A stretch of 64,000 nucleotides of DNA from Blastocatellia bacterium (GTDB lineage: Bacteria > Acidobacteriota > Blastocatellia > Pyrinomonadales > Pyrinomonadaceae). Location: positions 1 to 64,000 of the forward strand of contig PMSM01000005.1 of NCBI GenBank assembly GCA_003168335.1. Reading direction: 5' to 3'. The notes under the pieces were generated by a model that saw nothing but the letters and a program-made list of their open reading frames with translations, did not search any database and had not been told where the DNA came from. Numbering within the stretch: the first letter of the stretch is position 1; each line of letters starts with the position of its first letter. Position numbers and translations under genes: made by a program. Below, in pieces: positions 1 to 64,000 of the stretch.

Positions 1-22
1 CACAAATGTCATTCGACATGCG

Positions 23-142
23 CTAAGAACCAGACGACACGTCGCAGATGTCGTCTAACATTCGCCGCGTGTCGTCTAACATTTGCCGCGTGTCACATGA
101 CATTTGCCAAATGTCACGTGAAATTGTCTGATTTTCACTCAT
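23..142 (-). CDS. Possible 39-residue heptad-repeat peptide
   Basis: A short minus-strand frame from ATG at 140-142 to the stop at 23. A weak Shine-Dalgarno-like AAGGTG lies just upstream of the ATG. The middle is built of seven-residue units of the type RQMLDDT / RRMLDDI, encoded by the 21-bp DNA repeats. No family is recognised. The frame could be an accident of the repeat array, because a repeat whose length is a multiple of three keeps any frame open. Low confidence. Confidence 0.2.
   Translation of the reverse strand: MSENQTISRDIWQMSCDTRQMLDDTRRMLDDICDVSSGS
51..113. repeat. Three tandem 21-bp repeats
   Basis: Units start at 51, 72 and 93. The first two differ by one base; the third keeps the pattern less exactly (shared core ACATTTGCC). 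A 21-bp pitch equals two helical turns, which suits an array of protein-binding sites. Read on the minus strand the same array encodes a seven-residue repeat in a small open frame, so it could instead be coding. I cannot tell which from sequence alone. Confidence 0.6.
93..121. promoter_or_regulatory. Operator-like palindrome
   Basis: A 14-1-14 inverted repeat with one mismatch, core TGACATTTG-C-CAAATGTCA, centred on position 107 and overlapping the third 21-bp unit. The size and symmetry suit a dimeric repressor site. No promoter is clearly placed around it, so the regulated gene is not known; the fibronectin-III gene at 304 is the nearest plus-strand candidate. Confidence 0.4.
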
Positions 143-303
143 TTCAGCACCTTGGTGCTCCGTTATGCCCCACCTATTGCTGAAGATAGCCTTGCTGACA
201 AAAGCGCTTGCAAGTGGGCGCTGATTCAAAGATAATGCGCCCCGCCATTGGAACTCTTACGGCTTTATCCAACTTTCACTTCACGTCCGAAAGGAGCCTC
301 AGA

Positions 304-926
304 ATGGCCAAGTAAAACTTAATTTTCGACGTCTATCAGTTGCGGAGAAGATCGCGAAAGCACAACAGATAGTCACCGCCTTAACCGGCAACGCGAGCTT
401 TCCGAATCCAAACCCGCCGCTGGCAACAATCACGACCGGCACCAACAGTCTCAGCGGCGCGTACGCGACTGCCCTGGCAGCGAAGGCGGCCTTGAAGGCG
501 GCACTTGCCGATCAATCGGCGAAAGAAGATGCGCTCGATCAACTGATCTCACAGATCGCGAGTTACGTTGAGAGCGTGGCCGGCGTGGACGAGACGCTGA
601 TTAACAGCGCGGGCATGGACGCGAAGGCGCCCCCGAGCGCGCCGCAGATGCCCGATACGCCCACCGGTCTGGAAGCGACGATAGGGGATCATGATGGGCA
701 AATCGATCTCAGTTGGGATCCCGTGTCGGGCGCCAAGAGTTATGTGATCCAACAAAGCGCCGATCCGCCGACGGTAACGAGCTGGACACATGACAGCACC
801 TCGACCAAGTCGAGCGCTACGGTTGATGGCCTGACGAGCGGCACCCGCTACTGGTTCCGAGTGTCCGCCGTCGGCCCCCGCGGTCAAAGCGGCTGGAGCG
901 ATCCCGCCACCAAGATCGCACCGTAG
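304..926 (+). pseudogene. Fibronectin type III domain protein with frameshift at codon 3
   Basis: AAGGAG at 291-296 sits 7 bases before ATG 304, but that ATG runs into TAA after three codons (Met-Ala-Lys-stop). Restoring a single G after position 311 joins the ATG to a long open frame, giving about 207 residues that start MAKVKLNF. The N-terminal ~115 residues are alpha-helical and Ala/Lys/Asp-rich, with VAEKIAKAQQIV and KEDALDQLISQIASYVESV. The C-terminal ~90 residues form one fibronectin type III domain (LSWDPVSGAKSYVIQ ... YWFRVSAVGPRGQSGWS). Proteins of this layout recur in environmental genomes and I know no experimental function. If the base loss is real, translation would need a non-ATG start such as TTG 492, removing about 60 residues. 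A sequencing error is equally possible. Confidence 0.7.
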
Positions 927-932
927 GCGTTG

Positions 933-951
933 CACGGGCATCCTGCCCGTG
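933..951 (+). terminator. Hairpin after the fibronectin-III gene
   Basis: CACGGGCA-TCC-TGCCCGTG, an 8-bp perfect stem with a 3-base loop beginning 7 bases after the stop codon at 926. There is no T-run, so termination is only suggested. It also fits the general class of short GC palindromes scattered through the intergenic DNA here. Confidence 0.4.
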
Positions 952-1029
952 ATTCAACATGAGCAAGATGCTCATGCTACTAATACCGGCGACATTTACC
1001 GGCGACGTTGTTTCCGGCGGTCGCTTTGG

Positions 1030-1053
1030 AAGGGCAGGCGCAAGCCTGCCCTT
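1030..1053. terminator. GC-rich hairpin in the 927-1316 gap
   Basis: AAGGGCAGGC-GCAA-GCCTGCCCTT, a perfect 10-bp stem with a GCAA tetraloop, followed by CGTTTGT. It may terminate transcription from the left or be another palindromic repeat. The rest of the 927-1316 gap holds a small imperfect palindrome around 960-980 and three 7-bp tandem units (1194-1214); I see no gene there. Confidence 0.4.
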
Positions 1054-1316
1054 CGTTTGTCTTCGCCATTCACTCGGCCTATTGCCCGCTGTTCATTGAC
1101 TTCTGGCCTCCTGCCGCATATTTTGCTTGCCACCCAAAGCCCGTATGTACTATTGTCGCGACGATCTGCTTCAAGGGAGTACCTGGGTTCCCACAACTCA
1201 AAACTCGAAACTCGGAACCCAGATTCGAAACGAAGGCGGCTAGTTCTCGAAACCCGCGTGATTACTTTTGTGCAAGACGCGAGATCTTCACCCGACAGGA
1301 CCTGAGGAATTCAATC

Positions 1317-3575
1317 ATGGGAGCTAACCAGATCTGGATCTACATGGCCCGAGGCGTTTTGTATGCATTAACGTCCACATGCGCACTATTAGCGGGGTAC
1401 GTTGTACAAAAGGGCGGCTTTGACGTGGTTGACGTGCCGTACTTGGCTCTGCCCGTGATCGCATCCGTGTATTTTTTCATGTGCTATGCGAGCCGTTTTC
1501 ATTCGCTTGAATTCCGCGATAGTGGGGAACAGAATACGCACGCACTGCTTCAGAACGCCGCAATAGCATTCTTTCCCTTTGTCGCACTTCTCCTCATTGT
1601 CATAAGTCTCTTATTGTTGCGTTACGTGTTTGTCCGGCCCATTTCGCCCACACTACTAATAGCTTTTGGTCTTTATGTAGCGATGTATGTCTATTACGGT
1701 AGATTTCTACTCCACCACTTTGCGCCCGGCGAGCTACCGATCGTTAGACATAGACTATTTTGGCCTGTGATTCTCTCCATAGGAATGGGTCTATACTATG
1801 GTCTCGCATTCTCAATGCTGACCACATCTGTAGTGCCACTGCTACCCGTTGGACTTATTTTAGTTGTCTATATCGTCTCGAAGGCGACAGCGTTGCGGAT
1901 GCGGCTATTCTCCCTGGCTACATTAGCTATATTTGTGTCAAGTACGACCTTGGTTATTCTTGGTCACAGCGGGCGGATACGCTTGCCGGATGGAATCAAC
2001 GATCACCTTTCGTTGATGTTGTTCTGCCTTACCGTTTCCGCGTACTTCGCGGTTTTTGAAACGTGGAAAATCACATCAGACATCGCAAAAACGGAGCCAG
2101 CGAGATCAGCTAATCAATCTACAGCTGGCCTTCCTATGCCGAAGTCAACGAGATATTCGGTTGCGGCGTTGGCAACACTTATGGTGAGTGTGTGGGCCAT
2201 GCCATTGTTTTTTGTGTTCAGCGGTTACGGTTCTTATTTTCTTATTGGATTTGTGGTTCATGCATTTGCGGCTTTCGTGCTGTGGTATCTTTGCGGCCGG
2301 GGTCCGAAGTTGATTTCTTACCGTTGGGGAGCGATCAAAGTCGTTGCTGCAATGCTCTTTCTCCTATTAGTCGTATTGGCGACGGTTTTCCCGGCTCAAC
2401 GCCCTTTCCCAATAATAAAATGGTTAGTGACCGAGGGAGGATTGTCTCTGTTGTTTGTTGCTATCTTTCCCATGGTCGGCAAGTTCCTTCTTGATCTACG
2501 ACGGGAACGCAAACGAGACAAAAGCATGGCATTTCGCCGGGTGCTACTCCGGCGGGCCAATTTTACTCGGGTATTGAGTTTGCTTTGTTGGATTGCATGC
2601 TTCGTTTTGTTAACGATTCTACCCGAATATGGGAACGGCACTCCTGAATACTACAACGCCGAACTTGCCTTTAACGCTTATGCTGCTTGTATTTTCCTTT
2701 GCCTTGTAGTAGAGATGCTAGACTTTTTGAAAATGACTCCGGGGATGGCAATAATTTCCAAGTTTCTTGTTGGTTTGTTGTATTTAACAAGGATCGTAAC
2801 GTCATGCCTGATCGGTCTATGCGTTTTCTTGCCTTCAATAGTGAGAGGCGTAGGTGTCCGCGCTTCGCTGGTATCGGCAATCCCTTTTGTCCTCGCCGCC
2901 ATTGGCGGTTTTGCTCTCAACGATTATTTTGATGCTAGCAAGGACGCACTCAATAAACCGTACCGCGCAATTCCAAGCAAGAGGCTTACTCCGGGCACAG
3001 TCTTCTTCGTGAGTTTGGTCAGTCTTTCGTTCTCCGTAATATGCGCTGTTTACGCTTCCCGAGACCGTGCGCAAGTCGTTCTGTACGCGGTTGCTATTCT
3101 TGGAGTAGGTTTTTACAACGTATTCGTTAAATACCTAAGCCTGTCAAAGACGGTTCTCACTTCTGCGGTTTCTTCGCTGCCGTTATTCTTCGCCGTCCTT
3201 ACTCTTGGCTATCCGAAGGTCTACCTCCTCCTGCCAGTAGCCGCAGGGCTCTTTGTTCTCGGTCGCGAATGGCTAATGGACATACGGGATATTAGTGGCG
3301 ATTCTAAGGCTGACATTGTGACGATTCCAATGCGCCTTGGTCCTAAACAGACCGCAAGATTTGGCTTCGCATTTCAGTTTCTGTCGGTGGCTCTTCTCTT
3401 TCCGGTTGCTGCAAGTGCCAATTCCACTTTTGGCTACCTACTTTTGTTGTCGATATCTCTATCCCTTATTGTTTTCTATCCTCTCTGGCACTATGGGTCA
3501 GGCAAATACCAGCGAAGGGTGATTCAAGGACTTTGGCTACCTATGCTGCTGGGCATTATGCTGCTGATAGCATAG
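1317..3575 (+). CDS. UbiA-family prenyltransferase with a long polytopic N-terminal region
   Basis: ATG 1317 is preceded by GAGG, and the frame upstream of it reads as non-coding sequence. The 752-residue product is almost entirely hydrophobic with many predicted membrane helices. The C-terminal third is a UbiA-type integral-membrane prenyltransferase: the first aspartate-rich motif NDYFDASKD lies near residue 535 and the second, DIRDISGDSKAD, near residue 655. These bind the Mg-diphosphate of a polyprenyl donor in the family. Usual UbiA proteins have about 300 residues, so roughly 450 N-terminal residues are extra; that part has a soluble loop near residues 250-270 and no family I recognise. 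The acceptor is unknown. The gene looks more AT-rich than the core genes further right and sits directly before a restriction enzyme, suggesting acquired DNA. Confidence 0.8.
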   Translation: MGANQIWIYMARGVLYALTSTCALLAGYVVQKGGFDVVDVPYLALPVIASVYFFMCYASRFHSLEFRDSGEQNTHALLQNAAIAFFPFVALLLIVISLLLLRYVFVRPISPTLLIAFGLYVAMYVYYGRFLLHHFAPGELPIVRHRLFWPVILSIGMGLYYGLAFSMLTTSVVPLLPVGLILVVYIVSKATALRMRLFSLATLAIFVSSTTLVILGHSGRIRLPDGINDHLSLMLFCLTVSAYFAVFETWKITSDIAKTEPARSANQSTAGLPMPKSTRYSVAALATLMVSVWAMPLFFVFSGYGSYFLIGFVVHAFAAFVLWYLCGRGPKLISYRWGAIKVVAAMLFLLLVVLATVFPAQRPFPIIKWLVTEGGLSLLFVAIFPMVGKFLLDLRRERKRDKSMAFRRVLLRRANFTRVLSLLCWIACFVLLTILPEYGNGTPEYYNAELAFNAYAACIFLCLVVEMLDFLKMTPGMAIISKFLVGLLYLTRIVTSCLIGLCVFLPSIVRGVGVRASLVSAIPFVLAAIGGFALNDYFDASKDALNKPYRAIPSKRLTPGTVFFVSLVSLSFSVICAVYASRDRAQVVLYAVAILGVGFYNVFVKYLSLSKTVLTSAVSSLPLFFAVLTLGYPKVYLLLPVAAGLFVLGREWLMDIRDISGDSKADIVTIPMRLGPKQTARFGFAFQFLSVALLFPVAASANSTFGYLLLLSISLSLIVFYPLWHYGSGKYQRRVIQGLWLPMLLGIMLLIA

Positions 3576-3626
3576 GAAGCCCGAAACGATTGCAATTCAA
3601 ACTGGCTACGTTAGTATCTGCCTTCA

Positions 3627-6600
3627 ATGACGCTTGCCGAGCACGTACCCTCAAAGTTTAAGAACGGTATCGAAGTCTTTGCCGATTCTTTGAAGGAGAA
3701 CTTTTCCTCAATCGTCGCCGCTAATCCCGAAGATCAACTCAAAGGACCCGTACAGTGGTTGTTGGGTTCGGTTGCTCCTCGTGTCCAGACTCGCACTGAA
3801 GCACAGGTTCAGGAATTGGGAGCGCGCCCCGATATTGGGGTGACAGTGAGAAGACTTCTCTGCGGTTATGTTGAGCTCAAGGCGCCAGGAAAAGGCGCAA
3901 GAGTGGCAAGGCTCAAAGGAGCAGATAAGGCTCAGTGGGAAAAGTTCAAAGCCCTTCCGAATCTTGTTTACACAGATGGTTCTGAGTGGGCGCTATACCG
4001 CTCGGGTCAACTCGAATCTGAAGTCATTAGGTTCAGCGGAGACGTGACCAGCGATGGCAGAAATGCAATCACAGATGACGAAATCGCCAGGTTACATACT
4101 CTTCTGCTCAACTTTCTTAGCTGGGAGCCGAGCGCGCCGAGTTCGGCACAGGCACTCGCCAGAGTCCTCGCGCCACTTTGCCGCCTGTTGCGTGAGGACG
4201 TTCTTACAGCCGTTAGCAATCCAGAATCAAACCTTGCTCAATTAGCAAACGAATGGAGAGCCTACCTGTTTCCTGATGCTGACGACGCACGCTTCGCTGA
4301 TGCGTACGCGCAGACGCTGACCTATGCACTATTGCTAGCTAGGCTAAATGGTGAGGCTAATCTCACGACTGAGAGCGCCGCCGCGGCTTTGGACAGCGGT
4401 CATGGACTGTTGGCGCAGGCATTGCGGGTTTTGAGTCAGCCTGAGGCCCGCGAAGAAATTTCAACAGCCGTTGATTTGCTAGAGCGACTAATTAGCGCGG
4501 TCGAACCCGTGAAGCTGGAAAAGCGCGGCGACCCGTGGCTGTATTTCTACGAAGATTTCTTAAGCATTTACGATCCGAAGCTGCGAAAAGATTATGGTGT
4601 CTATTACACACCTGTTGACGTAATTCGGGCTCAGGTTCGCCTCGTTTCCCAACTTCTGGAGGAAAAGTTCGGAAAGAACCTCTCTTATGCAGATGAAGGC
4701 GTCGTCTTCCTTGATCCGGGGGCAGGCACTGCCGCTTATCCACTCGGAGCGATTCATCATGCCCTGGAGAAAGTATCTGATCGATTCGGTGAGGGGATGG
4801 TAGCGGCGAAAGCTTCAGACTGCGCAAACAATTTCCATGCTTTCGAAATTCTCGTTGGACCTTACGCTGTCGCCCATCTGCGGCTGACGCAAGTCATTTC
4901 CGACTATGGCGGATCACTTCCGGCTGACGGCATACGAGTCTTTCTAACAGATACTTTAGAGTCTCCTCATGCTAACCCGCCGCAACCGAACCTTTTTGCG
5001 CGGAAGCTCACCGAGGAACATCGTCGCGCGCAGTACGTCAAGAATCACACCAAGGTGTTGGTTTGCATGGGAAATCCGCCTTACGACCGAGAGCAGCGCG
5101 AAGTAGACGCGGATCCTGCGAATCAGAGAAAGGGCGGATGGGTTCGGTTTGGAGATCCTGGCGAACCGGAACAACAGCCTATCCTTCAGGATTTCATCGA
5201 GCCGGCAAGTCAGGCGGGCGCTGGTGTACACGTCAAGAACCTGTACAACGATTATGTCTACTTCTGGCGTTGGGCGCTGTGGAAGCTTTTCGAGAATCCT
5301 CAAGCGAATGGTCCGGGTATTGTTTCGTTCATCACGGCATCCTCTTATCTTCGCGGTCCAGGCTTCGTCGGAATGCGACAGAAGATGCGCGAGTCGTTCG
5401 ATGAATTGTGGATTATCGATCTCGAAGGAGATAACCTCGGCGCCCGCAAGACGGAGAACGTCTTTGCAATTAGAACTCCCGTCGCAATCGCTATAGGAGT
5501 CCGTTACGGAGAAGCACAGCCGGAAACCCCAGCTACAGTTCGTTATTCCAAGGTTACGGGATCGCGACAAGAGAAGTTAGAGCGCCTCGCAAGAGTTTAT
5601 AACTTCACTGATCTTAACTGGCAGGAATGCTTTAAAGAATGGATGCGGCCTTTTCTGCCGGAAGGTGCGGGAGATTACTTCTCCTGGCCTGCCCTAACCG
5701 ACTTATTTCCGTGGCAGCATTCGGGTGCTCAGTTCAAACGCACATGGCCTATTGGAGAGAACCGCGAAGTGCTAGAGGCTCGTTGGCGTGAGCTTCTGAG
5801 ACTAACAGGTGAAGATCGAGGAGAGGCGTTTCGAGAATCCCGAGATCGGAAAGTCGACAGAACATATCGCGCTCCAGACAGCGGGCAGCAGCGGTTACCA
5901 TCAATTGGTTCGCTCGGCTCTGACGCTCCGATGGTTGTTGCCCAGCGGTATGCTCACCGAAGTTTCGATCGGAAATGGGCTTTGGCGGACCCGCGCTTGG
6001 GTGATTTTCTTCGTCCGGCACTTTGGTTGACGGAAGGCGAGCATCAGGTCTTTCTAACAAGTTTGCTCGCTGACGTTCTCGGTTTGGGTCCGGCAGCGAC
6101 AGTCTGTTCGGTGGTCCCAGACCTCCATCACTTCTCAGGAAGAGGTGGCAAGGACATTGTTCCTCTCTATCGTGACGCCGAGGCGATGCACCCTAACATA
6201 AGCGGCAATTTGCTAACTACGCTCAGCGCAGCGCTAGGAGGAGGCGTCAGTGTCGAGGACTTTTTTGCTTACTGCTACGCTATGCTTGCGTCTCCAGCTT
6301 ATGTGGAGAAGTTCAGCGAGGAATTAACCGTTCCTGGCCCGCGAATTCCGATCACCAAGAACAATGACCTTTTTCGTCGCCTTGCTAGTCTTGGTCGCAA
6401 CCTCATCTGGCTTCACACTTTCGGAGAACGATTCGTTCCCAGCGATGCGCGACCTGGTGAAGTTCCGCAGGGAAGCGCCCGGTCCATTCGCGGAGTACCG
6501 ACTGATCCTGAACATTACCCTAATGAGTTCTCATTTGAATCCGCCCAACAAATTCTGCGCGTGGGCGAGGGAGAGTTTGGACCTGTTACCGACGAAGTAT

Positions 6601-6920
6601 GGAACTTCAGCATTTCGGGTTTCGCCGTACTTCATTCATGGCTAGGCTATCGAATGAAATCAGGCGCTGGTAGGTCCTCGTCCCCGTTGGATGAGATTCG
6701 TCCGGACCGTTGGACCGCGGCAATGAGTCAGGAACTGCTTGAGATTCTATGGGTGCTGGAAGCGACTATCAATTTGTTTCCGGAGCTTCGAGAACTCTTT
6801 AACTCAGTTATTCAGAGTTCGACGTTCAACGCCGAAGAGTTGCCACGACCGAGCCGTGAAGAACGGCAGCCTCCTGAAGAAGAAGAGGATGAGTCACCGC
6901 AAATCAGTCTTGAAATGTGA
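3627..6920 (+). CDS. Type ISP-like single-chain restriction-modification enzyme
   Basis: A 1097-residue protein combining nuclease, methyltransferase and target-recognition parts. Near residues 66-86 a PD-(D/E)xK-type nuclease core is visible (RPDIGV followed by VELKAPG). SAM-binding motif I is FLDPGAGT near residue 360, preceded by YGVYYTPVDVI, and the adenine-N6 catalytic motif is NPPY near residue 482. The C-terminal half fits the specificity domain of type ISP enzymes. Those enzymes (for example LlaGI) have about 1,500 or more residues with a helicase between nuclease and methylase; there is no helicase motif here, so it may cut more like a type IIG enzyme. No separate specificity or helicase gene is adjacent. 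It probably both methylates and cuts DNA, acting against phages or plasmids. Confidence 0.85.
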   Translation: MTLAEHVPSKFKNGIEVFADSLKENFSSIVAANPEDQLKGPVQWLLGSVAPRVQTRTEAQVQELGARPDIGVTVRRLLCGYVELKAPGKGARVARLKGADKAQWEKFKALPNLVYTDGSEWALYRSGQLESEVIRFSGDVTSDGRNAITDDEIARLHTLLLNFLSWEPSAPSSAQALARVLAPLCRLLREDVLTAVSNPESNLAQLANEWRAYLFPDADDARFADAYAQTLTYALLLARLNGEANLTTESAAAALDSGHGLLAQALRVLSQPEAREEISTAVDLLERLISAVEPVKLEKRGDPWLYFYEDFLSIYDPKLRKDYGVYYTPVDVIRAQVRLVSQLLEEKFGKNLSYADEGVVFLDPGAGTAAYPLGAIHHALEKVSDRFGEGMVAAKASDCANNFHAFEILVGPYAVAHLRLTQVISDYGGSLPADGIRVFLTDTLESPHANPPQPNLFARKLTEEHRRAQYVKNHTKVLVCMGNPPYDREQREVDADPANQRKGGWVRFGDPGEPEQQPILQDFIEPASQAGAGVHVKNLYNDYVYFWRWALWKLFENPQANGPGIVSFITASSYLRGPGFVGMRQKMRESFDELWIIDLEGDNLGARKTENVFAIRTPVAIAIGVRYGEAQPETPATVRYSKVTGSRQEKLERLARVYNFTDLNWQECFKEWMRPFLPEGAGDYFSWPALTDLFPWQHSGAQFKRTWPIGENREVLEARWRELLRLTGEDRGEAFRESRDRKVDRTYRAPDSGQQRLPSIGSLGSDAPMVVAQRYAHRSFDRKWALADPRLGDFLRPALWLTEGEHQVFLTSLLADVLGLGPAATVCSVVPDLHHFSGRGGKDIVPLYRDAEAMHPNISGNLLTTLSAALGGGVSVEDFFAYCYAMLASPAYVEKFSEELTVPGPRIPITKNNDLFRRLASLGRNLIWLHTFGERFVPSDARPGEVPQGSARSIRGVPTDPEHYPNEFSFESAQQILRVGEGEFGPVTDEVWNFSISGFAVLHSWLGYRMKSGAGRSSSPLDEIRPDRWTAAMSQELLEILWVLEATINLFPELRELFNSVIQSSTFNAEELPRPSREERQPPEEEEDESPQISLEM

Positions 6921-6952
6921 CTTTGCTTGGGCCTACCGCGGCTTCCCCTAGA

Positions 6953-7158
6953 GACACCGCGCTCATCTTCTCCCATAATAATCACGCACCCCGAGAAAAC
7001 AGTTGGCAGTAAGCAGTAAGCAGTAGGCAGGAGCCTACGCGTGCACGATTCATTTGCTAAGGAGGCCGAGACGATGCTGATCAGAGATGTCATTCGTGAT
7101 CGTGAGCCTTACTCGATGAAGGCCACGGCGTCCGTGATGGAGGCGGCCGAGTTTATGG
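6953..7158 (+). repeat. Direct repeat copy 1: promoter and 5' end of the CBS gene
   Basis: This 206-bp stretch nearly matches 7991-8195. It contains a decayed copy of the promoter (CATAAT in place of TATAAT), the three 7-bp GCAGTAA units, the perfect ribosome site TAAGGAGG and the first 28 codons of the CBS gene. Homology stops abruptly at 7158, after which the sequence enters the toxin-antitoxin unit. It starts 32 bases after the restriction enzyme stop codon. Confidence 0.9.
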
Positions 7159-7166
7159 TCGAATAA
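7074..7166 (+). pseudogene. Truncated 30-codon copy of the CBS-domain gene
   Basis: ATG 7074 follows TAAGGAGG exactly as in the intact gene at 8111. The first 28 codons are the same as in that gene, then two foreign codons and TAA follow. It encodes only the start of the first CBS motif and cannot fold as a CBS domain. It remains translatable on paper, so it may now act as a leader for the antitoxin 73 bases downstream. Confidence 0.75.
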
Positions 7167-7198
7167 GCAGAACGCATGAGGTGAGCCGGCAGTTTGAT

Positions 7199-7210
7199 TG
7201 ACACGTGTCA
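7199..7210. promoter_or_regulatory. Palindrome at the antitoxin promoter
   Basis: TGACACGTGTCA is a perfect 12-bp palindrome. It overlaps a TTGACA at 7198-7203, followed 17 bases later by a weak -10 (TTAGAC, 7221-7226), ahead of the antitoxin start at 7239. Toxin-antitoxin operons are usually self-repressed through such sites, so this is a plausible operator. The role is inferred. Confidence 0.45.
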
Positions 7211-7238
7211 GACTAACTCTTTAGACTTGCAATTAATC

Positions 7239-7502
7239 ATGGCGACGGTAGAAATCAAAATCTCTGACGAATTGCTGAAAGCAGCCAAGGTGCCGCAGGA
7301 GCGAAGCTCGGAAGAAGTGGCCAAGCTGTTGGCGCTGGAGCTTTACCGCGAGCGGGCTATCTCACTAGGCCGAGCGGCTGAGTTGGCGGCGATATCCACG
7401 GCGGAGTTCATGCGGTTTGCCGGCGAGCGAGAAGTGGAACTGGATTTTGACCTGGACAATCTTGAGCATGATCGGCAAACCCTCGAAAGCCTCAATCAGT
7501 GA
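7239..7502 (+). CDS. UPF0175-family antitoxin-like protein
   Basis: ATG 7239 begins an 87-residue protein of the UPF0175 family (small helix-turn-helix proteins). Visible features are the N-terminal strand VEIKISDELLKAA, the helix SSEEVAKLLALELYRERAISLGRAAELAAIS and the segment STAEFMRFAGEREVELDFDLDNLEHD. UPF0175 genes usually precede a DUF3368/PIN-like gene and the pair is treated as a toxin-antitoxin module, the UPF0175 protein being the likely antitoxin and autorepressor. Here the next gene overlaps by 4 bases (GTGA), so translation is coupled. The antitoxin looks intact although its partner is broken. The pair lies between two direct repeats. Confidence 0.8.
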   Translation: MATVEIKISDELLKAAKVPQERSSEEVAKLLALELYRERAISLGRAAELAAISTAEFMRFAGEREVELDFDLDNLEHDRQTLESLNQ

Positions 7503-8057
7503 TTGTTGTCTCGAACTCAACTCCCCTAATAACCTTGGCAAAGGTTGGATACTTCGACCTGCTTCAAAAGCTCTTCACCGAAATTACTATTTCGCAGGAA
7601 GTCTGGGATGAAGTAGTAGTGAGTGGCGCAGGTCTGGCTGGGTCGAGTGAGACTTCACAAGCCGGCTGGATCAAAGTTAGCTCGGTTGCGGATTCGTCTT
7701 TGGTCGGCGAATGGCGCAACGCTCACAATCTCGGCGCCGGCGAACTGTCGACGATTCTGCTGGCGAAAGAGTTAACCGCGCAGACTAGCCGTGACCCTTG
7801 GACTGGCTGTAAGCGGAACGATCGCGGTGCTGGAAGGCGGTTATCGAGAGAATTACTTCAGCGATCTGCGCACAGTCTATCGGCAGTTACTCGCGGCAAA
7901 CATCTGGATCGATCAGAAGAAGCTTAATCAAAGTCTTGAGGCGAATGCCATTCAACAGGTCGATGCCACTGATTTTTCAGTCTTTCACCTGACACCGCGC
8001 TCAACTTCTCCTATAATACCCACGTACCCCGAGAAAACAGTTGGCAGTAAGCAGTGA
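7499..8057 (+). pseudogene. DUF3368 PIN-like toxin, broken by internal deletion and frameshift
   Basis: GTG 7499 overlaps the antitoxin stop. The first ~95 residues match DUF3368: VVSNSTPLITLAKVGYFDLLQKLF, then the GELSTILLAKEL helix. After about 7780 the homologous reading moves to another frame (LAVTLGLAVSGTIAVLEGGYRENYF), and the segment that normally lies between (hydrophobic strand plus L-D-D/E and an Arg pair) is missing. So roughly ten codons were lost by a deletion that is not a multiple of three, removing part of the PIN-like acidic site. In the second frame the reading runs past the expected end into the second direct repeat and stops at 8057. An active toxin is very unlikely. Confidence 0.75.
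7989..8017 (+). promoter_or_regulatory. Sigma-70 type promoter of the CBS gene
   Basis: CTGACA (7989-7994), 17-base spacer, TATAAT (8012-8017), about 93 bases before the CBS start. This is close to consensus. The duplicated copy at 6951-6979 has GAGACA and CATAAT, so it is weaker. Confidence 0.7.
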
Positions 8058-8195
8058 GCAGTAGGCAGGAGCCTACGCGTGCACGATTCATTTGCTAAGG
8101 AGGCGCGGCGATGCTGATCAGAGATGTCATTCGTGATCGTGAGCCTTACTCGATGAAGGCCACGGCGTCCGTGATGGAGGCGGCCGAGTTCATGG
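7991..8195 (+). repeat. Direct repeat copy 2: intact CBS promoter and gene start
   Basis: This 205-bp partner of 6953-7158 continues without interruption into the intact CBS gene, so it is the original locus end. Between the copies lie about 830 bases holding only the toxin-antitoxin pair. The two copies differ at about ten positions, concentrated upstream of the ATG; the shared coding part differs by one base. Confidence 0.9.
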
Positions 8196-8533
8196 CGCAA
8201 CGAAAAATCGGCGCCGTGTGCGTGCTCGATGAGGAAGGGAAGTTGATTGGCGTCTTTTCTGAGCGCGACCTGCTGAACCGCGTCGTCGTGCCCAGGCACG
8301 ATCCTTCGGCTATGCAGCTCGGCGAGGTGACCAGCAAACTACGCGCGGTGATTCGTTGCGACGAGACGCCGCAGCAGGCCCTGGAGCGCATGGAAGAAAT
8401 CGGCAGCCGCCACCTGCCCGTTGTCGATGGCGAGAAGTGGGTCGGCATGCTGTCGATGCGCGATTTGTTGAGGGTGGAGCTGACCTCGCACGGCGATGAG
8501 ATCAAGTTGCTGCAGGAGTACATACAGCAGTAG
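8111..8533 (+). CDS. Two-CBS-domain protein
   Basis: ATG 8111 follows TAAGGAGG. The 140-residue protein is a pair of CBS motifs and little else. CBS1 covers about 5-63 (VMEAAEFMAQRKIGAVCVLDEEGKLIGVFSERDL) and CBS2 about 72-127 (QALERMEEIGSRHLPVVDGEKWVGMLSMRDLL). Tandem CBS modules bind adenine nucleotides between the motifs and regulate partners; stand-alone forms are common and mostly uncharacterised. The length is typical. Its promoter and first codons were duplicated during the event that brought in the toxin-antitoxin unit, and this is the intact copy. Confidence 0.9.
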   Translation: MLIRDVIRDREPYSMKATASVMEAAEFMAQRKIGAVCVLDEEGKLIGVFSERDLLNRVVVPRHDPSAMQLGEVTSKLRAVIRCDETPQQALERMEEIGSRHLPVVDGEKWVGMLSMRDLLRVELTSHGDEIKLLQEYIQQ

Positions 8534-8699
8534 GCAGTCAATCCGCAGATTTCGCAGATTACACAGAGCAGACAAATCAACGCGGGGCTATAAACATTTG
8601 GCTCCTAACGGAGCCATGAAAGACTTCGCCACAGAGATACAGAGAACACAGAGGCAGCACAGAATGAAAGTTTTCATGCCACGTCACCGTTCAATTGAT

Positions 8700-9845
8700 A
8701 TGAATCGAACGATTACCGTTGCGCTCTGTTTGGCCGTATTCGCGCTGGCGTGCAGTCATCCGCCGCCGGGGCGGGGCGCGGGGGAGTTTGAAACCTCGGC
8801 GCAATCTCAGACCAGCTTCAAAGTCGAAACTGTCATCCCCAATCTCGAAATTGTCTGGTCGATAGTTTGGGCGCCGGATGGCCGGATGATCTTCACCGAA
8901 CGGCCGGGGCGGGTGCGCGTTTTTGAGAATGGAAAACTTCGGTCACAACCTCTCTTCACCGTCCCCGATGTCGAGCCGAAAGGTGAAAGCGGATTGATGA
9001 GCGTCGTGCTGCATCCGCAGTTTGCTGCCAATCATTTGCTCTATCTCTCGTACGCTTACCACACCGGCGGCCAACTCGTGCGCGTGGTGCGCTATCGCGA
9101 GACGCCGACCGGCTTCACGGATCGCAAAGTAATCATCGAGAACATTCCGGCGGCGCAGTTCCATGCGGGATGTCGTCTGCGTTTCGGGCCCGACGGCAAG
9201 CTTTACATCACGACGGGTGATGCGACGCAGCGCGAGTTGGGGCAGCGGATGGATTCGTTGGCAGGAAAGATTCTGCGGCTAAATGATGATGGTACTGTGC
9301 CGAGCGATAATCCATTTGTTAGTCAGGCTCAGGCGCGGCCCGAAATTTGGACCTACGGGCATCGCAACTCGCAAGGCATCGACTGGCAGCCGGGCACAAA
9401 CCTTTTGTGGGAGACGGAACACGGGCCGAGCGGCTTCGATGGACCGGGCGGCGGCGACGAAGTCAACATCATCGAGCGCGGAAAGAACTATGGCTGGCCG
9501 GTGATTCATCATCGCATGACACATGAAGGAATGGAGTCGCCGATTCTGGAGTACACGCCGGCGTGCGCGCCTGCGAGTGGAATGTTCTATCGCGGATCAT
9601 CATTCCCGCAGTTCAGGGGCAACTTCTTCTTTGGTTGTTTGGTGGGTGAGCGGATCATCCGCGTCGCTATGAACGGCCGGACAGTTGTCAGCGAAGAGAA
9701 CCTGCTGGAAAAGAAGTATGGCCGGATCAGAGATATTGCCGAAGGGCCGGATGGGTTGATCTACTTCTCGACGTCGAACCGGGACGGACGCGGCCGGCCG
9801 GCGCAGGATGATGATCGGATTATGAGGTTGGTGCCGGTGAAGTGA
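8700..9845 (+). CDS. PQQ-dependent sugar dehydrogenase (lipoprotein)
   Basis: From ATG 8700 the protein has 381 residues, starting with a lipoprotein signal: hydrophobic ALCLAVFALA then Cys. An upstream ATG at 8664 would add 12 residues before the signal. The mature part is a six-bladed propeller of the soluble aldose sugar dehydrogenase (glucose/sorbosone dehydrogenase) family. Visible motifs are VWAPDGRMIFTERPGRVRVF, HAGCRLRFGPDGKLYITTGD with the likely catalytic His, TYGHRNSQGIDW, and GGGDEVNIIERGKNYGWP with the Ca/PQQ-site residues. It would oxidise aldoses in the periplasm using PQQ. No PQQ synthesis gene is in the window. It follows the CBS gene by 166 bases, which include a fragment of the CAGATT-type repeat. 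Confidence 0.85.
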   Translation: MNRTITVALCLAVFALACSHPPPGRGAGEFETSAQSQTSFKVETVIPNLEIVWSIVWAPDGRMIFTERPGRVRVFENGKLRSQPLFTVPDVEPKGESGLMSVVLHPQFAANHLLYLSYAYHTGGQLVRVVRYRETPTGFTDRKVIIENIPAAQFHAGCRLRFGPDGKLYITTGDATQRELGQRMDSLAGKILRLNDDGTVPSDNPFVSQAQARPEIWTYGHRNSQGIDWQPGTNLLWETEHGPSGFDGPGGGDEVNIIERGKNYGWPVIHHRMTHEGMESPILEYTPACAPASGMFYRGSSFPQFRGNFFFGCLVGERIIRVAMNGRTVVSEENLLEKKYGRIRDIAEGPDGLIYFSTSNRDGRGRPAQDDDRIMRLVPVK

Positions 9846-9862
9846 GTGGGCTTCCGCGCGAT

Positions 9863-9950
9863 GGCGAGGCGTAGCCTCGCCAATCAAGAAATGGCAACGC
9901 GCCGGAAAGGCGGAGCCTTTCCGCACATCAGGCGGCATAGCCGCGTACGC
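9863..9950. repeat. Cluster of short palindromes
   Basis: GGCGAGGC-GTA-GCCTCGCC (9863-9881) and GGAAAGGC-GGA-GCCTTTCC (9904-9922), then CCGCACATCAGGCGGC. The same units recur at 50133-50292 around the acyltransferase start, so this is a dispersed palindromic repeat. It fills the gap between two genes whose stop codons face each other and may also help terminate both. Confidence 0.7.
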
Positions 9951-10005
9951 TCTCCCTGACGGATCCGGGCTACTGCCCCGCTATCCGAAAAGGCTAAACC
10001 GAAGG

Positions 10006-10659
10006 CTAAACTTTTTGGGCGAGGACTGCGGACTTGCTCCAGCTTATCGGCTGAAATTTTGGGAAGCGATAGTGGCTCACCACCTGAAAGTATTTATCGG
10101 TGGTTTCAGAAACCAGATGTGGCGGATGGACCTTGAGCCGGAACAGCATTTCCAGGAACGCTGCCACCGGGGTCGGGCGCATCGGCAAATGAAGCAGGTA
10201 CCCGCCGGGCGCAATCACCCGCGCCAGTTCACTGAAGCCTTCGTCGAGCGGCAGATACTCCAACACTCCGCTGGTGGCAACCAGATCGAAACTTTCGTCC
10301 GCAAACGGCAAAGCCAGAGCGTTGCCCTGTGCGAAGCGAACCGGTTGACCGCTCGGGTTGTTCTTTTCCACGTACTTCTTGGCCGTGGCCATCGACGAAG
10401 CCGAAAGATCCAGCGCCGTTAGTTTGACCGGAACTTTCAGCGTCCTCAGCAACGCCAGCGTTAAGGTGCCGGTACCGCAGCCGGTTTCCAGGACGCTACA
10501 GCCGGGGAACACCGGCAGCGGATGAGCTTCGAAATATTGATCGAGCGAGCGCCCATAGCCATTCACTTTGAACGTGAGATCGTAAAGGCCCTCGATGCGG
10601 TCATAGAACGAGCCCGCCCGGGCATGATTCTTGGTTGCAGTCAGTACGTATTCGGCCAT
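10006..10659 (-). CDS. Class I SAM-dependent methyltransferase
   Basis: A 217-residue protein. Motif I is SVLETGCGTGTLTLALL (about residues 55-71), motif II ALDLSASSMATAKKY, motif III GNALALPFADESFDLVATSGVLEYL, and the post-motif is ELARVIAPGGYLLHL, all typical of Methyltransf_11/UbiE-like enzymes. The substrate cannot be read from sequence. The N-terminal segment before motif I (FYDRIEGLYDLTFKVNGYGRSLDQYFEA) resembles that of phospholipid or quinone methyltransferases, which is only a hint. The gene stands alone on the minus strand. No strong ribosome site precedes ATG 10659. Confidence 0.8.
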   Translation of the reverse strand: MAEYVLTATKNHARAGSFYDRIEGLYDLTFKVNGYGRSLDQYFEAHPLPVFPGCSVLETGCGTGTLTLALLRTLKVPVKLTALDLSASSMATAKKYVEKNNPSGQPVRFAQGNALALPFADESFDLVATSGVLEYLPLDEGFSELARVIAPGGYLLHLPMRPTPVAAFLEMLFRLKVHPPHLVSETTDKYFQVVSHYRFPKFQPISWSKSAVLAQKV

Positions 10660-10910
10660 CTGTTGATTGCGGTGTGTTTAGAATCTACGCGGTCATTGAA
10701 ACCTAGTCGGGCTCAGCCGTCAAGCCAGCGAGTAACTAAAAACGTCGCGCCATTCTATCCCGCCAGCTCGCAATTACTCAAACGAAACCAGGGTCCGGGG
10801 CGAAATTGTCAAAAACTCTGACTGATCTGTAATTTCCGCCGCAAGAACTTCCGCTGCTTCACGTTCTGGAAACGACAGTGGTTAGTCTCGGCAGTGAGGA
10901 GAATAAAACG

Positions 10911-11834
10911 ATGCGGAAAAGAATGTTGACGGTGTTTGGTTTGATGATGGTTCTCGTGATCTTTGCGGGTCTGGCTCTCAGATATGGTTCGCGCAGCGCT
11001 CAGGCAACCGGCGGCGAAGCGAAATCGGGCCCGGGAGAGTCTTATTCAGAACCGGTAGTAGCTGAAAACGGATTCTCAGTAGAGGTCCTGGTCGACGGGC
11101 GTCCGGTGACAGAGTACGCAGCGCGCGGGCGGCGTTATGTTGAGGCCCTGGAGAATGCCGAGTACGAATTGCGCATTCACAATCCGACGGGTTCACGGGT
11201 GGCCGTGGCGCTCTCGGTTGATGGGCTGAACTCAATTGACGCGCGACACACCACTGCCTGGGATGCCCATAAGTGGGTAATCGAACCTTATGGAACGATT
11301 CACGTGCGCGGGTGGCAAATGAGCTCAGAGAACGCGCGGAGCTTTTACTTTACAACCGAGCGTGATTCTTACGCCGCTAAACTGGGCCAGACGTCTAACC
11401 TTGGTCTGATCACGGCAGTGTTCTTTCGCGAGCGCCGGCCAGTCACGATCATGCCGGTGACTCCGTCCGAACCACGACCACCCTACAAAGAGGAAGATCG
11501 CGTACGGGATAAGCAGTCAGCCCCCGAACCCAACACCGCCGGGGAATCTTCGAGCAACGGAATCGGTCGCGACGCGGCCAAGAGCGCACGTTCTTATCCG
11601 CCGCCGGATGATGAGTCAGCAGCGACCGGTATCGGTCGTTCGGTGCGAAACGACGTGCAGTGGATCAAGATGGATCTGGATTCACGGCCCGCGGGCGAGA
11701 TCACGATTCGCTATGAGTACCGCGCGGCGTTGGTGCGCCTGGGAATCATTCCGCGTGATTATCCGAGGCCGGACGTGCTCGACCGCCGTGAACGCGCGCA
11801 GGGTTTCGAACCGAAGTATTGTCCACAACCGTAG
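10911..11834 (+). CDS. Conserved secreted protein of unknown function
   Basis: ATG 10911 is preceded by GAGGAG 10 bases away; the GTG upstream (10878) is less likely. The 307-residue protein has one N-terminal hydrophobic segment (LTVFGLMMVLVIFAGLAL), a signal anchor or signal peptide. Residues ~45-180 form a recognisable conserved domain of unknown function (VEVLVDGRPVTEYAARGRRYVEALENAEYELRI, then VAVALSVDGLNSIDARHT and EPYGTIHVRGWQ), seen in extracellular proteins of acidobacteria and others. Pro/Ser-rich linkers follow, with two short repeats of the type GIGR (about 220 and 245), and a final segment WIKMDLDSRPAGEITIRYEY. It probably acts outside the inner membrane. Confidence 0.7.
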   Translation: MRKRMLTVFGLMMVLVIFAGLALRYGSRSAQATGGEAKSGPGESYSEPVVAENGFSVEVLVDGRPVTEYAARGRRYVEALENAEYELRIHNPTGSRVAVALSVDGLNSIDARHTTAWDAHKWVIEPYGTIHVRGWQMSSENARSFYFTTERDSYAAKLGQTSNLGLITAVFFRERRPVTIMPVTPSEPRPPYKEEDRVRDKQSAPEPNTAGESSSNGIGRDAAKSARSYPPPDDESAATGIGRSVRNDVQWIKMDLDSRPAGEITIRYEYRAALVRLGIIPRDYPRPDVLDRRERAQGFEPKYCPQP

Positions 11835-11924
11835 TCCTGGATGAGGACGCGGAGACCGGGGAGACGCGGAGACGTGGAGATGGAGCAATCAACGTTCTCC
11901 GCGTCGCCGTGTCCCCGCGTCGAT

Positions 11925-13613
11925 TCAGTGTCTCTTCAGATTCGAGTCGTAGAGTTGCTGGTAGGCGCGGTAATAGGACATCACTTTGAAGACGTAGTTC
12001 TTTGTTTCTGTGAACCCGACCTCCGCGGCAAAGACGCCTTCGTCGTTTTGATTTGAGCGTCCGAGCCAGCGCGCCACGTTATCTTCGCCGCCGTTGTAGG
12101 AAGCGGCGATTGCTTCCGGCAATCCCGCGAACATCCGCGAAAGCTCGCTCAGATATTCACTTCCTATCGCGATGTTGGTCGCGGGAGAATAAAGCGAGTC
12201 GTCGGTAACTTGATTGAGGCCCGCCCGCTTTGCATATTTCTGCGCCGCGTCGATAGTGAGTTGCAAGAGACCACGCGCTGCCGAAGGCGATTTCGCGTTG
12301 GGCTTGAAGGCGCTCTCCTGTTTCATGATTGCCAGCACCAGACGCGGATCGAGTCCTCGCTTCTTCGCTTCACTAACAACTTGCAAACGGTAAGGCGCCG
12401 GGTAATCGGCGGCGGCAGCGGCCAGCGCGGCCTGGACTGATTGCGTGCGCTCAGCGGCCCTTTGGCGTGCGGTCGGATCGTTAATGGCGGTCAACCTGTT
12501 CGTGGCCAACCCGCCGTAGTACGAACCCGCGTTGTCGGGAATTATCAAATAGGTGCGAATGGCGTCCTGAGTTCGCCCGCCACGCTCGAGTGAATGGGCT
12601 TTCAAATAGAGCACTTCATCGGCATTGGTGTTGGTGCCGGCCGGAAAAGGTTTCTGCAACAGCTCGTCAGCCGTCTGCACGGCGTGCGGCCAGTCCCCCA
12701 AAGCAATGTCCAGCCTGAGCCGCGCGAAAATGGCGTTGTGCTCTATTACATTTCCCGCGAATCTCTCGCGCGTGCGATTGATCCAGGTGATCGCGTCTTG
12801 TGGGCGTCCGGCTTCGCGATAACCGTCGATGATATTCAGGTGAGCCGTGTCGATGCGCTCGCCATTGGGATATTTCTCGATGTACTCGGCATAGCGCGCA
12901 GCGGCTTCGGCGCCGCGGCCCATTCGCAATAGCGATGACGCGGCGAAATTCGCGCCTTCGCGTCCTTCTTTGGTCTGCGGATAATCGCGCGCCACCTTCT
13001 CGTAAACCTGACGCGCATCTTCATAGCGCCGCTCTTGATAATAAGAACGCGCACTGCCGTAAAGCGCGGCAGGCACGTTAACGTCGTTGGGATAGTTGTC
13101 GATAACCGCTTGCCAGTGTTCGCGCGCGGGCGCGAAGGCGCGGTTCGCCATGTAAACACCCGCGCGACGCATGTGTTCGGCCGCGGTAATTTCCGGCGCG
13201 AGTTTTCCGTTTGCAGCGCGACCTGTGCGATCACTGGTGCGGACAGCGTTAAGGGTGGCATCGGTTGCGCCCTGTGAGTAGGTGGGCAAAGTGAAGGCGA
13301 CGGAAATGCACGAGAGCGTTAAAAGAAGAACGGCGCATTCAAAAGCGAAGAAATGCTGAGCCACGAAGTGGCGGAAGATGGTAACCAGAGGCAAGCGCAA
13401 AGCGCGCCCCCCCTGGTTGATTGAGTTGATAGATCGTGAGCCCTGTAAGGGCGACAGAGATTCTCGGCTCCTCTTCAGGGCGCGAGAGGAAAACAACCTT
13501 CGCCCAGGTGCGGTGCGGTCTGCCGGCCGCTTGCCCCTCGCTACCTTCTGGTCGCCGTTCCGGGGCTCGTGCGGCGCGATGGCCGGCGATATTTGTTCCG
13601 GGACCTCAGGCAT
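11925..13613 (-). CDS. Soluble lytic transglycosylase with tetratricopeptide repeats
   Basis: I place the start at ATG 13613, which overlaps the OsmC stop codon by 8 bases and gives 562 residues. A basic N-terminus is followed by a hydrophobic segment near residues 85-105 (a signal anchor ending at PTYSQG). TPR-like helical repeats cover about 130-340 (LYGSARSYYQERRYEDARQVYEKVARDYP). A C-terminal Slt/GEWL domain follows: catalytic Glu in MKQESAF near residue 433, then SPSAARGLLQLT and AASYNGGEDNVARWL. This is the Slt70 layout. The enzyme cleaves the MurNAc-GlcNAc bond of peptidoglycan in the periplasm, forming 1,6-anhydro ends. The long N-terminal extension before the membrane segment is odd, so a start nearer residue 75 is possible. 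Confidence 0.85.
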   Translation of the reverse strand: MPEVPEQISPAIAPHEPRNGDQKVARGKRPADRTAPGRRLFSSRALKRSRESLSPLQGSRSINSINQGGRALRLPLVTIFRHFVAQHFFAFECAVLLLTLSCISVAFTLPTYSQGATDATLNAVRTSDRTGRAANGKLAPEITAAEHMRRAGVYMANRAFAPAREHWQAVIDNYPNDVNVPAALYGSARSYYQERRYEDARQVYEKVARDYPQTKEGREGANFAASSLLRMGRGAEAAARYAEYIEKYPNGERIDTAHLNIIDGYREAGRPQDAITWINRTRERFAGNVIEHNAIFARLRLDIALGDWPHAVQTADELLQKPFPAGTNTNADEVLYLKAHSLERGGRTQDAIRTYLIIPDNAGSYYGGLATNRLTAINDPTARQRAAERTQSVQAALAAAAADYPAPYRLQVVSEAKKRGLDPRLVLAIMKQESAFKPNAKSPSAARGLLQLTIDAAQKYAKRAGLNQVTDDSLYSPATNIAIGSEYLSELSRMFAGLPEAIAASYNGGEDNVARWLGRSNQNDEGVFAAEVGFTETKNYVFKVMSYYRAYQQLYDSNLKRH

Positions 13614-14043
13614 TTGCTTGATCCTCTTCCACGATCTCGTAACTCGTGACAATCTCAGCGCTGCCACGCAGCGTGGCGGCCACGCTGCAGTATTTCGTAT
13701 CTGAAAGCTCAATCGCACGGGCGACCGCCTCTGAGGAAACGCCGCGCCCGCTCACGATGTGCTTCACCTGCAAACGCGTGTAGCGGTGCGGGAAGTCCTC
13801 GCGCCGCTCTCCGCTCACTTCGATGCGATAGCCGGTAACGTGTTGCCGCTTCTTTTTCAGAATTGAAATTACATCAACCCCGGTGCAGCTTCCCAGGGCA
13901 ATTAGCAGCAGTTCCATCGGCGTCGCCGCGGTGGCGCGGGTCGAATCCGTCTCGATCGCCTGCGCGTGTCCAGACGGGGTAATGCCGACGAAAAAGTCAT
14001 TGCCGGCGAAATGGACCGTAGCTTTGGTTTCTTTGTTCGTCAT
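13606..14043 (-). CDS. OsmC/Ohr-family peroxide reductase-like protein
   Basis: A 145-residue protein of normal OsmC length. Both conserved cysteines are present: in LIALGSCTGVDVISIL (about residue 53) and SDTKYCSVAATL (about residue 118). The helix TPMELLLIALGSC is the family signature. OsmC and Ohr proteins reduce organic hydroperoxides or fatty-acid peroxides with a redox-active Cys pair. Arg/Glu residues around RREDFPHRYTRLQVKHIV match the YhfA/OsmC-like branch. Its last codons overlap the start of the lytic transglycosylase, so the two are translationally coupled, an unusual pairing of redox and cell-wall functions. Confidence 0.85.
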   Translation of the reverse strand: MTNKETKATVHFAGNDFFVGITPSGHAQAIETDSTRATAATPMELLLIALGSCTGVDVISILKKKRQHVTGYRIEVSGERREDFPHRYTRLQVKHIVSGRGVSSEAVARAIELSDTKYCSVAATLRGSAEIVTSYEIVEEDQANA

Positions 14044-14087
14044 TTTGTTATTAATTGCACGCTCGGAGAATTCAGGAGAAGAATAAC

Positions 14088-14162
14088 ATGGCCGTTTTCA
14101 AAACGCAGATGAGCGAGATTGGTACTTTCGTGGTAAGCGAAGCGCCAAGGCGCGAAATGTGA
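14088..14162 (+). CDS. Possible 24-residue peptide
   Basis: ATG 14088 follows AGGAG by about 8 bases and runs 24 codons to TGA, divergent from the OsmC gene. The peptide begins MAVFKTQMSEIGTF. No family is recognised; it may be the remnant of a larger gene now replaced by repeats. The ribosome site is the only real support. Confidence 0.2.
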   Translation: MAVFKTQMSEIGTFVVSEAPRREM

Positions 14163-14172
14163 AAGTCTAGCA

Positions 14173-14197
14173 CCCCAGCCGAGCTGCTCGGCTGGGG
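14173..14197. repeat. 12-bp-arm perfect palindrome
   Basis: CCCCAGCCGAGC-T-GCTCGGCTGGGG, followed by a second small palindrome (GGGCCAGCGGCCC). It belongs to the block of intergenic palindromes filling 14163-14475, where I see no gene. Confidence 0.7.
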
Positions 14198-14244
14198 ACC
14201 CCGCCCTGGGCCAGCGGCCCAGGTTAGAAATCGTTTAGGAAGAC

Positions 14245-14386
14245 CGAGCGCTGAAGGCGCGTAATGTCCGCCTGGATCATTTTCGTCGAGGTCGATTTCG
14301 CCCCTTCAGGGCTCAACCAATTCATGGCGACCTTTCCAGGGGCGTTGCCCCTGGCTATTACATTTCACGCCTTCAGCGTGAAGAGG
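14245..14386 (+). repeat. Dispersed ~140-bp palindrome-rich element, copy 1
   Basis: It contains GCGCTGAAGGCGC, then TTTCGCCCCTTCAGGGCTC, CCAGGGGCGTTGCCCCTGG, CTATTACATTTCACGCC and TTCAGCGTGAAG. The same order of blocks recurs in reverse at 31320-31460, and its last third recurs at 32949-32990. It has no coding capacity. It behaves like a small non-autonomous mobile or REP-type element. Confidence 0.75.
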
Positions 14387-14475
14387 GGGGCGTAGTCCTA
14401 GCTCTTCAGGTTTCAGCCTGACGTGCACAGACTTGGGCTTCCGCTTTTCTTCCAAGGGGAGGGGATTGAAAAGCC

Positions 14476-15255
14476 CTACTCTCTGGTCGTTAATTCCTTG
14501 CGCAGCTCGCGTTGAGTATCTTCGCGGAGCTGTTGTTCCTCGCGCGCGTTTTCGAGCGCCAGCGGCACGTGTTTTCGTCCTTCGTCCAGCCGTTGCAACA
14601 TGAAATTCGTTTCGGTCCAGCTCGCGCCGCGACTGGCGGCGGCTTCGATCATCTGCAAACGCGCTTCGGCCTCAGCTCGGCGCGAGCCGCCTTCCTGCTT
14701 GAGAGAATCCAAGCGCGTGCGATCGCGCGACAGCTCTGCAAGCAAAACCGCCGTATCAGGCGCATTCAAATATCGAGCCCGACTGATGCGTCTTTCCACC
14801 AGCAGCAAATCGCGGCGCGCGCTTGACGTCAGACGCGACGCATTCAGACGCAAGGCCAGTGTTTCGCGATATGCATCGGCGAGCAAGGGCTGCTTTTTCT
14901 CCATTTCTTTCAGCGCCCGTCTTTCACCGCTGGTCAGTTCCGAAAGAAAATATCCAACTTCGTCGGCGGTAATGCCATCAGAGGCAAGGTGGTCGCGAAG
15001 CTGTCGTGCCCATCTGCGTCTAAAGAACAGGATGACGATCGCGATAACGATCGCGGCAATCAGCGCAAACGGGATTGAGGTAAGGGCCAGGACCAGGTAC
15101 ACGGTGGCCGCCCCGGTCAACAGATAGGCTAGCAGTAAGGCCGCCGGAGGGCCGACGGTCACAGCGAACAGAGCTAGCCATGGCGCCATTTGCCAAAGGC
15201 GCGCGGCTTTTCTCTCGCGGACTGTCAGTTTGCCGGATTGATCGTTTTCTTTCAT
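14476..15255 (-). CDS. Two-helix membrane protein with long coiled coil
   Basis: ATG 15255 gives 259 residues; a TTG 30 bases upstream is the alternative. Two hydrophobic segments (about 25-45 and 55-85, ending at RRRWARQL) are followed by a long, charged, helical region rich in Arg, Glu and Leu to the C-terminus (LTSGERRALKEMEKKQPLLADAYRETLALRLNASRL ... RREDTQREL-like pattern). This suggests a membrane anchor with a cytoplasmic coiled coil. No family or catalytic motif is recognised. It is convergent with nothing nearby and stands between the repeat block and the VWFA gene. Confidence 0.6.
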   Translation of the reverse strand: MKENDQSGKLTVRERKAARLWQMAPWLALFAVTVGPPAALLLAYLLTGAATVYLVLALTSIPFALIAAIVIAIVILFFRRRWARQLRDHLASDGITADEVGYFLSELTSGERRALKEMEKKQPLLADAYRETLALRLNASRLTSSARRDLLLVERRISRARYLNAPDTAVLLAELSRDRTRLDSLKQEGGSRRAEAEARLQMIEAAASRGASWTETNFMLQRLDEGRKHVPLALENAREEQQLREDTQRELRKELTTRE

Positions 15256-15433
15256 AAAACCGCATCGAGGCTTCGATCCCGACAAAGTCTACCGGCCGGG
15301 GTCGAGCTTGGATTTTTGTTACGGGAATCATACCTTGGTGCCGAACGACAGGCCAGTTCACGGGTACCGGAAGCCCACTTTCCCGCCCGGCGCCCTTGTA
15401 ATATGATTAGTCCGGTAGTATTAGAGGACGACG

Positions 15434-16387
15434 ATGATGAAAACCGGAAAGATTAGAGCGCTCCTGATCGCAGCGGCAGTTTCTCTTTTGTTGACTGGGC
15501 AGTTTGTTTCAGGCCAAGGCCAGGGTCAGCGTGATGCCCGCAACCGCGGTGGGGCAAAGCCGGTCACGGTTCCGGTCACTATTCGAGTCCGCGAACCGAA
15601 GCGTGAAGTTGAAATGCGGTTCGTGGATTATGTGCTGCGCGAAGACGGCGAGGAGCAAACCATTCTTTCGATTCGCAAGCCGTCAGAAAATCCAATTACG
15701 CTGGCGATCCTGATTCAGGACGACCTTGTTTCCTCGATCTCTAACGAGACCAAGGGGATTGCTAACTTTGTGCGGCGTCTTCCTCCCGGCTCGCGAGTAA
15801 TGATTGGCTATGTTCGATCCGGTTCGCTGGACGTTCGGCGCAAATTCACTTCCGATCTTGAAAAAGCGGCTGCTGGTCTTCGTTCACCGATGGGATTAAG
15901 CAGCGCCAGTCCCTACAATCCGTTTGTCGAGGTCATTGAAGCGTTACATCGCTTTGATTCGCAGCCGTTGGGACGCCGCGCGATCATTCTGGTTTCAGAC
16001 GGATTGGATATTTCGCGTGGCGCCGACAGTTCGTCGCCGGGGGTAAGTCTGGATTTGCAACGGTCAATCAATGAAGCGCAACGACTCAGTGTGGCGGTCT
16101 ATTCAATCTATGCGCCATCGACCAACGGCTCCGGTGCTCTGTTGGGGGCCAATGGCCAGGGTTGCCTGGAGAGACTTTCGAAAGAAACTGGTGGGCGCGC
16201 CTTCTTTGAAGGAACCGGAGCACCGGTAAGCTTCGATCCTTTCATCAGAGAGATCGACGCTTCGATTTCAATGCAGCTCGCTTTGACTTATCTTTCGACT
16301 CATCCCGCAAAAGGATTTCATCGTCTGGAGATCAAACCGCTGGAGCGCGACGTGGAAATCCGGCATCCGTCGGGTTACCCAAAGTAA
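15434..16387 (+). CDS. Secreted VWFA-related acidobacterial-type protein
   Basis: GAGGA precedes ATG 15434 (a second ATG follows directly). The product has 317 residues with a signal peptide (LLIAAAVSLLLTGQFVSG). The body has the layout of the VWFA-related Acidobacterial family: an N-terminal strand region (VTVPVTIRVREPKREVEMRFVDYVLREDGEEQTI) and then a von Willebrand A fold (GRRAIILVSDGLD, SVAVYSIYAP, LSKETGGRAFFEG). The first metal site of VWA domains, normally DxSxS, reads IQDDLVSSI here, so metal binding is doubtful. Function is unknown; it is probably a periplasmic or exported protein-binding domain. Its 3' end overlaps the opposing TPR gene by 56 bases. Confidence 0.75.
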   Translation: MMKTGKIRALLIAAAVSLLLTGQFVSGQGQGQRDARNRGGAKPVTVPVTIRVREPKREVEMRFVDYVLREDGEEQTILSIRKPSENPITLAILIQDDLVSSISNETKGIANFVRRLPPGSRVMIGYVRSGSLDVRRKFTSDLEKAAAGLRSPMGLSSASPYNPFVEVIEALHRFDSQPLGRRAIILVSDGLDISRGADSSSPGVSLDLQRSINEAQRLSVAVYSIYAPSTNGSGALLGANGQGCLERLSKETGGRAFFEGTGAPVSFDPFIREIDASISMQLALTYLSTHPAKGFHRLEIKPLERDVEIRHPSGYPK

Positions 16388-17090
16388 GCCGCGCGATGTT
16401 CCTTTGAATTGCCGCCTGGCGCCGGCGCATCTCTTTTATCTGCATTTGCAAATCGAGCAGATGCAAATCCAGCATTAATCGCAGATCGTTGTTCAGCTTC
16501 AGCCCGCGCTCAAAATCCTTCTGCGCTTCGCCGGCCTGCCCCTGAGTCTGATGGGCAAAACCGCGTTCCGCATAAACCAGCGGGTTGCGATCGTCGAGAG
16601 AGATGCTCTTATCAAAATCCGCAATCGCGAATTTAGCGTTGCCCTCGATTAGAAAGGCGCGGCCGCGTTTGAAATAAGCTTCGGCGTCATTCGGATTGAT
16701 CTTGATTGCGCGGTCAAAGTCAGTGAGAGCGCCATCAAGATCCAGCTGGTTCGATCTGATGTAACCGCGATTGAGGTAGGCCTCTGTGATGTCGTGGTTA
16801 TTCGTTGCCAACTGAGGATCTAATTCGCAGGCAGTCTCGTAGTCTGTAATAGCACCGTCAAGATCTCCGCCGGCGCGCTTTGCTTTGCCGCGATTCAGAT
16901 AAGCGTCGGCCAGCCTTGGATCAATTGTAAGCGCACGATCGTAATCCACAATTGCGCCCGCTATGTCGCCTTTGCTAAAACGCTCGACACCTTGTCTGAG
17001 GTATTTCTTTGCGGATTGCGGTTGTTGCGCAGAGGCGTTTGGTGGGCAAGCCAAGAGACCAAGAATCGCGATGAACAAGAAGCGCTTCAT
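16332..17090 (-). CDS. Secreted tetratricopeptide repeat protein
   Basis: ATG 17090 follows GGAGGT. The 252-residue protein has a signal peptide (FLFIAILGLLACPPNASAQ) and then five or more TPR units of 34 residues (for example AGAIVDYDRALTIDPRLADA and GALTDFDRAIKINPNDAEA) up to about residue 205, ending in a basic helix. TPR proteins act as scaffolds for protein complexes. The Cys at the end of the hydrophobic segment (LLAC) could be a lipobox, but AQQ looks like an ordinary signal peptidase site. The last 56 bases overlap the end of the VWFA gene on the other strand. Confidence 0.8.
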   Translation of the reverse strand: MKRFLFIAILGLLACPPNASAQQPQSAKKYLRQGVERFSKGDIAGAIVDYDRALTIDPRLADAYLNRGKAKRAGGDLDGAITDYETACELDPQLATNNHDITEAYLNRGYIRSNQLDLDGALTDFDRAIKINPNDAEAYFKRGRAFLIEGNAKFAIADFDKSISLDDRNPLVYAERGFAHQTQGQAGEAQKDFERGLKLNNDLRLMLDLHLLDLQMQIKEMRRRQAAIQRNIARLTLGNPTDAGFPRRAPAV

Positions 17091-17162
17091 GGTTACCTCC
17101 GTAAGAGAAAGGCGTCACGGCTTCTTCCGAGGCGGCCGTGACAGCGCGTTTCGGTGAATCGT

Positions 17163-17429
17163 CTACTGCACAGTCGCGGGTAACAAAGAACCGCGGGTAT
17201 CTGACGCGATGGCCATGCCATCTCCCATCTTTCCAATCATCCCATGAAAATGAATATCAGTCCCCGACAAAACCAAAAGTACGTCACCAGCCTGATACCG
17301 CGGGTCGTCAAGTCCGAACCGAATTACTGTCGCCTGGCCATTCTCGTGTTCGAGGGTTTCGAATGAAAAGGTCTCGGCGTCTACTACATAAGTCTGTACG
17401 TGCGTTGCTGTTCTCTGCGAATCAGGCAT
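17163..17429 (-). CDS. Small protein of unknown function (88 residues)
   Basis: ATG 17429 has AAGGA about 8 bases upstream. The product is rich in beta-strand-like stretches (HVQTYVVDAETFSFETLEHENGQATVIRFGLDD, then AGDVLLVLSGTDIHFHGMIG) and has no signal peptide. Codon usage and the ribosome site favour a real gene, but I recognise no family. It lies between the TPR gene and tRNA-His, all on the minus strand. Confidence 0.55.
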   Translation of the reverse strand: MPDSQRTATHVQTYVVDAETFSFETLEHENGQATVIRFGLDDPRYQAGDVLLVLSGTDIHFHGMIGKMGDGMAIASDTRGSLLPATVQ

Positions 17430-17464
17430 GAAATATGTCCTTCTACTTAATTGCTGGTCTTAAA

Positions 17465-17542
17465 TGGGGCGGCTAGTCGGGTTCGAACCGACGACCTCCT
17501 GAGCCACAGTCAGGCGTTCTAACCAACTGAACTATAGCCGCC
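17465..17542 (-). tRNA. tRNA-His (GTG)
   Basis: Full cloverleaf on the minus strand. The acceptor GCGGCTA pairs with TAGCCGC, with the extra G-1 opposite C73 that marks histidine tRNAs and an encoded CCA. The anticodon loop is CTGTGGC (anticodon GTG), the stem CCTGA/TCAGG, and the T loop is TTCGAAC. Confidence 0.95.
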
Positions 17543-17792
17543 AGATAGCATCCGATTAGTTCAAATCAAATTGTCATCTAACTGACTGTTTACACTAGTC
17601 ATAGAATTTGTTCAAGTATGGGCCTCGAGCAATAACTTTAGTCTTCCCCAATCAATTAAGCGCGACTGGAGGCCGTTACTTTGCCCGCCGCCGGTGAACA
17701 GGGTCAGGGGAGACATGCATTTGACTCTGGCAAGTTCGGTTAGCTTGCAGTATTCTTCGCACGCCCGAAAAACTTGTCGCCTGGAGCTAACC

Positions 17793-20700
17793 ATGAACAC
17801 GAGAAGATCCCTTCATAGGATTTGCGCTTTTGCTATGTCTATCGCCGCTGCCGTGACCCTGTGGCAATTCTCATCCGGCGTGCACGCTCAGAAGGCTGAA
17901 AAGCCAAAGACTACGGTTGCCGCCGACAAGAAAACCGCCGCCATCAAGACGGAAGCATCGCCGAACAACGCTGAATATGGAGCGAAGGTCAAAGAGTACA
18001 CAACGCAGCCGTACTTCATGACTGAGCTCGTCGATCATCTGCCCGCTTCGGACAAGGTGCCTTCGCCGGACAAGATTCTCGGTTATGCAGTTGGCGCGCC
18101 GGGGCATCTTACTTACACGAAAGATCTGTATCGTTACTACCGCGAGCTGGAAAAGACTACACCGCGAGTGCGAACGTTTGTTGCGCCGGAAAAGAGCGAG
18201 GAAGGCAAAGAGCAATTGCTGGTTGCCGTTGGCGATGAAGCGTCCATCGCGAAGCTCGATCGTTACAAAGAAATCACTGCAAAGTTGGCTGACCCGCGGG
18301 GCATTACCGACGCCGAAGCGGAACAGTTAATCGGTGAAGGAAAGGCCCTGTACTGGGCTTCGGGATCGATTCACTCGCCCGAGACCGGATCGCCGGAAAT
18401 GTTGATGGAGCTTGCGTATCGTCTGGCCGTTGAGGAAACGCCATTCATCAAAGCCATCCGCAAAAATGTCATCGTCCTGATCACCCCGGCGCTCGAGGTT
18501 GATGGCCATGACCGCATGGTCGATACCTACAACTATCGCAAGGCGAATCCGGGCAAAAACGTGCCGCCGCTAGTTTACTGGGGCCATTACGTCGCTCACG
18601 ATAACAATCGTGACGGATTGGGCATGGCGCTGGCGTTGTCGCGCAATCAGATGAAGACTTTTCTTGAATATCATCCGACGGTTCTGCACGATCTGCACGA
18701 GTCGGTGCCTTTTCTCTATACCTCGACAGGGACCGGGCCTTACAACGCCTGGCTCGATCCAATCGTAATCGATGAGTGGAACCTGCTCGCTTATCACGAA
18801 ATTGAAGAGATGACCAAGCGCGGTGTGCCGGGCGTGTGGACGCACGGCTTCTATGACGGTTGGGCGCCGAATTACATGTTCTATGTCGCCAATGGACACA
18901 ATTCGATCGGCCGCTTTTACGAAACCTTTGGCAACAGCGTGGCCGACACTCTGGACCGCACCGTCAGAGCAGAATCACAGCGCGATTGGTTTCGCCCTAA
19001 CCCGCCACAGCCGCGCGTGAAATGGTCATTGCGCAACAATGTCAATATGCAAGAGTCGGCCATTTTGCTGGCGATGAACTTTGTTTCGAACAATAAGGAT
19101 CGCTTTCTGAATAATTTCTATCTTAAGAGCAAACGCTCAGTCGCTAAGGCTACGAACGAAGGTCCAGCGGCCTGGGTGGTGCCGGCCGACCAGGCGCGGG
19201 TCGTGGAAGCAGCGGACATGGTGAACCTGCTCAGGCTGATGGGAGTTGAGGTTCATACGGTCAATAAAGAGATCAGCTTGAAGGATCAAAAGTTCCCCGC
19301 GGGATCCTACGTTATTCGGATGGATCAACCCTACTCTCGCATGGCTGACATGCTGCTCGATACGCAGTACTACAACGTGAATGACCCGCGACCATACGAC
19401 GACACGGGGTGGACGCTTGGCGCGTTGCGCAATGTCAAGACTGTTCGCGTGACTGACAAGAGCGTCTTGCAGGCGCCAATGACTTTGCTGACCCGAGACG
19501 CAAAGGTCGCAGGAACTGTTACCAATGCATCCTCGCCTACAGCGTATCTAATCAATCACAACGCCGAAAACAGTCTGATGACGTTGCGTTTCAAGCTTAA
19601 GGATTTGCAGATCGCCGCTGCCGAGGAACCGTTTGAAGCTGGAGGTCAGAAGTTCAATGCCGGAACCTTCATCATCAAGTCGTCTGACAATCCTGGCGAC
19701 TTGAAGCAGAAATTGGCAGGCCCGGTCGCGGATTCAGGACTGAAAGCGATCGCCATCGAGAAGCTGCCCGATATCAAGAGCCACCTGCTGGCAGTTCCGC
19801 GCATTGCGATTCTTCACACCTGGACGAACACGCAAAATGACGGCTGGTTTCGAGTTGAGTTTGATCGGCTTCAGGTTCCGTATTCATATATTTCTGATCA
19901 GGTCATTCGTGACACGCCAAACCTAAAAGAGAAATTTGACGTCATCATCTTTCCACCTGTCGGCGGATCCGCGCAGGCGATCGTCAGCGGCATTCCCATG
20001 CGCGGCGCGCCGATTCCGTTTAAGGGGAGCGACGTCACTCCGAACATGGGTCTTGGACCTGACCAGAGTGATGACATTCGCGGAGGAATGACCTTGCGTG
20101 GCGTGCTCAATCTTCAGAAATTCGTTGAAGACGGGGGCGTGTTTATCCCCATTACCAATTGCACGCGCATAGCGGTGGATTACGGTCTGGTCAGCGGCGT
20201 GGCGATCCAGGAGCCTCGGGCCCTTCAGGCGCGCGGCTCGGTTTACAACGCGACGTTTTCTGATCGGCGGAGCCCGATCTCTTACGGTTATGCCGAGACT
20301 TTGCCGATTTACTTTAATCAGGCGCCTCTGTTGCAGGTCGCGGCTGGCGGTGGCCCGGGCGGCGGCGGCGGTGGCGGCGAAGGTGGTGGCGCTGGGGGTG
20401 CTGGTGGGCGACCATCCGGCCGCGGGACACTGACTGACCCGGACATCGTTCAAGGGATGCCGCTGGCCGAGCCCGCCCCGCAAAGACGACCCGGCGGCGA
20501 GCAACTGACCGATGAGCAAAGGCTCCAGCAGGGCGCCTTTGTCACGCCACCTGAGTTAAGGCCACGCGTGGTTCTCAGATTCGCCTCCGATGAAAAGAAT
20601 CTGCTGATCAGCGGCATGCTCTCAGGAGGGTCGGAACTGGCAAATGCACCTGCGGTCGTCGATGTGCCCGTCGGTCAGGGCCACGTCATACTGTTTGCCA

Positions 20701-20843
20701 ACAATCCGATGTGGCGACATCAAACCCAGGGCAGTTTCTTTCTGATCTTTAACGCGGCCCTGAATTACGATCATCTGAGCGCCGGCCGAGATCGTCCCGC
20801 GGATCGGAACAGCGGAACGCGAACTGGGGACGACAATCAGTAA
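17793..20843 (+). CDS. M14-family zinc carboxypeptidase-like protein
   Basis: ATG 17793 has GGAG 8 bases upstream; the frame is open further left but the signal peptide (FAMSIAAAVTLWQFSSGVHA) starts here. The product has 1016 residues. The M14 zinc site is visible: HSPE at about 194-197 (HxxE, after LYWASGSI) and the third ligand in LHDLHES near 299-302. Substrate-site-like residues are in NNRDGLG. The C-terminal ~600 residues are a large beta-rich extension with a Gly-rich linker near 851-870. Such large secreted M14 proteins are frequent in acidobacteria and related groups and probably degrade peptides outside the cell. The final steps of catalysis need a Glu I could not place confidently. 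Confidence 0.8.
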   Translation: MNTRRSLHRICAFAMSIAAAVTLWQFSSGVHAQKAEKPKTTVAADKKTAAIKTEASPNNAEYGAKVKEYTTQPYFMTELVDHLPASDKVPSPDKILGYAVGAPGHLTYTKDLYRYYRELEKTTPRVRTFVAPEKSEEGKEQLLVAVGDEASIAKLDRYKEITAKLADPRGITDAEAEQLIGEGKALYWASGSIHSPETGSPEMLMELAYRLAVEETPFIKAIRKNVIVLITPALEVDGHDRMVDTYNYRKANPGKNVPPLVYWGHYVAHDNNRDGLGMALALSRNQMKTFLEYHPTVLHDLHESVPFLYTSTGTGPYNAWLDPIVIDEWNLLAYHEIEEMTKRGVPGVWTHGFYDGWAPNYMFYVANGHNSIGRFYETFGNSVADTLDRTVRAESQRDWFRPNPPQPRVKWSLRNNVNMQESAILLAMNFVSNNKDRFLNNFYLKSKRSVAKATNEGPAAWVVPADQARVVEAADMVNLLRLMGVEVHTVNKEISLKDQKFPAGSYVIRMDQPYSRMADMLLDTQYYNVNDPRPYDDTGWTLGALRNVKTVRVTDKSVLQAPMTLLTRDAKVAGTVTNASSPTAYLINHNAENSLMTLRFKLKDLQIAAAEEPFEAGGQKFNAGTFIIKSSDNPGDLKQKLAGPVADSGLKAIAIEKLPDIKSHLLAVPRIAILHTWTNTQNDGWFRVEFDRLQVPYSYISDQVIRDTPNLKEKFDVIIFPPVGGSAQAIVSGIPMRGAPIPFKGSDVTPNMGLGPDQSDDIRGGMTLRGVLNLQKFVEDGGVFIPITNCTRIAVDYGLVSGVAIQEPRALQARGSVYNATFSDRRSPISYGYAETLPIYFNQAPLLQVAAGGGPGGGGGGGEGGGAGGAGGRPSGRGTLTDPDIVQGMPLAEPAPQRRPGGEQLTDEQRLQQGAFVTPPELRPRVVLRFASDEKNLLISGMLSGGSELANAPAVVDVPVGQGHVILFANNPMWRHQTQGSFFLIFNAALNYDHLSAGRDRPADRNSGTRTGDDNQ

Positions 20844-20865
20844 TATCGATCAGAGAGAAACGAAA

Positions 20866-20941
20866 TGGTGCCCCCGGCAGGACTCGAACCTGCGGCCCTC
20901 TGCTTAGAAGGCAGATGCTCTATCCGCTGAGCTACGGGAGC
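20866..20941 (-). tRNA. tRNA-Arg (TCT)
   Basis: Minus-strand cloverleaf. Acceptor GCTCCCG pairs with CGGGGGC (one G-T pair), the anticodon loop is CTTCTAA (anticodon TCT), the T arm is GCAGG-TTCGAGT-CCTGC, and CCA is encoded. It lies 22 bases after the M14 gene, on the opposite strand. Confidence 0.95.
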
Positions 20942-21014
20942 CCTGAAATTAAAGCGGAGCCCGATGTTAGCACGGCTTGGAAGTCGCTCCAAAAAAACCG
21001 CTCATCAAACAAAG

Positions 21015-21042
21015 AGGCCGCCGGAATATGCTCCGGCGGCCT
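21015..21042 (-). terminator. Strong hairpin terminator
   Basis: AGGCCGCCGGA / TCCGGCGGCCT, an 11-bp perfect stem with a 6-base loop. It lies about 30 bases beyond the stop of the small gene at 21071, with T-rich tails on both sides (CTCTTTGTTTG on the minus strand, TTTT on the plus), so it may work both ways. Confidence 0.8.
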
Positions 21043-21070
21043 TTTCCTCACTGGAAGATTGTAGGTAGTG

Positions 21071-21319
21071 TTACGCAGCGCGCGTGATTTCCGCGGCTTC
21101 GGCATAGACACGACGTCCGTTGAGAGCATCGTCAATGATCTCTCTTACAGCCGAAATGTCCGGGTTAACATCCATTCGATCACACGCGGCAAGATGCCGA
21201 ATGATTCCTTCGGTGGCGATTTCATTTGCCGTACCGGACAGCTTCGAAAAGCGTCGTGCCTGGATATGATCGATTCTTTGAAGCCGCTCAGCCAGCGGCA
21301 GGCCCTTGTCTAGATTCAC
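21071..21319 (-). CDS. Small protein of unknown function (82 residues)
   Basis: GTG 21319 is preceded by GGAGAGAG about 8 bases upstream, and a strong terminator follows the stop. The product is soluble, helical and charged (ERLQRIDHIQARRFSKLSG ... DISAVREIIDDALNGRRVYAEAAEI). No family is recognised. The combination of ribosome site, good codon pattern and terminator supports a real small gene. Confidence 0.6.
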   Translation of the reverse strand: MNLDKGLPLAERLQRIDHIQARRFSKLSGTANEIATEGIIRHLAACDRMDVNPDISAVREIIDDALNGRRVYAEAAEITRAA

Positions 21320-21831
21320 GTCTTATTCTCTCTCCTTATATAACTAGCTCAGATCGGAACTCTGTTTTACTCACTATAGATGCTTCCTGAACGCTCACAG
21401 GATGCAAACACCTTGCAGTTTGTGAGAGATTCTGCAGAGTACAAGCCCGGAGAGGGGGCATAGGTAGCCTAAACTGTCTCAGCAAAACCCGATACTATAA
21501 CACGGAGTCGCCGGCCGAGCCAGATAAATCTTTGCGGCTATATCCCTCGACAACCCTGAGCTGAGCCCGAAGCACGGAGTTTAGGGCCGGTAGCGCACGG
21601 CGTCAGTGCGTTAGCGCACACATTGCCAGGAATTTTCCGGAGGAGACGGTAACCTTCTGGGTGCCGTTGAGACTCTTCAGTCGTTCACCTGGCGGTTGAA
21701 CGCTGTTGGCCGTTAACGCGGAGGATCTGGCATTCCAGCAAAAACGGAAAGCGCCGACAGTGCCTCCAAGCCGGAGACACTACGCCGACGCTCAATACCT
21801 TCGCTAAACCGTCTGAAAGCGGGCTGCTTGC
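21320..21831. other. 512-bp gap with no recognised gene
   Basis: No convincing reading frame. Several small inverted repeats are present (for example GTGCGTTAGCGCAC near 21616-21629) and the stretch 21540-21780 is GC-rich, so a structured RNA downstream of HU is possible. I looked for 6S, SRP, RNase P and tmRNA signatures and found none. Confidence 0.4.
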
Positions 21832-22146
21832 TTACTTTTTCGGAAGGACCGAGTCCTTCATCGCTTTGCCGACGCGAAACTTAAGGGTAGTTTTTGCTGG
21901 GATTTGGATAGTTTCGCCCGTCGCGGGGTTGCGGCCTTCACGCGCCTTCCGCTCTGAACGAACTAGTTTTCCAAAGCCCGGCAACACAAACTCGCCGTTG
22001 GTTTTCACTTCAGCAGTTGCCAGGTTTGCCAGATCTTCGAAAAGCTGCTTCACCTGGGCACGTTTCATTTCCGTCCGTTCCGCAAAGAAATTAATAACCT
22101 CAGACTGGGTCATGCGCTTCTTGCCTGTTGCCGTGCTGGTCGCCAT
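21832..22146 (-). CDS. hup: DNA-binding protein HU
   Basis: ATG 22146 follows GGAGGTGG. The 104-residue protein is the HU/IHF fold: MTQSEVINFFAERTEMKRAQVKQLFEDLANLA, the beta arm and signature GFGKLVRSERKAREGRNPATGETIQIPAKTTLKF, and the C-terminal helix VGKAMKDSVLPKK. It starts with a short extra Thr/Ser/Lys tail (about 12 residues). HU binds and bends DNA without strong sequence preference and compacts the chromosome. The single-gene setting fits. The signature contains the Pro of RNPATGE that intercalates into the minor groove. Confidence 0.95.
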   Translation of the reverse strand: MATSTATGKKRMTQSEVINFFAERTEMKRAQVKQLFEDLANLATAEVKTNGEFVLPGFGKLVRSERKAREGRNPATGETIQIPAKTTLKFRVGKAMKDSVLPKK

Positions 22147-22519
22147 GTGTGGTGTACCACCTCCAAAAAGTCAACAAAATGAGAAAACTGTCGCAGCCAG
22201 ATATACCACAGACAAGGCATAAAGTCTGCTAAAATTCGCACTTTTTCGGCCATTTTGGCAAATATTTTTTGTTGGCCATAGTTGAACGCGACTGTCGCCC
22301 CGGGTGTAGGATCTACGCTTCGATAAAGCATGACGCCGAGTAGCCGCCCGCCGCGTAAGACAGTCGACAGTGCTGAGGCGATTGCACCCCGCACTGGCAG
22401 CCGCTTCAATCTGGGTTGGCACCGTTTGCGGCCGGCGATCTTCGAAGGTTAAGTTAAGGAGGTTGCTGGAAGGACGGTCCATCGGAAGCAGCCGCCGTCG
22501 AGGAATTTCTAACTTGGGT
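22147..22519. other. Leader and spacer upstream of HU
   Basis: This 373-bp gap must hold the HU promoter on the minus strand. The part nearest the gene is AT-rich (22180-22280), with TATATC about 60 bases before the start as a possible -10 box, but I cannot assign a good -35. The remainder, up to tRNA-Pro, is GC-rich and shows no gene. Confidence 0.35.
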
Positions 22520-22596
<77 letters not shown>

Positions 22597-22644
22597 TACT
22601 TACCTACAAGTTTGCAGTCGTCCATTTGAAGTAGACCCGCCATT

Positions 22645-23268
22645 CTAGCGAGCGCTGGAAGGTATGGTCAAGGTACGCAAAAACTCACGCGCACTTAACA
22701 ACGCGCGCGCGCGATGGCTGACCTGATTCTTGCTTGCGGGTTTTAGCTCAGCGAAGGTCTTATCGTATCCGATCGGAATGAACACGGGATCGTAACCAAA
22801 GCCCTGCGATCCGCGGGGCGCGAAGTCAATATGTCCGTCGCATTTGCCCACTGAGATGTTGAGAATGTGGCCTTCGCCGTTAGCGATTGCAATAGCCGAA
22901 ACGAATCGTGCAGTGCGTCTTGGCGCCGGGAAGGTCAATAGTGCGCTTAGCAGTTTGGCCGTACGCTCCGCGTCCGAACTCCGTTCGCCGGCGTACCGAG
23001 CGGAGAGGACACCTGGCGCGCCGCCCAGTGCGTGGACTTCCAAACCGGAATCATCTGCCAACGTCAGCAGCCCAGTTTGCTTTGAGTAGCCTACGGCCTT
23101 CAAAGAAGCATTCTCGATAAACGTGTCGCCGGTCTCCGGAACCGCAATGACATCGGGAAAGTCGGCGAGGCCGTGCAAATCAAGCTGGAAGTCGCTGAGC
23201 AATTGCCGAAATTCTTCGAGTTTCCCTTCGTTTCGCGTGGCAATTAGCAGAGAACACGGTGTGTTCAC
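22645..23268 (-). CDS. rdgB: XTP/dITP diphosphatase (RdgB/HAM1 family)
   Basis: The start is GTG 23268, which overlaps the stop codon of the upstream gene by 4 bases (GTGA) and gives 207 residues, the normal length. A longer reading upstream would run deep into the neighbour. Family motifs are the N-terminal [12 protein letters not shown] (substrate phosphates), [14 protein letters not shown], the metal-binding [19 protein letters not shown], and [10 protein letters not shown]; the C-terminal SHRARAL is also conserved. The enzyme hydrolyses non-canonical purine nucleotides such as ITP, dITP and XTP to monophosphates, keeping them out of DNA and RNA. Confidence 0.92.
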
Positions 23269-24986
23269 TTGGAAGTTTCCGGAGCCAGGGTCACCAGTAG
23301 TGATCCAACCCGGCCGAAGGCGGATCGAGACGTCCATTCAATTCCGGCATCTTTTAAAATAACGACACTGACGGCATACGGAAAGGACCGCGATGCTTCG
23401 TCGATGGCGGTTGCGCTGGTAGAAAATGCAGATCGTTCGTGCTCAGAGAAGAGCTCGACAAAGGAAATAGCCGCGTGCTGATCACTAGCGAAAGTAAGAG
23501 CAGTTATCGGCAGCGAAACATCGACCAGACGTTGGGACTTTCGAAACGCGTCAGTGGAAGTTAGAGATTGAGATTGCGCTTTCGCCTGCAGACAGCGACG
23601 AACGCCCTCGGCCGGCCCAATAAGAAAGTGGTCGTCGGCAAAGCTAGCCGCCCAATTGTCGGTCTCTGAAAGCATTAGTTCGAAGTCGCCCACGTTTTCA
23701 GTCTTCGCTTTTACGCCCAGCCGTTGTTGGGCCAGCTTCCGCAGGCCCTGCCGGTCAAGGGCTTCTGTGACGAGGACCGAAGGCGAGGTTTCTTCCAGTC
23801 GGATGGTTTGCATTCGAGTGCCAACGACGTGCACGAAAGTGTCGGGGTCCTCGACTCCATAAGGTTTGAGAAGGCTGCGCAGCATGGGGCGTGCGGCAAT
23901 CGCGCCGACCAGATCAGCGTGCGATGCGATGATGGCGTTCAGATCGCGCCAAACGCCCTCGACGTCACGAAAGTGATAAAGCGAAACAGAGTGCGCGTCA
24001 GGAGGCACAAAGGGAAGGTCACCGAGTGCGAGCTTGTCTTCCGGCACGAAGCTGCCGCGAAGCTTATCGGCCACGCCCGGAGAGAGGGTTATTGAGCTTC
24101 GGTCCTCAACCATCCCATCCACAAACCTCGAACTCCAGCCCAAACCGTCGACGAGATTACCCAACGTGTCGGAGAAAATCCGCGAGACAGTAACAGCCTC
24201 TGCTGATGAACCCGCACGGTAAAGTGCGAAAGCCTGTAGAAATGACTTCACTCCGGGCTTCGATATAAAGCCGAACACGGTCGCATTCGGCGCGTCGACT
24301 TTCTTGCGCAAGTCATCAAGCTGCTTTTCACCGGCAAGTGCGGCGCGCTTTCCCCGGCGCGCTTCAAGGCAGTGCAAGACCGACGGCTCGTCATTGCCGA
24401 TGATCGCGACCGTTTCAGCGAACGCCGCCACGATGTGCCGGGCCCCATCAGGGGACGACCACTCACTTAAGTCGACGCCATCAATCTGCTTTCGCGATAA
24501 CAACGGCTGGCCGTATACGCGCCGGGCAAGCTCTTCGATTTGTTGCTCGATCGTTGGTCGCATTCGCCGCGGAGTCGTGTGAGTTTCGATCACCAGCGTA
24601 GCGAGCGGCTTAATGGTAAGAGTGGGGCCCACCTGACTTGCCTCTGCGCCGGTGAAGACGATCGCCACTTGTGATCGCGCCAGAAGGACTGCTTGAGTTG
24701 AACCGAGTCCGGTCCATCGCGCCAGTCGAATGAGCCAGCGATTTGGCAGGAAACCCGAGCGTGCACCTACCGGACCAGCCAATGCTTTCCAAGCCTGGGT
24801 CGCTTCGATTCCCTGTGCTACTTCGGTGAGATCGTTTGCTTCGACGAAAGCGAGACAGTCTGCCGGCGCATAAGTCGCCATATCCGTCCGCGCCGCACGG
24901 TTCCAATAGAGCCACCCGACGACGAAAGCTATGACCAGGAGAGCAAGAAGACTTTTTGCGCGACGAGGTTTAATCAATGCTCGCAT
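23265..24986 (-). CDS. Membrane-anchored protein of unknown function
   Basis: ATG 24986 gives 573 residues; a TTG 27 bases upstream is possible. A basic N-terminus and one hydrophobic helix (LLALLVIAFVVGWLYW) anchor a large outer domain with the pattern YAPADCLAFVEANDLTEVAQGI near its start, which resembles DUF3352-like proteins. The rest contains repeated alpha/beta segments (DLPFVPPDAHSVSLYHFRDVEGVWRDLNAIIASH). No catalytic motif is evident. It is co-transcribed with rdgB, overlapping it by 4 bases. Confidence 0.6.
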   Translation of the reverse strand: MRALIKPRRAKSLLALLVIAFVVGWLYWNRAARTDMATYAPADCLAFVEANDLTEVAQGIEATQAWKALAGPVGARSGFLPNRWLIRLARWTGLGSTQAVLLARSQVAIVFTGAEASQVGPTLTIKPLATLVIETHTTPRRMRPTIEQQIEELARRVYGQPLLSRKQIDGVDLSEWSSPDGARHIVAAFAETVAIIGNDEPSVLHCLEARRGKRAALAGEKQLDDLRKKVDAPNATVFGFISKPGVKSFLQAFALYRAGSSAEAVTVSRIFSDTLGNLVDGLGWSSRFVDGMVEDRSSITLSPGVADKLRGSFVPEDKLALGDLPFVPPDAHSVSLYHFRDVEGVWRDLNAIIASHADLVGAIAARPMLRSLLKPYGVEDPDTFVHVVGTRMQTIRLEETSPSVLVTEALDRQGLRKLAQQRLGVKAKTENVGDFELMLSETDNWAASFADDHFLIGPAEGVRRCLQAKAQSQSLTSTDAFRKSQRLVDVSLPITALTFASDQHAAISFVELFSEHERSAFSTSATAIDEASRSFPYAVSVVILKDAGIEWTSRSAFGRVGSLLVTLAPETSK

Positions 24987-25222
24987 CCTAAACTTTGTCG
25001 TGTCGGCTAGCAAATGGGAGCGCGTTACCGCAGGCCTTTTTCTCGCTCAAATCCCGAATGTCAGCACGTCAAAGACCTTTTCTATCTGCCGCCTCAGCCG
25101 AAGCGAAGGGGCCAGAGCCCGAAGTATCACTGCATGGTCAAGTACGCTCGGGATCGGGCCGTGGTACTGCGAAAGTCCCCTTATTTCGCTTAATCGCAGT
25201 AAGTTAAACGGCGCAAAATTCT

Positions 25223-25251
25223 GTTGACAGGGATTGGCTCGTAGTGTAGCC
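25223..25251 (+). promoter_or_regulatory. Probable promoter of the pil operon
   Basis: TTGACA (25223-25228), 17-base spacer, TAGCCT (25246-25251), about 280 bases before pilM. The -35 is perfect and the -10 is weak. It is the only good candidate in the gap 24987-25325 between the divergent genes; nothing else is recognised in that gap. Confidence 0.45.
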
Positions 25252-25325
25252 TTGAATCCGGCGGTAGAGCCACGGGCCTTATCCTATGTGGCGGCCAGTT
25301 CTTTCAACCTCGACCGCGTCTGCTA

Positions 25326-25529
25326 ATGGCGGCCAGCCCGCCGAAGCGCCCCGCCCTTCGCGAGAATGCGAAGTCTTCTAAAAAACTTACTGTGAAAAAA
25401 CCAATGAAGAAGTCAAGCTATTTCAGCCGGATCAAATTAGTGCGCGCGGGGTTGTCCCGCGCCCGTCGCGCTCGCGCTCGGGTGCGGCGCCAACGCCTGC
25501 TCATGTTCAGGATTGCGAGGAGCCATTGA
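25326..25529 (+). CDS. Possible small basic protein upstream of pilM
   Basis: ATG 25326 opens 67 codons ending in TGA at 25527-25529, which overlaps the pilM ATG by one base. The peptide is extremely Lys/Arg/Ala-rich (for example LSRARRARARVRRQRLL) with no hydrophobic segment. The pilM ribosome site (GAGGAG) lies inside it, so it could be a coupled leader peptide. There is no clear ribosome site of its own, and the Arg-rich composition could result from GC-rich non-coding DNA. Confidence 0.3.
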   Translation: MAASPPKRPALRENAKSSKKLTVKKPMKKSSYFSRIKLVRAGLSRARRARARVRRQRLLMFRIARSH

Positions 25530-26590
25530 TGATGTGGAAACGTGGAAACAAAAGCATGGTCGGCGTTGATATTGGATCGAGTTCAGTCAAAGCCGTCGAA
25601 CTGCAAGGCAAGAACGGAAACTTCGAACTCGTTAGCCTGGGTTACGAGGCCTTACAACCGGATTCAGTCGTCGACGGTCAGATCATGGAGTTAAACTCAG
25701 TCTCCCAGGCGATTGCAAATATTTTCAACGAGCACAAGATCAAGACCACCAGGGTAGCGGCCGGCGTCAACGGTCATTCCGTCATTGTGAAAAACATCGT
25801 GTTGCCGCAGATGACTGGAGAAGAGCTTCAGGAGTCGTTCGCATGGCACGCCGAAGAACATATTCCTTTCGACATCTCAGATGTCAACCTCGACTATCAC
25901 GTCACCGGTAGCACGCCGGATGCGATCCATGTGCTTTTGGCCGCCTGCAAGCGCGACAAGATTGCGAATCTGAAGCAGGCGATCCAATTAGCCGGCAAAC
26001 AGCCCACGGTGATCGACGTGGATGCTTTTGCGCTTCAGAATTGTTATGAGCTCAACTACGATCCACAGCCCGGCCAGATAGTAGCGTTGCTCAATATCGG
26101 CGCGTCGACCACCAACATAAACATTTTGAATGGCAACCGATCGGTCTTTACTCGCGATGCGAGCTTTGGCGGAAACCAGTACACCTCGCTGTTACAAAAA
26201 GAGCTTGGATTGAACTTCGATCAGGCTGAACAGGTAAAGCGAGGAATGCCATTGCCGGAAGGCGTCGAGCCCAGAGAGATTGAACCAATCCTCGACACGG
26301 TCTCCGATATCCTGGCGCTTGAGATTCAGAAAACCATGGATTTCTATCGCGCGACTGTCGAAGACGGCGAGTCCGCGGTCCAGAAGATTCTGATTTCGGG
26401 CGGTGGCTCGAAACTCCGCGGTCTGGTTGAGTTCCTGGCAAAGCAATTCGAAATCCCCGTAGAAGTCTTTGATCCATTTCGCAAGATTCGCATCGACTCG
26501 CGTGGTTTCGATCCCGAGTACATGCGCGAGATCGTGCCGGAAATGGCCATTGCGGTCGGACTAGCGCTGAGAGGAGTGGACGCCCGGTGA
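25529..26590 (+). CDS. pilM: Type IV pilus inner-membrane platform protein PilM
   Basis: GAGGAG is 6 bases before ATG 25529; a second ATG follows immediately. The 353-residue protein has the actin-like ATPase fold of PilM: phosphate-1 motif VGVDIGSSSVKAVEL near residues 10-24, phosphate-2 ALLNIGASTTNINIL, and the adenosine motif ILISGGGSKLRGLVEFL. PilM is cytoplasmic and binds the N-terminus of PilN, linking the pilus motor to the PilNO alignment complex. The five genes pilM-N-O-P-Q follow without a break, with pilN overlapping by 4 bases. Length is usual. Confidence 0.92.
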   Translation: MMWKRGNKSMVGVDIGSSSVKAVELQGKNGNFELVSLGYEALQPDSVVDGQIMELNSVSQAIANIFNEHKIKTTRVAAGVNGHSVIVKNIVLPQMTGEELQESFAWHAEEHIPFDISDVNLDYHVTGSTPDAIHVLLAACKRDKIANLKQAIQLAGKQPTVIDVDAFALQNCYELNYDPQPGQIVALLNIGASTTNINILNGNRSVFTRDASFGGNQYTSLLQKELGLNFDQAEQVKRGMPLPEGVEPREIEPILDTVSDILALEIQKTMDFYRATVEDGESAVQKILISGGGSKLRGLVEFLAKQFEIPVEVFDPFRKIRIDSRGFDPEYMREIVPEMAIAVGLALRGVDAR

Positions 26591-27282
26591 TCAAAATAAA
26601 CCTTCTAGAATCAGTTACGGACAGACCCGCGGGTGTTGCGTTTGTTGAAGACAAGGTCTCAAGCACGCGCACGCAAACGTTCCTACTGGCACTGACAGTG
26701 ATGGCATTACTCGTCCTTGGTATGGGTTACGATTATGTCAGCGCGAATGCCCAGCACGAAACCGCCACCAGGGAAGTCGAAAAGCAACGCCGCATTAACG
26801 AGCAGATGAATGCCGTCAAGCGTGAGCAGGCGGATCTGGAAAAGAAGATTGCGGATATCAACTTTCGCATCGACGCAATTCAGAAATTGCGGTCTTCGCA
26901 GCAAGGCCCAACTGCCCTGCTTGCCGAAATCAAAGCCCGCTTTGATAGCGTTCCCGGTCTCTACTTGAGAAGCGTCGAGCAGAAAGATTCAGAACTGGTC
27001 ATCAAGGGTGAATCACCCAACGAAGCGTCCGTGACGCGCTTTGGCCAGAGCATGGAATTCTCTTCAGGCATGTTTACCAATCTGAACATCGAGACGCAGA
27101 GAGAAGTGCCGCAAACGGTGACCAAGGCCGCGACCGCCCCTAATGCCGCGGCCCAGCAGGATCCTAACTCGCCGCCGCCCGAGGTCGTGAGCTTTACTAT
27201 CAAGTGTAACTACGCGCGCAAAGCCCCGGAGCAGAGCGCGAGCCCGACGCAGCTTCCGACGAACCACGTTGCTAAGAACTAA
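26587..27282 (+). CDS. pilN: Type IV pilus alignment protein PilN
   Basis: GTG 26587 overlaps the pilM stop (GTGA). The 231-residue protein begins MIKINLLES, the classic PilN motif that docks into PilM. One membrane helix follows (about 30-55, TFLLALTVMALLVLGMGYDYV), then a coiled coil (EKQRRINEQMNAVKREQADLEKKIADIN) and a small ferredoxin-like periplasmic domain (LYLRSVEQKDSELVIKGESPNEASV). The last ~60 residues form an Ala/Pro-rich tail longer than in most PilN proteins. It pairs with PilO to form the inner-membrane alignment complex. Confidence 0.9.
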   Translation: MIKINLLESVTDRPAGVAFVEDKVSSTRTQTFLLALTVMALLVLGMGYDYVSANAQHETATREVEKQRRINEQMNAVKREQADLEKKIADINFRIDAIQKLRSSQQGPTALLAEIKARFDSVPGLYLRSVEQKDSELVIKGESPNEASVTRFGQSMEFSSGMFTNLNIETQREVPQTVTKAATAPNAAAQQDPNSPPPEVVSFTIKCNYARKAPEQSASPTQLPTNHVAKN

Positions 27283-27324
27283 CAGTCGCGAGAACTCTCC
27301 TTCAAAAGGCGACAGGAAAAAATC

Positions 27325-27981
27325 ATGAGCATTGGAAACATAAACGGCATTCCCTGGTACCTGCGGCTGGGCATTTTCACTGTGCTTGCGCTGACTGTCT
27401 ATGGCGGGTTCTGGTATTTCGTCACCAGCGGCACCCGCAAAGAGACCAAGGGTTTGCAGGACCAGATTAGCGTGTTGCAAAAGGCCAACGCCGAGGCCCA
27501 GATTGCTTCGCAGCGGCTCAACGAGTTTCGCACGGCTTATAAAAATAAGCAGGAAGAACTCGAAGAACTCCGTGCCCTGTTGCCTGAGCAGCGTGAATTG
27601 ACGAAGGTTCTCGAAGGTATTCAGGACCGCGCCCGCGCAACCGGTCTGTCGCTGCGAAAGTTCTCGCCGAAGGACGACGTGCAGCAGGACTTTTATAGTG
27701 GTAAGCGAATCGACGTATCGGTCCAGAGTTCGTTTGCCGGTCTGCGGGCGTTCTTCGATCAGATGGCCCATTACCAGCGCATCGTTTCGATTACGAACTT
27801 TGAACTTAAGCAGCTGGACAAGCAGGGGACCAGCAAGACGGTCGAAGCTCGCTTTGATCTGACTGCCTACTATGTTTCCAGCGAGAAGTTGCAGAAGCAA
27901 AACGCGACTCAGCCGAACGGCGCGCCGGCAACGCAAACCAGCGCTACTACGCCAGCGGTAACGCCAGCCGTGGCAAAGTAG
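27325..27981 (+). CDS. pilO: Type IV pilus alignment protein PilO
   Basis: ATG 27325 has ACAGGAAA upstream. In 218 residues it shows the PilO order: short N-terminus with NGIPWYLRLG, one membrane helix (IFTVLALTVYGGFWYFV), a coiled coil (KGLQDQISVLQKANAEAQIASQRLNEF), and the periplasmic domain with LRALLPEQRELTKVLEGIQDRARATGLSLRKFSPK and the FAGLRAFFDQMAHYQRIVSI strand-helix. A Thr/Ala/Pro-rich tail follows. It dimerises with PilN and connects to PilP. Confidence 0.9.
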   Translation: MSIGNINGIPWYLRLGIFTVLALTVYGGFWYFVTSGTRKETKGLQDQISVLQKANAEAQIASQRLNEFRTAYKNKQEELEELRALLPEQRELTKVLEGIQDRARATGLSLRKFSPKDDVQQDFYSGKRIDVSVQSSFAGLRAFFDQMAHYQRIVSITNFELKQLDKQGTSKTVEARFDLTAYYVSSEKLQKQNATQPNGAPATQTSATTPAVTPAVAK

Positions 27982-28015
27982 ACCAGCGCGACCAAATTGT
28001 TTGACCAGGAAGAAG

Positions 28016-28642
28016 ATGATGGATTACAAAAACCCAATTCGTTACGCAGTTAGCGCCGCAGTGATTCTCTGCGCGATTGGTCTCACCACGTTGACGACCA
28101 GGGCTCAGGAGCCGGTGGAAGGCAAGAAACCTGTGGCGACCGAAAAGTCGTCCGGACGAGATCCTTTCAAGAAATATGTCGCTCCCGCGCCTAAGCCGGG
28201 TAAGGCGTTGCCGTCGAAGCTGGAGGCGCCCCCGATTCAGGTGCGCATCGACCGCTATCGGGCCCAGAAGTTAGCCGCGGCCAGCGCGCACGTGGCACCG
28301 CCAAAGCCGACATCGGTTTTGCTGCTGAACGAAATGCAAGTCATCGGCATCTTTCGCACGCCCCGCGGTTTTGCCGCAATGATCGAAGCGACGCCGATCA
28401 AACTCTCCTACGTTATCTATCCTGGCGAAAGCTTTTTTGATGGCCAACTCGTGGCTATTGAGGAAAGCCGCCTGGTATTTCGCCGTGACATAGTCTGGAC
28501 CGACGGACGCCATGAAAAGACGGTTGAGACCAAGCCGTTGCGCCAAGCCAACCCCGTTGAGGCCATGACCGCTGCCAAAACGGCTCCCGCCAATGCTCCG
28601 ACCCCCGAGCCTGAAAAGCCGGCCGTGCCGGAAAAGCAATAG
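28016..28642 (+). CDS. pilP: Type IV pilus assembly lipoprotein-like PilP
   Basis: Two ATGs (28016, 28019) follow AGGAAG; I use the first, giving 208 residues. The N-terminus has a hydrophobic signal (YAVSAAVILCAIGLTTLTTRA), which contains a Cys but not at a convincing lipobox. The conserved PilP core is SSGRDPFKKYVAP ... LLLNEMQVIGIFRTPRGFAAMIEATPIKLSYVIYPGESFFDGQLVAIEESRLVF, the beta domain that bridges PilNO and the secretin PilQ. A Pro/Ala/Glu tail closes the protein. The place between pilO and pilQ is canonical. Confidence 0.85.
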   Translation: MMDYKNPIRYAVSAAVILCAIGLTTLTTRAQEPVEGKKPVATEKSSGRDPFKKYVAPAPKPGKALPSKLEAPPIQVRIDRYRAQKLAAASAHVAPPKPTSVLLLNEMQVIGIFRTPRGFAAMIEATPIKLSYVIYPGESFFDGQLVAIEESRLVFRRDIVWTDGRHEKTVETKPLRQANPVEAMTAAKTAPANAPTPEPEKPAVPEKQ

Positions 28643-28859
28643 CGAAACGATTCCTGGCCCGTTCGTCACGCGAAATATGTTCGCGTGCGTAAGGCCCGAC
28701 GCGTGAACAATTGTCCAATGCGAAACCCACTGGCTTTGTTCACTTTTGACAATAAGACTGAACTGCCGCGTTGTGCGGCGCGCGCTTTGAATGTTCGTTC
28801 TTCAGGCATTTCGAGCGAGCGCGTGGCGGAAGTTCAGCCAGTCCCCTGAGGAGGGCATA

Positions 28860-30740
28860 ATGCCTAAGCAGTCCCCTAAAACTCTCGCCATCAGAACATG
28901 CGCCCTCGCATGTGTCGCCGGCTTGTCACTTAATACATTCGCCATGGCCAGCGGTGCAGTCGCCCGTAGGGCGCCTGCGTCCGTAAGGACTGCCCCCAGG
29001 GCCATGTCGCCGGAACAGAATCCAGCGCCATCGCCGACTCCGGCTAAGCCGGGCATGTCACCGGCAAAGGACAATATGGCGACGCAGTCCGACCAGGGAC
29101 GCCGCTATGGCCAGTCAGGGTTTGTGGGCGAGCCGATCAATCTCAACGTGGTGAGCGCCGACGTCCGCGACATCCTGAATTACATCACCGAACAGTATGG
29201 CATCAACTTTGTCATCGACAGTTCAGTGGGTGCGGTCCCCGTGACCGTTAACGTGCAGGATGTGCCGTGGAACCTCGCGCTCGAGATGATTCTGCGATCC
29301 AACAAGTTAGGGGTGCAGGTTAATGGCAACATCCTCCGCATAGCCACCATCGAATCTCTGGCGAAAGAAGCCGAGACCGAGAAAGTTATTAACGACGCCA
29401 AGCTCGAGAATACTCAGCTCGTAACCGAATTCATCCGGTTGAATTACGCGCGTGCTTCGGGCACCCTTTCACAGGCCAATGGAGCAACCGGAAATTTTCA
29501 GGGCGCCCAGAGCTCAAATGCACCCACTTCCGGCGGTAGCTCGTCCTACGGTAGTTCGTCCTACGGAGGCGCCACCGGCGGAGCCGACCAGGGAATTCTT
29601 CCTGTCGTTCAGCGTCGTCTGTCCCGGCGGGGCAGCGTCGAAGTCGACGGACGCAGCAACACGCTGATCATCACCGACGTCAAGGACAACATCGATGCCA
29701 TTCGGCAACTAGTCGTGCTTTTGGATCAGCCCGAACCTCAGGTCGAAATCGAAACCCGCATCGTCATCGCCAGCAAGAGTTTTAGTCGCGATCTTGGCGT
29801 TCAGCTTAACGCTCTGGCTATCAATAACAGCACGGGTGGGACAGCTGGATTTGGAACCGCTGCGGGCTCGCCCCTGGCTGGGAGCACCGCCGGCGTCGCA
29901 AATACGATCGGGCTCAGACCTGCCGGCATCCCGCAGGGTATTGTTAATCCGTCGGGAGCGCTTGGCGCCAATCTCGCCAATACTGTGATCGGTCTAACGA
30001 CCGGCATGATTGGCACGGCGCAGATTAGCGCGCTGATCACCGCGGCCGAGAGCCGGGGCACCGCCAGGACCGTCGCTACACCGCGGGTCACTGCATTGAA
30101 TAATCGTAAGGCAGAAATTTCCAGCGGGCAGCAAATTCCAGTCACCACACCGCAAACTGGCGCCGGCGGAACCGGCGGCGTGTTGGTCTTCACCACGACG
30201 TTCATCTCGGTACCGTTGCGTCTTGAAGTAACGCCGCAGATTACCGATGCAGGCACGGTCGTCCTGCATGTCATTGCAGAGAACAACAGCGTCAACACGG
30301 CTATCGCGATCAACGGAACACCGGGCATTGACACGCAGAGAATGGAAACCGAAGTACTGGTTCCCAACGGCGGTACCACGATCGTGGGCGGCGTGCTCGG
30401 CGATCAGGAAACGGAAACACAGAATCGCACGCCTGGCGTCGCCAGCCTGCCGATCATCGGCAATCTCTTTAAGCGTAAGGGAGTATCGCGCCAGTCGAGC
30501 GAGATTCTGTTCTTCATTACGCCGCGTATCTACCGGCCGGACTATAACGGTCAGCCGACCTCGCCCATCGTGGGCAATGGCCAGGGCAACCGCACGGTCC
30601 AAATTGCGCAGCCTGTGCCGCTCGGTAATCCGCAGAGCAATACGCCGACGCAGCAGCAGCAACAGCAGAGTCAGCCGCAGCAAATGCCGCAGACGACGAC
30701 TCCGCCGGCAAGCACGCGACCAGGCGGTACCCGTCCGTAG
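28860..30740 (+). CDS. pilQ: Type IV pilus secretin PilQ
   Basis: GAGGAGGG precedes ATG 28860; 626 residues. A signal peptide ends near ASG-AVARR. The protein has a secretin/TonB short N-terminal domain (NLNVVSADVRDILNYITEQYGINFVIDSSVGAVPVTV), an N1-type domain with a Gly/Ser-rich insert (about 215-235), and a C-terminal secretin pore (PRVTALNNRKAEISSGQQIPV, VPLRLEVTPQITDAGTVVLHV, VPNGGTTIVGGVLGDQE, PGVASLPIIGNLFKRK, SEILFFITPRI). It ends in a Gln/Pro-rich tail. AMIN domains common in proteobacterial PilQ are absent. It forms the outer-membrane channel for the pilus. Confidence 0.92.
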   Translation: MPKQSPKTLAIRTCALACVAGLSLNTFAMASGAVARRAPASVRTAPRAMSPEQNPAPSPTPAKPGMSPAKDNMATQSDQGRRYGQSGFVGEPINLNVVSADVRDILNYITEQYGINFVIDSSVGAVPVTVNVQDVPWNLALEMILRSNKLGVQVNGNILRIATIESLAKEAETEKVINDAKLENTQLVTEFIRLNYARASGTLSQANGATGNFQGAQSSNAPTSGGSSSYGSSSYGGATGGADQGILPVVQRRLSRRGSVEVDGRSNTLIITDVKDNIDAIRQLVVLLDQPEPQVEIETRIVIASKSFSRDLGVQLNALAINNSTGGTAGFGTAAGSPLAGSTAGVANTIGLRPAGIPQGIVNPSGALGANLANTVIGLTTGMIGTAQISALITAAESRGTARTVATPRVTALNNRKAEISSGQQIPVTTPQTGAGGTGGVLVFTTTFISVPLRLEVTPQITDAGTVVLHVIAENNSVNTAIAINGTPGIDTQRMETEVLVPNGGTTIVGGVLGDQETETQNRTPGVASLPIIGNLFKRKGVSRQSSEILFFITPRIYRPDYNGQPTSPIVGNGQGNRTVQIAQPVPLGNPQSNTPTQQQQQQSQPQQMPQTTTPPASTRPGGTRP

Positions 30741-30840
30741 TTAACTTGATCTGAGTGCCGCAGGCACGAGATATTCATAGGTGCCCGCAGCTTTGATTCT
30801 TCTTGAGCCCCGTCTAAGGGGCGAGAGAGAAACGGTGATC

Positions 30841-31206
30841 ATGTTCAAAGAAGCTCTGCAAACCATCGTCGAGAAAACCGACGGCAGCCTCGGCGCCCTG
30901 ATCATGGGCGCCGATGGTCTGTCCGTCGAAAAGTTTTTCACGGATGCCGGCGCTGAAGCCAACCTGGACGTAGCGGCGGCTGAGTTCACTTCATTAGTTC
31001 GCAACGCCAGCCGTTCAGGCAGCGATCTGGATCTCGGCGAGCTGCGTGAATTGGTGGTTACTCTGAAGAGCGTCACCGTAGTGATGCGACTTTTCAATAA
31101 AGATTATTTCGTAGTGCTGGTGTTGAAGCCCGACGGAAACCTCGGCCGCGGACGCTATGAGTTGAGAAAAGCGGAGTTGCTGTTGGCTAAAGAGTTCGCA
31201 GTCTAA
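30841..31206 (+). CDS. Roadblock/LC7-domain protein (MglB-like)
   Basis: ATG 30841 gives 121 residues; GTG 30835 would add two. The whole protein is one Roadblock/LC7 domain: MFKEALQTIVEKTDGSLGALIMGADGLSVEKFF, then a helix and the VVTLKSVTVVMRLFNKDYFVVLVLKPDGNLGRGRYELRKAELLL strand-helix pair. Roadblock proteins such as MglB regulate small Ras-like GTPases and polarity of pili in Myxococcus. The position directly after pilQ on the same strand suggests a part in pilus control. No GTPase gene is in the window, so the partner must lie elsewhere. Confidence 0.85.
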   Translation: MFKEALQTIVEKTDGSLGALIMGADGLSVEKFFTDAGAEANLDVAAAEFTSLVRNASRSGSDLDLGELRELVVTLKSVTVVMRLFNKDYFVVLVLKPDGNLGRGRYELRKAELLLAKEFAV

Positions 31207-31319
31207 GAATGGTGTCTGAAAGCCTGACCGTAAGGGAGGGCTCCAAAACGATTTTATGAACGGCTCCTGACTTAATTGTCAGCGAGTCGTTTTAGTTTTT
31301 AAATGCCACCGCGCCTCGT

Positions 31320-31460
31320 CTTCACGCTGAAGGCGTGAAATGTAATAGCCAGGGGCAACGCCCCTGGAAAAGGTCCAAAAATGTTTGTGGAGCCCTGAAG
31401 GGGCGAAATCAACATCGAGGAAGATGATGCAAGCGGACACATTCCGCGCCTTTGGCGCTT
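31320..31460 (-). repeat. Dispersed ~140-bp palindrome-rich element, copy 2
   Basis: The reverse complement matches 14245-14386 block by block: TTCACGCTGAAGGCGTGAAA, TGTAATAGCC, CCAGGGGCAACGCCCCTGG, GAGCCCTGAAGGGGCGAAAT and GCGCCTTTGGCGC. It occupies most of the 31207-31571 gap between the Roadblock and DUF4337 genes. The rest of that gap shows nothing recognisable. Confidence 0.75.
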
Positions 31461-31571
31461 TGTGCCAGATAGGAACCTTAGGTCTTGGATCACCGGAACT
31501 GTAGGAAAATAAATGATAAAGTATCGCGCGTTCTTGCCGACTGATTTTCATGTTGAAGGAGTGACGCCGAT

Positions 31572-32195
31572 ATGGATGCCGATCCAATGCAGTTTCTGGA
31601 AGAAGATGGTGATAAAAAGGCTACCGAAACCATCACCGCAGCAAAGAAGCCCAAAGCTCACCTGAACACCATGGTCGCGATTTCGGTTGCCCTGCTGGCT
31701 ACCTTCATGGGTATTTGCAAGGTCAAGGACGACAACATCGTGCAGGCGATGCAGCAGGCCCAGGCCGACAAGATCGATAACTATTCATGGTATCAGGCGC
31801 GCAATGTTCGTGAAGAAGTCGCCAATGCCACAGTCGCCGAACTAACTGCTCAGGCTGCTGCTGCCCCGCCACAGGCCAAAGCGGCCTATGATGAGCAGAT
31901 CAAAACTTATCAGGCGCTTGCTCAGGAGCAAGGGGCCAAAAAGAAGACTCAGCAAGCCGACGCCGACAAGGCCGATCAGACCTACAACGAACTCAATTTT
32001 CACGACGACCAGTTTGATCTTTCGGATGCGATGCTGGCCCTGGCGATCTCTTTGCTGGCAGTGACAGCGTTGACGCAGAAGCGCTGGCTGTTTGTGCTCG
32101 CAATGTTCCCCACAGTATTCGGAGTAGTCATGGGCCTGGCCGGACTCCTCGGTTGGCATATTCACCCGAACTTGCTGACGAAGCTGTTGTCTTAA
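31572..32195 (+). CDS. DUF4337 membrane protein
   Basis: ATG 31572 with AAGGAG about 14 bases upstream; 207 residues. The N-terminal helix LNTMVAISVALLATFMGICKVKDDNIVQAMQQAQADKIDNYSWYQARNVREE is the DUF4337 signature, followed by a long Ala/Gln-rich soluble helix (about 95-150) and two C-terminal membrane helices (AMLALAISLLAVTALTQKRWLFVLAMFPTVFGVVMGLAGLLGW). The function of the family is unknown; the topology suggests a membrane hairpin with a large coiled helical loop. It is convergent with the next gene. Confidence 0.8.
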   Translation: MDADPMQFLEEDGDKKATETITAAKKPKAHLNTMVAISVALLATFMGICKVKDDNIVQAMQQAQADKIDNYSWYQARNVREEVANATVAELTAQAAAAPPQAKAAYDEQIKTYQALAQEQGAKKKTQQADADKADQTYNELNFHDDQFDLSDAMLALAISLLAVTALTQKRWLFVLAMFPTVFGVVMGLAGLLGWHIHPNLLTKLLS

Positions 32196-32234
32196 CTGGA
32201 TGGGGACCCCGGTCCGCTCCGGGTTCTGTTAGCT

Positions 32235-32909
32235 TCACAGAATATTCACCGCACGAGCCGCGAGTAAGACCAGGACTGTGAGAGAGATCAATGATTGCAG
32301 CATCATCATCAGTTTGCCCCAGCGCGCCAGCACTGGCACATCAGTAGGCGAAAAGGCGGTGCTGGTGTTGAAAGCGATGAAGAGGTAATCCACGAAGTTT
32401 GGCGACCATGTGTGTTGTCCTGCGGCGATCTTCTGTTCCGGCGGCATGGTCATCTGAGGAAACAGAAACGCCCCATCAGGATGACCCAGGCGTGAATCGC
32501 GTCCGTGCGGACCGCCGGCATCCAGACGCCAATACCACAAAGCAAATACCAGAACGTTGGTGAACCAGAGAGCCGCGGCGGAAATCAGAAGTTCCGTCGG
32601 AGTCTCTTTGTGTGCAGGCAGGGCGGCGATGAGGAGGCCAACTGACACAATCATTCCGATAGTTACCAAGCCCGTGACCGTAAATCCCAGGATCCGGTTG
32701 AGACTATGCTTACGTGCGCGATGCGAAACAACTGTGGGAACAAGTAGCGCGATCACCACGGCCGGAAAAAGCCAGCGTGGACCGATGATCAGAAAGGGAG
32801 GCAGGGCCAGGTACAAGCCACCCACCGCCAACACTGCGATGGCTGCCGGCCAACGAGGTTCCGGGTCCCAACGATCGAGTTCGGTGCTCACGTGGTTAAC
32901 CTGATCCAT
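32235..32909 (-). CDS. Membrane protein with ion-channel-like pore hairpin
   Basis: 224 residues with about six hydrophobic helices (AAIAVLAVGGLYLALPPFLIIG, LFPAVVIALLVPTVV, ILGFTVTGLVTIGMIVSVGLLIAALP, LISAAALWFTNVLVFALWYWRL, and the last two). The C-terminal part, FVDYLFIAFNTSTAFSPTDVPVLARWGKLMMMLQSLISLTVLVLLAARAV, has the spacing of a potassium-channel pore helix, filter and inner helix, with SPTD where a filter such as GYGD would be. I infer distant relation to two-pore-helix channels with a changed filter. No regulatory domain is attached. It is convergent with the DUF4337 gene. Confidence 0.55.
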   Translation of the reverse strand: MDQVNHVSTELDRWDPEPRWPAAIAVLAVGGLYLALPPFLIIGPRWLFPAVVIALLVPTVVSHRARKHSLNRILGFTVTGLVTIGMIVSVGLLIAALPAHKETPTELLISAAALWFTNVLVFALWYWRLDAGGPHGRDSRLGHPDGAFLFPQMTMPPEQKIAAGQHTWSPNFVDYLFIAFNTSTAFSPTDVPVLARWGKLMMMLQSLISLTVLVLLAARAVNIL

Positions 32910-32948
32910 TTGTCTCGGGCGTAGCGCCTTCGATACAGTCGTTGATCG

Positions 32949-32990
32949 CGGGGCGTTGCCCCGGGCTATTACATTTCACGCCTTCAGCGC
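32949..32990 (+). repeat. Partial copy 3 of the 140-bp element
   Basis: CGGGGCGTTGCCCCGGGCTA and TTACATTTCACGCCTTCAGC match the right end of the copies at 14245 and 31320. The left part is missing. Confidence 0.65.
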
Positions 32991-32998
32991 TCTCATAT

Positions 32999-33116
32999 GG
33001 AGTGCGGTAACTTGTTACCGCTTTAAAGGTCGCGACCATAACAGAAACGACGCCTTACATAGTTGCGGCGCCAAGGCGCCGCCTACCAAAGCGGCGACAA
33101 GTCGCCGCACTCCAAA
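32999..33116. repeat. Paired-hairpin element next to mtgA
   Basis: The left half GGAGTGCGGTAACTTGTTAC-CGC and the right half GCGGCGACAAGTCGCCGC-ACTCC are inverted with respect to each other, with a GGCGCCAAGGCGCC hairpin between. The right end (CTCCAAA, 33110-33116) touches the mtgA stop codon at 33117 without a gap. It is related to the elements at 43196 and 51158. Confidence 0.75.
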
Positions 33117-33881
33117 TTATCCCGTCCCCTGCGGCATCTTCACGCTCGGCATGCCGCGCATGATGATTCGCTGTCGGCGTGCGACGCGTTTGGGATTTAC
33201 TTGTGGGTTGAAGACTGTGCGTGGGTTGGGAATCATTGCCGAAAGAAACGCCGCTTCGCGCGCGTTCAGATTCGCGGCGGGTTTGTGAAAGTAGTATTGC
33301 GACGCTGCCTCGGCGCCATAGAGGCCGTCACCCCACTCGATCACATTTAGATAAAGTTCCAGGATGCGGTGCTTCGAGAGGCTGCGTTCCATGAAGTAAG
33401 TGATGATCGCTTCCTGGCCCTTGCGCATGAACGAGCGCTCGCTTGAGAGATAGAGGTTCTTGGCGAGCTGCTGCGAGATCGTCGAGGCGCCGCGCTTGAA
33501 GTCCGGCATGTTCGGCAGCCATGAATCGCTTTCGCCTTCCTGCTTTGCTTCCTTCTCGGCCTCTTTCTGCGCCTGGTCATAGGCTTTCTGAATCGCTTCG
33601 TAGTCAAAGCCGTGATGAGTGGCGAAGTTTGTGTCTTCGCCGGCGAGCACTGCGCGCTGCAGCTGAGGCGAGATCTTCTCCAGCGGTACCCAGATTTGTA
33701 CGCGCTTTGGCTGAGCACCATTAGTGAGCGCTTCGCGATTGCGAACTTCGATCATCGAAGTCGTCGCCGGGTTCTGATCGCGCAGTGCCGAGACGCGGGG
33801 CAATGTCGTGGCTTCAAAACCGAGACCGCCCAGCACGATCCCGGTGATTGCGTAGATTGTGTATCGAATACCGCGCCACAT
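33117..33881 (-). CDS. mtgA: Monofunctional peptidoglycan glycosyltransferase MtgA-like
   Basis: 254 residues with one N-terminal helix (YTIYAITGIVLGGLGF) and a glycosyltransferase family 51 domain. Motif 1 is RAVLAGEDTNFATHHGFDYEAI (catalytic Glu in EDxxF), motif 2 is KRGASTISQQLAKNLYLS, motif 3 is RKGQEAIITYFME, and motif 4 is KHRILELYLNVIEWG. No transpeptidase domain follows, so this is a monofunctional enzyme. A charged insert (AQKEAEKEAKQEGESDSW) lies between motifs 1 and 2. It polymerises lipid II into glycan strands on the outer face of the inner membrane. The TAA stop abuts a palindromic repeat. Confidence 0.92.
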   Translation of the reverse strand: MWRGIRYTIYAITGIVLGGLGFEATTLPRVSALRDQNPATTSMIEVRNREALTNGAQPKRVQIWVPLEKISPQLQRAVLAGEDTNFATHHGFDYEAIQKAYDQAQKEAEKEAKQEGESDSWLPNMPDFKRGASTISQQLAKNLYLSSERSFMRKGQEAIITYFMERSLSKHRILELYLNVIEWGDGLYGAEAASQYYFHKPAANLNAREAAFLSAMIPNPRTVFNPQVNPKRVARRQRIIMRGMPSVKMPQGTG

Positions 33882-33896
33882 AGGTCAATGTTAAGG

Positions 33897-33917
33897 TCTC
33901 AAGTCTCAAGTCTCAAG
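33897..33917. repeat. Three tandem 7-bp units (TCTCAAG)
   Basis: TCTCAAG is repeated three times directly upstream of the mtgA start. It is one of several short heptamer arrays in the window. Confidence 0.85.
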
Positions 33918-33921
33918 TTGC

Positions 33922-34063
33922 ATCCACAGATTACGCAGATTTCACAGATTGACCAGGACAGGAAAGTTGAAGCGTGAAACGCCTGAATAGGGCGAAATAC
34001 TTTCGCGCATCACAAATGGCTTAATGCCCTGGCCAATCTGTGAAATCTGCGTAGTCTGTGGAT
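33922..34063. repeat. MITE-like element with 36-bp inverted ends
   Basis: The left end (33922-33957) and right end (34028-34063) are inverted repeats of 36 bp with two mismatches, built on ATCCACAGATTACGCAG / CTGCGTAGTCTGTGGAT. The 70-bp interior has no gene. Shorter relatives lie at 8539-8570, 55953-56100 and 62745-62816. It has no transposase and is of MITE size (142 bp). No clear target-site duplication is visible. Confidence 0.75.
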
Positions 34064-34153
34064 ACTGCCCGGTTTTCGTCGTTTTCTTCATTCACTAGGG
34101 TGCCGAGCTGGTCTCAATATCGACCGGACCAGCGCAAGAAGATTGGAGAGAAT

Positions 34154-35245
34154 ATGAGTGTACGTGTTCCGGTGTCATTTCTGGCGGTTCTGTTTTCAGT
34201 GGTTTGGGCCAGTTCGCTGTATGCGCAAACGCCTGAACAGCCGCGGACGCGCCCCGTGCTGCGTTCAGGCGGCACTTATTCAACCAATCAAGGCGAGTCG
34301 CAAAACGCCTCGAACAAAGAATCAAACGAAGTCGACGAAGCCAGTATCGTTCGGGTCAGTACCAGTTTGATTACGGTCCCGGCGGTGGTCATGGATCGCA
34401 ACGGGCGATACATTCCCAATCTCAAGAAAGAAGACTTCCGGATTTATGAAGACGGAGTGGAACAGAGTGTTGCCTATTTCGCTTCGGTCGAAAGACCTTT
34501 CACCGTAGCGCTGATGCTGGACGTCAGCGGTTCGACGCAGGCGCAACTCACGCAGATTCGCGAAGCAGCGAACACCTTTGTCAGCCGGCTGCGATCTAAC
34601 GATCGGATGATGGCGATTACCTTCGACGGGCAGATACATGTCCTGACCGAAGCCGAAGACGTCAGCACGATTCGTCGATCAAAGCTTCACATTCCGGCCG
34701 TCACTGACGGCACCGTGCTTTACGACGCAGTTGCTTTTGCGTTGCAGCGGATGGCCCGGATTCCCGGACGGAAAGCCATCGTGCTGATGACCGACGGAGT
34801 CGATCAAAACAGCATTGCCTCGCTCAAGAGTACCCTGAATGACGTTGGCGAGCAGGACGTGCTGATTTACACCGTGCAATACAACACGCTGCCACAACTG
34901 CCACAGCGTCTCAGCCAAATCAAAAATGAAAAGGCCCGGCGCAAGATCCAGGAAAGACTGATGAAAGGTTATGCGGTCAGCGGGCCTTACCTGAGATCTC
35001 TGGCTGAGAAAACCGGTGGCCGTTTCTATCGCGCTGATGACCTCAGCGATGTAGGCCCTGCCTTTGAAGCAATCACTTCCGAACTCGGCGTGCAGTACAG
35101 CTTGGGCTACTATCCGAAACAAAACTCAGGCGCAGGCGCCGAACGCGGGATTAAAGTCCGCGTGCGCTATCCCAACCTGGTCGTTCGCGCTCGCGACAGT
35201 TACACCACCAGTCCAGTCGTTGCGCGCCAAAACGGCGGCAACTAG
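34154..35245 (+). CDS. Secreted VWFA-related acidobacterial protein
   Basis: GGAGAG precedes ATG 34154; 363 residues. A signal peptide (VSFLAVLFSVVWASSLYA) is followed by the typical order of this family: RVSTSLITVPAVVMDRNGRYIPNLKKEDFRIYEDGVEQSVAYF, then a VWA domain with an intact metal site (ALMLDVSGST, DxSxS), RSNDRMMAITF, DGTVLYDAVAFALQRM and IPGRKAIVLMTDGVD. The C-terminal part has LAEKTGGRFYRADDLSDVGPAFEAI and QYSLGYYP. Such proteins are abundant in acidobacteria and are presumed exported metal-dependent adhesion or complex-forming proteins. Unlike the copy at 15434, all metal ligands are present. Confidence 0.88.
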   Translation: MSVRVPVSFLAVLFSVVWASSLYAQTPEQPRTRPVLRSGGTYSTNQGESQNASNKESNEVDEASIVRVSTSLITVPAVVMDRNGRYIPNLKKEDFRIYEDGVEQSVAYFASVERPFTVALMLDVSGSTQAQLTQIREAANTFVSRLRSNDRMMAITFDGQIHVLTEAEDVSTIRRSKLHIPAVTDGTVLYDAVAFALQRMARIPGRKAIVLMTDGVDQNSIASLKSTLNDVGEQDVLIYTVQYNTLPQLPQRLSQIKNEKARRKIQERLMKGYAVSGPYLRSLAEKTGGRFYRADDLSDVGPAFEAITSELGVQYSLGYYPKQNSGAGAERGIKVRVRYPNLVVRARDSYTTSPVVARQNGGN

Positions 35246-35289
35246 TTTAGAGTACCAACTCTGGATGGGTATTTTCCGATCGCCAAAAC

Positions 35290-35303
35290 CCGACTGAAGT
35301 CGG
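35290..35303. repeat. Single hairpin of the ACT-AGT family
   Basis: CCGACT-GA-AGTCGG, preceded by AACC and followed by TTAC. It resembles one half of the paired-hairpin elements described at 38218, with its own matching arms. Confidence 0.5.
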
Positions 35304-35350
35304 TTACTCTTAACTGTCTAAAAAGACGTTCTGAGACCATTACCAGCAGT

Positions 35351-35629
35351 TTAGTAACGTCGCCTTCCACGCCTGACATAGATGCGACGATATTGGCGCA
35401 CGCGATAACGACGTACGCGATAATGGCGTACGCGATAATGGCGGCGTTGAATAATCAAAAATCTGCGGCGGCGATAACGCCGGCGAAATTGTGGAGACGG
35501 GGCCCCGGCCGGGTTGGCTAAAACCAGTTCCGCCCCAAAGCCGTTCGGACGGGCCTCGCGGGACTCGGCGAAGACTGGAATGCTTGCGAATACGGTGGCA
35601 AGCAGGATCGATATCAGGACGCGCTTCAT
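35351..35629 (-). CDS. Small secreted Arg/Tyr-rich repeat protein
   Basis: ATG 35629 follows GGAGGAAC. The 92-residue protein has a clear signal peptide (LISILLATVFASIPVFA) and a mature part that is extremely basic. After GAELVLANPAGAPSPQF it consists of Arg/Tyr/His repeats of five residues such as HYRVR, HYRVR, RYRVR, QYRR. The DNA shows matching 15-bp tandem units at 35386-35445. No known family is recognised. A short, exported, very basic Tyr-rich protein might bind anionic surface polymers or be oxidatively cross-linked; that is speculation. Confidence 0.65.
   Translation of the reverse strand: MKRVLISILLATVFASIPVFAESREARPNGFGAELVLANPAGAPSPQFRRRYRRRRFLIIQRRHYRVRHYRVRRYRVRQYRRIYVRRGRRRY
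35386..35445. repeat. 15-bp tandem repeats in coding sequence
   Basis: Units CGCGATAACGACGTA, CGCGATAATGGCGTA and CGCGATAATGGCGGC (35401-35445) with a more diverged unit before them. They encode the YRVRH/YRVRR pentapeptides of the small secreted protein. The near-identity of the units suggests recent expansion by slippage. Confidence 0.85.
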
Positions 35630-35747
35630 TTCGGTTCCTCCAAAGCTTAAGAATTCTCAGACTTACCCGGCGCGCTCTCACGCATGCCGGGTTGTGCCAT
35701 CCTAAGACAGCAACGTCACAAACAGCAAAGACGAAATCCGGACCGGC

Positions 35748-36563
35748 TTATCTCCTTCGCTGTCTCGGATCCAGATATTCGCGCAGCCCATCACCGATAA
35801 AGTTGAAAGCTAAGACGGTGAGCGCGATGGCGAGCCCGGGAAAAATCAACGCGTGGGGCGCGGCTTGCAGCGTTGAGAGGTCGCGTGCTTCTTCGATCAT
35901 TACGCCCCAGGACGGCGCCGGCGGCGGTACACCAAGTCCGAGAAATGAAAGCGACGCTTCGGCCAGCACTGCGCCCGCCATTCCCAAGCTAGCTTGCACG
36001 ATCAGCGGTTGGATCGCGTTGGGCAGAATGTGGATGAAGAGAATCCGAAAATCGCCCGCGCCGAGCGCGCGTGCCGCCTGCACAAAGTCATACTCGCGCA
36101 CTTTCAAAACCTGTGCGCGAATCAGCCGCGCATATCCGACCCAGCCGATAATGCAGAGTGCAAAGATCAGTTTGTTCAGGCCTGCACCCAGGAAAGCCAC
36201 GAGGGCAATCGCCAAAAGCAATCCCGGAAATGCCAGGAATACATTAAAGAGATAGCCCGATAGAACCCGATCCACCCAGCCACTGTAGTAACCGGCGACC
36301 GCCCCGATAGTCGTTCCGACTAAAGCCGATACTGCGACTACAACTATGCCGACTTCGAGCGAGATGCGGGCGCCAAAGACTACGCGTGAGAAAATATCGC
36401 GTCCGGTTGAATCTGTGCCGAACCAATGCGCTGCCGAAGGGCCGATGTAACGCATGGAGAGATTCGTCGCGCCCACGTCGTGCGTCGCGATCCACGGCGC
36501 AAAGATCGCCACCAGAACAAAGACGGCGACGATGGCGATACCGATGATGCTCAGTCGACTCAT
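35748..36563 (-). CDS. ABC transporter permease, DppC/OppC type
   Basis: ATG 36563 gives 271 residues; a TTG upstream is less likely. It starts with one membrane helix (LSIIGIAIVAVFVLVAIFAPWIATHDV), then the OppC-type stretch NLSMRYIGPSAAHWFGTDSTGRDIFSRVVFGARISLEVGI, and has the cytoplasmic EAA loop YDFVQAARALGAGDFRILFIHILPN. C-terminal helices follow, with FLGLGVPPPAPSWGVMI. Such permeases form the second half of peptide/nickel import channels with a DppB-type partner, which is the next gene upstream (36987). No ATPase or binding protein gene is in the window. Confidence 0.9.
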   Translation of the reverse strand: MSRLSIIGIAIVAVFVLVAIFAPWIATHDVGATNLSMRYIGPSAAHWFGTDSTGRDIFSRVVFGARISLEVGIVVVAVSALVGTTIGAVAGYYSGWVDRVLSGYLFNVFLAFPGLLLAIALVAFLGAGLNKLIFALCIIGWVGYARLIRAQVLKVREYDFVQAARALGAGDFRILFIHILPNAIQPLIVQASLGMAGAVLAEASLSFLGLGVPPPAPSWGVMIEEARDLSTLQAAPHALIFPGLAIALTVLAFNFIGDGLREYLDPRQRRR

Positions 36564-36609
36564 GGTAATAAGTTCGCCACAGCGGAACGGCGGAGAGGCC
36601 GCAACCAAA

Positions 36610-36842
36610 TGTAAGGGCTCAACGAGCCCGCGGTAGCGGGCGACATATTGGTGGCCCCGGGGCGTAATCCCGGGGTTCGAACGCCACCCTTGAACATTGA
36701 GCCCGCAAAGCGGGCGACATAAATTAGCTTGAGAACCATATGCGACCCGAAATCTCTTTCGCCCCTGTGGGGCTCGGAATCTTTTCGCTGCTCGATCCCC
36801 GGGCTTACGCCCGGGGCTACTAAGATGCCGCCTGCTTTGCAG
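36610..36842. repeat. Palindrome block between the two permease genes
   Basis: GAGCCCGCGGTAGCGGGCGA (36620-36640) and GAGCCCGCAAAGCGGGCGAC (36700-36720) flank CCCCGGGGCGTAATCCCGGGG. Then follow TTTCGCCCCTGTGGGGCTC and CCCCGGGCTTACGCCCGGGG, and GCCTGCTTTGCAGGC. At least six short hairpins fill the gap 36564-36986, and no gene is visible. The general order (TTTCGCCCC...GGGCTC, then CCCGGGG palindrome) resembles the element at 14245. Confidence 0.65.
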
Positions 36843-36986
36843 GCTGGTCGACCGCTTCCTCTAAGGCCAGAAGATGTTGCCAGAAAAAAGAACTTACGGA
36901 CCTGTTATCAGAGACCCCGAAACTAGAAATATGAAGTCGCTGGCAAGACCGAACTTCTAAGCTACTCCTTGTCTCCGTAGCTAATT

Positions 36987-37979
36987 TCAAGACACTCTGA
37001 TCCGCGGATCCAGCCAACGATACGCCATGTCCGTCAGCGTGTTCGCGACAATGTAGGTGGTACTGATCGCGAGCACGCAACCCTGGACCACACTATAGTC
37101 GCGCTTCCCGATACCGTCTTCGACCAGCAGGAGGCCCAGGCCCGGCCAGCCGAAGATCTTCTCAGTGATGATCGCCCCAGCCAGCAACACGCCCAGCTGC
37201 AGGCCGAGCACAGTTACGACCGGAATCAGACCGTTCTTCAGCACATGTTTGTAAACAACTGTCCGCTCGCTCAATCCTTTCGCGCGCGCCGTGCGCACAT
37301 AGCCTTCATTCAGCTCTTCAATCACGGACGAGCGCACCATCCGAGTCAGGATCGCGGAAAGCGCGGCGCCGAGGGTGAATGCCGGTAGGATTATGTCGTT
37401 CCAGTCAAAGCGTCCCGAAGGAGCCAGCCAGCGCAGTTTGACTGCAAACAGGTAAACCAGCATCGGGCCAATGACGAAACTCGGCAGACTGATTCCTACC
37501 AGAGCAATGACGGACAGGACGTTATCGGTCCAGGTGCCGCGGTTCTTTCCGGCGATCACACCCAGCGGGATGGCTATGCTCACCGCGATGAGCATGGCGG
37601 CGATCGCCAGTTCGATTGTCGCGGGATATCGTTCGAGAATCAGATCGATAACGGGCCGGTCGGTGCGAAACGAACTGCCCAGGTCGCCGTGGAGAATCCC
37701 AATCCAGTAATCGGTGTAGCGATTATCGTGACCATACCAGCGGAAATGGCGCTGGCTATTGGCGTCGCGGGGAAAGCCGAAAAAAAACGGTGGGCGATCC
37801 AATCCATGCCTGGACCTGAACTGCGCCAACTGCTCGGCCGTTGCCTGGTCGCCCAGAACGGCTGCTGCCGGGTCACCCGGCACCAGCTCGATCAGAATGG
37901 TCACCAGTGAAACCACTGTCCACACTACCAGGATCAGAAAGCCGGCGCGGCGTAACAATCCAAACAGTTTACGTTTCAT
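36987..37979 (-). CDS. ABC transporter permease, DppB/OppB type
   Basis: 330 residues from ATG 37979. The first helix is FLILVVWTVVSLVTILIELVPGDP, with the family pattern PGDPAAAVLGDQATAEQLAQFRSRHGLD next. The periplasmic part (YGHDNRYTDYWIGILHGDLGSSFRT) includes an insert, FFFGFPRDANSQRHFRWYG, that is longer than usual. The EAA loop reads YVRTARAKGLSERTVVYKHVLKNGLIPV, and GAIITEKIFGWPGLG follows. Together with the DppC-type gene downstream it forms a membrane channel for peptides or similar solutes. The genes are in the usual order (B then C) but about 420 bases of palindromes separate them. Confidence 0.9.
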   Translation of the reverse strand: MKRKLFGLLRRAGFLILVVWTVVSLVTILIELVPGDPAAAVLGDQATAEQLAQFRSRHGLDRPPFFFGFPRDANSQRHFRWYGHDNRYTDYWIGILHGDLGSSFRTDRPVIDLILERYPATIELAIAAMLIAVSIAIPLGVIAGKNRGTWTDNVLSVIALVGISLPSFVIGPMLVYLFAVKLRWLAPSGRFDWNDIILPAFTLGAALSAILTRMVRSSVIEELNEGYVRTARAKGLSERTVVYKHVLKNGLIPVVTVLGLQLGVLLAGAIITEKIFGWPGLGLLLVEDGIGKRDYSVVQGCVLAISTTYIVANTLTDMAYRWLDPRIRVS

Positions 37980-38217
37980 GTCGGGGATGCGTATGAACCT
38001 GGTGATGGAGCCCGGGCGCGGATGATATCAGATTGGCAGGAAGGACGGCTATTTGTATTTGTAGGAGGGATGCAGCCACGCCGCAAGAAAACGTAGCCGC
38101 GCGGGGACTCGCTGTCTTTGGATTGGGCGTGGCCCCGACAACCGCGCCTTCATCAGTTAAGCGAGTCCCGCGGACTACGCCGTGGCTGCTGCCCGAAGGC
38201 CGCAACCAATCTCTTGA

Positions 38218-38274
38218 GTGGCACAGACTTTAGTCTGTGGTCTACGGACAATCACAGACTGAAGTCTGTGCCAC
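38218..38274. repeat. Paired-hairpin element next to ubiE
   Basis: Left hairpin CACAGACTTTAGTCTGTG, 12-base-class spacer, right hairpin CACAGACTGAAGTCTGTG, with outer GTGG/CCAC. The 57-bp unit ends 2 bases before the ubiE stop codon (38277). Copies at 49110 (inside metH) and 61068. Similar designs with other arms occur at 51197-51270. Confidence 0.9.
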
Positions 38275-38276
38275 TA

Positions 38277-38996
38277 CTACGCCCGCCGGCCGGTGTGCAA
38301 TGCTGCTACACCACCCGTCAAATTCTGAAAAGTCACCTCGGCAAAACCGGCCGCGCTCATCATCGCCGCGAGCGTTTCCTGATCGGGAAACCGAGACACC
38401 GAATCAGGCAGATACTCGTAAGCACTGCGCGACCCGCTGATCATTCCCCCGATTCGCGGCAACAAGCGCGTGCAATAGACGGCCGCCAGCGAACGAAGGC
38501 CCGGCGCGACGGGCTTCGAAAATTCTAAAATTGCTGCCCATCCGTTGGGCTTCAAAACTCGCCGCAGTTCAGTCAAACCATGCTCGACGTTGGAAAGATT
38601 CCGCAAGCCAAAGCCGATCGTGACTGCATCAAACGCACCCGCGCCAAAAGGAAGGTGCAACGCGTCCCCCTCTACAAACGAAAGCCGCGGCTGCTTTTGC
38701 GCCGCACGTGTAAGCATGGGCCGGCAAAAATCAACGCCGGTAACTCGCACCCCCATGTTTTCAAACAACGCAATACTCAAGTCGCCGGTGCCGCAGGCGA
38801 CGTCCAGAACCTGCGCCTCGGGCGACAGCAGCGGTCGTAGCTTTTCAACTACCTTCCGGCGCCACCGTCTATCGATATTCACCGACAGCAGGTGATTCAG
38901 CAGATCGTATCGCGGCGAAATTCGCGCGAACATGTCACGCACGCGCCGAGCGTGGTCCTCTGCTGAATTCTTCTCGACGGGATCAGTTAAGCCCAT
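38277..38996 (-). CDS. ubiE: Demethylmenaquinone/ubiquinone methyltransferase (UbiE/MenG)
   Basis: 239 residues. Signature segments are VRDMFARISPRYDLLNHLLSVNIDRRWRRKVV at the N-terminus (UbiE pattern 1), SAM motif I VLDVACGTGDLSIAL, GVDFCRPMLTRAA, FVEGDALHLPFGAGAFDAVTIGFGLRNLSN (UbiE pattern 2), LRRVLKPNGWAAILEFSKP, and the C-terminal AYEYLPDSVSRFPDQETLAAMM. The enzyme methylates demethylmenaquinone (menG) or the ubiquinone precursor. Acidobacteria use menaquinone, so the MenG activity is the likely one. The gene is alone on the minus strand; its stop codon nearly touches a repeat. Confidence 0.92.
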   Translation of the reverse strand: MGLTDPVEKNSAEDHARRVRDMFARISPRYDLLNHLLSVNIDRRWRRKVVEKLRPLLSPEAQVLDVACGTGDLSIALFENMGVRVTGVDFCRPMLTRAAQKQPRLSFVEGDALHLPFGAGAFDAVTIGFGLRNLSNVEHGLTELRRVLKPNGWAAILEFSKPVAPGLRSLAAVYCTRLLPRIGGMISGSRSAYEYLPDSVSRFPDQETLAAMMSAAGFAEVTFQNLTGGVAALHTGRRA

Positions 38997-39044
38997 AGCG
39001 GTAGGGAAATGGTTGCAGGCCGCTTGCGATAGGTTTGTATTCTG

Positions 39045-40427
39045 TCAGGGCTTCTTTGCCGGGGTGGCAGGATCGGCTGCGGTCTTCACGTCAGGCTTAG
39101 CACCCTTCACTTCGCTTCCGGCAAAGCTCGACTTTAGTTGCTCGGCGTTTCCAACCACAATCGTTGCCGGCGCAGCGTCTTTAAAAAGCCTGGCCGCGAC
39201 GCGCTGGATGTCCGTGCTTGTCAGACTTCGGATCGAGTTGATTTGACTATTCAATGGCGGCAACTTGAATGTATCAAGATCCAGCCATAGATCCGCGATG
39301 GATTCAGACTGAGAAGTTCGCCCCGAAAGTTCCGTAAGGATTTCACCCCGGGCGCGCTCCAACTCGGTGGCTGTCGGTCCAGTTTGGACAAGCGATTGAA
39401 TGATCTTTTGTGCGGCCGAGATCGCTTTCGATGCTGATTCAGTCGGGACCGAGGCCCCGAGCACGAACGAACCCGGCAACTCGTGCGCGTCATGACGCGC
39501 AAAAGCTGCGGTAATATCCGGCGATGCCGCTTGCCAGCGCTCGCGAATGATTTTTCCCAGCAGCGAGGCTGCGGCCGCGGCCGCGTCTGATCGGGCCAAC
39601 CCGCGCACGGCCAGGCGAATTTCGGCATTCTTCAAATCGTGTTGATTGACTAAGAGAACGCGAGCGTCCGGCCGGTTGGGCTGCCGGAAGGTTGCCGGGA
39701 CAACCCGATCACCCTTTTGCCAGGGACCGAGCAATTGATGCAAGGTGCGGCGGAGACGGCTCTGATCAACCCCGCCGATTACGACGAGCGTCGCGTTATC
39801 AGCATTCAGAAAGCGCTCCCGAGCATACAAGAGATCGCCGCGGTCGATTTTCGAAACGCTGTTAACGGTCCCCATCGCCGGGCGTCCGTAGGGGTAGTTG
39901 CCGAAAAGACGCGCGGCAATTTCCTGATCAGCGATTTCGGCTGCCGCAGCCGGCCTTTCTGAAAGCTGCTTGAGCCTGGTTTCACGAGCCTTGGCTATGT
40001 TCTCAGGAGTCAATTGCGTGTTTATAAGCGCATTCCGCAAGAACTCGACCATGCGTTCCAACTCGTTGGCATTACCGGAAATCGTCACATCGATTCCGTC
40101 GTATCCGGTCGCCACGTCGAGCTTTCCGCCCAGTTGTTCCGTCACATATTCGCGAGTCGTGGGATCGGGGAACAAAACGTCACCCAGCAGGTTCATAGTT
40201 CCGCCCCTGCCCACGACATCGAAAGCCGCGCCACTATGCACCCGCAATTTTATGAGCACGTTCGGATCGCCCGGGCGTGGAGAGAAAAGTACTGTTAAGC
40301 CGTTCAGGAGGTGTTCCGGAACCGGCTCAGGATAGGCCTGAGCGCCGGCCCGCGGAGAGATGAGCGTAACCAGCAACAGGCAAATCGAGTAGCAAAAATA
40401 GGAGTGGCGGGCAATTCGATTAGTCAT
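39045..40427 (-). CDS. M16-family peptidase homologue lacking the zinc motif
   Basis: ATG 40427 starts a signal peptide (YFCYSICLLLVTLISPRAGA); the frame further upstream is probably non-coding. 460 residues show the two-half M16B fold: LNGLTVLFSPRPGDPNVLIKLRVHSGAAFD, then an insertion-free helix, and in the second half GSFVLGASVPTESASKAISAAQKII ... ELERARGEILTELSG. The catalytic HxxEH is replaced by NLLGD (in GGTMNLLGDVLF), so it cannot bind zinc. M16B enzymes often work as pairs with one inactive chain; no active partner is in the window. It ends in a Lys/Ala/Pro tail. It probably acts in the periplasm. Confidence 0.85.
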   Translation of the reverse strand: MTNRIARHSYFCYSICLLLVTLISPRAGAQAYPEPVPEHLLNGLTVLFSPRPGDPNVLIKLRVHSGAAFDVVGRGGTMNLLGDVLFPDPTTREYVTEQLGGKLDVATGYDGIDVTISGNANELERMVEFLRNALINTQLTPENIAKARETRLKQLSERPAAAAEIADQEIAARLFGNYPYGRPAMGTVNSVSKIDRGDLLYARERFLNADNATLVVIGGVDQSRLRRTLHQLLGPWQKGDRVVPATFRQPNRPDARVLLVNQHDLKNAEIRLAVRGLARSDAAAAAASLLGKIIRERWQAASPDITAAFARHDAHELPGSFVLGASVPTESASKAISAAQKIIQSLVQTGPTATELERARGEILTELSGRTSQSESIADLWLDLDTFKLPPLNSQINSIRSLTSTDIQRVAARLFKDAAPATIVVGNAEQLKSSFAGSEVKGAKPDVKTAADPATPAKKP

Positions 40428-40760
40428 GTAGACCGTGTTTCGGATCCCTTGAAGGCCGGCGCGGTTCGCCGTTTGAAGAGCACAAAAGTCAGCACCAACT
40501 CGAAAGCCTTTTTGGGATGCCGCGAAAAAGAGTTTAGATGCCGGGCAGAAACCCGTCAACCTGAAGCGGTTTAAAGGCATCAAAGCCCCGTGTCGGAGTG
40601 AACATGCCGGACGCATCAGGTGCTCAAATGGGGCGAAACGATAGTATAATTGACCCGTGCTGAAGAAATTCGGCCGGCCCCGAAATAATTTCCGTAACTT
40701 TTTGGCGATTAGTAGTAATAAACAGTAGGAAGCTAGTTCTTACAGGATCGAGCGCTTTGA
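40428..40760. other. Gap between the M16 and sigma factor genes
   Basis: 333 bp between divergent genes. TATAAT stands at 40645-40650 on the plus strand as a possible -10, with a poor -35. A CCGTAACTTTTT near 40690-40702 resembles the -35 (GGAAC-T-rich) of ECF-type promoters and lies about 60 bases before the sigma start, which would allow autoregulation. Neither is certain. No gene is seen. Confidence 0.35.
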
Positions 40761-41348
40761 TTGGCAGACAATGCGACAGACGAGCGGCTGCTTGAACAAG
40801 CAGGGAACGGAAATACAGCAGCCTTTCAGATCCTGTATGAGCGCTATCGCGATCCAATCTTCCGATTCGCCTATAGGTTGTTAGGATCGGTCGAGGCAGC
40901 AGAAGACGTTGTCCATGATTGCTTCCTGAGTTTAATAAAAGCGCCGGGCCGGTTTGATTCCACCAGAGCTTCGCTGCGGACTTACCTTTATGCGGCGGCG
41001 CGGAATCAGGCGGCGAAACGGTACCAAAGCTTCGGTCGCGAGACAGCGATCGATGAACTGGCGGATGAGCCGCGCAGTGCGGATCGTCAGGGACCGATGG
41101 CCCTGGTGCTCGATGATGAACTGGCGGGCGAAGTGGCGCAGGCCATAGCGAGTTTACCCCCGCTGCAACGTGAGGCCCTGGTTCTTTTTGAATACGAGGA
41201 CCTTTCGTTGGCTGAGATCGCGGCAGTTGTCGGAGCGGATACGGGGACGGTGAAAGGACGGTTGTTTCGGGCTCGCGAAAGACTGAGAGCAAGACTCGAT
41301 CGATATTTCCGGATTGGCCATGAAGCTGCTACAGTTAAGCGGGCGTGA
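40761..41348 (+). CDS. ECF-type RNA polymerase sigma factor
   Basis: The start is TTG 40761 (no ATG fits), giving 195 residues. Sigma region 2 is at about 20-90: FQILYERYRDPIFRFAYRLLGSVEAAEDVVHDCFLSLIK, with the -10 recognition helix, then RASLRTYLYAAARNQAAKRY. Region 4 is at about 125-180: SLPPLQREALVLFEYEDLSLAEIAAVVGADTGTVKGRLFRARERLRARL, a helix-turn-helix for the -35. No regions 1 or 3 are present, as expected for the ECF group. The gene is followed 43 bases later by a protein whose N-terminus looks like an anti-sigma factor stub, so they probably form a regulatory pair. Confidence 0.92.
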   Translation: MADNATDERLLEQAGNGNTAAFQILYERYRDPIFRFAYRLLGSVEAAEDVVHDCFLSLIKAPGRFDSTRASLRTYLYAAARNQAAKRYQSFGRETAIDELADEPRSADRQGPMALVLDDELAGEVAQAIASLPPLQREALVLFEYEDLSLAEIAAVVGADTGTVKGRLFRARERLRARLDRYFRIGHEAATVKRA

Positions 41349-41391
41349 GTGAAGCAGGTATCGCGCCTGCATGAGACCGAAGTTTTTCGAA

Positions 41392-43140
41392 ATGAGTGAT
41401 TTTGATTCCAAGTTCATGCAGGACGACGAACTGCGTAGTTTGCTTCGACAGTGGAGCGCTCCCGATGCTCCGGGTTCTTTGGACCAGCGCGTCGCTGCTG
41501 CTTATCAACAGGCAATAAGCAGCCCAGCTCCGCTTTCGAATTCAGCACTTAATCCCCAGAGGGACAGCGAGGTAGTAACAATGAAATTCTGTGATACGTG
41601 CCAGGAACAGTTTGCCGATAGATTCAGTTTCTGTCCGGTTGATGGAACGCCGCTCAGTGCAGTACCCGTCACCACGGTTAACGCGCCCGCGTCCGAGATC
41701 GAAGCTTCATATCCGGCGGCGGACACTGCCACCTTCCAGCGCGCGACGGCTGCGCCCTTCGAGGCCCCGGCTGCGGCTACATCCGCTCCAGCAGCGGTGA
41801 GCGCCAATGCGGGTCTTATCGGTGAGTACCATCTTACGATTCTCGAAGACGCCGGCCTGGCGTCTCGACTCGCGGGTGAGTTAGGTGGAGTGGCCCACAA
41901 CTATCAGCTGACCTGGCCCGAGTTCAAACGGGATCCATTCGGTTTCGTCAAGCGTTCGTTTCAGGGCTATGGACAGATGTTTGGCCGCTTCTTCGCAAGG
42001 CGGGATGCGGTTATCGGGATCATAATTTCGCTGGTCGCGATGGGCGCGTTGGTCGGCATGCTGATGTTGCTCGATCGCACGTCGGCGGGCGGTTCGCGCA
42101 TTGGCCTGACGGTATTCGCGCTGGGAGCATTTGCTGCGCTGATTGCGATCTTTGCCACCTGGCTGGGTCGCGACAGTGGCGCGGCCGTGATGGGAGCGCG
42201 ACCGTCAGACTCGCGAAATGTACTGTCGGGTATTGTCGCTGCCTTCGTGATCGTCTTTGGTATCGCCGGTGGTTACATGGTCTGGGCGTTTTTTCATCAG
42301 AAGGCACTGGCCAAGGCACAGGCGGATGACGAACAGCTGGAATTGACCCAGATGATTACCGACATTCCCAACACGCAACCTACACCTGATGAAGGTACCG
42401 CCGGAATGGCCAAAGGCAACGGCGGTGGCAGCAAGCCCAAACAAGAGAAAGCCGGCGGCGGCGGCGGCGGCGGTCGAGAGGAACAGACTCCGGCTTCACT
42501 CGGTAAGCTTCCGCAAACTTCTTTGAGTATTCCCCAGGTTGTGGCTCCGGATCCACATCCACCAGTGATTAAGAACCCGGCACTGCCGATGCCCGCGACA
42601 CTCGATGCCGACCCGGCGCTGTTCCCTCCGGACACGCGGAACCTTCAATACGGTGATCCTAAATCGAAATCCACCACGCCCTCATCCGGCTCGGGTACCG
42701 GCAACGGAATCGGCCAGGGAAACGGCGGTGGCGTTGGTCCCGGCAACGGTGGGGGCTATGGCCCGGGGAATGGCGGTAATACCGGCGGCGGCGAGCGGCG
42801 CGAAGGTGGCGGCGGTCCGGGCGGCGGCGGCGGCGGCACTGACTACAACCGAATATTTAATGGCAAAGACGTAACTTCGAAGGCGCGCATTTTGGAAAAG
42901 CCTGAACCGCAATACACCGAAGCGGCTCGTAAGAATCAGATCACCGGAACGGTGGTCATAAGAGCGGTTTTTTCGTCAGGTGGCCAGGTAACTAACATTG
43001 TCGCCGTCTCCCGGCTCCCAGACGGTCTGACCGAGAAGGCCATTGGGGCAGCCAGGCAAATCAGATTCGTCCCCGCGACGAAGGATGGTCACCCGGTTTC
43101 GATGTACATGCAGTTGGAGTACAACTTCAACCTGTACTAA
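41392..43140 (+). CDS. Zinc-ribbon, membrane and TonB-C protein after the sigma factor
   Basis: ATG 41392 gives 582 residues. Residues 1-60 (MQDDELRSLLRQWSAPDAPGSLDQRVAAAY) resemble anti-sigma N-termini found beside acidobacterial ECF genes. A zinc ribbon starts at residue 64 (MKFCDTCQEQF ... FCPVDGTPL), three or four membrane helices are at about 210-310, and Gly/Asn/Pro-rich linkers at about 345-500. A C-terminal TonB domain ends it (ARILEKPEPQYTEAARKNQITGTVVIRAVFSSGGQVTNIVAV ... AARQIRFVPA). TonB domains transmit proton-motive energy to outer-membrane receptors. The zinc-ribbon start has its own GAGG plus ATG (41581), so a second, shorter product is possible. Confidence 0.8.
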   Translation: MSDFDSKFMQDDELRSLLRQWSAPDAPGSLDQRVAAAYQQAISSPAPLSNSALNPQRDSEVVTMKFCDTCQEQFADRFSFCPVDGTPLSAVPVTTVNAPASEIEASYPAADTATFQRATAAPFEAPAAATSAPAAVSANAGLIGEYHLTILEDAGLASRLAGELGGVAHNYQLTWPEFKRDPFGFVKRSFQGYGQMFGRFFARRDAVIGIIISLVAMGALVGMLMLLDRTSAGGSRIGLTVFALGAFAALIAIFATWLGRDSGAAVMGARPSDSRNVLSGIVAAFVIVFGIAGGYMVWAFFHQKALAKAQADDEQLELTQMITDIPNTQPTPDEGTAGMAKGNGGGSKPKQEKAGGGGGGGREEQTPASLGKLPQTSLSIPQVVAPDPHPPVIKNPALPMPATLDADPALFPPDTRNLQYGDPKSKSTTPSSGSGTGNGIGQGNGGGVGPGNGGGYGPGNGGNTGGGERREGGGGPGGGGGGTDYNRIFNGKDVTSKARILEKPEPQYTEAARKNQITGTVVIRAVFSSGGQVTNIVAVSRLPDGLTEKAIGAARQIRFVPATKDGHPVSMYMQLEYNFNLY

Positions 43141-43163
43141 CGCATGCTGGTAATTAAAGCGTT

Positions 43164-43194
43164 AAGAGGCGGGCCCGGGCCCGCCTCTTTTTTT
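43164..43194 (+). terminator. Rho-independent terminator
   Basis: AAGAGGCGGGCCC/GGGCCCGCCTCTT, a perfect 13-bp-arm palindrome running into seven T residues, 24 bases after the TonB-C stop codon. The strongest terminator in the window. Confidence 0.9.
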
Positions 43195-43195
43195 G

Positions 43196-43291
43196 TTTTG
43201 GAGTGCGCCGACTTGTCTCCGCTTTTTCCTGGTTTGTCGTAATCGGGTTAAGCCGTAGAACAAAGCGCCGACAAGTCGGCGCACTCCAAAA
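43196..43291. repeat. Paired element with 22-bp perfect inverted ends
   Basis: 43196-43217 and 43270-43291 are perfect 22-bp inverted repeats (TTTTGGAGTGCGCCG-ACTTGTC and its complement). The right end reads GACAAGTCGGCGC-ACTCC-AAAA and touches the aminotransferase stop codon at 43292. It begins immediately after the T-run of the terminator. It is the cleanest copy of the GGAGTGCG family (others at 32999 and 51158). Confidence 0.9.
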
Positions 43292-44494
43292 CTAAACGCC
43301 ACCTTCCGCCACACGCCTAATCCGCTTCACGCCTTCTGCCAAACGATCCAGAGAGGTCGCATAAGAAATGCGTATGAAACCTTCGGCGCCAAAACCGGCG
43401 CCATCAGTCACTACGGTTTGCTCCTTCTCTAGTAACTCGTTCGCAAAGTCGCCTGAGGTGCGCAGCTTTCCTTTGCAACATCCACGTACATCCGGAAAAG
43501 CGTAGAACGCGCCCTCAGATTGAGGACAGCGCAGACCCGGAATATTGTTCAGGGCGCCCAGCAACCACTCGCGCCGGCGAGTGTATTCAGCGAGCATGGT
43601 GGCCACGGATTCCTGCGGACCGTTCAGCGCTTCGGTCGCAGCCGCCTGCGAGATCGAAGTCGCGTTGCTGGTCGAATGACCCTGCACTTTCAGCATCGCG
43701 CGCGTCCATTCCGCGTTCGCCAGCGAATAGCCCACGCGCCAGCCGGTCATCGCGTAAGTTTTCGAAAACGATCCTGCGATACACAGGCGACGGCGCAGTT
43801 CCGGGCGCATGGAAGCCGCACTGAAAACCGTTGCCGGTGGATACACATAGCGCAGGTAACACTCGTCAGAGATGGCATAGAGGCCATGCTCTGCTACGAT
43901 TTCCATGATCTGTTTGAACTCGGAGGGCGGGATGACCCGGCCCGAAGGATTGCTGGGCGAGTTCAGAATGATCAGTTTGGTCCGTGGCGTAATGGCTTGT
44001 CGGATCACGTCCGCGGTCAGGACAAAGTCATTCTCTTCCGTCTCGATGAAAACGGATTTGCCGCGCGCGAACGTGACTATTTCTGGAAAAGTCACCCAGT
44101 AGGGTTTGGGAATCAGAACCTCATCGCCGGGATTGATGAGCGAAACCACGGCGTTGAAAACCGCTTGCTTCCCGCCGGCCGTGGCCATTACTTCGTTGCG
44201 TTCGTAGCCGGCGCCGAACTCGCGTTGGTAAAAACCGATGATGGCTTGTTGCAATTCGCGGATGCCGGCTGTAGGCGTGTACTTAGTCCGACCTGCGCGC
44301 ATGGCTTCGGCGGCGGCGTCTTTGATGTTTTGCGGCGTGTCGAAATCCGGTTCACCTGCTCCCAGATCGACCACGTCCACCCCGGCCGCGCGCATTGCCT
44401 CCGCGGCCTGCATGGCCGCGAGCGTCGATGACGCTTTCATCTCTGCGACGTTATCGGAAACAGGGAACGCCGCAGCGGTTGGCTTTGTCATCAT
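43292..44494 (-). CDS. Class I aminotransferase (aspartate aminotransferase type)
   Basis: 400 residues. Start ATG 44494 overlaps the coaD stop by one base. Fold type I motifs are VVDLGAGEPDFDTP, YTPTAGIRELQQAI, NEVMATAGGKQAVFNAVVSLINPGDEVLIPKPYWVTFPEIV, LNSPSNPSGRV (PLP-binding Asn), YAISDECYLRYVY (Asp) and SFSKTYAMTGWRVGY (the PLP lysine); an Arg in EGFIRISYATS binds the substrate carboxylate. These place it in the Ib subgroup of aspartate/prephenate aminotransferases. It moves amino groups between aspartate (or related substrates) and 2-oxoglutarate. A short Cys-rich spot (RGCCKGK) is unusual. It forms an operon with coaD. Confidence 0.88.
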   Translation of the reverse strand: MMTKPTAAAFPVSDNVAEMKASSTLAAMQAAEAMRAAGVDVVDLGAGEPDFDTPQNIKDAAAEAMRAGRTKYTPTAGIRELQQAIIGFYQREFGAGYERNEVMATAGGKQAVFNAVVSLINPGDEVLIPKPYWVTFPEIVTFARGKSVFIETEENDFVLTADVIRQAITPRTKLIILNSPSNPSGRVIPPSEFKQIMEIVAEHGLYAISDECYLRYVYPPATVFSAASMRPELRRRLCIAGSFSKTYAMTGWRVGYSLANAEWTRAMLKVQGHSTSNATSISQAAATEALNGPQESVATMLAEYTRRREWLLGALNNIPGLRCPQSEGAFYAFPDVRGCCKGKLRTSGDFANELLEKEQTVVTDGAGFGAEGFIRISYATSLDRLAEGVKRIRRVAEGGV

Positions 44495-44979
44495 CAGGAA
44501 CTCTCTCTCATGCGCTGTTCGACTAGTGGCGGGACGAGATCTTTGATGGGCGCGCCGAGCTGAAACACTTCCTTCACCAGACGCGAGCTAACGTAGGAAT
44601 ATTCTTCGGCGGGCATCATGAATACGGTCTCGAGACGGGGCTGCAAACGCCGGTTCATCAGGGCCATTTGCAATTCGTATTCGTAGTCGGAGATCGCCCG
44701 GATGCCGCGCACGATGGCGTTAGCGTTTCGTTCCGCCGCGTACTCAACCATCAATCCGGCGAAACTTTCTACCGTCACCCGGCAGTCACCGCGATCGATA
44801 TCTTGCAAAACCTCGCTCAGAATTTCGCATCTTTCCTGGACGGTAAAGAAGGCCGTCTTCTCAGGATTGATCAGAACTGCGACGATGATTTCGTCGAACA
44901 GTTTGCAGCCACGCTGGATAATATCAAGGTGGCCGTTGGTGACGGGATCGAAGGAACCTGGATAGATGGCGCGACGCAT
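44494..44979 (-). CDS. coaD: Phosphopantetheine adenylyltransferase
   Basis: 161 residues, the normal length. Motifs are the N-terminal AIYPGSFDPVTNGHLDII (nucleotidyltransferase HxGH), ANAIVRGIRAISDYEYELQMALMNRRL (adenylate-binding) and EYSYVSSRLVKEV (ISSRLV). The enzyme transfers adenylate from ATP to 4'-phosphopantetheine, the fourth step of coenzyme A synthesis. The stop codon overlaps the start of the aminotransferase gene by one base. Heptamer repeats lie in its 5' leader. Confidence 0.95.
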   Translation of the reverse strand: MRRAIYPGSFDPVTNGHLDIIQRGCKLFDEIIVAVLINPEKTAFFTVQERCEILSEVLQDIDRGDCRVTVESFAGLMVEYAAERNANAIVRGIRAISDYEYELQMALMNRRLQPRLETVFMMPAEEYSYVSSRLVKEVFQLGAPIKDLVPPLVEQRMRESS

Positions 44980-44989
44980 GCAGACAGAT

Positions 44990-45017
44990 GGTAAATGGTA
45001 ATTGGTAATTGGTAAAT
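44990..45017. repeat. Four tandem 7-bp units (GGTAAWT)
   Basis: GGTAAAT, GGTAATT, GGTAATT, GGTAAAT in a row, 11 bases upstream of the coaD start codon. The unit length is the same as at 1194, 7006, 8044 and 33897. Confidence 0.9.
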
Positions 45018-45216
45018 AGGAAATGACGATTCCAGCGATCCGGCAGACCGGGATGCGGCCACGTCGCGTGACCTTCGAATCTTGACACTACTAACGAGCA
45101 ATGTTTCAATAGGCAGGACAAAACGTGGTGAGTTAAGGCGACTTGCGGCCACGTAAAATAACCCGCTAAACAGCTCGGCGAGTCTTTCAACCGCTATTCT
45201 AAACAGGTTCGAAGAG

Positions 45217-45250
45217 AAAGGCCCCACGTTGTTAGCAGCGCGGGGCTTTT
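45217..45250. other. Hairpin in the coaD / 45318 divergent region
   Basis: AAAGGCCCC-A-CG / CG-C-GGGGCTTTT with a 10-base loop. It looks like a terminator but no gene ends here: coaD starts at 44979 in the other direction and the next gene starts at 45318. It may be a leader hairpin or a mobile palindrome. The rest of the gap 44980-45317 shows only the heptamer array. Confidence 0.45.
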
Positions 45251-45317
45251 GATTTGATCAGAGGTGATTTGCCGGAGGTGCTGTGCTGGACGCAATTTGC
45301 CCACGGACGATTAGACA

Positions 45318-46559
45318 ATGAACAGCCGACTCATACTGATCCTCGGACGGTGCCTGGCCGCGACACTGTTGTTAGCTGTCCTTCAGTCAGCAGGCCAGGC
45401 CCAGGAAGAGGTCAAGCGTCCGCCTTTGCGCGTGCCTGAGGTCGTCGATTCTGTCACGCAGTTTGTGCCGCCCGGTTGGCGTTTTGAAGGAGTGCCGCGG
45501 GAAGTTGATCTGAACGGTGATGGCAGACCCGACGTTGCGTTCGTGATCTCCAACGGTGGGTCCGGTGTCAGCGCCGCGGAACCTGCGATCGTTAAGCATG
45601 TGCTCGTGCTGGCGTTGCGCGGTGATGACGGCAAACTGCATCGCTCGATCGTCAGCGATTCCGCGGTGCTCGATAGTGACGAGGGCGGGGCGTTCGGTGA
45701 TCCGTTTGAAAGCCTGACCATTGAACGCGGCGCAGTGGTGATCATGCACTACGGCGGTTCGCGTGACCGCTGGGGCTATACGCACCGGTACCGTTATCAG
45801 GGCGGGCAGTGGATGTTGATCGGCCTGGACTTTGGTAACACCGATTCGATCAACCTGGAACACTACGACAACCTTGATCTCAACCTCACTACTGGTCTCG
45901 CTGAGGCGAGTGAGAAGGGCAACTATGAGGGCCAACCGAAGAAGCCCGAGATCAGCGGTACGTATTACGAGCTGGAAGCGCTGCCGGTGGATAAGGCTCC
46001 GCGCATCGACGGCGTTATTGCGCCCGGTGAATGGCCGGGATACACAGTAAGGCTCAATGAGAAGGTACAAGTCTATCGAAATCGTCAACTCTGGCGCGGG
46101 CCAGATGATCTTTCGGCGCAGCTTCATGCTGTGCGAGTCGAAAAAGACCTGTTCGTGTTGGCTGAAGTAATCGACAACGAAGTGGGCGCCGGCGATTCGG
46201 TTAGACTCGTGACCAAACGAGGACAGGTGATAAAGCCCCAGGAAAGTAAACTAAGGCCGAGCGCAAAGGGCTATGTCTTTGAGGCGCGATACCAGCTCGA
46301 AGATCTCGTCAGAGTGTCTAATCCGGGCGATACTTATGCGGTCGAGGCCTTACAAGAGCATCTCGGTCCGTCTGATAAAAGCGGAGACCTCGAAGGCTTT
46401 CAACTGCCGCTCGCGGTCGAGATTGTTGATGTTGATGGTTCTGCCGCGCCGAAAGTGCGGAGCGTCTTGTCCACGCGCCTGGTTGGAAGTCGATACAATG
46501 GCGCTATTCGGATCTTTCGTGCGGGCACGCTGGTACTGGTAAGTGATATTGAGCACTAA
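45318..46559 (+). CDS. Secreted protein with FG-GAP-like motif and CBM9-like C-terminus
   Basis: 413 residues with a signal peptide (LILGRCLAATLLLAVLQSAGQA). Near residue 65 the calcium-binding-type motif DLNGDGRPDVAFV appears, as in VCBS/FG-GAP proteins. The C-terminal half begins with VDKAPRIDGVIAPGEWPGYTVRLNEKVQVY, the pattern of a CBM9-type sugar-binding or related beta-sandwich domain (D-G-x-I-x-xx-EW). No catalytic site is identified. It is the gene before metH and ends six bases before it, so the two may be co-transcribed; the functional link is unclear. Confidence 0.65.
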   Translation: MNSRLILILGRCLAATLLLAVLQSAGQAQEEVKRPPLRVPEVVDSVTQFVPPGWRFEGVPREVDLNGDGRPDVAFVISNGGSGVSAAEPAIVKHVLVLALRGDDGKLHRSIVSDSAVLDSDEGGAFGDPFESLTIERGAVVIMHYGGSRDRWGYTHRYRYQGGQWMLIGLDFGNTDSINLEHYDNLDLNLTTGLAEASEKGNYEGQPKKPEISGTYYELEALPVDKAPRIDGVIAPGEWPGYTVRLNEKVQVYRNRQLWRGPDDLSAQLHAVRVEKDLFVLAEVIDNEVGAGDSVRLVTKRGQVIKPQESKLRPSAKGYVFEARYQLEDLVRVSNPGDTYAVEALQEHLGPSDKSGDLEGFQLPLAVEIVDVDGSAAPKVRSVLSTRLVGSRYNGAIRIFRAGTLVLVSDIEH

Positions 46560-46565
46560 AGAACA

Positions 46566-49500
46566 ATGAGCAGTTTTATCGACACATTAAGAGAACGCAT
46601 CGTCGTCTTTGACGGCGCAATGGGTACCAATCTGCAGGTGCAGAACCTGACGCTGGAGGACTTTGGCGGTCTGCTGTTCGAAGGCTGTAACGAGAACCTG
46701 CTGGTCACTCGTCCCGACGCTGTTGAGAAAGTACATGCTGCATTTTTAGACGTCGGCTGCGACGTGATCGAGACCAATTCGTTTAATGGCACTCCCGTTG
46801 ACTTCGCTGAGTACGGCATCGGCGACCAGGCTTACGACATGAATGTGAGGGCCGCGCGCCTGGCTAAACGGGTGGCTTCGGACTATATCACCAAAGACAG
46901 ACCGCGTTGGGTCGCCGGTTCGATGGGGCCGGGACGCAAGCTACCGACGCTGGGCCACATCAGCTTCCTCGATCTAAAGGCGGCGTACGCTGAACAGGTG
47001 CGCGGGCTCCTCGATGGAGGAGTTGATTTGCTGATCGTGGAAACGTGTCAGGACCTGTTGCAGACAAAGGCCGCGCTGGCCGCAATCTTTGAAAACTTCG
47101 GTAAGCGTCGCCGGCGCGTGCCCGTGATCGCGCAGGTGACCATTGAAGTGTTCGGGACGATGCTCAACGGCACCGAGATTGGCGCCGCGCTAACCGCCCT
47201 GGCGCCTTTCCCGATTGACGTGATTGGCATGAACTGCGGCACCGGGCCGCGCCACATGAGTGAGAGCATCCGTTACCTTTGCGAGAACGCTCCGCTGCCG
47301 GTGTCGGTTCTGCCGAACGCGGGTTTGCCTTCGGTTAAGGAAGGCAAGATGCACTATGACGAGACTCCCGAAACTTTTACTGCGCAGATCGTTCACTTTG
47401 TCAGTGACTTTGGCGTCAACATCGTCGGTGGCTGCTGTGGCACTACACCCGCGCACTTGAAGTTGGTCGTCGAGGCGATGCAGCGCCTGACGCCAAAGCC
47501 GCGCCACGCCAAGCTCGTCCCGGCAGCGTCGTCAATCTACTTTCAGCAACCTTACGTGCAGGACGCGTCGTTCCTGATTGTTGGCGAGCGCGTCAACGCC
47601 AGTGGATCAAAGAAAATGCGCGACCTCCTCAACGCCGAAGATTGGGACGGGCTGGTCTCTCTGGCGAAAGAGCAGGAGCGCGAAGGCGCGCACATTCTCG
47701 ACGTGAATGTTGACTTTGTGGGGCGGAATGGCGAAGCCGACATGCATGAGCTGGCGGCGCGCCTGGTCACCAGCATCAAGCTGCCGCTGATGTTCGATTC
47801 CACTGAGTGGGAAAAGATGGAAGCCGGCCTGCAACACGCGGGCGGCAAGAGCATCCTCAATTCGACCAACTATGAAGACGGCGAGCCGCGCTTTGCGAAA
47901 GTGATTGACCTGGCCAAACGTTACGGCGCCAGTGTGGTCATCGGCACAATCGACGAAGAAGGAATGGCGCGCACCGCGGACGGGAAGCTGAAGATCGCGA
48001 AACGCGCGTACGACCAGGCCACTGGCGAGTTAGGCCTGCCGGCGTCTGACATTTTCTTTGATTCCCTGGCGCTGCCGATCTCGACGGGCATTGAAGAGGA
48101 CCGGCGTAACGCACTCGAGACCATCGCAGGCATCAGGCGCATCAAGGCCGAGTTGCCGGGCTCTTTCACTATTCTCGGCGTGTCGAATATCTCGTTCGGC
48201 CTGAACCCGGCCTCGCGGGTGGTGCTCAACTCTGTCTTCCTTCATGACGCAGTCGAAGCCGGCCTCGATGCGGCCATCGTGAACGCCAGCAAGATCGAGC
48301 CGTTGAATCGCATCGGTGAACAGGAGCTGAAAGTTGCGCGCGATTTGATCTATGACCGGCGCCGATTTGAAGGCGACGTCTGCACCTACGATCCCTTGAT
48401 CGTATTCACCACGCTCTTCGAGAACGTCAAAGCAAAGAGCGCAAAGAAAGCCAGCAAAGGCGAGACGGTCGAAGAGCGTTTGAAGAATCACATTATCGAC
48501 GGCGAAAAGATCGGCCTCGAAGACGAACTAAAGACCGCCCTGGAAAAATATCCGGCGCTCGACATCATCAATAACATTCTGCTCGATGGCATGAAGGTGG
48601 TCGGCGATCTGTTTGGCAGCGGACAGATGCAGCTTCCTTTCGTGTTGCAGTCGGCTGAGGCGATGAAGGCCGCCGTGCGTTTCCTGGAACCGTTCATGGA
48701 AAAGAAAGGCGGCGCGACCGCCAAAGGCACGATGGTCCTGGCAACCGTCAAGGGTGACGTGCACGACATTGGCAAGAACCTGGTCGATATTATTCTGACG
48801 AACAACGGCTATCGCGTGATTAATCTCGGCATCAAGCAAACGATTGACACGATTCTGAATGCTTACCAGGAACACAAAGCCGACGCCATCGGCATGAGCG
48901 GCTTGCTGGTAAAGTCCACGCTGATCATGAAAGAGAATCTGGAAGTCATGAACGAGCGGGGCCTTGGTGTCCCGGTCGTTTTGGGCGGAGCAGCGTTGAC
49001 GCGGCGCTATGTCGAGGAAGATTTGAAGTCACTTTATAAAGGCACGCTCTTCTATGCCCGCGACGCGTTCGCCGGCCTGCACACGATGGACAAGCTGATG
49101 TCGGGTGAGGTGGCACCGACTTTAGTCGGTGAAGGCGACACGGATCACAGACTGAAGTCTGTGCCACAAGATGCCGAGGATCTTGTCGGTGAGGACGCAA
49201 AGCTTGGCTTGCGCAAACCTGCGCAGCCTCGCGGGGTAAAAAAAGTTTCCGGCGATACTACCCATACTGTACGTTCGGACGTGCGCACGGATGTACCGAC
49301 TCCGCAGCCGCCGTTTCTTGGCTCGCGCGTGGTTCAAGACATCCCGATCGAAAACGTTTTCGACTACGTCAATGAAACCGCGTTGTTCAAAGGTCAATGG
49401 CAGTTCAAGCAGGGAAGGACCTCAGCCGAAGAATACCAGGCGCTGGTGGCGGGAAAAGTTCGGCCCGTGTATGAAGAACTGAAAGAGCGCTGCGAGCGCG

Positions 49501-50093
49501 ACGGGCTACTCGTGCCGCGGGTGGTCTACGGATATTTTCCAGCGCAATCAGCCGGCAACGATTTGATCGTCTACGACACTGATGCCACGACTGAGCGCGA
49601 GCGTTTCACTTTTCCGCGGCAACCGGCGGGAAAACGTCTTTGCCTGGCTGATTACTTCGCGTCAGTCGATTCCGGCCACATGGATGTGGTCGCGTTTGAC
49701 CTGGTGACAGTAGGCCGTCGCGCGAGCGAATATTCGCAAGAGCTTTTCAAGCGAGACAGTTATGCCGATTATCTCTACTTTCACGGCCTCAGCGTCGAAA
49801 GCGCCGAAGCGCTGGCCGAGTATTGGCACAAACACATTCGTCAGGAGCTGGGCATTGCTGACCGGGACGCCAGGAATCTCAATGAGCTATTTCGTCAGGG
49901 TTATCAGGGTTCGCGGTTCGGCTTTGGCTATCCCGCTTGTCCGAACCTCGAAGACCAGGCCAAGCTGTTTGCACTGCTCGATCCATCGCGCATCGACGTT
50001 GAACTGACCGAAGAATTCCAGCTCGAGCCCGAGCAATCAACTTCGGCAATCGTCATCCATCATCCGGAAGCCAGATACTTCTCGGTTGAATGA
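46566..50093 (+). CDS. metH: Cobalamin-dependent methionine synthase
   Basis: 1175 residues with all four modules. The homocysteine-binding barrel is at about 1-320, with zinc ligands Cys224 (GMNCGTGP) and Cys290-291 (GGCCGTTP). The pterin-binding barrel is at about 340-620 (FLIVGERVNASGSKKM). The B12 domain follows, with axial His733 in KGDVHDIGKN. The SAM-binding reactivation domain is at about 900-1175 (VVYGYFPAQSAGND ... RFGFGYPACPNLEDQ). It transfers the methyl group from methyltetrahydrofolate to homocysteine via methylcobalamin. Odd: residues ~849-868, between the B12 and reactivation domains, are encoded by a translated copy of a paired-hairpin repeat (49110-49167), and the linker there is longer than I would expect. 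No riboswitch precedes it. Confidence 0.95.
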   Translation: MSSFIDTLRERIVVFDGAMGTNLQVQNLTLEDFGGLLFEGCNENLLVTRPDAVEKVHAAFLDVGCDVIETNSFNGTPVDFAEYGIGDQAYDMNVRAARLAKRVASDYITKDRPRWVAGSMGPGRKLPTLGHISFLDLKAAYAEQVRGLLDGGVDLLIVETCQDLLQTKAALAAIFENFGKRRRRVPVIAQVTIEVFGTMLNGTEIGAALTALAPFPIDVIGMNCGTGPRHMSESIRYLCENAPLPVSVLPNAGLPSVKEGKMHYDETPETFTAQIVHFVSDFGVNIVGGCCGTTPAHLKLVVEAMQRLTPKPRHAKLVPAASSIYFQQPYVQDASFLIVGERVNASGSKKMRDLLNAEDWDGLVSLAKEQEREGAHILDVNVDFVGRNGEADMHELAARLVTSIKLPLMFDSTEWEKMEAGLQHAGGKSILNSTNYEDGEPRFAKVIDLAKRYGASVVIGTIDEEGMARTADGKLKIAKRAYDQATGELGLPASDIFFDSLALPISTGIEEDRRNALETIAGIRRIKAELPGSFTILGVSNISFGLNPASRVVLNSVFLHDAVEAGLDAAIVNASKIEPLNRIGEQELKVARDLIYDRRRFEGDVCTYDPLIVFTTLFENVKAKSAKKASKGETVEERLKNHIIDGEKIGLEDELKTALEKYPALDIINNILLDGMKVVGDLFGSGQMQLPFVLQSAEAMKAAVRFLEPFMEKKGGATAKGTMVLATVKGDVHDIGKNLVDIILTNNGYRVINLGIKQTIDTILNAYQEHKADAIGMSGLLVKSTLIMKENLEVMNERGLGVPVVLGGAALTRRYVEEDLKSLYKGTLFYARDAFAGLHTMDKLMSGEVAPTLVGEGDTDHRLKSVPQDAEDLVGEDAKLGLRKPAQPRGVKKVSGDTTHTVRSDVRTDVPTPQPPFLGSRVVQDIPIENVFDYVNETALFKGQWQFKQGRTSAEEYQALVAGKVRPVYEELKERCERDGLLVPRVVYGYFPAQSAGNDLIVYDTDATTERERFTFPRQPAGKRLCLADYFASVDSGHMDVVAFDLVTVGRRASEYSQELFKRDSYADYLYFHGLSVESAEALAEYWHKHIRQELGIADRDARNLNELFRQGYQGSRFGFGYPACPNLEDQAKLFALLDPSRIDVELTEEFQLEPEQSTSAIVIHHPEARYFSVE
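49110..49167 (+). repeat. Paired-hairpin element translated within metH
   Basis: Left hairpin CACCGACTTTAGTCGGTG, right hairpin CACAGACTGAAGTCTGTG, outer GTGG/CCAC, in the same design as 38218-38274. It lies in frame with no stop and codes for a segment around PTLVGEGDTDHRLKSVPQ. The left arm carries paired changes relative to the other copies (CACCG...CGGTG instead of CACAG...CTGTG). Confidence 0.85.
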
Positions 50094-50132
50094 ATCGTGA
50101 TAAGGTTGGAGTTGTCGTCGACGTTCGCGGCT

Positions 50133-50292
50133 CTGCCGCCTGATGTGCGGAAAGGCTTGGCCTTTCCGTATTGGCTTAGTTCCTAATTCGGCGAGGCTAC
50201 GCCTCGCGTGATGAGGCGCAGCCTCTTGCAAGATTTAAGAGAAACACCTGCCGGAAAGCCAAAGGCTTTCCGCACATCAGACGGCGAAGCCG
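50133..50292. repeat. Four-hairpin palindrome cluster at the acyltransferase start
   Basis: The outer pair GCCTGATGTGCGGAAAG / CTTTCCGCACATCAG flanks hairpins GGCGAGGC-TAC-GCCTCGC and GAGGC-GCA-GCCTC. The units match the cluster at 9863-9950. The start of the next gene lies inside it. Confidence 0.75.
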
Positions 50293-51179
50293 GTCGACGG
50301 CCACTAGCTGCGTCCGCCGACAGCCAGCCGGCGCCTCTCGAACCATCGCTCGAAGAACTCGCCGTCCTCTCTCCCCTCGAACGCTTCGCCTTCCGCGTCA
50401 CGCATCGCATGAATCAGGGGCGCTGGAAGCGCTTCTGGACCTGGTGTCAGAGCGTATTTGGCGCCGGCTGGATCCATCTCTCGACTTACAACTTGATGCG
50501 CGTTTATGGCCTGGAGAATATTGAAGCCGTCGATCATGGCCGTCCGATTCTGCTGGTCGCTAATCACCGATCGTTTTTCGACTTGTTCACGGTCTCGGCC
50601 GTTTTGTTTTATCGCACGCGCTGGCGTAAACAACTTTTCTTTCCGGTACGCGGCCGGTTTTTCTATCAATCGCCGCTGGGCATGTTCGTCAATCTGATCA
50701 TGGGTTGGTGGTCGATGTACCCGCCGTTCTTCGCCGGCGGTGACAAGCCACTTCGCGGAAAGCGCGAGTTCGACAAGTATTCTTTTCGGCGCTTGTCGCA
50801 GATTTGCCACGAAGGCGCCGGCAACTTGATCGGCTTTCACCCCGAAGGCACGCGCAATAAGGGCCGCGATCCATACTCGTATCTGCGACCGCAACCGGGC
50901 GTCGGCAAGCTGATCAAAGCTGCGAATCCTCAGGTCATTCCCATTTTCATTGCCGGCTTGGGTAACAAATTACCCAGGCAGGTTTTGGGAAACTGGTTTG
51001 GCGGCGAATCGATCCGCATTCACTTTGGCAAACAGCTCGACTTGTCAGAGTTCATCGCCAGGAAGGATCATGTGCGTACGTATAAAGAAATTGGCGAGTT
51101 TGTAATGAGCAAGATTGCAGAGTTGGGTGAGGAAGATCGGAAAGTGATGGCTAATTATGGAGTGCGGCGGCAAGCGTAG
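50211..51179 (+). CDS. PlsC-type 1-acyl-glycerol-3-phosphate acyltransferase
   Basis: ATG 50211 gives 322 residues, but the start is uncertain because the first ~30 codons lie in palindromic repeats; a TTG at 50223 is an alternative. Residues ~45-90 lead into the acyltransferase domain: motif I NHRSFFD (HxxxxD) with preceding PILLVA, motif II around FFPVRGRFFYQSPLGMFVNLIMGWWSM, motif III FHPEGTRNKGRDPY, and motif IV VIPIFIAGLG. It would acylate lysophosphatidate or a related acceptor at the membrane. The last six codons (GVRRQA and stop) come from another repeat. It precedes a diacylglycerol kinase-like gene, which suggests phospholipid metabolism. Confidence 0.85.
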   Translation: MRRSLLQDLRETPAGKPKAFRTSDGEAGRRPLAASADSQPAPLEPSLEELAVLSPLERFAFRVTHRMNQGRWKRFWTWCQSVFGAGWIHLSTYNLMRVYGLENIEAVDHGRPILLVANHRSFFDLFTVSAVLFYRTRWRKQLFFPVRGRFFYQSPLGMFVNLIMGWWSMYPPFFAGGDKPLRGKREFDKYSFRRLSQICHEGAGNLIGFHPEGTRNKGRDPYSYLRPQPGVGKLIKAANPQVIPIFIAGLGNKLPRQVLGNWFGGESIRIHFGKQLDLSEFIARKDHVRTYKEIGEFVMSKIAELGEEDRKVMANYGVRRQA

Positions 51180-51302
51180 CGCGACGCCGCTTTGGATGTC
51201 CGACAAACTTTAGTTTGTCGTTGCTCTTACTTCTACTCAAGTTGAAGCGACAAACTAAACTTTGTCGGACATAAAGCGCCGTCGCTGCCGGCGCACTCCA
51301 AA
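51158..51302. repeat. Nested paired-hairpin element at the acyltransferase 3' end
   Basis: The outer arms GGAGTGCGGCG (51159) and CGCCGGCGCACTCC (right end, 51302) form one pair. Inside lies a second pair, GTCCGACAAACTTTAGTTTG (51197) and its inverted partner CAAACTAAACTTTGTCGGAC (51270). The left arm is translated as the last codons of the acyltransferase. The right end lies 9 bases before the start of the next gene. Confidence 0.8.
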
Positions 51303-51311
51303 ATGTAATTC

Positions 51312-52262
51312 ATGACCTTACCACTCGTAATAGTTAACCCTGCCTCCGGCGACGGCGCGACCCGCGAGGTTTGGCCAAAGTTTGCCAGCGACCTGCGCAC
51401 GCACTTTGGTCCGTTTACCGTCGCGTTCACCGAAGGGGTTGGTCACGGGCGCCAGTTGGCCGCCGAAGCCGCGAAAGCGGGAACGAAGCTGATCATTGCC
51501 TGCGGCGGTGACGGCACCATCTCGGAAGTCGCAAACGGAATTCTCGAGTCGAACCAGGAAGCGGAGTTGGGCGTTTTACCGGGCGGAACCGGCAGCGATT
51601 TCCGGCGCACTTTGCGCCTGCCGACAAACACGGCCGCCGCGGCGCGCGCCCTGCGCGACGGGCACACGCGCGTGATCGATGTCGCCCGAGTGACGTTTGT
51701 AAACGACAATGGCGAACGCGAGACGCGCTTCTTCGTCAACGTCGCCAGCTTTGGCATGAGCACCGAAGTGCTCAGCCGGACCGCGAGCGGTGAATCGAAG
51801 AAATGGATTCCCGCCTTTGCGCCACGCAAACTCGGCAGCAAACTTTCATACGCGGCCGCCACGTTACAAACGACGCTGGCCGCTTCACCGATCGAAGTTC
51901 AAATTCAACTTGACGAACAGGCGGAGCGACGCCTGCGCGTGGCGGAGTTTTGCGTGGCTAACGCGCGTTACTATGGTGGCGCCATGAAGATCGCCCCCGA
52001 CGCCAAACTGGATGATGGCTTTCTTGATGTAGTTAGCATCGGCGATGCCAGTTCTTTCCGGATTCTCAGTAATGCGCCCAGGCTTTATTTCGGCGCCCAC
52101 CTGCGCATGGATGAAGTGAACCACGCGCTGGCCAAACAGATCGTCGCGCGACCGTTGCGAAAAGACGAAGTCGTCCGAATCGAACTGGATGGCGAAGTAG
52201 TGGGACGTTTGCCGGCGACCTTTCAGATCGTGCCGCTGGCTTTACGTGTTCGTTGTCCGTGA
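51312..52262 (+). CDS. Diacylglycerol/lipid kinase-like protein
   Basis: 316 residues. The DAGK catalytic domain is at the N-terminus: VIVNPASGDGATREVWPKF (phosphate loop), LIIACGGDGTISEVANGIL (GGDGT motif) and LGVLPGGTGSDFRRTL. The second half is the YegS/DgkB-type beta domain with ARYYGGAMKIAPDAKLDDGFLDVV and ELDGEVVGRLPATFQIVP. It uses ATP to phosphorylate diacylglycerol or a related lipid (sphingosine is also known in this family). Its place after the PlsC-like gene supports glycerolipid metabolism. Length and motifs are typical. Confidence 0.88.
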   Translation: MTLPLVIVNPASGDGATREVWPKFASDLRTHFGPFTVAFTEGVGHGRQLAAEAAKAGTKLIIACGGDGTISEVANGILESNQEAELGVLPGGTGSDFRRTLRLPTNTAAAARALRDGHTRVIDVARVTFVNDNGERETRFFVNVASFGMSTEVLSRTASGESKKWIPAFAPRKLGSKLSYAAATLQTTLAASPIEVQIQLDEQAERRLRVAEFCVANARYYGGAMKIAPDAKLDDGFLDVVSIGDASSFRILSNAPRLYFGAHLRMDEVNHALAKQIVARPLRKDEVVRIELDGEVVGRLPATFQIVPLALRVRCP

Positions 52263-52274
52263 GGAACTGATCCA

Positions 52275-52667
52275 ATGACAAAGCAAAGCCGAAAGTCCTC
52301 GCGCGGCCCGCTGCAGTTTGAACGAAGACACGAACCGCTCGCGCCCATATCCATATTCATTCAGCGGATACTTGCATCGCTGGCCATGGCGCTGGGCTTG
52401 ATCGCGCTGGTGCTGATGATAGGTATTGCCGGCTATCATTGGATGGGCGGTTTCAATTGGGTGGATTCGCTGTTGGAAGCCTCGATGATCCTCGGCGGCA
52501 TGGGCCCGGTCAATCAACTACCGAATGACCACGCGAAGATCTTCGCTTCGGCATACGCGCTTTTCAGTGGTCTGATCTTTATTGGTGTGATGGGAATTGT
52601 GTTGGCGCCGGTCATGCATCGCCTCCTGCATAAGTTTCATGTCGACGAGAAGGATGTTGATAAGTGA
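52275..52667 (+). CDS. Small membrane protein with pore-like hairpin
   Basis: 130 residues with two membrane helices: RILASLAMALGLIALVLMIGIAGYHWM (about 30-56) and FASAYALFSGLIFIGVMGIVLAPVMHRLLH (about 92-120). Between them is GGFNWVDSLLEASMILGGMGPVN, which has the size of a pore helix plus filter; the ends are basic and acidic respectively (RKSSRGPLQFERRHE; HVDEKDVDK). It looks like a reduced two-helix channel-type subunit, comparable to the pore end of the protein at 32235. It is not a known transporter and function is inferred. It lies 12 bases after the lipid kinase gene, probably in the same transcript. Confidence 0.6.
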   Translation: MTKQSRKSSRGPLQFERRHEPLAPISIFIQRILASLAMALGLIALVLMIGIAGYHWMGGFNWVDSLLEASMILGGMGPVNQLPNDHAKIFASAYALFSGLIFIGVMGIVLAPVMHRLLHKFHVDEKDVDK

Positions 52668-52715
52668 TTGGGTCGCTCTCATAACCGCGCCAAGTTTGGT
52701 TGCAGCCGCCGTTTG

Positions 52716-52798
52716 ACTCCCTCTCCCTTTGGGAGAGGGCCGGGGAGAGGGCTTGAGTCAGCTAGACCCTCTTCCCCAACCCTTCTCCCAGAGGGAGT
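52716..52798. repeat. Inverted repeat of CTCCCTCT type
   Basis: CTCCCTCTCCCTTTGGGAGA and GGGCCGGGGAGAGGGC on the left, CCCTCTTCCCC and CTTCTCCCAGAGGGAG on the right. This type of pyrimidine-rich palindrome is another intergenic repeat. It ends about 25 bases before the next gene. Confidence 0.7.
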
Positions 52799-52822
52799 AA
52801 GATTAGCCACAGGAGGTTCCTC

Positions 52823-53239
52823 ATGTCAGAAGAAAACAAAGCCCTAATTCGTCGCTGGTTCGACGAAGTCTGGAATCAGGGCCGCGCCGACGCTATCCCT
52901 GAATTATTCGCCGAGGACGGCATCGCCCACGGCCTATCGGATGATGCCGCGAACCCTCTGTGCGGCCCCGCTGGCTTCCTGCCTTTTCATGCGCAGTTCC
53001 GCGAAGCCTTTCCCGATATCGAAGTCGTCGTCGAAGATCAGATTGCCGAAGGCGATATGGTGGCGACGCGTTGCAGCGTGCGCGGCAAACATGCGGGCGA
53101 TAGCTTGGGATTCGCCGCGACCCAGGCCCCGGTTGAATTCACCGGAGTCACGATCACGCGAATCAAAGACGGCAAGATCGTCGAGGCCTGGAACAACTTT
53201 GATTTTATGAGGATGTACAAGCAACTGGGAGTGATTTGA
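52823..53239 (+). CDS. SnoaL-like ester cyclase-family protein
   Basis: ATG 52823 follows GGAGG. The 138-residue protein has the SnoaL/NTF2-like cone fold: MSEENKALIRRWFDEVWNQGRADAIPELFAEDG, HAQFREAFPDIEVVVEDQIAEGDMVATRCSVRGKH, and VEFTGVTITRIKDGKIVEAWNNFDFMRMYKQLG. Members include polyketide cyclases and many uncharacterised small-molecule enzymes. The catalytic Asp/His of SnoaL cannot be matched with confidence. It is a single gene between a repeat and the convergent module at 53260. Confidence 0.82.
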   Translation: MSEENKALIRRWFDEVWNQGRADAIPELFAEDGIAHGLSDDAANPLCGPAGFLPFHAQFREAFPDIEVVVEDQIAEGDMVATRCSVRGKHAGDSLGFAATQAPVEFTGVTITRIKDGKIVEAWNNFDFMRMYKQLGVI

Positions 53240-53259
53240 CTGAGAGATCTGCCAGGCCG

Positions 53260-54021
53260 TTACTCCGCCTGAGCTTTCCTGATACGGGCGCCGGAAAGTC
53301 CGGCTAGGTTCAAAAGCTCCTCCGCTGCAATACGAAGTCCATCCCGCACTCGATCTATGTCGTCCCTTCTCGCGTTGAATCGGCGATTGTGGGCCGAGAG
53401 ATCACCGAGCGCTTTGAAATCCTTGAGTCCCTTCAGTGCGTTGCGGCTAGGATGAAACTGTGGGTCCTTTTCAAAGTAAGTGAGCAGCCTGGCAAACATA
53501 AAGAAGTGACCGTCTTGGTCCTTCACATTGTGCGCGCGGCCCACGCTTTCATAGACTTCAATGAGAAGGGTTTCCAGAATGCGCCTGCACATGACGGCGC
53601 AACAATCGAATAAGGTCTGGTCATAACTTGCGTTGAGCTGATACACGATCCTTTCTATATACCCTCGCGTTGACTCGAAGATCTCTCGGGGCAGAACACT
53701 ATCTGTGGCTGGCGGTTCGGGGTTTGAACCTGCGATATCTGCGAACTTCTCATCGAGTTCTTTTTTCGCACGTGGATGGAGTCGCCACTTGTCGGCGTCG
53801 GCCTTAGCCGTTCGGCGGTCTGAGACTAAGCTAGAGTTAAGGCGAAAAATGTTCTGCTTCGGATGCCCGTTTCGCTCAAGAGTTTCACAGATATCCCGGG
53901 CGCTAAGCCCGTTGCTGGCGTTCTCTCGTCCCACCCACCAGAGCAAAGCTAAAGCTCGATCCAGAACCGTGAGACGTTCGTGGTCGATTACTTGGAGGAA
54001 TTGGTCGATCGTCATTGTCAT
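53260..54021 (-). CDS. Uncharacterised protein, winged-helix-like plus HEPN/DUF4145-like
   Basis: ATG 54021 overlaps the upstream stop by 4 bases (ATGA) with GAAGG in front; 253 residues. About 1-90 is helical and has a winged-helix-like pattern: LSARDICETLERNGHPKQNIFRLNSSLVSDRRT ... WRLHPRAKKELDEKFADI. About 110-253 is helical: RGYIERIVYQLNASYDQTLFDCCAVMCRRILETLLIEVYES, with GDLSAHNRRFNARRDDIDRVRDGLRIAAEELL at the end, similar to DUF4145 and HEPN-like domains found in abortive infection or conflict proteins. The AHN-RRF part could hold an R-x4-6-H type active site, but the order is not canonical. Function is unknown. Confidence 0.5.
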   Translation of the reverse strand: MTMTIDQFLQVIDHERLTVLDRALALLWWVGRENASNGLSARDICETLERNGHPKQNIFRLNSSLVSDRRTAKADADKWRLHPRAKKELDEKFADIAGSNPEPPATDSVLPREIFESTRGYIERIVYQLNASYDQTLFDCCAVMCRRILETLLIEVYESVGRAHNVKDQDGHFFMFARLLTYFEKDPQFHPSRNALKGLKDFKALGDLSAHNRRFNARRDDIDRVRDGLRIAAEELLNLAGLSGARIRKAQAE

Positions 54022-54635
54022 CTGGCCTTCGGCTCGGTCTTCCAGCTCTTCGTGCAAAATGATTTTGCTAATGCTAGCGCTTTGGATGCTTGCGCCGGGT
54101 TCAATACAATCATCCCACCGGGGCGTGTCTGAAGCCATTCGGAACGTTGAATGCCGCGGCCAGGGTTTCTGTCTTGGAGATTAATTGTTCCCAGAACAGC
54201 CTGTGCCTGGGCCTGCGTGGGATTGCCGAGACCAGCGCTGCGAAACCATAGAGTAAGAAGCGTTGCGGCGATCGCTATTGGACTATACGCGCTGGGTCCG
54301 CGAGCGGGAGTTTGGTTTTTCATGGCCTCCCAGCAGTGCATGTCTAAGTGCATATATGGTTCAGCCATGTTCGGTGCTGCCGCGCCTTCCAGCACCTCGC
54401 GCACGATCCCCAACTCGTTGGCGAGATTGTCTACGGCATTGCCCCCGCCCGGTAAATCCGCCTTTGGCGTTTCACCGCTTTCGAACTCCGGAGCGACGAG
54501 GTTCTCGGTGAGATTGTGCTTTCCCCCTTGGTTAATTGCTTGAAGCACCCTTTGCCAAAGAGCGGCGTCCTCGGTTTCCGCAACAACGGTATCATCCGCC
54601 TGAAGAATGATTGTCAATTTAGCCTTAACGGACAT
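54018..54635 (-). CDS. Uncharacterised protein, first gene of a two-gene operon
   Basis: ATG 54635 follows AAGGAGG, an excellent ribosome site; 205 residues. The N-terminal part (KLTIILQADDTVVAETEDAALWQRVLQAI) looks like a small alpha/beta domain. The middle contains Asn/Gly/Pro and a hydrophobic helix (PIAIAATLLTLWF near residue 125). The C-terminus is basic and helical (ASKALALAKSFCTKSWKTEPKAR). I recognise no family. Its overlap with the winged-helix/HEPN-like gene shows the two are made together, so they may form a toxin-antidote or defence unit; that is inference. Confidence 0.5.
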   Translation of the reverse strand: MSVKAKLTIILQADDTVVAETEDAALWQRVLQAINQGGKHNLTENLVAPEFESGETPKADLPGGGNAVDNLANELGIVREVLEGAAAPNMAEPYMHLDMHCWEAMKNQTPARGPSAYSPIAIAATLLTLWFRSAGLGNPTQAQAQAVLGTINLQDRNPGRGIQRSEWLQTRPGGMIVLNPAQASKALALAKSFCTKSWKTEPKAR

Positions 54636-54856
54636 AGCGGCCTCCTTAAATGTTTGAGCCCGTGTACTCTAACATTGGACACAGCAAGTGTCAAACTGTA
54701 AATATCCGTGAGGGTGCCTGTTTATTTAGCTCTGTGGTTGTTTGTGGGGGCGGGACTTTCCATTGCGACAGGTGCCCCTCTTCAAACTCGAATGCGCGAG
54801 AGTTGTCGCTCCGGCCTGTTGGGGTTGCCAGTTTCAGCCACGGTCTTAACCGATGG

Positions 54857-55942
54857 TTACCACTTCCCACCCAGAAAATTCTCTTTTACATAACGCACGG
54901 TGTCGTTGAGTGTGTCGCCGGGATCGCGCGGTGTGAAGCCGAGTTCTCGGCGGGCTTTGGCGTTATTGAAGTACCAGAAGTACTCAGCCATTTCGATCGT
55001 GTCGGCTTCAACCGGAGAGGCAAACTTCCATTGCCTAAACAGCGAGTCGATCACGTGCGCGCCGGCGATTGCAAACCCCGAAGGGAATGCCAGTCGCGGC
55101 GACGGGACTTTTGTTAGCCGCGCGAGCCGATCAAAAAACTTCACAAAGGTCCAATTCACCGCGCCCAACAAATAACGCTCGCCGTGCCGGCCCTTCTTCA
55201 TCGCCGACTGGAAAGCCCTTGCCGTGTCGCGCACGTCGACGAAATTCAACCCGCCGTTCGGCACCGCATGAATTTTGCGCGCCATGAAATCCAAAACAAC
55301 TTTCGTCGAGCTGAGACGATCATCACCCGGTCCCAGCAGCAAACTCGGATTCATGATCACCAGGCGCAGGCCTTTGCCGTTGAAGCGCTCGAGCGCAGCC
55401 ATCTCCTGGTAAGCTTTGCTCGCGTAATAGGGCCAGCGCGCGATAATGTCCAAAGGCGGCGGATATCTTTCGTCGGGGGTGACGTCGCCTTTTTCGGTAA
55501 CTGCGATCGTGCCGCTGCTCGAAGCCAGCACGATCGTTTTCACTCCGGCCTGGCGCGCAGCGTCGCACAGCAGACGGGTGCCGTCGACGTGCAGCTTGTA
55601 CATCTCGCGCGCTTCGTCTTTTTCCCGCGACACTTTGCCCGCCAGGTGATAAATCTCGGTGACGCCTTCAACCGCGCGCGCCGTGTCGTCAGCGTTTGTG
55701 ACCGAACCCTCTACCGTGTCCACTCCGAGGCCGGTCAGCCATTCGGGAATTGAGGTGGCCATCACGCGAATGTCCTTCGCGCCCGATTCGACCAGTTGTC
55801 GCACCAGATGCGCGCCGAGAAAGCCTGTTCCGCCGGTAATCAGAGTTGTGGGCGGAAACTTTTTGACGATGGCCGCGTGCTTCTTCGTGCTCTTCTTCGG
55901 CACGATCTGAGCGGTGCGTTGCTTTGGGGTTGTCTTGGGCAT
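54857..55942 (-). CDS. Extended short-chain dehydrogenase (NAD-dependent epimerase family)
   Basis: 361 residues. After a Lys-rich N-terminus of ~30 residues comes the Rossmann motif TLITGGTGFLGAHLVRQLVESG (TGxxGxxG). Next are IYHLAGKVSRE, the active-site Ser in IVLASSSGTIAV, and the catalytic YxxxK in PYYASKAYQEM, then VIMNPSLLLGPGDDR. The family acts on sugars, sterols or other hydroxy/keto substrates with NAD(P). The GPGDDR and VDVRDTARAF motifs are like 3-beta-hydroxysteroid dehydrogenase or dihydroflavonol reductase proteins. It is the last gene of the minus-strand lipid-type block beginning at 63479, separated from the giant ligase by a CAGATT-type repeat. Confidence 0.85.
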   Translation of the reverse strand: MPKTTPKQRTAQIVPKKSTKKHAAIVKKFPPTTLITGGTGFLGAHLVRQLVESGAKDIRVMATSIPEWLTGLGVDTVEGSVTNADDTARAVEGVTEIYHLAGKVSREKDEAREMYKLHVDGTRLLCDAARQAGVKTIVLASSSGTIAVTEKGDVTPDERYPPPLDIIARWPYYASKAYQEMAALERFNGKGLRLVIMNPSLLLGPGDDRLSSTKVVLDFMARKIHAVPNGGLNFVDVRDTARAFQSAMKKGRHGERYLLGAVNWTFVKFFDRLARLTKVPSPRLAFPSGFAIAGAHVIDSLFRQWKFASPVEADTIEMAEYFWYFNNAKARRELGFTPRDPGDTLNDTVRYVKENFLGGKW

Positions 55943-55952
55943 TTCAGATTTT

Positions 55953-56100
55953 ATCCGCAGATTACGCGGATTACGCAGAAAGGAAAATTCATAGAAGCTT
56001 CAGCAGTACGTTAGCATTACTGTCCCACTAACAATTGCCATGCGTCACTCACTTTACAGTCTCCAGATGCTTATCGGTGTAATTTGCGCAATCTGTGGAC
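55953..56100. repeat. Imperfect MITE-like pair (CAGATT type)
   Basis: The left end ATCCGCAGATTACGCGGATT and the right end AATTTGCGCAATCTGTGGAC form imperfect inverted ends around ~100 bases without a gene. Related to 33922-34063. It starts 11 bases upstream of the SDR start and ends 10 bases beyond the giant gene stop codon. Confidence 0.6.
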
Positions 56101-56110
56101 GACTACTTCC

Positions 56111-59100
56111 TCAAGCTTCCGCGGTTACAAATTCCTCTTCGCTCGCTTCCAATCTCGCGCGACCGCTGCGCCGCTCCGCTTTCCATTGCTCACGAAGAGC
56201 CTTGGCGTCGAACTTCACGTTCGTGCGATCGCGCAGGTTGACGATGGCGTGACGGACGTGGGTGGCGATTAATCGATAAGCTTCAGCGCGCGCCAATCCG
56301 CGCGTCATCTCTTCCAATTCCTCGGCCGCCAGAAAGCGCCCGATGCGCGCGGCCACGTCGCGACTCTTCAGAATCGTCGATCCCTTCGGGAAAGCCTGGT
56401 AGGTCCCCTGCAGGTAAACCGGCAGGATCCCGACGCGCGAGGCCAGTGCCAGATAGCCGATCACCGGTTTGAAATCGGCCATGATTCCGGTCATTGACCG
56501 CGTGCCTTCAGGAAAGATCAGCGCATTGAAACCGCGATCCAGAAACGAGCGCGCGTGGCGCAGCGATTGTCTCAGCGATCCCGTGCGCTCCATCGGCACC
56601 AGGTTCGTAAAGTTTTCCATGTAAGCGCGCTTGTATTTCGTATCGAAGAAATAGTCGGCCGCGGCCAGCGCCACCAGATCCTGTCCGGCATCATCGAGGG
56701 CCATCTTCACCAGGCCCATGTCCAGATGCGAACTATGGTTGGCAGCGACGATGAAGTTCGTGTGGTAAGGGATGTTTGTTTGACCTTCATATTTCGTGCG
56801 GAGCAGGCGTTCGTACAACGCGCGCTGCGCCAGCTCGACGCCTTTATTTCCGATTGCTTTCAGAAACTCCGGGATGTGAATCTCTTCGTCGCTCTTTTCG
56901 GAATCCAGTCGCAGCCGGGTGGCCTCGCGTCGCTGGGTCCCCTGACGGTTAACCACACCCAAAAGTTCGCGCACGTCCTGAACTTCGTTGAGACGTTCGG
57001 GCGCAGTCAACGCCCCGCCCGCGTTCTCGATGGCCGTCGCCAGTTCAACAAACATCAAGCTGTCAAAGCCCAGGTCGGGAAGCCGCGAATTGATCGACAC
57101 CTCATCCAGCGGACGATTTGATACCGAAGCGATGATGTCAATCAACCACGCCGCGTCGCCCGTCATCTCTTCGCCACTGACTTCCGGTGAAGAGCGCGCG
57201 CCTTCCTGGATCTTCTGCATCAGGTCAAGGACTTCGCGCCGTTTGACTTTGCGGGTCGCCGTGCGCGGCAGTTCTTCCTCAGTGAACTGGAGCAGCTTGA
57301 CGCGTTTGTAATAGGGCAGCGTGGCCGAAACTTCCCGGAAGTGCTCTTCGATTTTTTGCCGCACCTCGGCGCGCGAAAGCGCGATGTCATATTCGTCGTT
57401 GGGAACCACGACGCAGGCGACCTTTTCGCCGATGCCATCCGGCAGGCCAATCACGCTAAGTTCTTTGATGTAAGGAGACTCCTGATAGACCTCTTCCACT
57501 TCGTCAGGATAGACGTTCTTGCCATTGGTATCGACTATGATGTCCTTTGATCGCCCGACCAGGTACAGGTTGCCTTCGTCATCGATGCGGCCGAGGTCGC
57601 CGGTGTAAAGCCAGCGATCGACCAGCGTCTCGCGCGTTGCTTCTTCGTTGCCGAAATAGCCCAGCATGACGTTCGGCCCGCGGGCAATGACTTCGCCGAC
57701 GCCGCTCCGATCGGGCTCACTGATCCGGACCTCAACCCCAGGCAGCGACTTGCCGACCGTGCCCGCCAACATGCGATTCTCCGGCCGGGTTACGGTCAAG
57801 ACCGGCGACGCTTCAGTCAAACCATAGCCCTCGAGAATCGTGAAGCCGAGCCCCTGAAAATCGCGCTGAACTTTCTCATTCAGGGCCGATCCGCCGCTGA
57901 TGAAATAACGAACCCGACCGCCCATGCCTTCGTGAATCGGATAAAAAAGCAACTGACCAAAGTTCAGCGGCGTCTTGTCGCGCAACCACGCGTTGAACCG
58001 TATCAGCAGGTCTGCTGTCTCGCCGACTAACTTGCCGCGATCGTGCAAGCGGGTTTTGATGCGCCGGTGCAACAACTCCCAGAGAGCGGGCACACCCACC
58101 ATGCCGGTAACGTGACCGTTCTTGATCGCTTTCGCGAGATGTTCGCTGCTCAGTTCAGACAGATAAGTGATCTGTGCGCCGCGGCTGAGCGGAGTGAGAA
58201 AGCCGGTCGAGAATTCAAACGTGTGATGCAGCGGCAGCACGGACAACACGCCGTCGCTGGTGTCCATGTCAAAGACCGATGAAAGCATCGAGACCATGCT
58301 GGTCAAATTACGATGCGAGAGCATCACGCCTTTGGGTCGACCGGTGGTGCCCGAAGTAAAGATGAGCGAAGCGACTGATTGCGGGCTCACGCGTTGTGGC
58401 AAAAGAGCGTTGCGCTCGTCTTCGGTATGCTCATCCGGCATTTCGAAGACTTCTTCATACGTCCACAGCCTGACTTTATCGAGTCCGGCTGTCTTCAACT
58501 TCTCAGGCAGGTCGGAACGCTCTGCTTTCAGCTTGGTACTAATGATCAGGCCGGAAGCCTCGCCGGCGCGCGCGAAGTTCACTACCTCGTCGGTGGAGCT
58601 TTCCGGGTCGACCGGTATGCAGGTAGCCCCGGCCCGCAACACACCAAAGTAAGTCATGCCCCACTCTGGGGCGTTTTGGCTGAACAGCATTACGCGATCG
58701 CCGGACTTGATATTGTGGCTGGCAAAGAAGGCCGCGGCGCGAGTCGACAGTTCGCGCAGGTCGGCATAAGTGTATTGTTCGTTTCGTCCGTCACGCTCGA
58801 TACGCATCGCTACGCGCGTCGCATGACGCTTGGTAGTCGTCTCAAACATCTCGAGCAAATCGCGATAAGTGTAAATGCGCTTCGGCTGAGCGCGCATGTC
58901 TTCTTCCAGCGTCGGCAGGACCCATTTCTTCAGACCGGGCATGTGGATATTCAGCCAGTAGTCGTACCAGTCGAACATCTCGGGATTCCAGGTCAGCAGC
59001 TGCTGCTCGTCTTCCCTAATGCGGGCGAAGAGCGAGCGCACATTGTCCGAGCGAAAGACGTAAGCGTTCTCAACCGTGAAGGGAAGGAACATTTCGAACG

Positions 59101-60538
59101 CTTCTTTAGCTTCGCGCGTTTGTTGCTCGACGCGATCCACCGACTGCTTCATGCGGTTGATGACGCCTTCATAACGGCCACCGCCCCAACGCGGGCGCGC
59201 CCGATCCAGCAGCGCCGAGGCTTTCTTTGCCGTCTTGTTCATCATCGGAATTGAGGCGGCTTTGAAGCGTTCCGGCGAGACGGCCCAGGGTTCAATGCGG
59301 GCGCTGATTTCCCGAAACAGTTTCAGGCCATCCTCTTTTTGCTGCTCCTGGTGCCGCCGGTACAGACCGACCAGTGAGACGATGCGCTCCATGTTGTTGG
59401 GATTCGCGTCGCTGGTTGCAGCCTGGTGCACGAGGCGCGGTTCTTCGATACAGGCTTGCGCGGCAACTGCGAGCATGACCGCGGACACTTGATCGACTGG
59501 AGTTATGTCGAGGATCAAAGTTTTGTTCGCCGGAATCTGGCGCTGACCTTTCAAGGTCATGAAGATGATCGGCGCCGTGGTCGTGAATCCTTCATTCCAG
59601 CCGGGAAACGGATAGGTCTTTGCGGATTCGACGATGCTGGGGCGCACAATGCTGCGCACGATTCCGGTTTCAGCCGCGACCAGTTGTTCTCCGAGGGCCT
59701 TGGCATAAGTATAAATATTGGGCCAACCCCAGAACTTCGCGCGCTCGATACCGAGCTCGGTCAATCGATTGCGAGTCCAGACTTTTCGTTCCCGGGCCAC
59801 CGCCAGCCCGAGCGCATCGGGATCATCTCCGTCGCGCATTTCTTCGTTCAGGCGCTGGCGCGCTTGCTCGCGAAATTGCGCCACTCGCATGGCGTCCTTA
59901 GCTTCTTCGCGCGCGCGCTCAGACATCTTCGCGCAATCCTTGATCTCCTGCTCGACTGAGAACTCGACGCCCGGTAGTTCGGCGTGGCGCGGAAAATATC
60001 CAATCACGTCGTCGTTTTCCCAAACCGCGCCCGATCGATTTCCGGCGACGAAACAAGTGGAGATGTGAACCAGACAGGGCCGCTTCATGCGCTTCGTAAA
60101 CGCAATCACGTTTTGCGTGCCCACGACGTTGGTGCGCAGTCCGCTCTCCAGAGTCGGGTTGAAGGTAACGTTACCGGCCGAATTAATAATGACGTCGAGG
60201 TCGTCGGCGATGCGCTGTGCTTCTTCATCGCTGAAACCAAGATTGTGCTCGGCGATATCACCGCCGACGATTGCTACTTTGTCGCGAATGAAACCGTCCA
60301 GGGCGCTGCCGTATCGCTCGCGCAAAGGATCGAAGGGCGGGGCCGTAATTACGTTGTTCCAAAAACGGGTTTCGGATTCCTCCTGCGAGCGGGCGCGGAC
60401 CGTGACGTATACGCGCCCGACGTTGGGAAAGCGGTGCAGCAGCAGGCTGAGCGTGACTTTACCGAGAAAACCCGTGCTGCCGATCAGGAAAACCCGGCGG
60501 TCCTTATAGATTTCGGTTGGTGAAAGCTTCGTCGTCAT
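56111..60538 (-). CDS. Acyl reductase - AMP ligase - acyl carrier - acyltransferase fusion
   Basis: ATG 60538 gives 1475 residues. Order: (1) fatty acyl reductase-type NAD-binding domain, about 10-400: GSTGFLGKVTLSLLLHRFP, VIINSAGNVTFNP, HISTCFVAG, YxxxK in YTYAKALGEQLV near 275; (2) AMP-forming acyl ligase, about 590-1130: SLIFTSGTTGRPKGVMLSH near 726, LEGYGLTEASPV, WLYTGDLGRIDDEGNL; (3) acyl carrier protein, phosphopantetheine Ser near 1158 in LPDLGFDSLMFVELA; (4) PlsC acyltransferase, NHSSHLD near 1265 and FPEGTRS near 1340. It could activate a fatty acid, hold it on the carrier, reduce it and/or transfer it to a glycerol backbone. The domain set recalls ElbD, the multidomain protein of myxobacterial ether lipid synthesis; I recall this from the literature and cannot check similarity here. 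Confidence 0.9.
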   Translation of the reverse strand: MTTKLSPTEIYKDRRVFLIGSTGFLGKVTLSLLLHRFPNVGRVYVTVRARSQEESETRFWNNVITAPPFDPLRERYGSALDGFIRDKVAIVGGDIAEHNLGFSDEEAQRIADDLDVIINSAGNVTFNPTLESGLRTNVVGTQNVIAFTKRMKRPCLVHISTCFVAGNRSGAVWENDDVIGYFPRHAELPGVEFSVEQEIKDCAKMSERAREEAKDAMRVAQFREQARQRLNEEMRDGDDPDALGLAVARERKVWTRNRLTELGIERAKFWGWPNIYTYAKALGEQLVAAETGIVRSIVRPSIVESAKTYPFPGWNEGFTTTAPIIFMTLKGQRQIPANKTLILDITPVDQVSAVMLAVAAQACIEEPRLVHQAATSDANPNNMERIVSLVGLYRRHQEQQKEDGLKLFREISARIEPWAVSPERFKAASIPMMNKTAKKASALLDRARPRWGGGRYEGVINRMKQSVDRVEQQTREAKEAFEMFLPFTVENAYVFRSDNVRSLFARIREDEQQLLTWNPEMFDWYDYWLNIHMPGLKKWVLPTLEEDMRAQPKRIYTYRDLLEMFETTTKRHATRVAMRIERDGRNEQYTYADLRELSTRAAAFFASHNIKSGDRVMLFSQNAPEWGMTYFGVLRAGATCIPVDPESSTDEVVNFARAGEASGLIISTKLKAERSDLPEKLKTAGLDKVRLWTYEEVFEMPDEHTEDERNALLPQRVSPQSVASLIFTSGTTGRPKGVMLSHRNLTSMVSMLSSVFDMDTSDGVLSVLPLHHTFEFSTGFLTPLSRGAQITYLSELSSEHLAKAIKNGHVTGMVGVPALWELLHRRIKTRLHDRGKLVGETADLLIRFNAWLRDKTPLNFGQLLFYPIHEGMGGRVRYFISGGSALNEKVQRDFQGLGFTILEGYGLTEASPVLTVTRPENRMLAGTVGKSLPGVEVRISEPDRSGVGEVIARGPNVMLGYFGNEEATRETLVDRWLYTGDLGRIDDEGNLYLVGRSKDIIVDTNGKNVYPDEVEEVYQESPYIKELSVIGLPDGIGEKVACVVVPNDEYDIALSRAEVRQKIEEHFREVSATLPYYKRVKLLQFTEEELPRTATRKVKRREVLDLMQKIQEGARSSPEVSGEEMTGDAAWLIDIIASVSNRPLDEVSINSRLPDLGFDSLMFVELATAIENAGGALTAPERLNEVQDVRELLGVVNRQGTQRREATRLRLDSEKSDEEIHIPEFLKAIGNKGVELAQRALYERLLRTKYEGQTNIPYHTNFIVAANHSSHLDMGLVKMALDDAGQDLVALAAADYFFDTKYKRAYMENFTNLVPMERTGSLRQSLRHARSFLDRGFNALIFPEGTRSMTGIMADFKPVIGYLALASRVGILPVYLQGTYQAFPKGSTILKSRDVAARIGRFLAAEELEEMTRGLARAEAYRLIATHVRHAIVNLRDRTNVKFDAKALREQWKAERRSGRARLEASEEEFVTAEA

Positions 60539-60571
60539 TTTTTTGGAAACGTTCAACCGCCGGTGCGAATT

Positions 60572-61060
60572 TCAGCGGGCGCTTTTTCCCCCGCGATGTC
60601 TTAGCAACTCAGCCACAGCCGTATTGTTTCTGTTGATGGCAGTGTCCAGGGCGGTGCCTTGTTCGCTAATGACATTGATGTCGGCGCCGCGCAGGAGAAG
60701 CTCCTTGATGACGTCGGCGTGTCCGCTGTACGCCGCCTCGATAAGAGGAGTGCTGCCCCAGTTTTCACGAGCGTTTACGTCCGCACCTTCGTCCAGTAAG
60801 TAACGAACTACGTCCAGTTTTCCTTCGCCGGCAGCCAGGAAGAGCGGCCTCCCGGAATTACCTCGCGCGTTGACGTTCGCGCCGGCAAAGTGAAGTAGCT
60901 GCATGCGACGGAGGTTTCCGTCAATCGTCGCCTGGGCAAAGGATCGCTGTCGCTGCGCCCTGACCCGCGGCAAGCTGTTCACCAGCGCCAGCGAGAAAAC
61001 GAGCGTGCTGGTAAAGGCGATCGCTGGGACGAAAATCGATTTTGCCGTGTCGCTATTCAT
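60572..61060 (-). CDS. Ankyrin repeat protein with signal anchor
   Basis: ATG 61060 gives 162 residues. A hydrophobic N-terminal helix (SIFVPAIAFTSTLVFSLALVNSLP) is followed by about three ankyrin repeats (SGRPLFLAAGEGKLDVVRYLLDEGADVNAREN and WGSTPLIEAAYSGHADVIKELLLRGADINV). Such repeats bind proteins. It is exported or membrane-held. It lies between the LarA-like gene and the giant ligase gene on the same strand, with only 33 bases before the ligase start, and so probably shares the transcript. Confidence 0.8.
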   Translation of the reverse strand: MNSDTAKSIFVPAIAFTSTLVFSLALVNSLPRVRAQRQRSFAQATIDGNLRRMQLLHFAGANVNARGNSGRPLFLAAGEGKLDVVRYLLDEGADVNARENWGSTPLIEAAYSGHADVIKELLLRGADINVISEQGTALDTAINRNNTAVAELLRHRGGKSAR

Positions 61061-61067
61061 AAACTCA

Positions 61068-61133
61068 GTGGCACAGACTTCAGTCTGTGATGACCCTGTA
61101 GAGAGAAGAATCACAGACTGAAGTCTGTGCCAC
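61068..61133. repeat. Paired-hairpin element between ankyrin and LarA-like genes
   Basis: GTGGCACAGACTTCAGTCTG and its inverted partner CAGACTGAAGTCTGTGCCAC, spaced by ~20 bases. The third full copy of the 38218-38274 type. It begins 7 bases before the ankyrin start codon and ends 4 bases before the LarA-like stop codon (61138). Confidence 0.9.
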
Positions 61134-61137
61134 TTTC

Positions 61138-62736
61138 TTATTCCATATCGGCGATGCCAATCATCGGCTGGTGCAGCATCGTAATTTCGGCCGAGCTGCC
61201 CATATAAGTTCGCGCCATCGCAATGGCTTCCGTGAGATTGTCCGCGCGCTCCCAGCCCAGCATGGCGGGAACATGGGCGTTCTCAGCGCCGGCAGCGATT
61301 ACCTTGCCGACATGCTGGCGTCCGTTCTCTCCCCAGTACCACATAAAAAATGGATGCGCGCCGTGATAGGCGTTGCCGCGCCGGTACATCTCGACATAGC
61401 TCGGGTTGTTTGCGAACTCGCGCTCGTACTTGTCTCGCAGATAGAAGGCGTCGCGTGATTCCGGCAATAGGCGATTGAAAAACTCTATGTAGCTGGGATG
61501 CATATTGTGATCGAACTGGTCATAGCAGGGGTGATGAATGATCATCACGCCGCCTTTCCTCAACAGGGGCTTATTACGATAAAAATTGAAGTGATAGCCC
61601 AGCCCCATCACTTGCACGAGCAAAGGATTCAAGATCGAATACACGTTGTAGGGCGAAATATCGGGAATGCCGGTAATCAGAATGTCGCACTGGCCCCGCA
61701 CGGGAATTGAATACTGCTGAAAGCCCTTCTCGATGATCTTCGCATGTACCGGTTCGGTCTTGCCGGCATAGCAGGCGGTCATCTCGTATTGCGCCGGCAT
61801 CGAGTGCAGCATTTTGCGACGCGCGGCGCGAGGCAGCTTGCCCATCGCGTAGCGCATGGCTTCAAACTTCATCCGATCAAACGCGCTGAAGTCGTCCTCG
61901 TTCTTGGTGAGGAAATCCATGTCGCCTTTGTACATGCGATTGTTGATGGCCGTCTCGATATGAAAAACGTTCAGATGCTCATCGACAATCTTGCCCAGGC
62001 GTCCGCACTTGTTGCTGAGCTCTGAGCGCGCCGGATCCATATAACTGTCGGAATCGCGAATTGTCTGTGGTTCGTGGTGCGCCCGCAGGGATTCGTAATC
62101 GCAAAGCCCGACGGCCACCGATTTGTGACCGCCATCCATCGGTACAAAATTGATGTTGGCGTAAATGAGCAGATCGCTTTCGGCTGCGCGGCGGTTGAGC
62201 GTCAACGGTTCCTTGTGGCGCGTCTCGCCAATCTTGATCAGGCCTTCCTTCCATTCAGCATCGTGGTTGTAATAACGATCGGGATAGTACCCATCAAAGA
62301 TCTTCTGGCCCACCATCCGTTTCATTTCCCAGGCCGTCATTTTGCGGTGCAGGGAATTGGCGATGATGATGTGGACATCGTCCACGCCGTTTCCGGCGAG
62401 CATGTCCAGCACTATCTCAAGCATGGTCTGGCGAATGTCCGGCGTGGCCATGGGCGGCAAAGGCAGACTGATGTCGTCGACCGCGATGGTGACTTTCATC
62501 CCCGGCTCAAGCTGAGCAAAGAGCGGATCGCAACCGAGCGGATGATTCAGCGCATAGCGAATCGCCGCTTCGCGATTTGGCAGGCCTTTGACCGGTGGAT
62601 TGGGATAAAGGACGCGCGTGCCGACCGGCAAATCCTCAAGAATAAAATCTTCTCCCGAAGGCATGATGCGCGGCGCGCTGTCGCTGTCGATGTACACGAT
62701 CGATTCGTGTGTTTTTCTTCTTAGTTGAAGTGCCAT
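61138..62736 (-). CDS. LarA-like (DUF2088) protein
   Basis: ATG 62736 gives 532 residues; about 16 codons further upstream are open but look non-coding. The fold of nickel-dependent lactate racemase LarA is suggested by the N-terminal domain: [27 protein letters not shown] (compare the DITRP segment), then [20 protein letters not shown] and [24 protein letters not shown], where a Lys and two His occur at the places of the cofactor-binding residues. The C-terminal half is long and differs from LarA, with [24 protein letters not shown]. LarA homologues catalyse racemisation or epimerisation of hydroxy acids with a nickel pincer cofactor. Its substrate and need for cofactor are unknown. It lies beside a HAD phosphatase and the giant ligase. 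Confidence 0.75.
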
Positions 62737-62744
62737 AGTCAGAA

Positions 62745-62816
62745 TCCGGTCACAGATAAACGCGGATGGCCACAGATAGACCAAAATACTTGTGTAAATC
62801 TGTGTTCATCGGTGGC
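62745..62816. repeat. Remnant of the CAGATT repeat
   Basis: CACAGATAAACGCGGATGGC, CACAGATAGACC and GTAAATCTGTGTTCATCGG fill the gap between the LarA-like and HAD genes. The last base abuts the HAD stop codon at 62817. Confidence 0.55.
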
Positions 62817-63479
62817 TCATTTCAAGTTCAAGATCGGCCAATCATGATGCAGCGCTGTTTGCCGCAAGCGAAAATCAGGATTCACAACAGCCGGATGACC
62901 AACAATCGAGAGCATAGGCAGATCGCTCATGCTGTCTGAGTACGCGAAAGACTCGCTTAGGTTGATGCCTTCGCGCTCGGCGAACGTGCGAATCCACGAA
63001 GCTTTGGTTGCTGACGCCAGCACCGGCGGCAACAAACGTCCGGTCGCCACCCCTTTGACAAATTCCAGACGGTTCGCGACATAGTCGATGATTCCCAGGT
63101 ACTCCATCAGCGGCTTTACCGAAACATCCAAAGCGCCGGTTACGACGACCTGTCGCAATCCAATGCTGCGTGATTTCTCGATCAATTCAAACGTACCGGG
63201 AAACACAGCCGGTTTGAGAACCTTCTCAAACAACTCGTCGGCGAAGAACCGCATCCGATCCTCGGTTTCGCCTTTGTATCGCTTGAAGAAAAGATCGTTA
63301 AAGACTTTTCGGCTATACTGATCGCTGACGGCGAACAGAGGCACGCTTAGTAAAGTGGCCGCGCTCTTGGTGAAGCTGCGAACCAGATTGGGCTGATTGC
63401 GTGCATAGAAGCCCAGAGTATGGACCAGGTTCGTACTGACCAGGGTTCCTTCGAGATCGTAGAATGCTGCCGCTGCCAC
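62817..63479 (-). CDS. HAD-superfamily phosphatase, subfamily IB
   Basis: GTG 63479, just after AAGGGGG, gives 220 residues; the frame upstream is not needed. Motif I is AFYDLEGTLV (DxDGT with the second Asp changed to Glu), motif II is VVVTGALDVSVK, and the motif III/IV region is ASWIRTFAEREGINLSESFAYSDSMSDLPML with Lys and the DSxxD pair. This is the PSPase-like HAD-IB class; related enzymes dephosphorylate phosphoserine, lysophosphatidate or other small phosphates. The substrate is unknown. It is the first gene of the minus-strand block that includes the LarA-like and giant ligase genes. Confidence 0.82.
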   Translation of the reverse strand: MAAAAFYDLEGTLVSTNLVHTLGFYARNQPNLVRSFTKSAATLLSVPLFAVSDQYSRKVFNDLFFKRYKGETEDRMRFFADELFEKVLKPAVFPGTFELIEKSRSIGLRQVVVTGALDVSVKPLMEYLGIIDYVANRLEFVKGVATGRLLPPVLASATKASWIRTFAEREGINLSESFAYSDSMSDLPMLSIVGHPAVVNPDFRLRQTALHHDWPILNLK

Positions 63480-63565
63480 CAAGCCCCCTTCGTGCGCTCT
63501 GCTGGTTGTTCGAGCGCGCCAATATACCTTATTCTGCTGATGAGGGAAAGGCAAAGTGACCGTGT

Positions 63566-64000
63566 ATGAAGAGACTATACAATAGATGCTTAGAGGTGGG
63601 CTGTTTGTGCAGGAATGCTGCAAAACTTGAGCTTTTGCTCATCGTAATTGCTTTGGCGATGGCCGGGATATCGTGCCGAAAAGCGGCTATTGCCAACGTA
63701 GATCGTCCGGCTGGACGTCCCTCAACCGAGGCGATCGCTGAGGCCGAGCAGTTATACGCCGGCAGGGCGGATCTGGTGAAAGTCCGGCAGGGACTTGTGG
63801 TGCTGCGGCAGGCCCAGGCCGATGGTCAGGCGAACTATGACCTCGCCTGGCAGCTATCGAAGTTCAACTACTATCTCGGCGCACACAGTCCCGATTCGAC
63901 TGAGCAGGGCAAGGCATTTCATGATGGCATCGAAGCCGGAAAGCTCGCGGTGAAACTGCAGGATGGCAAGCCTGACGGTCACTTCTGGCTGGGCGCGAAT
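63566..64000 (+). CDS. TRAP transporter TatT-family lipoprotein (partial)
   Basis: ATG 63566 opens a frame that continues past the window end (at least 145 residues). The N-terminal region has a hydrophobic stretch LELLLIVIALAMAGIS followed by Cys, a lipobox, so it is probably a lipoprotein. The following sequence, AIAEAEQLYAGRADLVKVRQGLVVLRQA, then NYDLAWQLSKFNYYLG and AGKLAVKLQDGKPDGHFWLGAN, matches the TPR-like TatT family named for a component of TRAP transport operons. Its real function is poorly known. It diverges from the HAD gene. Confidence 0.75.
   Translation, partial: MKRLYNRCLEVGCLCRNAAKLELLLIVIALAMAGISCRKAAIANVDRPAGRPSTEAIAEAEQLYAGRADLVKVRQGLVVLRQAQADGQANYDLAWQLSKFNYYLGAHSPDSTEQGKAFHDGIEAGKLAVKLQDGKPDGHFWLGAN

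Follow-up and report, generated by a model that had tools for sequence, protein, structure and literature searches.

The 2011 PLoS Genetics paper on REPINs is reportedly by Bertels and Rainey, and the 2013 BMC Genomics paper on intragenic REPs tagged with GTAG or CGTC is said to come from Di Nocera and colleagues. In the sections of the REPIN paper drawn on here, REPINs are inverted REP doublets that form one hairpin, are present in many copies and lie mostly outside genes, the commonest 16-mers overlapping genes in only 14 of 1,067 occurrences (PMC3116915). In the corresponding sections of the 2013 paper, GTAG REPs are mostly intergenic, and some lie wholly within ORFs, more than half of these as dimers or grouped; intragenic GTAG/GTGG REP dimers code for 20-30 residues, genes of DNA synthesis and repair are frequent hosts, flexible linkers or loops are suggested, most Opitutus terrae GTAG-20 elements carry GTGG tags, and in one case different REPs occupy about the same recB site (PMC3733652). 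GTGG motifs are also described with some RAYT genes in the excerpt used of PMC6006769. The classic translated palindromes are the Rickettsia palindromic elements (RPEs; Ogata et al. 2000, via the relevant parts of PMC2229807 and PMC3733652), which are 105-146 bp long, include the CGTC-tagged RPE-4 and RPE-6, and have had one protein product (Gmk) tested. Translated mobile palindromes are already known, and the family described below is a further member of that kind.

The DNA analysed here (the window) is a stretch of 64 kb at the start of contig 2 of genome G000, an assembly of 5.16 Mb in 14 contigs. A sequence-only reading of the window had pointed to a palindromic pair lying in frame inside metH, coding for about 20 residues without stops, at a site between the cobalamin and reactivation domains. 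Sequence and frame agree with the first part of this claim, and the site indeed falls in the gap of the structural alignment described below. The element (58 bp, GTGGCACCGACTTTAGTCGGTG-N14-CACAGACTGAAGTCTGTGCCAC) consists of two palindromes placed head to head, in the order GTGGCACCGACTTTAGTCGGTG AAGGCGACACGGAT CACAGACTGAAGTCTGTGCCAC, and spans 20 stop-free codons, residues 849-868 of the protein (Table 1). General repeat finding over 48600-49700 returned no repeat, and it was pattern searches that revealed the element. Each arm is a perfect palindrome with an 8-bp stem; base-paired to one another, the two arms give a single long hairpin (-18.7 kcal/mol, z -5.7 as DNA; -33.4 kcal/mol, z -6.2 as RNA), a fold equalled by 0 of 200 shuffles. 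The first metH arm has a C:G pair at one stem position where almost every copy of the family has A:T. Our main reading, to which we assign a probability of about 85%, is that a REPIN-like element inserted in the disordered linker of metH, is translated as a spacer of about 20 residues, and is tolerated.

Table 1 Features of the metH element, other copies of its family and related loci.
Feature	Position	Strand	Basis or remark
metH, B12-dependent methionine synthase, 1175 aa, host of the element	46566..50093	+	ORF; phmmer against MetH chains 8ssc and 8g3h, E reported as 0
REPIN-like doublet, in frame, coding for VAPTLVGEGDTDHRLKSVPQ	49110..49167	+	sequence; genome pattern searches
First REP arm, GTGGCACCGACTTTAGTCGGTG, with C:G stem pair	49110..49131	+	exact form GTRGCACCGACTTYAGTCGGTG in 2 places among 119 family genomes
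Spacer, AAGGCGACACGGAT	49132..49145	+	first 7 bases common to the boxB copy only, among the doublets listed
Second REP arm, reverse orientation, GTGGCACAGACTTCAGTCTGTG, commonest family form	49146..49167	-	genome pattern searches
Linker between the two domains (residues 846-899), with predicted disorder, hypervariable in the family	49101..49262	+	relatives' linkers; AlphaFold model
Second copy, taken as extragenic; stop codon of ORF 38277-38996 (-) 2 bases away	38218..38274		pattern search
Third copy, taken as extragenic; stop codon of ORF 61138-62784 (-) 4 bases away	61068..61133		pattern search
Copy in boxB (L075)			in frame
Copy in AddA/RecB-like helicase gene (L076)			in frame
Copy in mutS2 (L079)			in frame
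Copy in TIGR01976 cysteine-desulfurase-like gene (L085)			in frame
Copy in Lhr-like helicase gene (L085)			in frame
Copy in nagA (L093)			in frame
Copy in aroB (L079/L321), one decayed arm			in frame; two mismatches
Copy in 529-aa ORF (L088), counted as one unrecognised ORF			in frame; no NCBIfam or Pfam match
Repeat families B-F in the MutS2, NagA and desulfurase-like loops			L132, L134, L145, L152, L154, L174, L175

Pattern searches showed that the arms recur throughout the genome. The palindrome CACAGACTNNAGTCTGTG has 81 exact occurrences in the 5.16 Mb and its reversed control none, GTGGCACNGACTNNAGTCNGTG is matched 55 + 58 times genome-wide when up to two mismatches are allowed, and CACAGACTGAAGTCTGTG with up to three mismatches has 11 matches in the window against 0.01 expected (both strands, on which a palindrome can count twice). 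Although single inverted repeats of 7-9 bp exist in other linkers, the genome-wide family and the zero control matches exclude for all practical purposes that the palindrome arose by chance in a GC-rich linker, and we give that explanation next to no credence. Grouping of matches from 48 fetched stretches and the window, around the matches listed (100 of 162 and 100 of 113), gave at least 64 clusters (3 in the window), made up of 46 forward-reverse doublets, 12 + 6 single arms and no reverse-forward pair; all 81 exact palindromes lie within the stretches examined and weaker copies lie elsewhere, so that 64 is a lower bound. The doublets are 52-157 bp long with spacers that vary, and among the matches listed copies stand on contigs 1, 2, 4, 6-10 and 12-14. 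The pattern of the cluster search contained GTGG, which biases the tag counts in the arm statistics, and the tags were recounted with a tag-free search: GTRG stands on exactly one side of 74 of the 81 exact palindromes and on neither side of 7, and CGTC was absent among the 14 four-base flanks of those seven. This anatomy, a GTRG-tagged doublet of REPs, is that of a REPIN, and on the evidence of the pattern matches the metH element belongs to a dispersed REPIN-like family (family A below).

Most clusters lie outside recognisable genes, and at least 9 of the 64 listed are intragenic, in frame in ORFs of at least 390 aa. In the window, the second copy adjoins an ORF that we take to be ubiE/menG-like, and the third extends over the GTG that is the earliest possible start of ORF 60572-61114 (-). 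Beyond G000, the repeat family was matched in 22 of 119 genomes of the bacterial family, including all seven of this genus, and G014, of another genus, holds 230 matches. By MetH similarity, the closest named records are for the most part Pyrinomonadaceae or Acidobacteria MAGs, which suggests Pyrinomonadaceae as the bacterial family.

The window also contains other repeats. A palindromic repeat, GCCGGAAAG...CTTTCCGCACATCAG, is found at 50250-50292 and 9901-9943 (84% alike); the former copy lies near the start of an acyltransferase-like ORF (50208-51179) and is open in the frame of that ORF. A 40-base repeat, GGGGCGTTGCCCC...CTTCAGCG, stands at 14339-14378 and 32950-32989 with 98% identity and is perhaps another dispersed family. 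A duplication of about 200 bases (6953-7158 and 7991-8195, 95-97% identity, about 1 kb apart) perhaps marks twin genes.

The MetH protein aligned to 8g3h in two blocks, residues 4-846 and 911-1175, with the element in the gap between them, and against 8ssc the first block extended loosely to residue 855; the names of the Cob and reactivation domains are those we take from established MetH knowledge. In an AlphaFold model built with 22 sequences (mean pLDDT 69.7, a modest value), residues 846-899 were coil with pLDDT below 50, at about 26 in residues 851-890, and other stretches, for example 713-743, also fell below 50. Over 69 distinct linkers the inter-domain stretch was hypervariable and 63-139 aa long (74 aa in G000, 74 in G001, 77 in G002, 92 in G003, 76 in G004, 73 in G005 and 69 in G034). 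The family-A doublet was present in the G000 linker, and the comparison with 68 further distinct MetH linkers did not show it in any of them. The linker of G034, which belongs to another genus, holds a decayed first arm, GTAGCACCGACTTCAGCCGCTG, at the same place and in the same frame as in G000; family B occurs in the metH linkers of G005 (one arm) and L290 (both orientations, 5-6 mismatches), and the linker DNA of G003 resembles, by eye, the second insert of the Lhr-like gene of G000. An empty metH site with near-identical flanks was not found among relatives, so that the insertion is not visible base by base. As far as the compared sequences tell, the element stands where relatives have other codons, in a linker without net lengthening relative to congeners.

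The genome-wide copies and the disorder prediction thus support the sequence-only reading in part: a repeat of mobile type, present in dispersed copies, lies in a flexible linker. The expectation of that reading that the element would be missing in some relatives held, but the shorter linkers expected there did not appear, linkers that lack the element being in general no shorter; and the pattern that would have told against insertion, the same conserved segment without a palindrome in all relatives, did not occur. That the insertion was recent is likely from the intact arms but unproven, as G034 has a decayed arm at the same site.

The very stable RNA hairpin and the intactness of both metH arms, in the first of which C:G for A:T means that pairing survived a two-sided change, would also suit a palindrome kept for an RNA or DNA function in metH, whether an mRNA hairpin that slows ribosomes between domains or a gyrase or processing site. 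We consider this improbable, since the doublet is absent from the other linkers compared, unrelated genes harbour similar hairpins, and arms outside genes are intact just as often (all 8 stem pairs kept in 74 of the 94 other arms and in 12 of the 16 coding arms).

A second question is raised by the mosaic similarity of metH itself. Residues 1-720 of G000 MetH are 91% identical to G034 and 77-78% to the congeners G003-G005, and the last 265 residues are 75% identical to G034 and 81-84% to the same congeners, the switch lying somewhere after residue 640. Windows of 60 residues from 801 and 841 are 82 and 59% identical to G034, against 75-76 and 45-56% for the three congeners. In a metH tree with the linker left out and four short sequences omitted (L022, L035, L038 and L258), G000 fell in a nine-member clade with G034 (support 0.79) because of its first 720 residues. 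MetH of G001, of the same genus, is 93% identical to that of G000 over residues 1-734 and 80% after, with an assembly gap between. With regard to the linker, similarity turns back towards G034 in the windows at 801 and 841, so that descent shared with G034, a second insertion and gene conversion would each fit the data.

Among 119 genomes, the CACCGACTTYAGTCGGTG arm with its tag is common to the metH and boxB copies only, and the two copies also have the first spacer bases, AAGGCGA, in common. From the shared C:G arm and these seven spacer bases, the metH or the boxB copy probably descends from the other, or both from a lost source. Together with the mosaic, the windows next to the linker that are nearer G034 than the three congeners compared, and the decayed first arm at the same site in G034, this could mean that the segment reached metH by recombination or gene conversion, from boxB or with a metH piece of a relative such as G034, without transposition. 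The copies in metH and boxB have unrelated flanks, however, and spacers of 14 and 8 bases, and the arm in G034 is single and decayed; we therefore hold such a transfer to be unlikely.

Under the preferred reading of insertion, a non-autonomous palindromic element of two GTGG-tagged REPs set head to head would have entered the hypervariable metH linker, in a frame that both arms leave open. Old linker codons would have been lost, and linker length would for that reason be about unchanged. The roughly 20 residues would be translated as a spacer and tolerated because the linker mainly tethers two domains; the metH insert would be near-neutral, and selection presumably removed copies that disrupted the reading frame or landed in folded cores. 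A Y1/RAYT transposase would have acted in trans, and mobilisation of the family as a whole may have proceeded in the same way. G000 has 14 Y1_Tnp matches, 11 of them over the cut-off, and one is a RAYT, the L048 protein, which matches NF047646 with a score of 93.8 (cut-off 80). The expectation of a RAYT gene flanked by the repeat was not borne out: around the 14 Y1-transposase loci of G000, searched to a distance of about 1.5 kb, there was no copy of the family, and in 12 genomes a doublet stood near 1 of 30 RAYT-type loci (L222 in G014, about 750 bp away), a count that copy density alone could give.

The in-frame copies of G000 (Table 1) lie in recognisable genes in most cases. Profile scores against cut-offs were 705/499 bits for BoxB (TIGR03225), 743/400 for MutS2, 298/226 for NagA and 411/352 for the TIGR01976 protein; AroB was over the cut-offs of PF01761 and PF24621, and the AddA-like and Lhr-like helicases gave family matches below cut-off. 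Three of the nine hosts are of repair type (MutS2, AddA-like and Lhr-like). The family explains why the peptides VAQTSVC...HRLKSVP and GTDFSLC...TDLSLCH recur in unrelated proteins of G000. Several long ORFs around further copies appeared chance-like, and their copies were excluded as intragenic (L081, L069, L073, L055, an antisense ORF in L079 and the copy at 61068 in the window); Pfam matches are absent from the ORFs of L081 and L342. In a lumazine-synthase ORF of G005 (L327), the element lies ahead of the domain and probably upstream of the true start. The Lhr-like ORF in L085 contains, besides its family-A copy, a second in-frame palindromic repeat, PVATTTPRGLPARGPRSAPGSD, and a nearly identical peptide occurs in MutS2 of G005.

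In the coding doublets, a first arm read as VAQTSVC is followed by HRLKSVP or QTEVCAT, and one read as GTDFSLC by TDLSLCH. In the GTDFSLC frame the usual second arm would give TGA or TAA, and all three copies found there have TTA. Of the 16 coding arms, 3 have the stop-removing loop base A, and none of the 94 other arms has it (Fisher p 0.0026); two of these three copies are 7 kb apart and perhaps not independent. A non-T base in the cysteine codon, which turns cysteine into glycine in metH and boxB, was found in 3 of the 16 coding arms and in 1 of the 94 others (p 0.009); since arms outside genes in G014 often have this base too, it may characterise a subfamily and need not be tuning. In these arm statistics L088 was counted as coding and the decayed arm of AroB was placed among the 94 others. 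The tag-to-tag length was a multiple of three in 0 of 8 coding doublets and 15 of 38 others; since coding lengths are never multiples of three, junction bases must have been gained or lost.

In all five genes compared, other species have repeats in the loop concerned, either of the same family or unrelated to it; the five were picked because G000 carries an insert there, so that five of five is not an unbiased rate. In BoxB, six congeners that are 88-89% identical have an uninterrupted site at which G000 has 15 extra residues; G014 has an insert of the same family in the same place (VARTSVG-GEHRLKSMP), and, G014 and G000 apart, no insert was found at the site in the other fetched loci that cover it. 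In MutS2, NagA and the desulfurase-like protein, the G000 insert contrasts with shorter loops of other genera. The MutS2 loop carries family A in G000 and a single A arm in G014. In G005 it has, judged by eye, the 12 leading bases of an A arm, together with family B (AGTACCGGGAGCGGTAGCGACCGGGT, exact); G001 has a B pair, G004 and G006 have B-like arms (5 mismatches) and G003 has a third repeat pair, E. In the loci of other genera, G014 excepted, the loop is short (L137-L144, L146-L150). The NagA loop has repeat pair D in G004 and F in G005, and the desulfurase-like loop has a decayed A copy in G004 (3 mismatches, by eye), B in G005 and C in G001. In GcvPB, family A follows LPVPRV in both G006 and G014, which represent two genera (L326, L334), where GcvP domains were matched, and an MFS transporter of G014 contains one family-A copy.

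With up to four mismatches, 440 kb of G000 gave 8 matches for B, 2 for C, 7 for D, 3 for E and 5 for F, and reversed controls gave 0. By these matches, families B-F are also dispersed repeats; patterns C-F were derived from the inserts they describe, and their independent support is the G000 matches alone. Possibly, certain loops and linkers of conserved enzymes in these Pyrinomonadaceae are landing pads that unrelated families of mobile palindromes re-enter and overwrite, and the spacers of MetH, MutS2, NagA and others may be largely successive REP insertions tuned by removal of stops and change of cysteine codons; we put this forward tentatively, at somewhat less than even odds. If true, sequence turnover in such linkers would proceed by transposition, not by point mutation.

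The family allows the conversion of mobile DNA into protein to be studied by comparison, in bacteria whose genomes measure 4-6 Mb. Relatives of the host enzymes have solved structures and the boxB congeners have uninterrupted sites, so that tolerance or use of translated palindromes is directly testable. In the literature searched, which took in neither bioRxiv nor most subscription journals, no description was found of this family, of the loop reuse or of the stop removal in these bacteria.

Set beside the systems described at the outset, as far as the cited sections cover them, the family shares with RPEs the presence of mobile palindromes in frame in conserved protein genes (here by comparison with relatives lacking the insert). 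Unlike RPEs, it has another sequence, belongs to another phylum and carries GTRG rather than CGTC tags, and its translation is predicted from DNA. With REPINs, as the consulted sections of PMC3116915 present them, it has in common inverted doublets that fold into one hairpin, dispersed and mostly extragenic copies and a RAYT in the genome; it differs in that no RAYT gene flanked by the family was found in G000 and that at least nine of the 64 listed clusters are intragenic and in frame. The closest likeness of the in-frame copies is to the REPs of PMC3733652, which in the sections used are likewise short palindromes, tagged GTAG/GTRG, in part inside ORFs and prominent in repair genes; those sections contain neither the stem CACAGACTTYAGTCTGTG nor this host lineage. 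Relative to the same sections, the recurrence of inserts in the same loop across several genes and genera and the stop-removing loop changes in coding copies set the present family apart, and this loop reuse and stop-removing change are its fresher parts.
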